In this document: positions 1 through 39,983 of the stretch, one piece after another
Numbering within the stretch: position 1 is the first letter of the stretch
How the letters are laid out: every line of letters starts with the position of its first letter
NCBI GenBank assembly: GCA_028285215.1
Contig: JANQPZ010000156.1
Coordinates: 1 to 39,983, forward strand
Length of the DNA stretch: 39,983 nt
Reading direction: 5' to 3'
Source of the DNA: Rhodovibrionaceae bacterium
Lineage (GTDB): Bacteria > Pseudomonadota > Alphaproteobacteria > Kiloniellales > DSM-21159
The notes under the pieces: model-generated
Seen by the model: the letters and a program-made list of their open reading frames with translations, nothing else
Database searches by the model: none
Told to the model about the DNA's origin: nothing
Made by a program: the position numbers and the translations under genes

Positions 1-630
1 GACGTCGCCATCGTCGCGGAGACCGCGGGGACCACGCGAGACGTCATTGAGGTGCGCCTCGATCTCGGCGGCTATCCGGTTACGCTGGCGGATACGGCCG
101 GATTGCGCGCGGCGGGGGACGCCGCACTGGATCCGGTTGAGATGGAGGGTATTCGCCGCAGCCGAGCGAGAGCGGAAGCCGCCGATCTCAAACTGATGAT
201 TTTCGACGCGACGGACGTCCCCGATCCGGCCGTTCTAACCTTGGCCGACGCGGACACGCTGCTCTGCTGGAACAAGATCGATCTGCTGCAAGACCTTCCC
301 CCGACCTTGCCGCGCCTGCCAACTCTTGCAACGCTCGCTCTTTCGACGAAAAGCGGGGCGGGGCTCTCCGAACTCGTCTCCAGACTGACCGAAACGGTAG
401 AGGCCCGTTTCGCGGTTGCCGGAGCTGCGCCGCTCTTGACCCGTGCGCGTCACCGCAGGGCCGTGGAGGATGCGGTCCTGGCGCTCGATCGCTCGGCAGA
501 GGCGGAACTCCCGGAGCTGACGGCCGAAGATCTGCGCCTGGCACTGCGCGCTCTGGGACGGGTGGCGGGACAGGTGGATGTGGAGGATCTGCTCGACGTG
601 ATTTTTCGAGAGTTCTGCATCGGCAAGTGA
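1..630 (+). CDS. mnmE: tRNA modification GTPase MnmE, C-terminal part (cut by window edge)
   Basis: The frame is open from base 1, so the gene begins outside the window; 209 C-terminal residues are present. MnmE works with MnmG to install the carboxymethylaminomethyl group on U34 of certain tRNAs. Visible parts are the tail of the inserted G domain (GTTRD as the G2 switch, DTAG as G3, NKID as G4) and the C-terminal helical domain ending in FCIGK, whose cysteine motif is diagnostic of the family. The next gene downstream is its partner mnmG, with a parS site five bases after this stop codon. Nothing looks broken; the missing N-terminal folate-binding domain is a window artefact. Confidence 0.97.
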   Translation, partial: DVAIVAETAGTTRDVIEVRLDLGGYPVTLADTAGLRAAGDAALDPVEMEGIRRSRARAEAADLKLMIFDATDVPDPAVLTLADADTLLCWNKIDLLQDLPPTLPRLPTLATLALSTKSGAGLSELVSRLTETVEARFAVAGAAPLLTRARHRRAVEDAVLALDRSAEAELPELTAEDLRLALRALGRVAGQVDVEDLLDVIFREFCIGK

Positions 631-635
631 CGACC

Positions 636-651
636 TGTTTCACGTGAAACA
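636..651. promoter_or_regulatory. parS: parS centromere site 1
   Basis: Perfect 16-bp palindrome TGTTTCACGTGAAACA, identical to the widely conserved bacterial parS consensus bound by ParB. It starts five bases after the mnmE stop codon and lies in the mnmE-mnmG gap, about 3.7 kb from parB. Confidence 0.95.
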
Positions 652-737
652 CAAGGCCACAGCCAGACCTGCCTCAAGCGACGTGATTGCACCCCCCGAT
701 CCTTGACCCGAGGCGGCATAAACCGCATTTTCCGCTG

Positions 738-2609
738 ATGCGACGCCTGGATATCATCGTGGTTGGAGGAGGGCACGCCGGCTGCGAAGCTGCCGCCGCG
801 GCGGCGCGGCTCGGCGCCCGAACCCTGCTGATCACGCATCGGCAGGCGACCATCGGCGCGATGTCCTGCAATCCGGCCATCGGCGGCCTGGGCAAGGGAC
901 ATCTGGTTCGTGAGATCGATGCCCTGGACGGCCTCATGGGCCGGGCCATCGACCGGGCCGGCATTCAGTTCCGCCTGCTCAACCGGCGTAAGGGCCCGGC
1001 CGTACGCGGCCCCCGCGCCCAGGCCGACCGCAAGCTCTATCGCCAAGCGATCCAGGCCTTGTTGGCGGAACAGCCGAACCTCGAGCTTCGCGAAGCCGAA
1101 GTCGCAGACCTGCGCCTCGACGATGCCGGGCACTGCACCGGCGTGGTCACGGCTGAAGGCGAAGAGATCTCCGCCGCGGCCGTCGTCCTCACCACCGGCA
1201 CCTTTCTGAGAGGTCTGATTCATCGGGGCGAACTGCGGACGCCTGCCGGCAGGGTCGGGGAGGCGCCCTCCATCGGGCTTGCGCGAACCTTGGAACGCTT
1301 CGGGTTCGCCCTCGGTCGCCTAAAGACGGGAACGCCGCCTCGGCTGGACGGCCGGAGTATCGACTGGCAAGCCCTCACGCCTCAGCCGGGCGACGACCCG
1401 CCGCAACCCTTCTCCACTCTCACCAAGGCTATCACCGTCCCGCAGGTTGCTTGCCACATCACCCATACCAATAGGCAGGCTCACGATCTGATCCGGAACA
1501 ATCTTCACCGAGCACCGATCTACTCCGGCCAGATCGAGTCCACCGGCCCGCGCTACTGCCCATCGATCGAAGATAAGGTCGTCCGCTTTGCCGAGCGCGA
1601 TGCGCACCAGGTCTTTCTGGAGCCGGAAGGTCTCGACGACGATACGGTCTATCCGAACGGCATTTCCACCTCCTTGCCGGCTGAGGTGCAGGAAGCCTTT
1701 CTGAAGACCATGCGAGGCCTCGAGAGGGCGGTGGTCCTTCAGCATGGCTATGCGATCGAGTACGACCATGTCGATCCGCGCGAGCTGACACCCGGTCTGG
1801 AGACCCGGCGCCTCCCGGGTCTGTATCTCGCCGGTCAGATCAACGGCACGACGGGTTACGAGGAAGCAGCCGCACAGGGGCTGATCGCCGGCATCAATGC
1901 GGCTCTGGCCGCGGGCGGCAGCGACCAACCCTGGAGTCTGGATCGCGCGGAAGCCTACATCGGCGTGCTGATCGACGACTTGATCACGCGTGGCGTCACC
2001 GAGCCCTATCGCATGTTCACCAGTCGGGCCGAATACCGACTGAGCCTGCGCGCCGACAACGCCGATCAGCGCCTCACTCCGGCCGGAGTTGCGTTGGGCT
2101 GCGTGGCTGCGGAGCGGACCGCGGCCTTCCAAACCAAACTCCAAGCGCTCGAGGCCGCCCGAACGCTAACTCGGCAGCTTTCCGCGACGCCGGATCAGCT
2201 CGCGAAAGCGGGCTTCAAGATCAACCGGGACGGCGTGCGCCGCAGTGCGTTCGATCTGCTGCGCCATCCCGATATCGACATGCGGCAGCTCGCCGGCTAT
2301 TGGCCGGCGCTGGGCGCGGTGTCCCCGGAGATTGCCGAGCAGGTCGAAATCGACGCCCGCTACACGGGATACCTCGAACGACAGGAGGCCGACGTCCGCG
2401 CCTTTCGTCGCGACGAGGCCCTGGTGCTGCCCGATGATCTGGACTACGACCGGATCCAGGGACTTCGCCCGGAGATCCGCGAGAAACTGGCTGCGGGCCG
2501 CCCCCATACCCTCGGTGCCGCCGGGCGTATTTCCGGCGTAACGCCAGCCGCGCTGGTTGCCCTGCTCCAGTATGTCCGGCGAACGCCCCGGGAAGACACG
2601 GCGGCCTAG
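738..2609 (+). CDS. mnmG: tRNA U34 carboxymethylaminomethyl-modifying enzyme MnmG
   Basis: FAD-dependent partner of MnmE in wobble-uridine modification of tRNA. The protein opens with a Rossmann dinucleotide-binding motif (GGGHAGCEA, residues 10-18). It carries the family sequences CNPAIGG and KTGTPPR, the C-terminal half begins around the [14 protein letters not shown] segment, and it ends in the helical MnmE-binding region. I chose the ATG at 738, giving 623 residues, the usual family length. An in-frame TTG at 687 would add 17 residues without resemblance to the family. The spacing from mnmE (107 bases, with parS 1) and the shared direction suggest one operon with mnmE, rsmG, parA and parB. 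Confidence 0.96.
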
Positions 2610-2628
2610 CCGCATTCGCGGGCCGCTC

Positions 2629-2644
2629 TGTTTCACGTGAAACA
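2629..2644. promoter_or_regulatory. parS: parS centromere site 2
   Basis: Second perfect copy of the 16-bp palindrome TGTTTCACGTGAAACA, starting 19 bases after the mnmG stop codon in the mnmG-rsmG gap. Confidence 0.95.
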
Positions 2645-2721
2645 CGCCGGCCGCTCAGCGGCCTAACGCGGAAGGCGAGGCCGACTCTTCATGCAGCCTC
2701 CCGCCAGTCGCCCCCGTCTTC

Positions 2722-2779
2722 CCCGCTGTTCACAGCGGGTGATGAGCCGAACCCGACTTGTGAGGCGGCAAGAAGCCGC
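2722..2779. other. two small hairpins in the mnmG-rsmG leader
   Basis: CCCGCTG (2722-2728), loop TTCA, CAGCGGG (2733-2739) forms a perfect 7-bp stem. GCGGC (2765-2769), loop AAGAA, GCCGC (2775-2779) forms a second stem ending 14 bases before the rsmG start. Neither is followed by a T-run, so they are more likely leader structure than terminators. No function is known. Confidence 0.4.
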
Positions 2780-2793
2780 GTAAGACCTGCGAC

Positions 2794-3426
2794 ATGACTG
2801 CCGCTCTGCACAGCCAGGCCTTCGGACCGGAAGACTTTCTGTCCGAGACCGGTGTTTCACGTGAAACACTGGGCCGGCTGCAGATCTATGCGGATCTGCT
2901 GGCGAGGTGGAATCGGGCGATCAATCTGGTAGGTCCGGCGACACTTTCCGATCTCTGGCGCCGGCACATGCTGGACAGTGCGCAGCTGATACCGCTGCTG
3001 CCGACACGAGACCTGCTCACCCTTGCCGACCTTGGGAGCGGCGCAGGGTTTCCCGGCCTCGTGCTCGCGCTCTGCAATGTCGGTGAGGTCCACCTCATCG
3101 AGTCCGATCAAAAGAAGACAACCTTCTTGCGTGAGGTCCTGCGCGAAACGTCCACTGCGGCCACGATTCACTGCGAGCGGATCGAGAGCATCTCCGATCT
3201 GCAGGTCGACGTTGTCACAGCCCGAGCGCTGGCCCCGCTCGCCGAGCTGGTCGCCTACGCGGCACCGCTGATGAAACCGGACGGTCTCTGTCTTTTCCTG
3301 AAAGGCCAGGGGATCGCAGACGAATTGACCCGGCTACCGAAGGCCCTGCAAGATAAATGCGACCGCATCCCGAGTCGAAGTGACTTGAGTGGATGCGTCC
3401 TACGGCTAGAGGGACCCCTGCCGTGA
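2794..3426 (+). CDS. rsmG: 16S rRNA (guanine-527 N7)-methyltransferase RsmG
   Basis: SAM-dependent enzyme that methylates G527 of 16S rRNA on the 30S subunit. It has 210 residues, normal for RsmG. The SAM-binding loop is seen at residues 79-88 (ADLGSGAGFPG region), followed by the acidic end of the next strand (LIESDQKK). The ATG at 2794 opens a frame with the typical N-terminal helix. Residues 20-25 (GVSRET) are encoded by a perfect parS palindrome, so this stretch is under both coding and DNA-binding constraint. The stop overlaps the parA start by four bases (GTGA), implying translational coupling. Confidence 0.95.
   Translation: MTAALHSQAFGPEDFLSETGVSRETLGRLQIYADLLARWNRAINLVGPATLSDLWRRHMLDSAQLIPLLPTRDLLTLADLGSGAGFPGLVLALCNVGEVHLIESDQKKTTFLREVLRETSTAATIHCERIESISDLQVDVVTARALAPLAELVAYAAPLMKPDGLCLFLKGQGIADELTRLPKALQDKCDRIPSRSDLSGCVLRLEGPLP
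2853..2868. promoter_or_regulatory. parS: parS centromere site 3, inside rsmG
   Basis: Third perfect TGTTTCACGTGAAACA palindrome, lying wholly inside the rsmG reading frame (third base of codon 20 to codon 25, read as V-S-R-E-T). All three copies are identical over 16 bases. Confidence 0.95.
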
Positions 3427-4265
3427 ACCTACAAGATATCGAGAATCTTACGTCGAGGGCGCCCCATGACGGCCCCCGTGTCTTGGCCATCGCCAACCAG
3501 AAGGGCGGGGTCGGCAAAACCACCACGGCCGTAAATCTGGCCACCGCGCTCGCCGCCTGCGGCAAGCGGGTGCTGATTATCGACCTGGATCCGCAAGGCA
3601 ACGCCTCGACCGGAGTCGGGCTCGACTGGCGCCGCCGCGGCCCAACCATCTACGAGACACTGCTGGGCGCGACGTCTCTTCGAGACTGCATCGTCGACAC
3701 GCCGGTCCCGAACATGTCGATCGTTCCTTCGTCGGTGGATCTCTCCGGCGCCGAGATCGAGCTGGTGGCCGCGGATCGGCGCGACACGCGCCTGCAGGAA
3801 GCCCTGCAGCAGGAGCGAGAACGCTGGGACTATGTCCTGATCGACTGCCCGCCGGCGCTCGGTCTGTTGACGGTCAACGCCTTGGTCGCTGCGGACGCCG
3901 TGCTGGTGCCGCTGCAGGCGGAGTTCTACGCACTCGAAGGTCTCAGCCACCTTCTGCGCACCATCGAGCGGGTCAGGCGGGCGCTCAACCCGACCCTGAC
4001 GCTGCAAGGGGTCGTTCTGACCATGTACGACCGCCGCAACAACCTCTGCGACCTCGTGGCCAAAGACGTCCGGAGCTACCTGGGCGACCGCGTCTACCGT
4101 ACGGTGATCCCACGCAACGTGCGTGTCTCGGAGGCGCCGAGCCACGGCAAGCCGGTTCTGCTGTACGATCTGAACTGTGCCGGCGCCCAAGCCTACGTTC
4201 ATCTCGCCGGGGAAATCCTGCGGCGCGAGGAAGGCGAGGGCGCGACGACTGCGCTGGCCTCATAG
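3423..4265 (+). CDS. parA: chromosome partitioning ATPase ParA (Soj)
   Basis: Deviant Walker-type ATPase that binds nucleoid DNA and moves ParB-parS complexes during origin segregation. From the GTG at 3423 the protein has 280 residues. The deviant Walker A motif KGGVGKTT has its signature and catalytic lysines at 27 and 32, Walker A-prime is IIDLDPQGNAS, Walker B is VLIDCPPALG, and the C-terminal segment RNVRVSEAPSHGKP is typical of chromosomal ParA. I chose GTG 3423 because it overlaps the rsmG stop as GTGA and has AGAGGG nine bases upstream; an in-frame ATG at 3393 lies inside rsmG. parB follows 36 bases later and three parS sites lie upstream, so this is the chromosomal par locus. Confidence 0.96.
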   Translation: MNLQDIENLTSRAPHDGPRVLAIANQKGGVGKTTTAVNLATALAACGKRVLIIDLDPQGNASTGVGLDWRRRGPTIYETLLGATSLRDCIVDTPVPNMSIVPSSVDLSGAEIELVAADRRDTRLQEALQQERERWDYVLIDCPPALGLLTVNALVAADAVLVPLQAEFYALEGLSHLLRTIERVRRALNPTLTLQGVVLTMYDRRNNLCDLVAKDVRSYLGDRVYRTVIPRNVRVSEAPSHGKPVLLYDLNCAGAQAYVHLAGEILRREEGEGATTALAS

Positions 4266-4301
4266 ACGGCTGCGCCAAAAACCAAGACCAGGGAGAGCGC
4301 C

Positions 4302-5294
4302 GTGAGCGACACGCCGCCCGGACCTTCAGGCTCCGACAAACGCACGAATCTCGGGCGCGGCCTCGCGGCCTTGCTCGGTGAAGAGGCCGACGACTACGAA
4401 AACCTGGACAAACTGCGCTCCAGCAAACAGGTCCCGATTGCGCGCCTCCATCCGAGCCGCGTTCAACCACGCACGCGCTTCGACGAAGAACCGCTGGACT
4501 CGCTGACCGCATCGATCCGGGAACAGGGAATCCTGCAGCCGATTCTCGTGCGACGCCATCCCGACCGGCCGAGCGACTTCGAAATCGTTGCCGGCGAGCG
4601 ACGCTGGCGTGCCGCCCAGAAAGCGCAACTCCACGAAGTTCCGGTCGTCATCCGCGAGTTGGACGACTCAACGGCACTGGAACTGGCCATCGTCGAGAAT
4701 GTCCAGCGCCAAGACCTGAATCCTCTGGAGGAGGCCGAAGGGTATCGGCGCCTGATGGAGGAGTTCAATCACAGCCAGGAAGAGCTGGCCCGGCTGATCG
4801 GCAAGTCGCGGCCGCACATCGCCAACACCTTGCGGCTGCTCAACTTGCCGGAGGGCGTCCGCAGTTACCTCGAAGACGGGCGCCTGTCCGCGGGGCATGG
4901 CCGAGCCCTGCTGGGCTCGGCAGAGCCGGAAAGCCTGGCAGCACGGGTGGCGGAGAAGGGCCTGTCCGTCCGCGAGACCGAGAGACTGGCCGGCGAGACC
5001 AAGGCATCGTCCCCCAAACAGCGTTCGTCGGGGGGTGCAAGGCCCCAGGAAAAGGATGCCGACACCCTGGCTCTGGAACGCGACCTCTCGACCATGCTGG
5101 GTCTGCGCGTGACGATTGACCTGCGAGGGCAGGGGGGCACGCTGGGGATCCACTACAATACGCTGGAACAGCTCGACGATGTGCTGCACCGGCTCAGCCA
5201 GTCCGAGGCGCCACACGAGGAGCTGCCGCTCGAAGACAGCCCGGAAGCCGAAGGGACCGATCAGAAGCCGGGCGAGGAGACGCAAGAGGCGTAG
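4302..5294 (+). CDS. parB: chromosome partitioning protein ParB (Spo0J)
   Basis: ParB loads onto parS and spreads as a CTP-dependent sliding clamp to form the segregation complex. It has 330 residues. The N-terminal segment NLGRGLAALLGE (16-27) is the usual ParA-stimulating region. The CTP-binding domain contains GERRWRA (98-104) and ENVQRQDLNPLEEA (132 onward). The helix-turn-helix follows (SQEELARLIGKSRPHIANTLRLL), and the C-terminal dimerisation domain spans about 245-300. The GTG start at 4302 has AGGGAGAG upstream. It is the last gene of the rightward block; the next gene is convergent. Confidence 0.96.
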   Translation: MSDTPPGPSGSDKRTNLGRGLAALLGEEADDYENLDKLRSSKQVPIARLHPSRVQPRTRFDEEPLDSLTASIREQGILQPILVRRHPDRPSDFEIVAGERRWRAAQKAQLHEVPVVIRELDDSTALELAIVENVQRQDLNPLEEAEGYRRLMEEFNHSQEELARLIGKSRPHIANTLRLLNLPEGVRSYLEDGRLSAGHGRALLGSAEPESLAARVAEKGLSVRETERLAGETKASSPKQRSSGGARPQEKDADTLALERDLSTMLGLRVTIDLRGQGGTLGIHYNTLEQLDDVLHRLSQSEAPHEELPLEDSPEAEGTDQKPGEETQEA

Positions 5295-5347
5295 AGCCGC
5301 GTCACCCGGCGTTTCCACTCCGGCTTCGGCCGGCCGATCGGCGGCCT

Positions 5348-5362
5348 CGTCTCGAAGAGACG
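5348..5362. terminator. short hairpin between convergent parB and cyclase genes
   Basis: CGTCTC (5348-5353), loop GAA, GAGACG (5357-5362) sits in the 78-base gap between two gene 3' ends. There is no clear T-run, so this is a weak bidirectional terminator candidate. Confidence 0.3.
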
Positions 5363-5372
5363 GACTTCACGT

Positions 5373-6776
5373 CTATTCGGCCAGAATACCGAGCCTCAGG
5401 GGCTCGGCGACCCCTTCGACTGTTTCGGAGACCAGCTCGCGAACCGGCGCGGCTCCGACGTAGCCCTGCGCTCGCGCCTGAGCCAAGGCCTCCATGGTGA
5501 CGAGCCCACGTGTACCGCTGACCTTGTTGTGCTTCTCGAGTTTCGCGGAGAGGTTCACGGGATCGCCGATCACCGTGATTTCCAGCCGACTCTTGTCGCC
5601 GACCGCGCCGAAGAGAACGGTACCTGTGGTGAGCGCCCCGTTCACCCGCGGCGCCGAAAGGCCTTCCGCTTCCCGTTCGGCTTGCCAGCGCTCGGCCTCG
5701 AACAGCACGTCTTCGAGGGCCCTCAGGGCATCGGCCGCATAGGTCGGGCTCTGCTCCGCCGCGCCGAAGCTGGCCATGATGCCATCGCCCAAGAACTTGT
5801 CGATGGAGCCGCCGTGGCGCTGCAACACCGGAATGATGCGGGCCTGATAGTCGGAGAGCAGAGTCATGACGCCGGCCGGCTCCTCTTGTTCGACCAAACG
5901 CGTGAACCCGCGCAGATCCAGGAACACCACAGCCGCCTCGCGGAGCTGTCCTTCGCCCGCCGAGATCGTCTCTTCCGCGCCTTTGATGTGCTGCGCCACC
6001 TTCGGCGCAAAGAACCGGGAAAGCTCTTCCGCTGCGATCCCCTCGGCGACCGAGCGAACCAGCAGCTGGCGCCCGCGCCAGAGCGCCGCCGAGATGATGA
6101 AGGTCACCATCAGGATGGAGATGATCTTGTCGAACTCCGCCCCAAGCAGCAGGGCGTTGCCCGTCATGTATTCCACGTAGTCGCGCGTAATCATCATGTC
6201 GCCGCCTTCCGAGGCGACGACGAACAGAATCATGACGCCCCAACCCAGGGCGCCCAGAACACCGGTCAGAAGCACGAAGCGCGGATCGAACCGCAGAGCC
6301 CGCAACCCAATGAAGATAAAGACATAGAGAAGGGTGGGGGCCTTCAGATAGAAAGAAGGGGGTTGATCGTACTGCAGGTGGAACGACCAGATCAGCAGCA
6401 TCAACAGGCCGATGTCGAACAGCGACGAGAAGGCCAGAGACCAATCGGGAAGCCGCGCCCGATACGACCAGGCAATCCGGATCACGGTCAGGACGAGGTA
6501 GATCCCGAGGATGTACGGCACCGGCTGGAAAGGGGCATCCGGTCCGCTGGTCTTGGGCGTCAGGAGATAGAGCAACCCAAAGGTCACGACGATGGCAAGC
6601 TGCACCCAGCCGATCAGACGTTCGGAGCGATCCTCCTGCCGCGCGATCGCTTCCCGGACACGCTGCGGCAGCGAGGGTTCCTGGGCCAGATGCAGTGAGG
6701 GCATGCCAAACCGCCATGCTTTCGGGCCCGTCTGAACTCCTAGGTCTTCGCCCGCGCCTGTCTGAGTCACCGACAT
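5373..6776 (-). CDS. membrane-anchored class III adenylate/guanylate cyclase
   Basis: Numbered from the ATG at 6776 (467 residues; ATGs at 6791 and 6842 are in frame, so the start is uncertain). About six hydrophobic segments (near 54-72, 86-105, 116-133, 146-160, 166-187, 216-233) precede a cytoplasmic catalytic domain from about 278. Both metal-binding aspartates are present: D287 in FLDLRGFT and D331 in DKFLGDG. K327 fits the purine-recognition lysine, and T401 sits where adenylate cyclases have Asp or Thr. The transition-state pair is N408 but K412 instead of the usual Arg (VNLSAKLE). Adenylate cyclase is more likely than guanylate; the product and the signal sensed by the membrane part are unknown. 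It is convergent with parB. Confidence 0.85.
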   Translation of the reverse strand: MSVTQTGAGEDLGVQTGPKAWRFGMPSLHLAQEPSLPQRVREAIARQEDRSERLIGWVQLAIVVTFGLLYLLTPKTSGPDAPFQPVPYILGIYLVLTVIRIAWSYRARLPDWSLAFSSLFDIGLLMLLIWSFHLQYDQPPSFYLKAPTLLYVFIFIGLRALRFDPRFVLLTGVLGALGWGVMILFVVASEGGDMMITRDYVEYMTGNALLLGAEFDKIISILMVTFIISAALWRGRQLLVRSVAEGIAAEELSRFFAPKVAQHIKGAEETISAGEGQLREAAVVFLDLRGFTRLVEQEEPAGVMTLLSDYQARIIPVLQRHGGSIDKFLGDGIMASFGAAEQSPTYAADALRALEDVLFEAERWQAEREAEGLSAPRVNGALTTGTVLFGAVGDKSRLEITVIGDPVNLSAKLEKHNKVSGTRGLVTMEALAQARAQGYVGAAPVRELVSETVEGVAEPLRLGILAE

Positions 6777-6910
6777 CTCGGCCCCCGTCATCTCTTCGTT
6801 CGGCTGCCATATGGGGCGCCGGATTATACACGGTCGACGCACAAGCGCGTGACCGCAGCGCGGGAAGCGATGACGGGCCTCTGCCTCCTGGATCGGAATG
6901 ATCGGTCCCG

Positions 6911-7789
6911 TCAGCCGAGGGAACCCGTCTTCTCCACCCAGAGGCTCGACTCATGGGCACCGGACGTAAGCGGCAAGGCCGCAGCAACGCTGCGCGCGAG
7001 CCGGCTCGTCAGGCGGGTCGAGGCCCAATGACTCGACCAAAGCGGGCGGAAGGCCTGCACGGCCAACAAAGGGGCCCAGGCTTGCTGCTCGTTGTAGCCG
7101 CGCCACTCCCAGGCAGCTGGATAGGAGTCTGGGAGGAAGACGTCGTGTACGTGCAGCAGAACGCCCGCAGGCAAGCGAGGCAGGACCTGGCCCAGGAACC
7201 AGTCCACGTCGGTGCCGGGCATGAGGATATGGCTGGAATCGATTGAGACGAAATCGCCGGGGGCCAGATCCTCGAAGAGCGCCAGATCGACCTGCTGCAA
7301 GGTCATGCGGTGCAGGCGAACCGGCAGACCCGCAAGATCGGCGCGCGGTGCCGGATCGATGGCGTCGATCCTGGTTGCCAGGCCGCCGTCGGCCACGGCC
7401 CGGGCGAAGAAGCGTGTCGAATGGCCGGAGCCGATCTCCACAATCCGCTGAGGCGCACGATCCCGGACGAAGACATAAGCCGCCGCAGCATCCAGTCGCG
7501 GGAACCAGTCCTGATTCCAGCGCGGCTGCGGTGGCGGCGCCTCGGCGCCGATGGCTTGAAGCGACTCGGCAGAAGCATCGAGACCGTCGAAGAGCGACAG
7601 GAACGCCGGTTTGGCGATCTCGAAAGTGGCCGTGACGGCGGCATAGGGCAAACGCTCCGCACGGCGCGGGACCTGGTCGGCGTAGCGATAGGGGATGAAG
7701 AAGCCTTGGGGCGGACCGTCGCCGATCAAGGTCTGAAGGCCCATGAGCCGCCGGCGCTGCGCCGCGCGCTCGGCCCTCCGCTTGCTCAC
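6911..7789 (-). CDS. class I SAM-dependent methyltransferase, substrate unknown
   Basis: 292 residues. The SAM-binding motif I is seen at 117-125 (VEIGSGHST), followed by an acidic strand end (IDAIDPAP). FVSIDSSH and LLHVHDVFLP are the kind of segments found in Methyltransf_24-type enzymes. The N-terminus is basic (KRRAERAAQRRR). The GTG start overlaps the stop of the upstream metallo-hydrolase gene by four bases, so the two are translationally coupled and probably act together. The substrate cannot be named from sequence; sugar- or lipid-modifying relatives are common. Confidence 0.75.
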   Translation of the reverse strand: MSKRRAERAAQRRRLMGLQTLIGDGPPQGFFIPYRYADQVPRRAERLPYAAVTATFEIAKPAFLSLFDGLDASAESLQAIGAEAPPPQPRWNQDWFPRLDAAAAYVFVRDRAPQRIVEIGSGHSTRFFARAVADGGLATRIDAIDPAPRADLAGLPVRLHRMTLQQVDLALFEDLAPGDFVSIDSSHILMPGTDVDWFLGQVLPRLPAGVLLHVHDVFLPDSYPAAWEWRGYNEQQAWAPLLAVQAFRPLWSSHWASTRLTSRLARSVAAALPLTSGAHESSLWVEKTGSLG

Positions 7790-8670
7790 GGAGTCAACAC
7801 CATGCCTTCGCGGGCCACCACCGTGTTCGAGCGCACGGCTTGCGCTTCCGCCGTGATCCGGTCCATGAAGTCGTCGTCGTGGCTGGGGTCGTGGTGGAAC
7901 ACCGCCAGACGCTTGGCACCCGCGGCCTCACAGAGGCGCAGGCCTTCCTGCCACGTCGAATGGCCCCAACCCTTGTACTTCTCCGCGTACTCGTCGTCGG
8001 TGTAGCTGCAGTCGTAGATCACCAGGTCGGCATCACGGATCAAGGCAACCACGTTACCGTCTCGCTCGCCGGACACATGCTCCGTATCCGTCACATAGCA
8101 AATGCTTCGGCCGTCGTAGTTGATGCGATACCCGGTGGCGCGATTCGGGTGATTGAGCGGCGCGGTCTGCAGCTCGACACCGGGATAGGGGGTCAGAACC
8201 TCCCCAGCCTCGAAATCCCGATAGTTTACATCGGCGCCGAAGATCGCCGGTGGGACCGGAAACAGGGGTGCCGCCATGAACTTGCAGAGCACGTCGTGCA
8301 GGCTTGCCTCCGGCTTGAGATGGCCGGCCCAGAACCGTATCCGGCTTTTGCCGCAGAAGGCTGGCGCGAAGAAGGGAATGCCGGCGATATGATCGTGATG
8401 GGTGTGGGTGAGGAAGATATCGATCTCGTTGCCGTCGGACACCGCGCCTCCGGCCTTCATCAGATGCTGACCGAGCGGCCGCAATCCCGTGCCGCCGTCG
8501 AAAATCAGAACGTGCGGCCCACACCGCACCTCCAGGCAAGAGGTATTCCCGCCATAGAGCTGGTATTCCGCACCGGGGCAGGCGATGGAGCCGCGCACGC
8601 CCCAGAAGCGTACGCTGAAATCGGATCCCGAAGGCTGCGCCTCCACGGCTGGATCGGCACCTGCGACCAC
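7786..8670 (-). CDS. metallo-beta-lactamase-fold hydrolase
   Basis: 294 residues. The metal-binding motif is H89-x-H91-x-D93-H94 (LTHTHHDHIAGIPFF), with further ligands likely in APLNHPN, the VTDTEH segment and the C-terminal FHHDP. The opening VRFWGVRGSIACPG and GGNTSCLEV segments are typical of a PhnP/RNase Z-like branch of the superfamily that includes cyclic-phosphate phosphodiesterases. The GTG at 8670 is preceded by GGGGAA. The downstream methyltransferase overlaps by four bases. The substrate is unknown; a nucleotide or cyclic phosphate ester is a guess from the family. Confidence 0.8.
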   Translation of the reverse strand: MVAGADPAVEAQPSGSDFSVRFWGVRGSIACPGAEYQLYGGNTSCLEVRCGPHVLIFDGGTGLRPLGQHLMKAGGAVSDGNEIDIFLTHTHHDHIAGIPFFAPAFCGKSRIRFWAGHLKPEASLHDVLCKFMAAPLFPVPPAIFGADVNYRDFEAGEVLTPYPGVELQTAPLNHPNRATGYRINYDGRSICYVTDTEHVSGERDGNVVALIRDADLVIYDCSYTDDEYAEKYKGWGHSTWQEGLRLCEAAGAKRLAVFHHDPSHDDDFMDRITAEAQAVRSNTVVAREGMVLTP

Positions 8671-8873
8671 TGACGTTCCCCATAAGGCCGGTTCGCACTC
8701 GGCAAACCTAGAGCCTAAACCCCGTCCCTAAAAGAGGGTTTCCTGAAACCTGGATCGCCGCTGTGATGTCGGTCACACTCCCGTAATCTGCCGAGACTCC
8801 TCGGGCTTCCCATGCAAGACAGTCCCAAGATGCAGCGATCGGCTTGCAACGCCGTTGAGGAACGGACTCCACC

Positions 8874-10154
8874 ATGACCAAGGCCGACACGGCCGACAAC
8901 GGGAAGACCCAACGGCTGGGCCGCGACGGCTGGCTTGGACTGCTGCCCTTGCTGATTTCAGCAGGGATCCTGCTGGCAGGCAACGGGCTGCTGGTGACCC
9001 TGGTGGCGGTACGCGCAAACCTGGAGGGCTTTTCTCCGCAGATCGTAGGTTTGCTTGGCACCGCCTACTTTGCCGGTTTCATTGGAGCCTGTCTGGTCAC
9101 ACCGCGCCTGATCCTGCGGGCCGGTCATATCCGCGTGTTCGCTGCCTTGTCGGCCTTGGGGGCTGTCGCAGCCCTCGTTCTTGTCTTGGCGATCGATCCC
9201 CTGGTGTGGCTCGCCAGCCGAGCGCTCACCGGCTTTGCCTTCGCAGGCTTGGCGACCGTCGTGGAATCGTGGCTCAACAGCCGGGCCGGTGCCGGCGAGC
9301 GGGGCCGTGTCCTGGCGATCTATCGCATCGTCGATCTCAGCTGCGTCACCGGCGGCCAGTTCCTGCTGCCGGCGATCGGCGCCGAGACCTTCGCGATCTT
9401 TGCCGTGATCGCGATTCTCTTCTGCCTGGCCTTGCTGCCCATCAGCCTGTCGCGCCAAACCAGCCCGGCTCCGCCGACGAGCCCACGGCTGGACGTGGCC
9501 AGGATCTGGACTCTCTCCCCAGTCGCCTGCATCGGCTGCATCACCATAGGTCTGACCAACGGCGCCTTCCGAACCGTGGGGCCTCTCTACGCACAGGAGA
9601 CGGCGCTCGATCTCGAGCAGCTCGCCCTCTTCATGTCCCTGGGGATCGCCGGGGGCGCCGTCAGCCAGTATCCCTTCGGCTGGCTGTCCGACCGGCTCGA
9701 TCGACGCTGGGTCCTGATCCTGGCAACCCTCGGCGCAACGGCAGCCGGTCTCTGGCTGACCCTCTCAGGCGATATCTCCGCGGAAGTCGTGCTGGCCGGC
9801 GGCTTCCTTTTCGGCGCCTTTGCCATTCCGCTCTACTCCCTGTCGATCGCACATGGCAACGATCACGCCGGCGATGCGGACCGTGTCGAACTTTCCGCGA
9901 CCCTGATCCTGATGTACGCCATCGGGGCCACCGTCGGTCCGCTTGCCGCAGCCCAAGTCATGGGCTGGTTCGGTGCCCCGGCCTTTTTTGCCTACACCTC
10001 CGTCCTGCACGGCCTCTTCGTGGTTTTCCTGCTCTATCGCATGACGCGCCGTGCCGCGGTGCCGCGTACGCGTCGCGGCCGCTTTGTTGCGCTTCTGAGA
10101 ACGTCGCCCGGGTTCTATCAGCTGGCGAGGAAAGCCAGGGGTAAAGACAGATAA
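8874..10154 (+). CDS. MFS transporter, YcaD-like
   Basis: 426 residues with about twelve hydrophobic segments in two bundles of six joined by a loop around residues 197-210, the standard MFS layout for an inner-membrane secondary transporter. ATVVESWLNSRAGAGERGRVLAIYRIVDL at the end of the first bundle and the GWLSDRLDRRWVL loop after helix 8 resemble the YcaD branch. The substrate is unknown. It is divergent from the metallo-hydrolase with a 203-base shared upstream region, and convergent with the next gene 28 bases downstream. A long frame at 8855-10144 on the same strand is a shadow. Confidence 0.85.
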   Translation: MTKADTADNGKTQRLGRDGWLGLLPLLISAGILLAGNGLLVTLVAVRANLEGFSPQIVGLLGTAYFAGFIGACLVTPRLILRAGHIRVFAALSALGAVAALVLVLAIDPLVWLASRALTGFAFAGLATVVESWLNSRAGAGERGRVLAIYRIVDLSCVTGGQFLLPAIGAETFAIFAVIAILFCLALLPISLSRQTSPAPPTSPRLDVARIWTLSPVACIGCITIGLTNGAFRTVGPLYAQETALDLEQLALFMSLGIAGGAVSQYPFGWLSDRLDRRWVLILATLGATAAGLWLTLSGDISAEVVLAGGFLFGAFAIPLYSLSIAHGNDHAGDADRVELSATLILMYAIGATVGPLAAAQVMGWFGAPAFFAYTSVLHGLFVVFLLYRMTRRAAVPRTRRGRFVALLRTSPGFYQLARKARGKDR

Positions 10155-10182
10155 CCTATTGGAATATATAAACGTTATATCG

Positions 10183-10716
10183 CTAAGACAGATCCGGGCG
10201 ATGCAATCGTTCAGCTGCGAGTTCGACGGCTTGGTGAAATGCCGACATCGCTGCCAGAGGCTCCTTCCCCGAAGGTTCGGGAACCGAAACGATCTCCCAC
10301 CCCTGTTCGACCACCGCGGCGTGGAGCATCAGATTGTCGTGCATTTCATGCCGTTCGATCGCATAGGCGTCCGGCATCACCCTGGCCGCGTAGGGCCGGC
10401 TCTCGCTGCTGTAGGCAAACACCGGCTTACCGGCGGCGATCAGCCAACCGAGCTCGAAGACGGTCCCGGCATCGGCACTGGGTCCGCGAAACGGCGTGAG
10501 GTTCAGAAAGACGAGATCGCAGGCCGTCATGGCCTCCAGATTGGCGCGATAGATTGCCAGTCCCCGGTCGTAGGAACCGAGATGATCGAGCTTCAGGGCC
10601 CCATCCAGCGGAAAGTGCCCCGTGAAGCCATACCTCCTGCAGACCGCCGCCTTGTGCTGGCCCACCTCGCCGGCGTTCGGCAGGAAAACGTCCGGACCCG
10701 CAAGATAGGCACGCAT
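10183..10716 (-). CDS. nucleoside 2-deoxyribosyltransferase family protein
   Basis: 177 residues. The family signature is intact: YLAGPDVF at the N-terminus, DLVFLNLTPFRG (67-78) and SADAGTVFELGWLIAAGKPVFAY, which holds the aspartate and the catalytic glutamate (E88) of the nucleoside 2-deoxyribosyltransferase fold. Members move deoxyribose between bases or hydrolyse nucleotide N-glycosidic bonds in salvage or pool cleansing; which applies here is not decidable. It lies 19 bases downstream of rho on the same strand and may be co-transcribed with it. Confidence 0.85.
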   Translation of the reverse strand: MRAYLAGPDVFLPNAGEVGQHKAAVCRRYGFTGHFPLDGALKLDHLGSYDRGLAIYRANLEAMTACDLVFLNLTPFRGPSADAGTVFELGWLIAAGKPVFAYSSESRPYAARVMPDAYAIERHEMHDNLMLHAAVVEQGWEIVSVPEPSGKEPLAAMSAFHQAVELAAERLHRPDLS

Positions 10717-10735
10717 GCCTGCCGACCCTCGGCGA

Positions 10736-11992
10736 TTACTGATTCATGGAGTCAAAGAAGTCACTGTTGTTCTTGGTGTCCTTCAGCTTCTTCACCAAGA
10801 AGTCCATGGAATCGGTGACGCCCATCGGCATGAGGATGCGGCGCAGCACCCACATCTTGCTGAGGATCCCCTTGTCGACCAACAGTTCCTCCTTGCGGGT
10901 ACCGGACTTGCCGATGTCGATCGCCGGGAAGGTGCGCTTGTCGGCCAGCTTGCGGTCGAGCACGATTTCCGAATTACCGGTGCCTTTGAATTCTTCGAAG
11001 ATCACCTCGTCCATTCGGCTGCCGGTATCGATCAAGGCGGTGCCGATGATGGTCAGACTTCCGCCTTCCTCGATGTTGCGTGCCGCGCCGAAGAAACGCT
11101 TCGGACGTTGCAAGGCATTGGCGTCGACACCGCCGGTCAGGACCTTGCCGGAGCTTGGCACCACGGTGTTGTAGGCACGCGCCAGGCGGGTGATGGAGTC
11201 GAGCAGGATCACAACGTCCTTCTTGTGCTCCACCAATCGTTTGGCTTTTTCGATCACCATCTCGGCGACCTGCACGTGGCGCTGGGCCGGCTCGTCGAAG
11301 GTCGAGGAGACCACCTCGCCCTTCACCGAGCGGTCCATGTCCGTGACCTCTTCCGGCCGCTCGTCGATCAAGAGCACCAGCAGATAGATCTCAGGGTGAT
11401 TCTCGGCGATCGACTTGGCGAGGTTCTGGAGGATCACGGTCTTACCGGTCCGGGGCGGTGCGACGATCAGTGCACGTTGCCCCTTGCCGAGCGGCGCGGT
11501 CAGGTCGATCACCCGCGCGGTCATGTCCGGCTTGGTCGGGTCGTCGATCTCCAGTGTGATCTTCTGATCCGGATAGAGCGGCGTCAGATTGTCGAAATTG
11601 ATCCGGTGGCGCGCCTTTTCCGGGGAATCGAAGTTAATCGTATTGACCTTGAGCAAGGCGAAGTAGCGCTCGCCCTCCTTCGGGCTGCGGATCTCCCCTT
11701 CCACAGTGTCTCCGGTACGCAGACCGAAGCGGCGCACCTGGCTGGGGCTGACGTAGATGTCGTCGGGTCCCGGCAGATAGTTGGCCTCCGGCGAACGCAG
11801 GAAACCGAAGCCGTCGGGCAGGACCTCCAGCACACCGGATCCGAAGATCGCGACTTCGTTCTCGGCCAGCTGCTTGAGGATCGCAAACATCATGTCCTGC
11901 TTGCGCAGGGTCGACGCGTTTTCGATCTCCAGTTCCTCGGCGAAGGCTAGCAGCTCGGCCGGGGATTTATTCTTCAGTTCTTGCAGATTCAT
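10736..11992 (-). CDS. rho: transcription termination factor Rho
   Basis: RNA-dependent ATPase/helicase that terminates transcription. From the ATG at 11992 the protein has 418 residues, against 419 in E. coli. The N-terminal Rho domain ([15 protein letters not shown]) is followed by the cold-shock-like RNA-binding domain with DGFGFLR (60-66). The ATPase core has Walker A APPRTGKT (178-185), the [13 protein letters not shown] segment and [13 protein letters not shown]. The frame stays open upstream to 12172, but that extension is unlike Rho and is rejected. A 394-base leader separates it from hemJ, which could hold its own promoter or autoregulatory signals. Confidence 0.97.
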
Positions 11993-12386
11993 GATGGATC
12001 GGGTGTCGGGAGGTTCCGGATGCGGACGCCCGGGACGCCGGGCTCGATGGTCTGTGACCGAAATGATGGGCCGCGCGACGTTGGCCTTGGAAGGTCGAGG
12101 AGTACACTCGGGCCGTCGGTCTACGCCGAATTGACGTGAACGTGCCGGCAGTTGACGCCTGCCATGGGACAAGCGGGGCCGAGCGAGGTTCGCGGACGGG
12201 TCCCTTGGCGGGCCGCTGTTCTGCGCTTCTAGGTGGGAAGACGGTGCCGGGCGGACAAGCCGACAGTACCGCGCTTCTTATGACCGAGACTGCATCGATC
12301 GTCAAGCGGGTGAAGTCAGCCAGTCCATGCGCCGGAAACCGAGTCCGGAGTCACATTTGCGGCGATCGATTTAGGAGCGATCGCTG
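11993..12386. other. 394-base rho leader / hemJ-rho intergenic region
   Basis: No convincing gene is present. GCCCGG-GACG-CCGGGC near 12027-12042 can fold close upstream of rho, and a hairpin just past the hemJ stop is listed separately. A plus-strand frame at 12136-12462 has no recognisable protein character. A long leader before rho is consistent with rho autoregulation as known in enterobacteria, but I see no defined promoter. Confidence 0.5.
12362..12384 (-). terminator. hairpin immediately after hemJ
   Basis: GCGATCG (12362-12368) and CGATCGC (12378-12384) form a 7-bp stem with a 9-base loop, beginning two bases past the hemJ stop codon. No T-run follows on the minus strand, so it may be a transcript-end stabiliser or weak attenuator before rho. 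Confidence 0.35.
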
Positions 12387-12827
12387 TCAGAACGGTTTAA
12401 CGACCGCCAGTATGACGATGCAAATCATCAGGACAGTCGGGACTTCGTTCATCCAGCGATAGAAGGTATGTGGCCTGGTGTTCCTATCCGCCTCGAAGTC
12501 CTTACGCCACTTCGCATAAAGCCCGTGCATTGCAAACATACCCACCAGCAACAGCAGTTTGGCATGGATCCAGCCTTGGTCGAAGAGTCCGGGCTGCCCC
12601 AGCAAAATCAACCCGAAGACCAGCGACGCGATCATGGCCGGCGTTCCGATCGCCTTCAACAACCGGCGTTCCATGACCTTGAAGGTCTCGCTGACCTCCG
12701 AGCCGGCTTCGACCTGCGCATGGTAGACGAACAGGCGCGGCAGGTAGAGCAAGGCCGCCATCCAGGCGATTACCGAAATGACGTGCAGCGCTGTAATCCA
12801 AGGCAACAGAACGAATATGAAATCCAT
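12387..12827 (-). CDS. hemJ: protoporphyrinogen IX oxidase HemJ
   Basis: 146-residue, four-helix inner-membrane protein of the HemJ family, which oxidises protoporphyrinogen IX to protoporphyrin IX in bacteria lacking HemG/HemY. Recognised from ITALHVISVIAWMAALLYLPRLFVYH at the N-terminus (family histidine in LHV and the YLPRLFVYH segment), the MERRLLKAIGTPAMI loop, and HAKLLLLVGMFAMHGLYAKWRKDF. The downstream step in haem synthesis is encoded by the neighbour hemH 65 bases upstream and on the same strand, and hemE follows, so late haem synthesis is clustered next to the origin. Confidence 0.93.
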   Translation of the reverse strand: MDFIFVLLPWITALHVISVIAWMAALLYLPRLFVYHAQVEAGSEVSETFKVMERRLLKAIGTPAMIASLVFGLILLGQPGLFDQGWIHAKLLLLVGMFAMHGLYAKWRKDFEADRNTRPHTFYRWMNEVPTVLMICIVILAVVKPF

Positions 12828-12892
12828 CAGGAGGCGATATCCTTTCGGGTCCGGAACATCTACGAAAAGTGGTGCCGCCTCGATCTAGAGGA

Positions 12893-13960
12893 TCAAATCC
12901 AGCCGCACAATTCCCGCTCTACCAGCTTCTTCAGATAGGCGATGTGGGCATCGGACGCGTTCAAACAAGAAAGATAAGAAAAGTGCTCTCCGCCGGCTTC
13001 TTCGAAGGTTTCCCGCAAGCCGATCGCCAGCTCCTCCAGCGTTTCGACGCAATCCGACGCGAACCCCGGCGAAACCACGGCAAGACGCTTCACACCGGAC
13101 TCCGCGAGTTGCGCCACCTTCTCGTCGGCGTAGGGCTGCAACCATTCCTTCGGACCGAACCGGGATTGAAACACCACCTGCAGCTGCTCCTCCGACCGAC
13201 CGAGCGCCTCCCGAAGCAACCGACCGGTCTTCTGGCACTGACAGTGGTAGGGATCGCCCTTCAGCAGGTTTTCCTTCGGCAAGCCATGAAAGGAGACCAG
13301 CAAGACCTCAGGCTCGAAGTCCAAGGCCTCTATCTGTGCCCGGACGGATGCGGCCAGAAGCTCGATGTAAGCCGGGTCGTCGTAATAGGCCGGTACGGTC
13401 CTGAGGGCTGGCATCCAGCGCTGCTTCATGAGGGCACGAAAGGCCTCATCGCAGGCCGTTCCGGTGGTCGCAGCCGAGTACTGAGGATAGAGGGGAAACA
13501 GCAGCAAGCGGTCGCAGCCACGCGCGATCAAAGACTCGATGCGGCTTGCGGTCGACGGCTGCCCGTAGCGCATGCCCCACTCGACGACGATCTCGTTCTC
13601 GTCTGCAAAGGCCTCGGTCAGCTTCTCGGCCTGCAGCCTGGTAAAGCTGCGCAGAGGCGACTCGTTCAGCTCCCGATTCCAGACCTTTGCGTAGTTTTGT
13701 CCAGACTTGCTGGGTCGCACCGTCAGAATGATGCCTTGCAAGATCGGCTGCCAAAGCAACGGCGAAAGCTCGATGATGCGCCGGTCGGAGAGAAACTCCC
13801 CAAGATAGCGACGCATGGACCAGTAGTCCGTGCCATCGGGTGTACCCAGGTTGAGCAGCAAAACGCCGATCTTTCGCGGCGGCACGTTGGGATGGTCTGC
13901 CGGCTTCGGATCCAGGCCAGTGGACGGTCTGTCAGCGGTGGTATTCGCAGCGTCGGGCAT
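12893..13960 (-). CDS. hemH: ferrochelatase
   Basis: Inserts Fe(II) into protoporphyrin IX to make haem. It has 355 residues. Family blocks seen are GVLLLNLGTPDG near 32-43, EWGMRYGQPS, LLLFPLYPQYSAATTG, the catalytic histidine H225 in SFHGLP, and the acidic metal-handling helix FASDCVETLEE (about 300-310). PYHCQCQKT resembles the cysteine-containing stretch of many proteobacterial enzymes. The first 28 residues are unconserved and polar, so translation may start further in. It lies between hemE (79 bases upstream) and hemJ. Confidence 0.96.
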   Translation of the reverse strand: MPDAANTTADRPSTGLDPKPADHPNVPPRKIGVLLLNLGTPDGTDYWSMRRYLGEFLSDRRIIELSPLLWQPILQGIILTVRPSKSGQNYAKVWNRELNESPLRSFTRLQAEKLTEAFADENEIVVEWGMRYGQPSTASRIESLIARGCDRLLLFPLYPQYSAATTGTACDEAFRALMKQRWMPALRTVPAYYDDPAYIELLAASVRAQIEALDFEPEVLLVSFHGLPKENLLKGDPYHCQCQKTGRLLREALGRSEEQLQVVFQSRFGPKEWLQPYADEKVAQLAESGVKRLAVVSPGFASDCVETLEELAIGLRETFEEAGGEHFSYLSCLNASDAHIAYLKKLVERELCGWI

Positions 13961-14039
13961 CTTGTGGCTCAGTCCTCCAACGCCGCCAGGCGTTGCTCAA
14001 TCCGCGATCCGGCCGGCGATCGGGTCGGCTTCAAACCGC

Positions 14040-15110
14040 CTAGCTAGGCCGCGATCGTATGATGTCGAGAAGCTTTGCGACATGCTCCGGCGGGGTCTGC
14101 GGCACAATGCCATGGCCCAGGTTGAACACGAAGGGGCCGCCGGACAGGCGAGTCACAATGTCGTCCGCCGCTGCTTCCAGGGCTTCGCCACCGGCAACGA
14201 GAAGAATCGGGTCGAGATTGCCTTGGACCGTTACGCGCGATTGCAATTCTTTCGCGGCCCACGACAAAGGTACGGTCGTATCCAGAGACAAGCCGTCCGC
14301 ACCAGCCTCTGCAGCGACCGCAGGGTAAAGCGGGCCGGCACCGCGGGGAAAGAGAATGACCGGGACGGCTGGATGCTGTGCCTTCACCCGGCGCACGATT
14401 GCCGCCATGGGATCTAGACACCAGCGCCGAAAGGCGGTTTCCGGCCACACACCTGCCCAGGAATCGAAAACCTGCAGAGTTTCGGCGCCAGCCTCGACCT
14501 GGCGGCAAAGATATCGGCTCGTCGCCTCGATCAGCAGATCGATCAGGCGTTGGAAGCCTTCCGGATCCCCATAAGCCCATGTCTTGGCTTTCTGGAAATC
14601 TTTGGAACTTCCACCTTCGATCATGTAGCTGGCGACGGTCCAAGGCGCACCGGCAAAGCCGATCAGGGTCGTCTCCTGCGGCAGGGCGGTCGACAAGCGG
14701 TCGACCGTTTCATAGACCGGCTCCAACCTGTCGTGCAGCGCTTCAAGCGAGAGACGCCGCAAGTCTGCGCTGTCCGCGAGAGCCTCCAGCTTCGGGCCTT
14801 CGCCTTCCTGGAACCAGACTTTCTGGCCCAGCGCATGTGGTATGACGAGAATGTCCGAGAAGAGGATGGCAGCGTCGAACCCGTAACGGCGGATGGGTTG
14901 CAAGGTCACTTCCGTGGCCAGATCGGGCGTAAAACAGAGTTGCAGAAAACCCCCGGCCTTTTGACGGGTTTCCCGGTACTCCGGCAGGTAGCGTCCGGCC
15001 TGACGCATCAGCCAAACCGGTGGAACCGAGAGTGTTTCGCCGGCCAGAGCGCGCAGCAAAAGCTTCTTCGGTTTCGCGGTTTCGTTGGCAGTTCGGCTGG
15101 GCTGCGACAC
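14040..15110 (-). CDS. hemE: uroporphyrinogen decarboxylase
   Basis: Decarboxylates uroporphyrinogen III to coproporphyrinogen III. It has 356 residues, a normal length. Signature sequences are [37 protein letters not shown] (with the catalytic aspartate), [17 protein letters not shown], and [16 protein letters not shown] at the C-terminus. The start is GTG at 15110 with TGAGGA nine bases upstream. It is the first gene leftward of the probable origin, matching the hemE position beside the origins of Caulobacter and Rickettsia. Confidence 0.97.
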
Positions 15111-15532
15111 GGAAGATGATCCTCAACGGTTCGGCTCGCTCCCCCTCCTATCCCACAAAGATATTTTTCTTAAAAGATATTGAAGATGTTGTAGGGGACT
15201 GTGAATCCTGGGGACGCAAGCCTATCCGGCCTCCTGTCCACATATCCTTTTGCGCAATGGTACAGCTTGTCGATATGTCGATAAGCCTCGTGGTTGCCGC
15301 AGCAAAACTGGGGTGGGTGGACCTGCGAATCAGGTGGATAATGGGGAGTTCTCTTGGATGACGAGTCTTGACGCGGAGTCGTCCCGAGGTAAGGGAGGCA
15401 ACCGTCCTTTGATGACAGAGTTCTGCAGTTTTTTCGGCGAAGCGGAATGAAATATTTGCAGATTACCAAGGCGGCCGGGTTATCCCCGCTCTCATCGGGT
15501 TTGCACAGCCTGCTTCAGGACTCGAAAACGAC
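15111..15532. other. oriC: probable chromosomal replication origin (oriC), hemE-PPSR intergenic region
   Basis: A 422-base gap between divergent hemE and the DUF299/PPSR gene, the same neighbours that flank the mapped Caulobacter origin (hemE/RP001). Bases 15157-15191 are 28 of 35 A/T in otherwise GC-rich DNA and include ATATTTTTCTTAAAAGATAT, a candidate unwinding element. DnaA-box-like 9-mers, compared with TTATCCACA, are TTATCCACC at 15333-15341 (minus, 8/9), TTATCGACA at 15276-15284 (minus, 8/9), ATATCGACA at 15268-15276 (minus, 7/9), CTGTCCACA at 15234-15242 (plus, 7/9) and TTATCCCCG at 15480-15488 (plus, 7/9). No perfect box is present. Origin function is inferred from synteny plus these motifs. 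Confidence 0.75.
15268..15283. repeat. tandem 8-bp repeat TGTCGATA x2 in the origin region
   Basis: Two direct copies of TGTCGATA lie head to tail. Each resembles the complement of a DnaA box, so this may be a closely spaced DnaA binding pair. Confidence 0.5.
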
Positions 15533-16429
15533 GTGACCGACAGCGCCGACCCTTTGCGAATTGCCGACGGCTTGGCCGAGACCGACGCCGCGGCGGCCGT
15601 CGTGGAGAAGCCTGGAAACCTCCACCTGGTGTCGGATGCCACCGGCGAGACGGTGAACTCGGTCGCGCGCGCCGTGCTTTCCCAGTTCCGCGATGTCGAA
15701 CCGGTCGAGCATGCCTGGACCCTCGTGCGCACGCGCGGCCACATGGACAAGGTCATTGCCGGTATCGAGGCCTTTCCCGGACCGGTGCTCTATACCTTGA
15801 TCAACGAGACTTTGCGTGGCCGCCTGACCGATGCTTGTCGGCGGATCGGCGTCCCTGCCATTTCCGTGCTCGATCCCGTCATGCATGCGCTCGTGTCCTA
15901 TTTCGATGTCGCAACGGTCGGGCGGCCCGGACTGCAGCACGAGATGGATGCGGAGTACTTCAGCCGTATCGAGGCTATGAACTTCGCCATGGCCCATGAC
16001 GACGGGCAGCAGCTGTCCGGTCTGCCGGAAGCCGACGTCGTTCTGACCGGCGTGTCTCGAACCTCCAAGACGCCGACGTGCATCTATCTTGCCAACCGCG
16101 GCATCCGTGCTGCCAATGTGCCGCTCGTACCGGGTGTTCCGGCGCCGGCCGAGCTCGTGGACCTCAAGGGACCGTTGGTTGTGGGTCTGACCAAGGATCC
16201 GATGCGCCTGGTTCAGGTGCGCAAGAACCGCCTGCGTTTGCTGACCGAGAGGGACGACGGATCGGCCTATGCCGATTTGGAAGCGGTCAAGCAGGAAGTG
16301 GCTGAAGCACGGCGCCTCTGCAGCAGCAAGGGCTGGCCGACGCTGGATGTCACACGCCGTTCGATCGAAGAAACGGCGGCGGCGATCATGACCCTGCTCG
16401 CCCGCCATCGGCGACAGGCCTCGCCGTGA
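15533..16429 (+). CDS. bifunctional PPDK/PEP synthase regulatory kinase-phosphorylase (DUF299/PPSR)
   Basis: The family switches pyruvate phosphate dikinase or PEP synthase on and off by ADP-dependent phosphorylation and Pi-dependent dephosphorylation. The protein has 298 residues. The core begins near residue 28 (LHLVSDATGETVNSVARA), and the P-loop-like motif GVSRTSKTPT is intact near 172-181, followed by IYLANRG. About 25 N-terminal residues are variable. The start is GTG at 15533. It is the first gene rightward of the probable origin, equivalent to RP001 of Rickettsia. The stop overlaps the maf start as GTGA. Which target enzyme it controls cannot be told here. Confidence 0.93.
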   Translation: MTDSADPLRIADGLAETDAAAAVVEKPGNLHLVSDATGETVNSVARAVLSQFRDVEPVEHAWTLVRTRGHMDKVIAGIEAFPGPVLYTLINETLRGRLTDACRRIGVPAISVLDPVMHALVSYFDVATVGRPGLQHEMDAEYFSRIEAMNFAMAHDDGQQLSGLPEADVVLTGVSRTSKTPTCIYLANRGIRAANVPLVPGVPAPAELVDLKGPLVVGLTKDPMRLVQVRKNRLRLLTERDDGSAYADLEAVKQEVAEARRLCSSKGWPTLDVTRRSIEETAAAIMTLLARHRRQASP

Positions 16430-17058
16430 GCTTAACGGAGCCCGCGGCACCCCCGGTGGTTCTGGCGTCCGCGAGTACCTCGCGGCGTCGACTGTTGGAA
16501 GCGGCCGGCCTCGAGGTACAGGTTCAGCCGGCAGCGATCGACGAGGCTGAGGTAAAGTTGGCGCTCAAGGCGGAAGGCGCGAGCGCAATTCAGGTTGCCG
16601 AGACTTTGGCCGAGTTGAAGGCGCGTCGCACAAGCGAGCGGCTGGAAACCGGCGGCGGCCCGGGACCTTTCGTGATCGGTGCGGATCAGATGCTCGATTG
16701 CGAAGGCGCTTGGTTTGACAAGCCAGACGATCTTGAAGCCGCACGGGCACAGCTTCTGGCGCTGTCGGCACGCAGTCACACTTTGGAAACCAGCATCTGC
16801 GTGGTACGCGACGGCGGCAGGATCTGGCATCACAACGCGCGCGCACGTCTCACACTGCGGCCGCTGAGTGAAACTTTCGTCGATCGCTATCTCGACGTCG
16901 TCGGCGATGCCGCTCTGACATCTGTCGGCGGATATCAGTTGGAAGGGATCGGCGTGCAGTTGTTCCAACGCGTGGAAGGCGACTTCTTCACCATTCTCGG
17001 CCTGCCTCTGCTACCGCTGTTGGACTTTCTGCGGTCCAATGCTGTCGTCCCGCGATGA
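16426..17058 (+). CDS. maf: Maf family nucleotide pyrophosphatase
   Basis: House-cleaning pyrophosphatase that hydrolyses non-canonical or methylated nucleoside triphosphates. It has 210 residues. The N-terminal motif VVLASASTSRRRLLEAAGL is diagnostic, followed by the KA..LAELKAR and VIGADQML segments (the latter carrying the family aspartate), the FDKPDDLEAARAQL helix and VGGYQLEGIGVQLF near the C-terminus. The GTG start overlaps the preceding stop by four bases, and the stop overlaps the aroE start (ATGA). The three genes therefore form one tightly coupled operon. Confidence 0.94.
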   Translation: MSLTEPAAPPVVLASASTSRRRLLEAAGLEVQVQPAAIDEAEVKLALKAEGASAIQVAETLAELKARRTSERLETGGGPGPFVIGADQMLDCEGAWFDKPDDLEAARAQLLALSARSHTLETSICVVRDGGRIWHHNARARLTLRPLSETFVDRYLDVVGDAALTSVGGYQLEGIGVQLFQRVEGDFFTILGLPLLPLLDFLRSNAVVPR

Positions 17059-17900
17059 ACGACAGGCAGGGAGAAAGCCTGGCTCCCATGGCGGGTGTGC
17101 TCGGCTGGCCGGTTCGGCATAGTCTTTCCCCGCCGTTGCATCGTCACTGGTTGCAGCGCTACGGGCTTTCAGGGTCCTACGAGCACCTGCCGGTGCCGCC
17201 GGAACTCTTCGAAGACTATGTCCGTGCGTTGATTGTCCATGGCTACGTCGGTGCCAACGTCACCCTGCCCCATAAAGAAGCGGCCTTGTCCCTCTGCGAC
17301 GATCTGGACGACGCAGCCCGTGCCATCGGCGCCGTCAACACCTTGATCTTCCGGGACGGTCGGATCGAGGGCAGCAACAGCGATGGTTTCGGCTTTCTGG
17401 AGAACCTGCGCCAGGCGCTGCCGCAGTGGGACGTCACCGGCGGGCCTGCTGTTGTTCTGGGTGCCGGGGGTGCCGCCCGCGCCGTGGTCTATGCGCTTCG
17501 ATGTGCCGGCGCACCGGAGATTCGCGTGCTCAATCGGACTCTTTCGAGGGCGGAACGTTTGGCCGCAGATCTAGGGGGCTCTGCGGTCGCCAAGTCCTGG
17601 TCGTCATCCGCACTGCGGGAAGCCGCTCTGCTGGTCAATACCACCAGTCTCGGTATGGCGGGGCAGCCCGTCTTGGACCTGGATCTGGCGCCTTTGTCTG
17701 TAACAGCCGCCGTTACCGACATTGTCTATCGTCCCTTGGAGACGGATCTGCTGCGGCGGGCAAGCGCCGCAGGGCACCCGACGGTGGATGGGCTCGGTAT
17801 GTTGCTGCATCAGGCTCGGCCGGGCTTCGAAGCCTGGTTCGGCTGCCGTCCGGCCGTGGACGCAGCCTTGCGGACAGCTGTGGTCTCGAGCCTCGACTGA
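17055..17900 (+). CDS. aroE: shikimate dehydrogenase
   Basis: Reduces 3-dehydroshikimate with NADPH in aromatic amino acid synthesis. It has 281 residues. Substrate-binding residues appear in GWPVRHSLSPPLH and GANVTLPHKEAA, where K74 is the catalytic lysine; GAVNTL and NSDGFGF complete the N-terminal domain. The NADP-binding motif is VVLGAGGAARAVVYAL, followed by NRT after the next strand. The ATG overlaps the maf stop. In many alphaproteobacteria coaE and dnaQ follow aroE; here a structured 309-base gap and exonuclease III follow instead. Confidence 0.95.
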   Translation: MNDRQGESLAPMAGVLGWPVRHSLSPPLHRHWLQRYGLSGSYEHLPVPPELFEDYVRALIVHGYVGANVTLPHKEAALSLCDDLDDAARAIGAVNTLIFRDGRIEGSNSDGFGFLENLRQALPQWDVTGGPAVVLGAGGAARAVVYALRCAGAPEIRVLNRTLSRAERLAADLGGSAVAKSWSSSALREAALLVNTTSLGMAGQPVLDLDLAPLSVTAAVTDIVYRPLETDLLRRASAAGHPTVDGLGMLLHQARPGFEAWFGCRPAVDAALRTAVVSSLD

Positions 17901-18209
17901 GTTCCCAGCCTTGCAGACGGTTCAGGGCTGGCTTGCATCTCGTCGCGGTTCTTTGCGCTGCCGGTACGATTGATCCGAGACCAGCTCTCCCTATTTCTAG
18001 AGACGAGGCGGAAGAGTCTGGTCCCCTGGCACCTTCCGCTGTTGCTCCTAGGAGCCTGGAACGCCCGGCCATCCCCCCGACCGGGCGTTCCGTCGTTTGA
18101 TTTCCGGCCGCTCGACACAGTCGGTTGCCTCAAACCCCGCTTTCCCAACACCGACGACCTCGATTAGCCTAAAGCGCCAAATCATATCGAAGACGGAACA
18201 ATCTCGCCC
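17901..18209. other. structured aroE-xth intergenic region, possible small RNA
   Basis: There is no protein gene. Several inverted repeats crowd together: GACCAG-CTCT near 17978 against AGAG-T-CTGGTC ending near 18022; GCGGAAG near 18009 against CTTCCGC near 18032; the 12-base palindrome GCTCCTAGGAGC at 18044-18055; then a strong 11-bp terminator-type hairpin. The first two helices are mutually exclusive. This could be the aroE 3' UTR or an independent small RNA ending at about 18105. The xth promoter should also lie in the last 100 bases. Confidence 0.45.
18058..18091 (+). terminator. strong hairpin terminator candidate downstream of aroE
   Basis: GGAACGCCCGG (18058-18068) and CCGGGCGTTCC (18081-18091) form a perfect 11-bp stem around a 12-base C-rich loop. 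It is followed by GTCGTTTGATTT, a moderately T-rich tail. It probably ends the PPSR-maf-aroE transcript or a small RNA. Confidence 0.65.
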
Positions 18210-19001
18210 ATGCCTTTGCGCGTTGCGACCTGGAACGTGAACTCTCTGCGCCAGCGGCTCGATCATCTCGCACGGTTCGATCAGGAACAGCGGCCCGACG
18301 TCCTCTGTCTGCAGGAAACCAAGGTGGCCGACGGCTCCTTTCCTGAGAACGATATCAAGGCGTTAGGCTACGAAAACCTGCTGATCTGCGGACAGAAGTC
18401 CTACAATGGCGTCGCGATCGCTTCGCGGCGGCCTATCGAGGACCATGGCCGCCGCGTCTGGTGCGGCAAGGATGACAAACGGCACCTCTGGGCAAAGGTC
18501 GCCGGTGTCGAAATCCACTGCTTCTACGTGCCGTCCGGCGGACCTATTCCGGATCCGGAACGGAATGACAAGTTTGCCCACAAGCTGATGTTCCTGGAGG
18601 AGATGCAGCATTGGGCAGGTGCCGAAGCTAAGGGCCGCCCTCTGTTGCTCGTCGGCGATCTGAATGTCGCGCCGCTGGAAAACGATGTCTGGAATCACAA
18701 GAGGTTAGTCCGCAGTGTCGGGCATACCCCGCGGGAGTCGGCAGCGATGGCGGAGGTCATCCAGGCCGGTCATTTTCTGGATGTTGCACGTCATTTCGTG
18801 CCCGAAACAGAACCGCTCTACACCTGGTGGGGCTACCGCTTCGCTGCCGCCTTCGAGAAGGACTACGGCTGGCGCCTAGACCATGTCTGGACCACCCAGC
18901 GTCTCGCTAAGCGTCTGGAAAAGCTCGAGGTTCATAAGGAAACCCGAAGCTGGGAACGACCCAGCGACCACGTTCCGGTGGTCGTTGATTTAGCGGAATG
19001 A
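18210..19001 (+). CDS. xth: exodeoxyribonuclease III
   Basis: Mg-dependent AP endonuclease and 3'-5' exonuclease of base excision repair. It has 263 residues, the usual size. The exonuclease-endonuclease-phosphatase fold motifs are in order: ATWNVNSLRQRL at the N-terminus, VLCLQETKV with the metal-binding glutamate, YNGVAI, FYVPSG, LLVGDLNVAP with the catalytic Asp-x-Asn, YTWWGYR, WRLDHVW, and SDHVPVV with the catalytic Asp-His. It follows the structured gap after aroE and is convergent with the PKHD-type dioxygenase 22 bases downstream. Confidence 0.96.
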   Translation: MPLRVATWNVNSLRQRLDHLARFDQEQRPDVLCLQETKVADGSFPENDIKALGYENLLICGQKSYNGVAIASRRPIEDHGRRVWCGKDDKRHLWAKVAGVEIHCFYVPSGGPIPDPERNDKFAHKLMFLEEMQHWAGAEAKGRPLLLVGDLNVAPLENDVWNHKRLVRSVGHTPRESAAMAEVIQAGHFLDVARHFVPETEPLYTWWGYRFAAAFEKDYGWRLDHVWTTQRLAKRLEKLEVHKETRSWERPSDHVPVVVDLAE

Positions 19002-19023
19002 TCTATTCCGCTTCGCCTCTCGA

Positions 19024-19689
19024 TTAAACCTCTGCCCACATGCGCAGCAGGTTCTGGTGGATCTGCGCAAATTCCTCGGGATAGGGCGAGTCGGGATGGT
19101 CGTGCACCAGTCTTCGGCGGAGATCTTCGAGGTGGGCGATCATGGCCCGTTGCCGCGGTTCGCGTAGGAACGACTGGATCCAGCCCACGGCAGCCCAGCG
19201 GGTGCCCTCGGTGACGGGATCGACCCGGTGCAGCATGTCGGAGGGGTAGCACATGAAGCTGCCGGCGGACTTCTTGATGCGCTGCTCGCCGAACGGGCTC
19301 TGCAGGATGAAGTCGCCGCCCTGATACTCTTCCGGATCCGTCAGAAAGACCGTGAACGACAGGTCGGCCCGCAGCGCCTGTGTCTGGCTCGGACCCATCA
19401 GGGCTGCGTCCATGTGATCCTTGTAGGTCATGCCGACGTCGTAGCGGTTGAACATCAAGGTCACGTTGCGCGGCATTGCGAAACCGGTGAACTCCGGCCG
19501 TGCGAACATGCGGTTCAAGACAGCGCGCGTGGCTACCTGAACCTCCTGATCGCCTTTGTCGGCCTGAAGGTTGTTCTTCAGCGTCTTCTTGCCGGAGGTT
19601 GTGCCTGATTCGTAAGGCGCCCGCGCAAGCGTTTCGCGAATGCGGGCGACTTCCTGTTTCTTCAGCAGATTGTCGAGTTGCAGCATCAT
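19024..19689 (-). CDS. PKHD-type Fe(II)/2-oxoglutarate hydroxylase (YbiX/PiuC-like)
   Basis: 221 residues. The facial triad is visible as H92-x-D94 (KDHMDAAL) and H154 (MLHRVDPV), with R164 (GTRWAAVGW) as the 2-oxoglutarate anchor. GGDFILQSPFGEQRIKKSAGSFMCYPS and the C-terminal helical tail match the PKHD-type hydroxylase family, often linked to iron-regulated outer-membrane receptor loci. No receptor gene is nearby. The substrate is unknown. It is transcribed away from yggS, with a palindromic repeat in the shared upstream region. Confidence 0.88.
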   Translation of the reverse strand: MMLQLDNLLKKQEVARIRETLARAPYESGTTSGKKTLKNNLQADKGDQEVQVATRAVLNRMFARPEFTGFAMPRNVTLMFNRYDVGMTYKDHMDAALMGPSQTQALRADLSFTVFLTDPEEYQGGDFILQSPFGEQRIKKSAGSFMCYPSDMLHRVDPVTEGTRWAAVGWIQSFLREPRQRAMIAHLEDLRRRLVHDHPDSPYPEEFAQIHQNLLRMWAEV

Positions 19690-19700
19690 GATGAACGCAG

Positions 19701-19755
19701 TCTAGAGCGCGATCGTCTCAGGCGGAAGCGAAAGGCTTCCGCCTGAGACAACTCT
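19701..19755. repeat. dispersed palindromic repeat, copy R1 (best stem)
   Basis: It begins TCTAGAGCGCGATC. The inner stem GTCTCAGGCGGAAGC (19715-19729) pairs perfectly over 15 bp with GCTTCCGCCTGAGAC (19735-19749) around loop GAAAG. It lies between two divergent genes, so it cannot be a simple terminator. The outer right arm is truncated (ACTCT). Confidence 0.85.
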
Positions 19756-19783
19756 TCGCCAGCACCCCGGGTGGCGCCGCGCC

Positions 19784-20506
19784 ATGGCTCATGCTATCCG
19801 CAAAGCTATGGCCGAAAACTGGAATCCAACCCGCCCAGACATTGCCGAAGCGCTGACGGATGTCCGTGAGACAATCGCCTTGGCAGCGCGTGAGGCCGGC
19901 CGCCGACCGGACGATATCACCCTGGTGGCGGTGGCCAAGACCTTCGGGCCGGAGGCTGTCGAGCTTGCCTACGATGCCGGTCAACGGGTCTTCGGGGAGA
20001 ACCGCGTTCAGGAGGCGCAAGCCAAGTATCCGGATCTCAAAGACCGTTTTCCCGACCTGCGACTGCACTTGATAGGCCCTCTGCAGACCAATAAGGCGAG
20101 CGACGCCATAGAGTTGTTCGACGTCATTGAGACTCTGGATCGGGAAAAGCTGGCGCGGGCTCTGGCCAAGCAGCGGGATAAGCAGGGTCGCTGTCCTGAC
20201 CTCTTTATTCAGATCAACACCGGCGGCGAGACCCAGAAGGCCGGATGTCCGCCGGAGGCTGCCGCTGCTCTGCTGCGCCTGGCGCGGGATGACCTGGAAC
20301 TTCCGGTGGTGGGCCTCATGTGCATTCCGCCGATCGACGAGCCTCCTGCGGTGCATTTCGGTCTGCTCGTGCGCCTCGCCCGCGAACTGGGTCTCGCGGG
20401 CCTCTCGATGGGTATGAGCGGCGACTACGAAACGGCGGTGACCCTGGGCGCAACTTCGGTGCGCGTTGGCAGTGCGATCTTCGGTCGGCGCCCGAAACCT
20501 ACATAG
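19784..20506 (+). CDS. yggS: pyridoxal phosphate homeostasis protein YggS (PLPBP)
   Basis: PLP-binding single TIM-barrel protein that buffers pyridoxal 5'-phosphate and affects amino-acid and vitamin B6 balance. It has 240 residues from the ATG at 19784; an ATG at 19808 (MAENWNP) is an equally good start. The PLP lysine is K52 in VAVAKTF, followed by FGENRVQEAQAK, LHLIGPLQTNK, VETLD-like IETLD, QINTGGETQKAGC, GLMCIPP, and the C-terminal SMGMSGDYETAVTLGATSVRVGSAIFG phosphate-binding region. The gene stands alone between repeat R1 and a PhyH-type dioxygenase. Confidence 0.95.
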   Translation: MAHAIRKAMAENWNPTRPDIAEALTDVRETIALAAREAGRRPDDITLVAVAKTFGPEAVELAYDAGQRVFGENRVQEAQAKYPDLKDRFPDLRLHLIGPLQTNKASDAIELFDVIETLDREKLARALAKQRDKQGRCPDLFIQINTGGETQKAGCPPEAAAALLRLARDDLELPVVGLMCIPPIDEPPAVHFGLLVRLARELGLAGLSMGMSGDYETAVTLGATSVRVGSAIFGRRPKPT

Positions 20507-20590
20507 CAGACCAGGTCCCTCTTCAATGGCGGTGCGCGGCATTCCATCGTAAGTTGGCAGACTGGATACGATCTGGGAGGGAACCGCTAG

Positions 20591-21418
20591 ATGTCAGCCA
20601 CTTTGACCACTGCTCCACCTCCGCGCCAGCTTACCGACGAGGAGATCGCGACCTACCAGCGCGACGGAATCGTTTGCGTGCGGCAGGCCTTCGATGCTGC
20701 CTGGATCGAGGAGCTGCGCGACCTGGTTGCGCAAGACATGGCCAAGCCTTCCGGCATGGTGAAAGACATCAATGCGAAAGGCGCCAGCGGCTTCTTCTTC
20801 GGCGACACCTTTGTTTGCCATCATGTGGAGGGGTTCAAGCGCGCGGTGTTCGACGGTCCGGGCGCAGCCCTGGCGGGCCAGGCAATGGGTGCGTCCAAAG
20901 TCAATCTGCTGTTCGACCAGATCCTGGTAAAGGAGCCGAATACCTCGACACCGACCCTATGGCACCATGATGCGCCCTACTGGCCGGTCGCAGGCGATCG
21001 GGTCTGTACACTTTGGTTGGCTCTGGACCCTGTGACACGAGACAGTGGAGCGGTCGAGTACGTGAAGGGTTCCCACCGCTGGGGTCGGCGTTTCAAGGCG
21101 GTGAGCTTCGACCCCAATCAGCAGTACGAGGAGGAGCTGCCGCCGGTGCCCGACATCGACGGCAACAGGGCTGACTACGACATCGTCTACTTCGATCTCG
21201 CGCCCGGCGATATCACTCTGCACCACGGCCTGACTCTGCATGGGGCGCCCCCGAACGGCCGGGCGGACCAGCGGCGTCGCGCTTACATTCAGCGCTTCAC
21301 CGGCGACGACGTGACCTACAATCCGCGTCCCAATCTGCAGAAGATGCTGCGCGACCCCGGAGTCGCACCGGGAGCGCCGCTCGACTGCGATCTTTTTCCC
21401 GTCGTTTGGCAAAGCTGA
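20591..21418 (+). CDS. phytanoyl-CoA dioxygenase (PhyH) family protein
   Basis: 275 residues. Fe(II)/2-oxoglutarate dioxygenase: the HxD pair is H125-x-D127 in LWHHDAPYW and the distal histidine H217 is in LTLHGAP, with a following arginine cluster (RRRAYIQRF) for 2-oxoglutarate. ALDPVTRDSGAVEYVKGSHRWG is typical of PhyH family members, which act on diverse small molecules. ATG 20591 has GGGAGG upstream. The substrate cannot be deduced; no pathway neighbours are present. Confidence 0.86.
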   Translation: MSATLTTAPPPRQLTDEEIATYQRDGIVCVRQAFDAAWIEELRDLVAQDMAKPSGMVKDINAKGASGFFFGDTFVCHHVEGFKRAVFDGPGAALAGQAMGASKVNLLFDQILVKEPNTSTPTLWHHDAPYWPVAGDRVCTLWLALDPVTRDSGAVEYVKGSHRWGRRFKAVSFDPNQQYEEELPPVPDIDGNRADYDIVYFDLAPGDITLHHGLTLHGAPPNGRADQRRRAYIQRFTGDDVTYNPRPNLQKMLRDPGVAPGAPLDCDLFPVVWQS

Positions 21419-21459
21419 CCGGAGATGGCGGCCGGAGGTCGCCTTCTAGACCTCTGGGT

Positions 21460-21507
21460 AGAGTGGAGTTCACGCCTTAGGTGAGCCCGCCCAAGCGATC
21501 CTGCTCA
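21460..21507. repeat. dispersed palindromic repeat, copy R2 (degenerate)
   Basis: TAGAG at the left end, GTTCACGCCTTAGGTG, then CGCCCAAGCGATCCTGCTC. The order of blocks matches R3 and R4, but the inner arm is shortened and mismatched and the outer right CTCTA is lost. Confidence 0.55.
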
Positions 21508-21835
21508 AAGCCTCAACGCCGACAGCTCCTAGCGGTCTTTGCGGTTGCTGCTGTGAAGGGCTTCATAGTGAACCGCCGGTTTACACCATAGCTTGTCTGG
21601 TAAGGCACTGAACCGCCGACGGTCCCCCCCACCGCAGCGACAGAGCCCGACGAAGAAGAAGCTCGGTGTCTCCTGCCCCCCTTTGGCACCGAGAAACCCT
21701 CGGTCTCGGCTCCCTGCCATAGCCGGGCCGAGGGTTACGTTTATTCAGCCACCCTCCATTCAGTCAGCTTCACATCGGGTCCGCGCAGGGGCTTGCGAAG
21801 CGGGTTCGGTTTTTTGGTGGATCGCTCGGGACCAA

Positions 21836-21872
21836 GCCTTCGCCGAAAGCCAACCTGGCGCCCGGCGAAGGC
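21836..21872 (-). terminator. long hairpin downstream of the small lipoprotein gene
   Basis: GCCTTCGCCG (21836-21845) and CGGCGAAGGC (21863-21872) pair perfectly over 10 bp, with a nested GCCA/TGGC stem inside the loop. It starts about 30 bases after the lipoprotein stop codon on that strand. No T-run follows, so termination is inferred from position. Confidence 0.5.
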
Positions 21873-21901
21873 TATTCGATCCTCTATCGGCACATTACGA
21901 C

Positions 21902-22066
21902 TTACGAACCCGCTCTCGACGGCCGGTCGCGATCGAACATCGACCAGCCCTCGTCGCGCGGCAGACTCTCGCAAGCGGCGAGACCGAAGAGTAAGGCGCC
22001 CAGCAGAACCAGCGGCGCTGCGCGCGCGGCGCCGGATTTTCGACTCTGGGGGGAACGGTCAGACAT
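21902..22066 (-). CDS. small lipoprotein, 54 residues, function unknown
   Basis: A short frame with strong translation signals: AAGGAGATCGCCAT precedes the ATG at 22066, a near-ideal Shine-Dalgarno at good spacing. The protein has a basic N-terminus (SDRSPQSRKSGAARAAP), a hydrophobic stretch (LVLLGALLFG) and a lipobox L-A-A-C with the lipidated cysteine at 32. This leaves a mature peptide of only 23 residues, with ESLPRDEGW after the cysteine and DRDRPSRAGS at the end. A strong hairpin follows. Such tiny lipoproteins are common in proteobacteria but this one matches no family I recognise. It is divergent from the sodium-channel gene. Confidence 0.7.
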   Translation of the reverse strand: MSDRSPQSRKSGAARAAPLVLLGALLFGLAACESLPRDEGWSMFDRDRPSRAGS

Positions 22067-22376
22067 ATGGCGATCTCCTTCTCAGCACGGGACAAGCCTG
22101 TGCGAGACGCCAAACCCTGCCCTTGCAAGGCGACCCGACACCTATTGGATGTATTGCCGGTTCCCACGAACGTCAAAGCACGCGCGATAACAAAAAAGCG
22201 ATAGGGCCCGGGCCTTTGCATACTTGATCCGGGCGCCGCGGCGCGCGGTCGGTGCCTATCGGAACGTGCTCGAACGCGGAACCGCGACGCCCGGCGTGCG
22301 AAACGCACCGACAACCTCCCCTTGATCCCTTTGCTGCGCCGCCGCATTTATTCGCGTCGGAGCGAAGGGAACCCGA
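22067..22376. other. divergent upstream region of the lipoprotein and sodium-channel genes
   Basis: 310 bases without a supported gene. It must carry promoters for both divergent genes. An A-rich run ACAAAAAAGCG near 22189-22199 is followed by AGGGCCCGGGCC, a GC-rich inverted repeat (GGCCCGGGCC). No clear -35/-10 pair could be assigned. Confidence 0.4.
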
Positions 22377-23264
22377 ATGGCAGCGCAGGACAAAGCAGTC
22401 GACGCAACAGTGCGTGACGACGGCGTGAGGCGGATTCCGCCGCGCCAGGCTGGCTGGTTGGGCCGTCTGCAGGACTTGATCGAGAACGCGACGACCCAAA
22501 AAATCATTGCCGTACTGATCGCACTCAACGCCGTCACTCTTGGCTTGGAAACCAGCGAGCGCGCGATGGCGGCGGCCGGCGAGGTGCTGCGGGTACTGGA
22601 CCGTACCCTGCTGTTGATCTTCACTGCAGAGATCCTGGCCAAGCTTCTGATTTACCGGACGCGCATCCACAAGGATCCCTGGAATGTCTTCGACATCCTG
22701 GTGATCGGCATCGCCTGGATGCCGGCGACCGGAAACCTCTCGGTCCTGCGGGCTCTTCGTATCCTGCGTGTGCTCCGCCTGATCTCGGCCGTGCCGTCCA
22801 TGCGCCGGGTCGTGACGGCTCTGCTCCACGCAATTCCCGGAATGGGTTCGATCGTCGCGCTGTTGGCGCTGGTCTACTACGTCTTCTCCGTGATGGCGAC
22901 GAAGCTGTTCGGGCCCGCCTTCCCCGAGTGGTTCGGGACCATCGGTGCTTCCGCCTATTCGTTGTTCCAGATCATGACGCTCGAATCCTGGTCGATGGGC
23001 ATTGTGCGGCCGGTCATGGAGATCTTTCCCTATGCCTGGGCCTTCTTCGTACCCTTCATTCTCGTAACCAGCTTCACCGTCCTGAACCTCTTCATCGGCA
23101 TCATCGTGGACGCCATGCAGAGCCAGCATCAGGCCGAAGCGGAAGAGGCTGCGGTTGCCGAGGACAAGGCGCGCGCCGCGGACAATGCACAGATCCTGGA
23201 GGAGCTTCGTGCCTTGCGCCGCGAGGTTGCCGATCTCAAACGGGACAGCGGTCTGTCGCCTTAG
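22377..23264 (+). CDS. voltage-gated sodium channel of the bacterial NaV (NaChBac/NavAb) family
   Basis: 295 residues with a one-domain six-helix channel layout: S1 about 42-57, S2 72-92, S3 103-117, S4 120-138 with arginines every third residue (R125, R128, R131, R134), S5 148-177, pore 189-206, S6 217-247. The selectivity filter TLESWS (201-206) has the glutamate ring of sodium-selective bacterial channels and TLESWSMGIVRP is nearly the NavAb sequence. The C-terminus (about 250-290) is charged and predicted to form the tetramer coiled coil. AAGGGA precedes the ATG. The TAG stop is the first three bases of a palindromic repeat. Probable homotetramer in the inner membrane; roles in motility or pH response are known only for relatives. 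Confidence 0.93.
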   Translation: MAAQDKAVDATVRDDGVRRIPPRQAGWLGRLQDLIENATTQKIIAVLIALNAVTLGLETSERAMAAAGEVLRVLDRTLLLIFTAEILAKLLIYRTRIHKDPWNVFDILVIGIAWMPATGNLSVLRALRILRVLRLISAVPSMRRVVTALLHAIPGMGSIVALLALVYYVFSVMATKLFGPAFPEWFGTIGASAYSLFQIMTLESWSMGIVRPVMEIFPYAWAFFVPFILVTSFTVLNLFIGIIVDAMQSQHQAEAEEAAVAEDKARAADNAQILEELRALRREVADLKRDSGLSP

Positions 23265-23317
23265 AGCGGGATTGTCTTAGGCGAAAGCGAAGCGCCTCCA
23301 GCTAAGGCGATCCTGTT
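23262..23317. repeat. dispersed palindromic repeat, copy R3
   Basis: It begins TAGAGCGGGATT, then GTCTTAGGCGAAAGCG and GCGCCTCCAGCTAAGGCGATC, with imperfect arm pairing. The TAG is also the stop codon of the channel gene. It lies between convergent genes. Confidence 0.75.
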
Positions 23318-23360
23318 CCAGGCGCCGGCCACAGCAGCGGACTGAAAACCGGGGCAGCAC

Positions 23361-23873
23361 TTAGCCGCGCACCACAACGCGGTCACCGGGGCGTGCCTGG
23401 GCCAGGACCTGCTCCAGGTCGGGCCGCGCAAGCGCGATACAGCCGGCGGTCGGCGGATACCCGGGCTTGGCACAGTGCAGGAAGATTGCCGAACCGGCGA
23501 AAGGCACGGCCGGATTGCGGTTGTGATCCAACACCACCAGCAGGTCATAGAGCTCGTCGGCGCGCCACAGCGTTTCGTGAGAAGCAGTGCAAGGCCGCAC
23601 GATCAAGCTGTTGTAAGCCGCTTCCAAGGGTGCGTCGCACCAACCGTGGTCGGGCGCAATGGGACTGGCCGGCAAAGCAGTCGAAGGGAGGGTGACTCGG
23701 TCGATCCGCCAAAAGAGCTCGGTCATGGGCCAAGCGCCGAGCGGCGTGCCACCGTCGCCTTCGCGTTTGGCCAGGGCCGAGACCGCACCGTTGCGACCGA
23801 TTGCGCAGCGGAACCGCGCGTCGCCCCAACTGGCACTCCAACCGTCTTCCCCCTGTCGGACGATCAAGTCCAT
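23361..23873 (-). CDS. YkuD-type L,D-transpeptidase family protein
   Basis: 170 residues from the ATG at 23873; the frame continues 29 codons upstream with an atypical arginine-rich stretch I leave out. The catalytic histidine and cysteine are H133 (SAIFLHCAKPGY) and C145 (PPTAGCIAL), fitting the H...[ST]xGC pattern of the YkuD fold that forms 3-3 peptidoglycan cross-links or attaches proteins. No signal peptide is evident, odd for an enzyme of the periplasm; the same is true of the short COG3786-type relatives I compare it with. The true substrate is therefore uncertain. Confidence 0.8.
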   Translation of the reverse strand: MDLIVRQGEDGWSASWGDARFRCAIGRNGAVSALAKREGDGGTPLGAWPMTELFWRIDRVTLPSTALPASPIAPDHGWCDAPLEAAYNSLIVRPCTASHETLWRADELYDLLVVLDHNRNPAVPFAGSAIFLHCAKPGYPPTAGCIALARPDLEQVLAQARPGDRVVVRG

Positions 23874-24001
23874 CGCGCAGCGTTCCCGAGTTCCCATGGA
23901 GCTAAGTCGTCGACGGCCATATGGGTCTTGACCGCTCGGGCAACCAGAGCGTGATCGCAAAGGCGGTCCGAACTCGAGATAGCCTTCTGTTTCCTGGGAT
24001 C

Positions 24002-24032
24002 AGAGCGCGATATGCAGTCCAGGCGGAAGAGA
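24002..24032. repeat. dispersed palindromic repeat, half copy R8
   Basis: AGAGCGCGATATGCAGTCC followed by AGGCGGAAGAG matches the left half of R1; the right half is missing. A similar AGAGCGTGATCGC lies at about 23947. Confidence 0.45.
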
Positions 24033-24035
24033 CAG

Positions 24036-25016
24036 TCAACTCTGCCCAGCAGTCTGGCTGACCGCTTCAGCTTGCTCCTTGGTGAGGGCCTCGTACTTGA
24101 TCAGGGCCTGCATCATGCGCTCGGCGAAGTCCGCATCGCTCCCCTGCGCCGGCATCAGCAGGGAAGCGTCGGCAGCGGCGCTCTTGGGCAGTACCTGTGC
24201 GCTCGGTGCGGTGGCCGCCGTTGGAGCCACCGGATCGGCTTCAGCCGCGGAGGGCTCGTTGGATAAGACAGCCGCCGCTTCCAGTTGTCGGGACACCGGG
24301 GTCGTTTGCGGCCGCGGTCCGGCGAAGTCGCGATGGCTGACCGGCATGAAGTTGTTCGGCGCCAGGCCGGGACGGTTCGCGAGCTGCCGGTCCGGACTTG
24401 CTGCTGCCTCGGCGGCCGGCCGGGCCGTCGCGCGCATGTCGGCGGCGAGCGCGGACAGCGCTGCCTGACCCGTCAGAAGATCGGGGTCGACGGGGGCCGG
24501 CGCTGCTGCAGCGGTTTCGGAGCCGCGTGCGAGACCGGCGGTCTCCGTGTCGGCCAGGCTTTGCCCGCCGGCCTCTTGCGGCTCGGCATCTTGCGGCTCG
24601 GTCGAGGCGGCCGTTGCCGTCTGCTGTTGCGGCGAAGCTTCGGCAACGTTCGTGGAATCGCCGGTTGAACCGCCAAGCTCCTGCCCGGTGACGACAGCCA
24701 GCGCCGTTTCCGCCATGTCGCGGCCTGTCGCGTCGTCGAGAATCTGATTGAAGGCGGCGCCGACCATGCCGAAGGCGCCGCCGTAGAGCCCGCCGCCGAT
24801 GATGCGTGCGGTGCCGCCGATCTCGTCGCCGGTCAGCTCGCGGTACAGGTTTCCGACGACCGGGATGTGATGGAGCGGATTGAGAACGTCGAGGAGATCG
24901 CCGAACGAGAAGTCGGCCTCTTCGGCCCCGCCGCGGGCGCGGCTGACCTGGGCTGCCGCCTCCTGCAGGTGACCGACCCGGGGGGCGATGAAGGGATCGT
25001 AGTCTGTTGCGCTCAT
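24036..25016 (-). CDS. Ala/Pro/Gln-rich protein of unknown function
   Basis: 326 residues. Three parts can be seen. Residues 36-105 are a globular-looking segment (SFGDLLDVLNPLHHIPVVGNLYRELTGDEIG, then a glycine-rich amphipathic GGGLYGGAFGMVGAAFNQILDDATGRD). Residues about 115-290 are low-complexity, rich in Ala, Pro, Glu, Gln and Thr. The last 35 residues form a charged helix (DADFAERMMQALIKYEALTKEQ). There is no signal peptide or clear membrane helix. The N-terminal segment resembles conserved hypothetical proteins of Rhodospirillales as I remember them, but I cannot name a family. Codon use looks like its neighbours. Confidence 0.7.
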   Translation of the reverse strand: MSATDYDPFIAPRVGHLQEAAAQVSRARGGAEEADFSFGDLLDVLNPLHHIPVVGNLYRELTGDEIGGTARIIGGGLYGGAFGMVGAAFNQILDDATGRDMAETALAVVTGQELGGSTGDSTNVAEASPQQQTATAASTEPQDAEPQEAGGQSLADTETAGLARGSETAAAAPAPVDPDLLTGQAALSALAADMRATARPAAEAAASPDRQLANRPGLAPNNFMPVSHRDFAGPRPQTTPVSRQLEAAAVLSNEPSAAEADPVAPTAATAPSAQVLPKSAAADASLLMPAQGSDADFAERMMQALIKYEALTKEQAEAVSQTAGQS

Positions 25017-25133
25017 GACGCGCGGATAGAAGCAAACGGCGTGCCAGTCGAAAGCTCAGGCGCTCGCTTGAGTCCCTCTCTGCAGGTTCAGAAAATGTCC
25101 AGGCAGTTCCTGCCGGTCGGCAGTTAGCGCCGT

Positions 25134-25568
25134 TCAACCGGACCCCGGCTCCTCAGCACAGGTCTCGGCGTCGTCGGGCACGACAATGCCGGGGAGCTTC
25201 CGAGACACCCAGATGTGCTTGACCGCGGAGAGATCGGGCGGTGCGTCGAGCGAACCGCCCTTGATGCTGATCACTTCGTCGCGTTCGGGATTGCCGTGCC
25301 ACAGGCGGGAGCCGCAGTTCGGACAGAAAGCACAGTCGAGCGATCCGCCGAGCGTCGCCGGGCGTGTCCAGATGCGCGGTTCACCTGACAGTAAGCGGAG
25401 ATCGGCGCTGTTGACGATCACCGAGATCCCGAAGGCCGAGGACGACTGCTTCTGGCATTCGCGGCAGTGGCAGACGTAAACGTCGATCGCGGGGCCTTGG
25501 ACTTCGTAGCGAACGTCGCCACACTGGCAGCCGCCCGCAAGCCTCGTTGCGTTGCGTTTCCCCGTCAT
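25134..25568 (-). CDS. GFA family zinc protein (glutathione-dependent formaldehyde-activating-like)
   Basis: 144 residues. The zinc-binding cysteines follow the family pattern: C14-x-C16 (GGCQCGDVRYEV), C33-x-C35-x2-C38 (VCHCRECQKQSSSAFG) and C82-x2-C85 (FCPNCGSRLW). The family takes its name from Gfa, which was proposed to speed glutathione-formaldehyde adduct formation, but most members are uncharacterised. No formaldehyde pathway gene is nearby, so the name should be taken as fold assignment only. The gene is alone, with 117 bases before the preceding unknown gene. Confidence 0.85.
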   Translation of the reverse strand: MTGKRNATRLAGGCQCGDVRYEVQGPAIDVYVCHCRECQKQSSSAFGISVIVNSADLRLLSGEPRIWTRPATLGGSLDCAFCPNCGSRLWHGNPERDEVISIKGGSLDAPPDLSAVKHIWVSRKLPGIVVPDDAETCAEEPGSG

Positions 25569-25710
25569 TGCCTGCCTCGCCTTCCATAGGCTAACCCGGA
25601 GTGTGGTCTGTCGGGATGAATCGACGCCGCCGGCTTCCGGCCGCCAAGCGTTTCGCTGAAGAAATGACCTCGGGGTGTATGTCTGGGCGGCCTCGGGTCG
25701 TGCAAAGGCT

Positions 25711-26838
25711 CTACAAGAAGTGCCCGAACTTTGCGGCCTTGGTTGCCAGATAGGCTTCGTTGTGCCCGTTCGAGGGGAAGCTGTGCGGGACGCGTTCCGT
25801 TACGGCGATGCCGCAATGCGCAAGCTGCTCGACCTTCTCCGGGTTGTTGGTCAGCAATCTCACCTGCTGAACGCCCAATTGCCGCAGCATTTCCGCAGCG
25901 GGCAGATAGACCCGTTCGTCGGCGTCGAAGCCGAGCTGCAGATTGGCCTCATGGGTGTCGGCGCCGCGATCCTGCAAGGTGTAGGCGCGCAGTTTGTTGA
26001 CCAGCCCGATGCCCCGACCCTCCTGCGCCAGGTACAGCAAGACGCCGGATCCCGCGGCGGCGATAGCCCGGATGGCGCCGCGCAGCTGATCGCCGCAATC
26101 GCAGCGCAGCGAGCCCAGCAGATCGCCGGTGAAGCATTCCGAGTGCAGCCGCACCAAGACCGGGCGGCTGGTGTCGGGCCGTCCGATCACGATGGCCAAA
26201 TGCTCGATGCCGCCGTCGGCCGGCCGGAAAGCCAGAATGCGTGTGTCCTCGGCATCGCTCAGAGGTACGCCGGCCTCCGCAACCTTCGTCAGCGAAAACG
26301 CCGCGACGGTTCGATAAGCCTCCACCTCGCGCGCTGCCAAGCTCAGGAAGCCTTTCCGGGCGGCCCAGTCTGCCGAGCTGTCGGCCGTCGGCGCCGGGGC
26401 GAGCAGCACGGCCGGCACCAGCCTGGCAAGTTTGACCAGTTCCACCGCCGCGACCTCCAGCGCGTTCGCCATGGCGAGCGTCTGCGGTGCAGCGGCGACC
26501 GGGCGGGCGACGGCCGTTGGATCTGCCAGGGCGGCGATCGTACCGGCTGAGAGGTCGTCGGCCTCCAGTCGCAACGGTCCGTCCGCCTCGGTCTCCGTCA
26601 GCCCCAGGGCCTGGGCGCGGGGGCCCGTCAGCACCAGGCTGCGGCGGCCGTTGGCAGAGCGATCGAGCGCACGCAGTCGCTCTTCGTTGGCGGCCTCGGC
26701 CGCCAACACCAGCAGAGGCGCCTCCCCGCTGCCGTGCAACAGCACGGGCCAGCCCCGTCGCAACTCCGAAAGGGCGCGATCCACGTCTTCTAACGTGCCG
26801 GGTTCATAGCTTTGGCTTGTCGCGGGTAGGTCGCTCAT
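25711..26838 (-). CDS. ribA: GTP cyclohydrolase II with degenerate N-terminal domain
   Basis: Opens GTP to the first committed riboflavin/FAD precursor. I chose the ATG at 26838 (MSDLPATS), giving 375 residues; ATGs at 26901 and beyond lie in a poorly conserved extension. The N-terminal 170 residues resemble the degenerate RibB-like (DHBP synthase) part found in many alphaproteobacterial RibA proteins, without the RibB active-site residues. The C-terminal catalytic domain is complete: the zinc cysteines in SECFTGDLLGSLRCDCGDQL, LYLAQEGRGIGLVNKLRAY, and LLTNNPEKVEQL. It is unlinked to other rib genes and divergent from the alpha/beta hydrolase. Confidence 0.92.
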   Translation of the reverse strand: MSDLPATSQSYEPGTLEDVDRALSELRRGWPVLLHGSGEAPLLVLAAEAANEERLRALDRSANGRRSLVLTGPRAQALGLTETEADGPLRLEADDLSAGTIAALADPTAVARPVAAAPQTLAMANALEVAAVELVKLARLVPAVLLAPAPTADSSADWAARKGFLSLAAREVEAYRTVAAFSLTKVAEAGVPLSDAEDTRILAFRPADGGIEHLAIVIGRPDTSRPVLVRLHSECFTGDLLGSLRCDCGDQLRGAIRAIAAAGSGVLLYLAQEGRGIGLVNKLRAYTLQDRGADTHEANLQLGFDADERVYLPAAEMLRQLGVQQVRLLTNNPEKVEQLAHCGIAVTERVPHSFPSNGHNEAYLATKAAKFGHFL

Positions 26839-26999
26839 GGCAATCGCTTCAATCGAAGATCGCTGGCCGGACCGAACGCGGCCGGCGATATCTGAAAACA
26901 TAGGCCTTCGACCGCCCGGGGCAAAGCTTATCCCATGATTTCTCTGGGAAAGGCAGCCCTGCGGCCTCGAAGGCGGGAAACCGGGGGAGACCTGAGGGC

Positions 27000-27875
27000 A
27001 TGGGCCAAACCGTCTGGCGTCACTACGACCGAGACCAGCTGAACCAGCAACTGAACCTGCGCGCACGGACGCCGGAGCACGAAGCATTTTTCGCGCGCTG
27101 GGCCGATGAGGGACGGCAGGTGCGGGCGGAGTTTCCGGGTGCCAAGCTGGATCTCGCTTATGGAGCGACGGCGTCGGAAACGCTCGACTACTTTCCCGCC
27201 GAGACGCCGGCTGCGCCGCTGGTCGTCTTCATCCATGGCGGCTACTGGCAGTCTCTGGACAAGGCGGATTTCGATTCCTTCGCTTGGGGGCTGAGCAGGG
27301 CCGGTCTCGCTTATGCGTCGGTCAACTACACGCTGGCGCCTGCCGCGCGTGTTCCTGAGATGGTGGAGCAGGTGCGCACGGCGCTGCGCTATCTCTATGA
27401 AAGCTCCGGTGATCTTGGCTTCGATCGAACCCGCCTTGTTGTCTCCGGCCATTCCGCCGGCGCTCACCTCGCCAGCATGGCAGGCCTTACGGACTGGTCT
27501 GCGCGCGGTTTGCCGGCTGATCTGCTGAAGGCCGTCATATCGGTCTCAGGTCTCTATGAACTCGAGCCTCTCTTGCAGAGCTACCAGCAGTCCGTGCTCC
27601 AGCTCGATCAGACGCAAGTCGCCGAGATTTCTCCACAGCGATTGATCGAGAGCTTGCCGCATGCTGCCGCACCGCCATTTCTCTGTGCTGTCGGTTCGAC
27701 GGAACCGGATGAATTCCTGGAGCAGCAGAGGCTGTTCCTGGATGCCTGGACCGCCAAGGGCTTTGTCGGAGAAGGCTTGATCATGGAGGGCGATCATCAC
27801 TTTAACGTGGTCGAGCGCCTGGGCCGGCCCGGCGACGCTCTGTTTGAGCGCATGGCGGCGCTGGCGCGCGGATAA
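27000..27875 (+). CDS. alpha/beta hydrolase, kynurenine formamidase-like
   Basis: 291 residues. The oxyanion-hole motif HGGYWQ (79-84) and the nucleophile elbow G-H-S152-A-G (GHSAGAHLASMAG) define an alpha/beta hydrolase of the arylformamidase/carboxylesterase group. The acid is likely in VGSTEPDEFL (about 232-240) and the histidine in EGDHHFNVV (266 or 267). HGGYW and GHSAGAHL are shared with kynurenine formamidase KynB-like proteins of this fold, but no tryptophan-degradation genes are close, so the substrate is open. The start ATG at 27000 has GGGGGAG upstream. It is divergent from ribA. Confidence 0.83.
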   Translation: MGQTVWRHYDRDQLNQQLNLRARTPEHEAFFARWADEGRQVRAEFPGAKLDLAYGATASETLDYFPAETPAAPLVVFIHGGYWQSLDKADFDSFAWGLSRAGLAYASVNYTLAPAARVPEMVEQVRTALRYLYESSGDLGFDRTRLVVSGHSAGAHLASMAGLTDWSARGLPADLLKAVISVSGLYELEPLLQSYQQSVLQLDQTQVAEISPQRLIESLPHAAAPPFLCAVGSTEPDEFLEQQRLFLDAWTAKGFVGEGLIMEGDHHFNVVERLGRPGDALFERMAALARG

Positions 27876-27935
27876 TGGCGGGTTTGCCGATTCTAGCCGG
27901 TTGCACAGCTGGCGCTGCGGATTTATTGAGAAGTC

Positions 27936-28631
27936 ATGACAAACGCTCAAGCGAAGAAGATCCTGCTGGTCGACGACGACGACGCCTTGCGCAGTTCGCT
28001 CGCCGAGCAGCTTCGCCTGCACGAGGAGTTTGTCACCGTGGAGGCGGCCGACGGTCAGAACGGTCTGGACAAGGCCAAGGCCGAGTATTTCGATGCGATT
28101 CTGCTCGACGTCGGACTGCCGGACATGGATGGGCGTGAGCTCTGCCGCCTGATGCGCCGGGCCGGCGTCAAGTCGCCGGTGATCATGCTGACGGCGATGG
28201 ATTCCGATGCGGATACCATTCTCGGTCTCGATTCCGGCGCCAACGACTATGTCAGCAAGCCGTTCCGCCTCGGGATCCTGCTTGCCCGCCTGCGCGCCCA
28301 GCTGCGGCAGCACGAGCAGAGCGAGGATGCGGTCTTCACCATCGGCCCCTATTCCTTCCGTCCGGCCGCAAAACTCTTGGTTCACGGCGAAAGCCAGCAG
28401 AAGGTCCGCTTGACGGAGAAGGAAACGGCGATCCTGAAGTACCTCTACCGGGCCGGCGACAAGACCGTCGGACGCGACCAGCTGCTCGGCGAAGTCTGGG
28501 GGTACAACGCGGGCGTCACCACCCATACGCTGGAAACCCATGTCTACCGGCTGCGCCAGAAGATCGAGGCCGATCCGTCCAACGCCGAAATCCTGGTGAC
28601 GGAGCCCGGCGGCTACCGCCTCGTACCTTAG
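27936..28631 (+). CDS. OmpR/PhoB-family response regulator (orphan)
   Basis: 231 residues. The receiver domain has acidic pocket DDDD (13-16), phosphoacceptor D58 (ILLDVGLPDMDG), T86 (MLTAMD) and K108 (VSKPF). The C-terminal winged helix ends with the typical THTLETHVYRLRQKIE recognition helix and a GGYRLVP beta hairpin. No histidine kinase is adjacent, so the partner is unknown. A palindromic repeat follows 48 bases after the stop, between this gene and convergent dnaJ. Confidence 0.92.
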   Translation: MTNAQAKKILLVDDDDALRSSLAEQLRLHEEFVTVEAADGQNGLDKAKAEYFDAILLDVGLPDMDGRELCRLMRRAGVKSPVIMLTAMDSDADTILGLDSGANDYVSKPFRLGILLARLRAQLRQHEQSEDAVFTIGPYSFRPAAKLLVHGESQQKVRLTEKETAILKYLYRAGDKTVGRDQLLGEVWGYNAGVTTHTLETHVYRLRQKIEADPSNAEILVTEPGGYRLVP

Positions 28632-28678
28632 CTTAGAGTCGACCCCAAACAGCAGGTCGCGGGCAGCTAGAGTAGCTT

Positions 28679-28740
28679 TAGAGGACGATTCACGTCTTAG
28701 GTGGAAGCGAAGCGATTCCACCTAAGACGATCGCGCTCTA
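28679..28740. repeat. dispersed palindromic repeat, copy R4 (complete)
   Basis: Outer arms are TAGAG (28679-28683) and CTCTA (28736-28740). The inner stem GTCTTAGGTGGAA (28694-28706) pairs perfectly over 13 bp with TTCCACCTAAGAC (28716-28728). It sits between convergent genes, and its last CTA is the complement of the dnaJ stop codon TAG. Confidence 0.88.
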
Positions 28741-29883
28741 GTCCGTCAGGTCTTCGAAGAACTCTTTCACGCGGGCGAAGAAGCCGTGGGATTCCGGGTG
28801 GTGTTTCTCGCCGCTGCCTTCGTGTGTGTCCTGAAACTCCTTAAGGAGTTCCTTCTGCTTCTTGGTCAGGTTCTGCGGCACCTCGACGGAGACCTGGATG
28901 TAGAGGTCGCCGGTCGCTTTCGAGCGCAGCACCGGCATGCCCTTGCCACGCAGGCGGAACTGGGTGCCTGACTGGGTGCCCTCGGGGACCGAAACCTTGG
29001 CGCGCGAGCCGTCGATCGCCGGAACTTCGATGGAGCCGCCGAGCGCCGCCGTGGTCATCGGGATCGGCACGCGGCAGTAGAGGTTTGCGCCGTCGCGCTG
29101 GAAGAAGCGGTGCGGCGCCACCGACAGGAAGATGTAGAGGTCGCCCGAGGGGCCGCCACGTCCGCCCGCCTCGCCCTCGCCGGCCAGGCGGATGCGCGTG
29201 CCGTCCTCGACCCCGGCTGGAATGTTGACCTGCAGGGTCTTTTCCTTCTGGACCGTGCCGATGCCGCCGCAGGCCTTGCAGGGGTCTTCGATGATCTGCC
29301 CGCGGCCTTGGCAGGTCGGACAGGTCCGCTCGATGGTGAAGAAGCCCTGCTGTGCGCGAATGCGACCGCGGCCTCCGCAGGTGGGACAGGTGGTCGGGTT
29401 GGTGCCGGGCTCGGCACCGGAGCCGCCGCAGGCATCGCAGGTGACCGAAGTGGGGATGCGGATGGTCGCCTGCTTGCCGCTAAACGCCTCGTCCAGATCG
29501 ATTTCCAGATTGTAGCGCAGATCGGCGCCGTGGGCCGGGCCGCTGCGCCGGGCGGCACCGGTGAACTCGCCGAACATTTCGTCGAAGATGTCCGCGAAGC
29601 CGCCGAAGTCGAAACCCGCACGACCGCCTCCGGGTCCGGCTCCGCCGCCCATGCCACCCTCGAAGGCCGCATGTCCGAAGCGGTCGTAGGCCGCCCTGGA
29701 CTGTTCGTCCTTCAGGGCCGCGTAAGCCTCTGCGGCCTCTTTGAAGCGATGTTCGGCTTCGCTGTCGCCCGGATTGCGATCCGGGTGATACTGCATGGCC
29801 AGCTTCCGATAGGCCTTCTTGATCTCATCGATCGGGGCCTTTCGGCCGACCCCCAGCACTTCGTAGTAGTCGCGCTTGGCCAT
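28738..29883 (-). CDS. dnaJ: chaperone protein DnaJ
   Basis: Hsp40 co-chaperone that delivers unfolded proteins to DnaK and stimulates its ATPase. It has 381 residues. The J domain carries HPD at 33-35 ([10 protein letters not shown]), followed by a Gly/Phe-rich linker ([21 protein letters not shown]), then four CxxCxGxG zinc-finger repeats ([32 protein letters not shown]) and the C-terminal substrate-binding domains. It is downstream of dnaK by 159 bases with a strong intercistronic hairpin that may lower its expression relative to dnaK. The stop codon lies in a palindromic repeat. Confidence 0.97.
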
Positions 29884-29965
29884 AGACTGCCCGATGCCGT
29901 ACCGCTATCCGCCGCTGCGCCGAACGGTCAAATCGGCAACCTGCGGCGATCCCCTGAAAATAAGG

Positions 29966-30007
29966 GGCGGCACCGAAGCTCAGGCTTTCCTGCGCTGCGG
30001 TGCCGCC
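29966..30007 (-). terminator. dnaK-dnaJ intercistronic hairpin with T-rich tail
   Basis: GGCGGCACCG (29966-29975) and CGGTGCCGCC (29998-30007) form a perfect 10-bp stem. Read in the gene direction it is followed by CCTTATTTTC. It lies about 35 bases past the dnaK stop and 82 bases before the dnaJ start: a probable partial terminator or RNA-stability element. Confidence 0.65.
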
Positions 30008-30042
30008 TCTGCGCTTGCCTCTTCGGGCGGCGCCGGCGTGGA

Positions 30043-31983
<1,941 letters not shown>

Positions 31984-32142
31984 GTCATGCTCTCCGTAAA
32001 CAGCAGGCCTCGCTCGGGCGGCCTTGCAAAGCGCCGCCCTTTCGGGCCCCTCGAAGGTGTCGAAAGCGTTGGGTTTTCCGCAGAGGAAAGCCGGCAACAC
32101 CCTCGCCGGCGCGGTGCGAAAGACCGTCACGTTTCCGCGGAT

Positions 32143-32169
32143 ATATAAGCGGTTGCCGGTCTCCTGCAA
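32143..32169 (-). promoter_or_regulatory. probable heat-shock (RpoH-type) promoter of dnaK
   Basis: On the minus strand TTG (32167-32169), exactly 17 bases, then CTTATAT (32143-32149). This resembles the TTG-N17-CYTATNT form described for alphaproteobacterial RpoH promoters. Position upstream of dnaK supports it. A CIRCE element was looked for and not seen. Confidence 0.55.
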
Positions 32170-32214
32170 CCCGGTAGCGCGGGCGTCTTGCGTGCAGGTT
32201 GATGCTGCGCCACT

Positions 32215-32279
32215 TAGAGCAGGACCGCCTTGGGTGGACTCGCACTGGCAATCCCACCCAAGTCGTGAAGCCTACTCTA
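32215..32279. repeat. dispersed palindromic repeat, copy R5 (divergent subtype)
   Basis: Outer arms TAGAG (32215-32219) and CTCTA (32275-32279). Inner stem CTTGGGTGG (32229-32237) with CCACCCAAG (32254-32262), 9 bp. The arm sequence differs from R1/R4/R6 but layout and length are the same. Confidence 0.75.
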
Positions 32280-32289
32280 GTTACCTCGA

Positions 32290-32355
32290 TCTAGAGGGCG
32301 ATTCACGTCTCAGCTGAACGCGAAACGCTTCCACCTGAGACGATCGCGCTCTAGA
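32290..32355. repeat. dispersed palindromic repeat, copy R6
   Basis: Outer TCTAGAG (32290-32296) and CTCTAGA (32349-32355). Inner arms GTCTCAGCTGAACGC (32307-32321) and GCTTCCACCTGAGAC (32327-32341) pair with three mismatches. It shares GCGATTCACGTCT with R4. Confidence 0.85.
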
Positions 32356-32386
32356 AGCCTGTCGGAAGCAGCAGGGAGCGGCGAGC

Positions 32387-32596
32387 ATGCGGCCGGGCGA
32401 TGGCGTTTACGTAATGATCCTCGGCCTGATGGTGGCCAACGTCATGGTCGGTGCCGTCCTGGCGCTGGTCGGCGAGCAGTTGCTCGGCAGTCCCGCCGTT
32501 TCGCTGTTCGGCACTTGGCTGGCGGTCGGTGGCGGCCTGGGATACCTCTTCTTTCGCTGGCTCGGCAGCCGAGAGCAGAAAAGGCGCAGCGAGTAG
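32387..32596 (+). CDS. small two-helix membrane protein, function unknown
   Basis: 69 residues with two hydrophobic helices (about 7-29 and 36-58) and a basic C-terminal tail (SREQKRRSE), which predicts a cytoplasmic C-terminus. AGGGAG lies nine bases before the ATG. It ends 14 bases before the DUF1848 gene, so the two are likely co-transcribed. The glycine-rich second helix (GTWLAVGGGLGYLFF) suggests helix packing. I do not recognise a family. Confidence 0.6.
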   Translation: MRPGDGVYVMILGLMVANVMVGAVLALVGEQLLGSPAVSLFGTWLAVGGGLGYLFFRWLGSREQKRRSE

Positions 32597-32610
32597 CTGC
32601 GCCTGCGGCC

Positions 32611-33516
32611 ATGATCGTTTCCGCCAGCTATCGCACCGACGTTCCGGCTTTCTATGCCGAGTGGTTTCGCCGGCGGCTGGCCGCTGGCGAGGCGCGGGTG
32701 AAGAACCCCTACGGCGGGCCCGATACGCTGGTGCCGCTGCGGCCGCCGGGCTGTGACGGCTTCGTTTTCTGGACTCGCAATCTCGATCCCTTCTGGGCGG
32801 CACTGGCCGAGGTTCGGGCGCTCGGTTTGCCTTTCACTGTGCAGTTCACGCTCACCGGCTATCCACGTGCTTTGGAACCGGCCGTGATCCTGGAGGCCCG
32901 AGGCATCGCGCAGCTGCGTCAACTTGCAGCCGATCACGGCTCCCGAACGGGGGTGTGGCGCTACGATCCGGTTTTCGTGACGGATTTGACGCCACCCGCC
33001 TGGCATCGCGAGACCTTCGCGAGGTTGGCCGCATCCCTGAGCGGGACGGTCGACGAAGTGGTGCTCTCCTTCGCCCAGATCTACGCGAAGACCAAGCGCA
33101 ACACCGACGCTGCGGCCGCGCGCCACGGCTTCGCATGGCAGGATCCGCCGGCGGAAGAAAAGCGCGCTCTGCTGGGCGACTTGTCTGAGATCGCGCGATT
33201 GCAGGGCATCAAGCCGACACTCTGCAGCCAGCCGGAGTTCTTAGGCGAGGGACAGCTTTTCGGTGGGCCGGAGGCGGCGCGCTGCATCGACGCCGAACGG
33301 CTGGCCGCAGTGGCGCGCACCTGGGGCCTGGAGGGCGAGATGGCGGCCCGCATCAAAGGCAACCGGGCGGGCTGTCTCTGCGCCGAATCCCGCGACATCG
33401 GTGCCTACGACACCTGCCCGCACGGCTGCACCTACTGCTACGCCGTCAACGCGAGCGAGAAGGCCAAGGCCTACCGCCGCCGTCACGATCCCGAGGTGGA
33501 GCGCTTGGGCGACTGA
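32611..33516 (+). CDS. DUF1848 family protein with C-terminal cysteine cluster
   Basis: 301 residues from the ATG at 32611 (MIVSASYRTDVPAFY), the usual DUF1848 opening; the frame is open further upstream but that part overlaps the previous gene. GCDGFVFWTRN and FTVQFTLTGYPRALEP follow. The C-terminus has C255-x-C257 and C269-x3-C273-x2-C276 (CPHGCTYCYA), the same spacing as a radical-SAM iron-sulphur motif but at the opposite end of the protein. An iron-sulphur cluster is therefore likely; the reaction is unknown. Confidence 0.85.
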   Translation: MIVSASYRTDVPAFYAEWFRRRLAAGEARVKNPYGGPDTLVPLRPPGCDGFVFWTRNLDPFWAALAEVRALGLPFTVQFTLTGYPRALEPAVILEARGIAQLRQLAADHGSRTGVWRYDPVFVTDLTPPAWHRETFARLAASLSGTVDEVVLSFAQIYAKTKRNTDAAAARHGFAWQDPPAEEKRALLGDLSEIARLQGIKPTLCSQPEFLGEGQLFGGPEAARCIDAERLAAVARTWGLEGEMAARIKGNRAGCLCAESRDIGAYDTCPHGCTYCYAVNASEKAKAYRRRHDPEVERLGD

Positions 33517-33533
33517 GCGGCAGGAGCCGCAGT

Positions 33534-36500
33534 TCAGCCCTCGACCATCGACTTCAGTTGCCGGTTGGCGACCGCGAGCATGGCGAAGTCGGGCGTGCCG
33601 GTGGCGCGCAGCTCGCCCAGCAGCTGCTCGCTGCGCAGAACCAGGGGCCGGCGGCTTTCGACCCAGCGGTCGATCACCGCGGTGCCGTTCGCCTTGCCAA
33701 GCTGTTTCAGGCCGCCATTGGCCTTGGCCGTGTCGAGCACCGACTCCGCCGCCCGAAACTGATAGGCATCCAGGTCGTCCACGATCGCCGTAATTGCAAG
33801 CTTGTCCCAGGCCGTGTCGCTGGCCAGGTGACTGCTCGCTCGGCGCAGCCAGTCGAAGCCGAAGCGCGCCCCCACGGTGAAGTAGATCTGTGCGGTCTGC
33901 TCGACCGCCAGTCCGGCCAGTCCGGCAAGGCGCACGAGATCGCAAGCGGCATAGCGCAGATGCAGGCCGGCGACGGTTTCGGCCAGTGCCTTGGGCACCC
34001 TGTACTCCCGCAGCCGCTCCGCCTGATGGGCCAGCATGCTCCGGTCTGCCTCGGTCAGGAACCTCTCCAGAGAGCTGCCCAGCGCCGCGACGCCGGGCCT
34101 GTAGCGCTCGATCGCGCCGGCGATATCGAGTGGCTGGCGTTCGACCCGAAGCATCCAGACCGTGACCCGCTCGGCCAGGCGTCCGGTCTCGACCAGCATG
34201 CTGGCCTGGATCTCGGCCGGCACGCTGTTGTCCAGCGCCTCGATCTCGGCCCAGAGTGCGCTCAGTCCGAAGACGTCGCGCGCGATCATGAAGGCGCGGA
34301 CGATCTCGGCCGCGGAGTAACCGGTCTTTTCCCTGACTTCATGGACGAAACTGATGCCCATGCGGTTGACGATCTCGTTGGTCGCGAGGGTCGCGGCAAT
34401 CTCCCGACGCAGGCGGTGGCCGCGGATCTGGTCGGCGTAGGTCTTGCGCAGCGGCGTGGGGAAGTAGCCGATGACGTCGCTGTCGAGGGCCGCATCGTCC
34501 GGCAGGTCCGATTCAAGCAGTTCGTCGTAGAGTGCGATCTTGGCGTAGGAGAGCAGGACCGCGATCTCGGGTCGGGTCAGGCCGCGGTTCGCCTTCATCC
34601 GCTCCTCGATGGTCTCGTCGTCCGGCAGGTGCTCCAGCGTGCGGTCCAGCTGCCCGGACCGCTCCAAGGTGCGCATGTAGCGGCTGAGACGGTCGAGAAG
34701 ATGGCAGCCGAGATCCTGAGTGACGGAGATCGATTGCGTCTGCAGGTAGTTGTCGCGCAGAACCAGCTCAGCGACTTCGTCCGTCATCTTGGCCAGCAGC
34801 CTGTCGCGCTGGGGGCGCGTCAGCTTGCCCTCCTGCTCTGCGGCGCCGAGGAGAATCTTGATGTTCACCTCATGGTCGGAACAGTCGACACCGGCGGAAT
34901 TGTCGATGGCGTCGGTGTTCAACCGCCCACCCTTCAGCGCGTATTCGATCCGCGCGCGTTGCGTCATTCCCAGGTTCGCGCCTTCGCCGACCACCTGACA
35001 GCGCAAGGCCTCCGCGTTGATTCGCAGGGCGTCGTTGGCGCGGTCGCCGACCTCCAGGTTGCCTTCGTCGCTCGCCTTGACGTAGGTGCCGATGCCGCCG
35101 AACCACAGCAACTCGGCCGAGCTGGTGAGGATGGCATGGATCAGCTCGTTGGGCGTGACCTTCTCATGTGTCAGTCCGAAGAGCTCCCGCATCTCCGGGC
35201 TCACCGGGACCGACTTGGCCTTGCGCTCGAAGACGCCGCCCCCTTTCGAGATCTTCCGCTTGTCGTAGTCGTCCCAGGTGCTGCGGGGCAGGGCGAACAG
35301 CCGTTTGCGCTCCGCGAAGGACTTGGCCGGATCCGGGTCGGGATCGACGAAGATGTGCAGATGGTTGAAGGCCGCGATCAGGCGGGTCTGCTTGGAAAGC
35401 AGCATGCCGTTGCCGAAGACGTCGCCCGACATGTCGCCGACGCCGATCGCCGTGAAGGCCTCGCGCTGGATGTCCTTGCCGATCTCGCGGAAGTGCCGCT
35501 TGACGGACTCCCAGGCACCGCGGGCCGTGATGCCCATGGCCTTGTGATCGTAGCCGGCCGAGCCCCCGGAGGCGAAGGCGTCGTCGAGCCAGAAGCCGTA
35601 GTCCTGGCTGACTCCGTTGGCATAGTCGGAGAAGGTGGCCGTGCCTTTGTCGGCGGCCACCACCAGGTAAGGGTCGTTGGCGTCATGGCGGACCACCTGC
35701 TTGGGCGGTACGATCTTGCCGGCCTTGGTGTTGTCGGTGATGTCCAGCAGCCCGCGAATGAAAGTCTTGTAGGCCGCCACACCCTCCGCCATGAAGGCCT
35801 CCCGCCCCTCGGACGGCGGCGGCAGGCGCTTCGGCACGAAACCGCCCTTGGAGCCGACCGGCACGATCACCGCGTTCTTGACTTGCTGTGCCTTGACCAG
35901 GCCCAGCACCTCGGTCCTGAAGTCCTCGCGTCGGTCGGACCAGCGCAGTCCGCCCCGCGCGACCGGGCCGAAGCGCAGGTGTACGCCCTCGACCTGCGGA
36001 GCGTAGACGAAGATCTCACGGTACGGCCGCGGCTCCGGCAGCTCTTCGATGGCTCGGCTGTCGAGTTTGAAAGAGACGTAGGACTTGGTCCGGCCTTGCG
36101 CGTCGGTTTGATAGTAGTTGGTGCGCAGGGTCGCGCCGATGACGTTCAGGAAACGCCGCAGAATGCGGTCTTCGTCCAGGTTTGCGACCGCCTCCAGGGC
36201 TGTCTCGATCCCGGCCACCAAAGCCTGTTCCGCCGTCGCCAGCTTGGCCGGCGTCCGGCCGCGCCGCTGTGCCGGGTCGAGGCGTTGCTCGAACAGCTTG
36301 GCGAGTTTGGCCGCGATCGCCGGGTTCCTGGCCAGCGTCTCTTCCATGTAGGCTTGGCTGAAAGTGATGCCGGCCTGCCGCAGATACTTGGCGTAGGCCC
36401 GCAGAATGCGGATCTCCCGCGCCGTCAGGCCGGCGGCCAAGACCAGGCCGCTGAAGCCGTCGCCTTCCATCTCGTCGGCCCAGGTCAGCGCGAAGACTTC

Positions 36501-38444
36501 GTGGAAGGCGCCGCGCACCTCGTCCAGGTCGACCGACTGTCCGGGGCGCAGACGCAGGGAAAAGTCGTGAATCCAGACGGCCGCCTCTGCCGCCTTGTCG
36601 TCCTGCGCCCCGTCGCTCTCCGACTTGCTCCGCCCCGGGCGCACCTCGTAGGGCACCTCGGAGATCACCCGCAGGCCCATCTGCTCGAGCATCGGCAGCA
36701 CGTCCGATAAGGGGATCGGATGGCCGGCGATATAAAGTTTGAAGTGCAGGACCTCCGCCGGTGCCCCGTGCGGCCGATAGAGATCCAGCGCCAGTCGCGC
36801 TCCGCCCAGGGCCTCTTCCACCTTGCCGAGATCGGCGACGGCATCCTTGGCGACATGGGCTTCCCGATAGTTTGTCGGAAAGGCGCGGGCGTAGCGCCGG
36901 AACAGGCGCAGGCCGTCCTGCTCGCCGTGGGTGGCGATCAGCGCCGCCTCGAAGGTGTCGATCCAGGAGCGGGCCGCCTCGGCAAGCTGCCGTTCCAGTG
37001 CGCTGACCTCGACGTCGGGGACTTCGCCTTGGGTGGTCTTGATGATGACATGCAGGCGGGCCAGCAAGGCATCGCCCAGCTGCGTCGAGAAGGCGGCAAC
37101 CCGGCCCGCGTAGGCCTCGGCCAGCAGGGCCTGCAGTTTGAGACGCAGGCTGGTGTCGAAGCGATCGCGCGGCACATAGACCATGCAGGAGACGAAGCGC
37201 TCGAAAGGGTCGCGCCGGACGAACAGCGCCGTGCGCTGGCGCTCCTGCAGATGCAGGACGCCGAGCGCGGTCTGCTGCAGTTCTGCGGCGTCGATCTGGA
37301 ACAGCTCGTCGCGCGGATAGGTCTCCAGGATGTGCAGCAGCGCCTTGCCGTCGTGGCTCGCCGGCGAGAAGCCTGCCAGCTCCAGAACCCTGTCGACCTT
37401 GCGCTTGAGCTGCGGGATCTCGCGCGGGCTCTGGCTGTAGACGGGTGAGGTGAAGAGACCGATGAACAGCCGCTCGCCGCAAACCCTGTTCTTGCTGTCG
37501 AACAGCTTGATCGCGATGGCGTCGATGTGGGCGTCGCGGTGGACCGTGGAACGCCTGTTCGCCTTCGTGATGCGCAGCAGTTCGGGAGACTTGACCCAGT
37601 CCTGCACGTCGGGCGGCAGCTTGCCGAGGTCGCGCAGGCCGTCGAATACGGAGAAGCCGACGTTGCGCAGCAGGCCGAGACCGCTGTCGGGGTCGATCTT
37701 TGCCAGCGCTTTCTGGCCGCTGCCCTGAAAGCGATACTCCCGGTAGCCGAGGAAGGTGAAGTGGTCATCGTCGAGCCATTCCAAGAAGCTGATGGCTTCT
37801 TCGACTTCCTCCTTCGGTAGACGCGGCGGGCTCCGGTCGAGGTCGCGGATCAGATCGCGGCAGCGCTGGCGGATCGGCCGCCAGTCCTCGACGGCTAGGC
37901 GCACGTCATGCAGCACGCCGGTGAGAAGCTTGGCGATCTCCTCGTGCGCCGGACCGGGCTGCTCTTCGATCATCAGCAGCATGCAGGATTCAGCGGCACC
38001 GGCGATCTCGACGTCGCTGGTTTCGCCCAGGCGAATCAGCCGTCCGGTCTCGTCCCGCTCGATGGGCAGGATCGGATGGATCACCAGGCGCACTTCGATG
38101 TCCCGGCGGTTCAGGGCCGCTGTGACCGAGTCGACCAGGAAGGGCATGTCGTCGTTGACGATCTCGACGACCGTGTGCGGACAGGACCAGCCGTGGGTCT
38201 TGGGCACCGGATTGTAGAGCCGGACCGCCGCCTTGCCCGGCTTGCGGCATTGCGCGAAGTCCCAGACCGACCTGGCCGCTCCGGCCAGATTTTTCGGCGT
38301 CTGGTCTTTCAGGTCGTCCGGGGGCACATGGGCGAAGAACAGGCGCAGGAAGCGCTCCGCGGCTTCGCCGGCGGCGCCTTGCCGGACCAGCTTTGCCGCC
38401 GCGTCGATCAAACCGGTTGTCTTGTCGTCCGCATGACGTGCCAT
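33534..38444 (-). CDS. gdh: NAD-dependent glutamate dehydrogenase, large (180-kDa) type
   Basis: 1636 residues, the size of the large bacterial NAD-GDH class (PF05088), which converts glutamate to 2-oxoglutarate and ammonium. A long N-terminal regulatory region with ACT-like segments ([23 protein letters not shown] near the start) precedes the catalytic domain. In that domain [83 protein letters not shown] and [43 protein letters not shown] are characteristic. A helical C-terminal region follows. No frameshift is seen over 4.9 kb. The gene stands alone; a degenerate palindromic repeat lies upstream. Confidence 0.96.
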   Translation of the reverse strand: [1636 protein letters not shown]

Positions 38445-38838
38445 GGCCGGCTATTCCTTCCCCGTCTGGTACTGCGGTGCGGCTGTGCGCCATCGTTCGC
38501 CGTGGCGCGACCCTGCTTTAATCGTGGGTTTAAAAGGCGATTCACGTTCCAGGCAGAAGCGCTTGGCTTCCGCATGAGACGATACACGCTCTCGGTTCCA
38601 CTGCCCGATTCTACTGCCTGACTCTTTGCATGAATTTAAAGTGCGTCTCTTACTGATACCGACAGGGTGAACCTACCCCATCGGCAGCGCGAACGGGAGA
38701 CATCCGCCGGTCAAATGCGACAGGACTGCTTAAGCGGTTCTTCACTGCCGTCAGGGCATCCTCGAGTGGTCGCCGACCAGAGTTTTGAACCGAACCTGAC
38801 GACAGCCGCACGAAGATTGCTGCACAGGGGCCAGACCG
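38445..38838. other. upstream region of gdh and the one-helix protein gene
   Basis: 394 bases between divergent genes with no supported coding frame. It contains repeat copy R7 and an AT-rich stretch (CATGAATTTAAAGTG around 38629-38643) that could be promoter DNA for the rightward gene. Nothing else is recognisable. Confidence 0.45.
38530..38593. repeat. dispersed palindromic repeat, copy R7 (degenerate)
   Basis: GGCGATTCACGTTCC matches the left arm of R4/R6, then GCAGAAGC...GCTTCCGC forms the inner stem, then TGAGACGATACACGCTCT matches the right arm. The outer TAGAG has decayed to TAAAAG. Confidence 0.65.
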
Positions 38839-39054
38839 ATGCCGATACCCGACGCGCGCGGACAGCAGCTCTTTGCCCCTCCCGGACCGGATCTCGGAAC
38901 CGCGCTCTCTCCGGAAACGGAGGAGGCTGCCGGGCGTCGCCACCCCAGGCTGCGGTCTGTCCTCTACGTCGGTCTCTTCATGGGCTTCAGCGTCGTTGCC
39001 GTCCTGGTCTTCGCTCTGCTTGCGCTCCTGGCCATGGGCGTGGTCGGCGCATAG
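38839..39054 (+). CDS. small one-helix membrane protein, function unknown
   Basis: 71 residues: a polar N-terminal 40 (Pro- and Gly-rich, ending RRHPRLRS) followed by one hydrophobic helix (about 41-70) running to the C-terminus. The positive charges before the helix predict an inside N-terminus. AGGGG lies about eight bases before the ATG. It is convergent with rlmB, whose stop is six bases away. I know no family for it; the clean hydrophobic profile and ribosome site are the evidence that it is real. Confidence 0.5.
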   Translation: MPIPDARGQQLFAPPGPDLGTALSPETEEAAGRRHPRLRSVLYVGLFMGFSVVAVLVFALLALLAMGVVGA

Positions 39055-39060
39055 GGCGGT

Positions 39061-39786
39061 TCAGCTGCGCAGGCGGCGGAACTCCGCCATGGCGACCGCG
39101 GCCGCAACGCCGGCGTTCAGGCTGTCCAGACCGGGTTGGCCGCCCGGGATTCGAACCAGTGCATCGCAGTACTTCCGGGTCTTCGGCCGCAGTCCCTCGC
39201 CTTCCGCGCCGATGACGAAGATCGACTTTTCCGCGAAGTCCGTCTGGGCCAAGGTCGCCGGCGCCTCGCCATCCAGGCCGTAGGCCCAGAACCCGAGCTT
39301 TTTCAACTCGGTCAGGGTTTGCGAGAGATTGGTGACGCGGAAGATCTTGACGAATTCGGCACCACCGACGGCGTAGCGCACCACCGTCGGCGAGACATCG
39401 ACCGAACGGTTGCGCAGCACGGCCACTGCGGGGATCTGGAAGAAGGCCGCGGTGCGAAGGATGGTGGCGAAATTCTGAGGGTTGGACACCTGGTCCAGCA
39501 GGAGCAGGCAATCGGCGTCGGCCAGCAGATCGAGGTCGCGGTCGCCGTAGATCCGCCGCGGCTTGACGAAGGCGCAGATGCCTTGGTGCTTGTCGTCCTC
39601 GGTGAAGTCGCCGATCCGCAGGAACTCCGGCCAGGCCATGAACTCCGGCTGCAAGCCCCGCCGTTTCGCCTCTGCAATGAACTCGGCGTGGTAGGCTTCC
39701 TTGCCCGCCAGCACCAGGCGCTGGACGTCTTTCGGGCGCTGCAGGAAGACCGCGCGCACCGAATGCTTACCGAAGATCTTTTCCAT
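39061..39786 (-). CDS. rlmB: TrmH/SpoU-family RNA 2'-O-methyltransferase, RlmB-like
   Basis: 241 residues. The N-terminal substrate-binding domain opens with IFGKHSVRAVFL, the RlmB-like start. The SPOUT knot domain has motif 1 LLLDQVSNPQNFATILRTAAFF (catalytic Arg and Asn present), motif 2 FVIGAEGEGLRPKT and motif 3 IPGGQPGLDSLNAGVAAAVAMAEF. RlmB methylates G2251 of 23S rRNA; motifs 1 and 3 depart somewhat (NFATILRT, SLNAGVAAA), so the exact RNA target could be another site. The neighbouring tRNA-Gly lies 122 bases upstream on the same strand. Confidence 0.85.
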   Translation of the reverse strand: MEKIFGKHSVRAVFLQRPKDVQRLVLAGKEAYHAEFIAEAKRRGLQPEFMAWPEFLRIGDFTEDDKHQGICAFVKPRRIYGDRDLDLLADADCLLLLDQVSNPQNFATILRTAAFFQIPAVAVLRNRSVDVSPTVVRYAVGGAEFVKIFRVTNLSQTLTELKKLGFWAYGLDGEAPATLAQTDFAEKSIFVIGAEGEGLRPKTRKYCDALVRIPGGQPGLDSLNAGVAAAVAMAEFRRLRS

Positions 39787-39908
39787 GGGATGTCGTCGTC
39801 CGAACTATCGCCTGGCAGCCGGCGCCCTTCCGCCGTGCACGAACAGGCATCTGCCGCGGTGCCGGCAGGCTTTGCAAGGTCGGACGTTTCGGGAAGCGAC
39901 TGAAAATC

Positions 39909-39983
39909 TGGAGCGGGCGATGAGATTCGAACTCACGACCCCAACCTTGGCAAGGTTGTGCTCTACCCCTGAGCTACGCCCGC
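39909..39983 (-). tRNA. tRNA-Gly, anticodon GCC
   Basis: 75 bases including an encoded CCA, ending exactly at the window edge. Acceptor GCGGGCG/CGCCCGC, D stem GCTC/GAGC, anticodon stem CAACC/GGTTG with loop TTGCCAA (anticodon GCC), T arm GTGAG-TTCGAAT-CTCAT, discriminator T. All stems pair, so the gene is complete. Confidence 0.97.

Follow-up and report, generated by a model that had tools for sequence, protein, structure and literature searches.

The window analysed here is a stretch of 39,983 nt from contig JANQPZ010000156.1 of a Rhodovibrionaceae bacterium MAG (GCA_028285215.1, 366 contigs). Within it, hemE (14040–15110, minus strand; TIGR01464, 423 bits) and a gene for a PPDK/PEP synthase (PEPS) regulator (15533–16429, plus strand; NF003742, 326 bits) diverge around an intergenic gap at 15111–15532, and both gene calls and family matches reproduce exactly the limits given for this gap in an earlier note on the same DNA. 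The regulator belongs to the family COG1806 (DUF299; "CC0001/RP001"). The gap measures 422 bp in the window and 363–796 bp in nearly all relatives, and the divergent hemE/COG1806 pair is kept in every same-order relative whose contig reaches far enough. The earlier note had linked this pair to the mapped Caulobacter origin and to the start of the Rickettsia genome; the pair borders the origin located by experiment in Caulobacter and the one predicted for Rickettsia (PMC1914354). To the left of the gap, mnmG, rsmG, parA and parB span positions 687–5294, with parA and parB at 3393–5294 (plus strand; Pfam ParB_N, HTH_ParB and AAA_31), and perfect parS sites are found at 636–651 (plus strand), 2629–2644 and 2853–2868; this is the par locus that had been placed 10–15 kb from the gap, and all three parS copies lie within that distance range. 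Elsewhere in the window, an open reading frame at 22377–23264 carries an Ion_trans domain of the voltage-gated type (138 bits).

The most AT-rich 35-mer, 15155–15189 (28/35, i.e., 80% AT), lies near hemE, as noted earlier, and is equalled by no other 35-mer in the 40-kb window; in other members of the order, too, the AT minimum is on the hemE side of the gap. When 9-mers were compared with TTATCCACA, allowing at most two mismatches, six sites matching at 7/9 or better were found in the gap (at 15117, 15234, 15268, 15276, 15333 and 15480), none of them perfect. The window as a whole holds 42 such 9-mers, corresponding to 0.44 expected per 422 bp (Poisson P ∼ 7e-6 for the six observed), and two of its three 8/9 sites fall in the gap (P ∼ 2e-4). 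Five of the six span 15234–15488 and are those previously counted as five box-like 9-mers, two at 8/9, spread over ∼250 bases, to which the site at 15117 is now added; the best being 8/9, the remark that the gap holds no perfect DnaA box also stands. In order, the five are CTGTCCACA at 15234–15242 (plus strand, 7/9); a head-to-tail pair on the minus strand at 15268–15284, ATATCGACA (7/9) and TTATCGACA (8/9, at 15276), 8 bp apart and conserved in two relatives (G001 and G002); TTATCCACC at 15333–15341 (minus strand, 8/9), followed by TGGGGA; and GTTATCCCCG at 15479–15488 (plus strand, 7/9 to the E. coli box), which is the most conserved box type of the lineage and sits in a 13-bp block, CGGGTTATCCCCG, that is invariant across three congeners. 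The gap is the densest DnaA-box cluster of the window. In ∼2.8 Mb sampled from two complete genomes, G001 (the sole complete congener) and G025 (a same-order genome in one contig), the respective hemE gaps rank second and third by box density. The sole denser cluster, in G001, was rejected as a DnaA-box cluster because it is a CRISPR array (L074, ∼1270–1900; C1, ∼3,081,850–3,082,500) whose ∼35-nt repeat (GTTTAGCCACTGAGGAATTGCGGTCCAGCGGCAAC) mimics boxes at two mismatches. Alignments of three congeners and, separately, of 29 order members showed that the AT stretch and the boxes are conserved across the order, one of the comparisons by which the earlier note had proposed that its reading be judged.

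The commonest 8-mer in 31 non-redundant gaps of the order is TTATCCCC, present in 24 (0.3 expected); GTTATCC occurs in 29 of the 31 (0.7 expected) and TTATCCAC in 15 (0.3 expected). Judged by these counts, the box core of the lineage is close to GTTATCC[C/A]C, which explains why no perfect E. coli box is present. Imperfect boxes are usual at alphaproteobacterial origins, as exemplified by the weak G- and W-boxes of Caulobacter (PMC4468827), and the W-box core TCCCCA occurs at 2.7 per kb in the order's gaps versus 0.28 per kb in the window. The CtrA site TTAA-N7-TTAA was found in none of the three congeners' gaps and in 1 of 33 gaps of the order, while the positive control, Caulobacterales, gave 4 of 4; CtrA sites belong to the Caulobacter type and are no general defining feature of alphaproteobacterial origins, most of which are without them (PMC4468827). 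Five GANTC (CcrM-type) sites lie at 15203, 15327, 15363, 15376 and 15519 (15203–15523 overall), and GANTC is enriched about twofold in the gaps of the order (150 versus 78 in shuffles). The three congeners largely share the stretch 15363–15384 (CTTGAC-N-TGGAGTC-N-TCCC), which may combine a −35 element of the regulator-gene promoter with a GANTC site.

The segment 15156–15217 is likely to be the opening module of the gap; its trinucleotide array and tandem boxes were overlooked in the earlier note. From the hemE side, it comprises an AT-rich cluster at 15156–15179, a probable DNA unwinding element (DUE) contained in the sole 80%-AT 35-mer of the window; five candidate DnaA-trios on the plus strand at 15180–15194, TTG AAG ATG TTG TAG (GAT GTT GTA GAA GTT when read 3′–5′); a 5-nt GC-rich spacer, gggac, at 15195–15199 (3–5 nt in most relatives); and two directly tandem weak boxes on the minus strand, box 1 at 15200–15208 (GGATTCACA, 6/9; TGTGAATCC in the alignment) and box 2 at 15209–15217, which contains the W-box core TCCCCA. 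The box 1 sequence CTGTGAAT recurs in 11 of the 31 gaps of the order (0.4 expected), and GGGGAT is the top conserved hexamer beside it. Box 1 includes the GANTC site at 15203–15207, and the genome encodes a candidate CcrM-type methylase (C357:5546–6541; N6_N4_Mtase and RAMA in one 409-aa frame), such that methylation could affect this box. All five triplets end in G, and in the three congeners this G never changes while the two bases before it do; five such triplets beside a box-like 9-mer occur only at 15180–15208 in the whole window. It should be noted that the array, with two mismatches to (TWG)x4, is by itself not significant (shuffle P = 0.07); what speaks for it is its conservation, its place in the gap and the boxes beside it. 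At the margin of the AT cluster that faces hemE, TATCCCACAAAGA (15149–15161) is invariant in the three congeners and contains no recognisable DnaA box.

Across relatives, 56 of 86 distinct gaps have (TWG)x4 with at most two mismatches on this strand; for the opposite strand the figure is 2 of 86, and for dinucleotide shuffles ∼8. The matches sit 27–186 nt from hemE, and the arrays keep the same strand, place and box order throughout the order and beyond. A box (at most three mismatches) with three or more T[ATG]G triplets no further than 16 bp away is present in 42 of the 86 gaps, compared with 0 when the reverse strand is read and 1.2 after mononucleotide shuffling; at three mismatches, the motif was not detected in the gaps of Caulobacterales (0/4) or Hyphomicrobiales (0/10). 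The layout of the Bacillus basal unwinding system (BUS), in which tandem boxes, a GC-rich spacer, G-phased trios and an AT cluster follow one another (PMC8287927), is thus seen, as a box, a spacer no longer than 16 bp and a trinucleotide array on the correct strand, at 15180–15208 and order-wide. The published trio rule asks for at least three consecutive trios with a middle adenine (3′-NAN-5′) beside a box mismatched at no more than two positions, and the window departs from it: counted 3′–5′ away from the box, the middle bases run A, T, T, A and T, and box 1 has three mismatches. Only 6 of 33 gaps of the order pass this rule, and because shuffled sequences often pass as well, it has no discriminating power here. 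At the middle position of its phased triplets, this order has T in 64, A in 24, G in 10 and C in 2 cases, and A is commonest in the other alphaproteobacterial gaps (unassigned and Parvibaculales; A 53, T 33); the difference between T and A is significant by Fisher's test (P = 8e-6), a value that is optimistic, since the triplets of related genomes are non-independent. That trios without a middle adenine might exist had already been suspected in the 2021 BUS paper (PMC8287927).

These middle bases also bear on the strongest of the alternatives, namely that the origin does lie here but that the array is either part of a T-rich DUE of the E. coli type (TT[A/G]T) or a chance periodicity of AT-rich DNA, with no DnaA-trio involved. 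Such a reading would accommodate the minority status of the middle adenine, the hallmark of published trios, as well as the weak statistics of the window's array taken alone; moreover, TTGT, a sequence similar to the E. coli ssDUE motif, is contained in TTGTTGTAG. It would not explain why G occupies each third base in all five triplets of all three congeners, and strand-specific, box-adjacent arrays throughout the order are not what a loose AT-rich element predicts. We therefore regard it as unlikely, although not negligible, and the two readings may perhaps describe one mechanism.

In B. subtilis, a filament starts from DnaA bound at a box and takes hold of two bases in every trio: Arg202/Glu228 read the G, and Asn187, identified by the 2023 structure as the reader of the middle base, reads the A; a T in the middle position impairs the protein (PMC10721633). 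Aligned with B. subtilis DnaA, the DnaA of the present genome has Glu at Glu183, Tyr at Asn187, Ile at Ile190, Leu at Ile193, Lys at Asn196, Lys at Arg202 and Glu at Glu228. Tyr, Lys and Glu at positions 187, 202 and 228 are shared by five genomes of the order (the present one and four others); position 187 is Asn in T. maritima and Gln in A. aeolicus. In a wider survey, carried out with a DNA pattern for the DnaA motif EKFMYxF rather than by protein alignment, 44 of the 77 alphaproteobacterial genomes sampled gave a match, which lay at dnaA in the cases that were checked, and the 88 genomes sampled from Pseudomonadota of other classes gave none. At the level of a sequence correlation, the residue that reads the middle base appears to differ where that base has drifted, and the Glu that reads the G appears to have stayed where the G has. 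This points, tentatively and with somewhat less than even confidence, to the possibility that many Alphaproteobacteria use a divergent trio, 3′-G[T/A/G]T-5′ (mostly GTT in this order), because Asn187 of DnaA has been replaced by Tyr, protein and motif having co-evolved. Tyr187 may well occur also in lineages in which the trios are invisible or mostly have A.

Turning to the location of the origin on the chromosome, the whole-chromosome skew minimum that the earlier note had proposed looking for in the gap was sought in relatives, the present genome being a MAG of 366 contigs. In the 4.18-Mb genome G025, 20-kb samples give a negative skew at nearly every point as far as 350 kb and a positive one from 370 kb onwards; the reverse switch comes near 2.55 Mb. 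A G minus C walk over the contiguous interval 310–470 kb has its minimum at 373,926, ∼55 bp beyond the hemE–COG1806 gap (∼373,392–373,871) and just inside hemE. The congener G001 has a weak skew, with a sharp maximum near 2.25 Mb and a broad minimum extending from ∼4.2 Mb to 0.3 Mb, so that it fits the hemE site (29 kb) without separating it from dnaA (84 kb), ∼54 kb away. A skew switch at the gap is hence clear in G025, and G001 is too flat to localise it. The terminus is marked in both genomes by GGGNAGGG (KOPS-like) octamers, whose strand preference flips near the skew maximum, at ∼2.25 Mb for G001 and 2.55 Mb for G025.

The inability of the G001 skew to part hemE from dnaA leaves some room for the proposal that the real origin is at or upstream of dnaA and that the hemE gap is a promoter region regulated by DnaA. 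The region upstream of dnaA in the present genome (L003:560–760) and in G002 indeed has a perfect box, TGTGGATAA, and a conserved second box. However, dnaA of G025 is at 497.9 kb, 124 kb from the skew minimum at hemE/COG1806, and the box cluster at dnaA is absent in G025 and G047, making an origin at dnaA very improbable. In L003:560–760, TGTGGATAA and GGTGGATTA lie together in a stretch conserved with G002, and these boxes probably serve autoregulation of DnaA. Least probable of all is that the 3-base periodicity is the trace of a short coding sequence: a mechanically called open reading frame on the plus strand (15020–15361) does span the array, but the triplets are out of its frame ([15180 − 15020] mod 3 = 1), the periodicity ends at the AT cluster and the box with no extension, and in relatives the array tracks the box and not a reading frame, and we rejected a coding remnant on these grounds.

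The flanking gene pair, the skew minimum of G025, the box cluster and the conserved AT stretch and boxes together lead us to read the gap very probably as the chromosomal oriC, on which DnaA would act through weak boxes and a tandem pair to open the array and the AT cluster; the earlier suggestion of a probable origin between hemE and the PPDK-regulator gene is strengthened by the same four lines of evidence. Binding of DnaA, unwinding and initiation are what the location, conservation, composition and element order, as read from the sequence, would predict. DnaA would occupy the weak boxes dispersed over the gap (GTTATCC[A/C]C type and the TTATCGACA pair) and the tandem pair at 15200–15217; from the latter, an ATP-DnaA filament would load onto one strand of the trinucleotide array (15180–15194) and open the array together with the AT cluster (15156–15179) on the hemE side for helicase loading. 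Unwinding of the basal, Bacillus type is probably the opening mechanism here and the most likely one we can name, given an anatomy in which boxes, spacer, G-phased triplets and AT cluster are present on the expected strand.

Among known systems, the Caulobacter crescentus Cori resembles the locus in its flanking genes and their divergence, a gap of 400–500 bp, the AT-rich region, the nearby par locus and GANTC sites, as well as in its weak DnaA boxes, the W-box TCCCCA and boxes that deviate from the E. coli consensus; the present gap differs in lacking a CtrA site and in having a trinucleotide array, which was undetected in the four Caulobacterales gaps. E. coli oriC (DUE and box R1) shares the T-rich strand beside a TGTGGATAA-oriented box, but it has 13-mer repeats and TT[A/G]T(T) motifs in place of G-phased triplets and another gene neighbourhood. 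The BUS of Bacillus subtilis (DnaA-boxes 6/7) has the same box order and strand, a short GC-rich spacer, G-phased trinucleotides and an AT cluster, whereas here T prevails over A in the middle of the trios, the boxes are weaker and position 187 of DnaA is Tyr rather than Asn. The Rickettsia prowazekii origin has the hemE/COG1806 flanking pair in common with the gap (PMC1914354), but its description is based on CtrA/IHF sites and its genome is much more AT-rich.

As an origin, the gap is ordinary, lies where expected and adds a new example to a well-known kind. What it contributes beyond this is a likely opening module with T-rich trios, apparently a variant of the motif known from Bacillus, and an origin code for a poorly studied order, composed of the GTTATCC[C/A]C core, tandem weak boxes and G-phased, T-middle triplets. 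If the proposed link between the middle base and DnaA is true, published trio searches that require a middle adenine would misread these origins. The coincidence of T-middle trios with a change at position 187 of DnaA makes the co-evolution of DnaA and origin opening directly testable.
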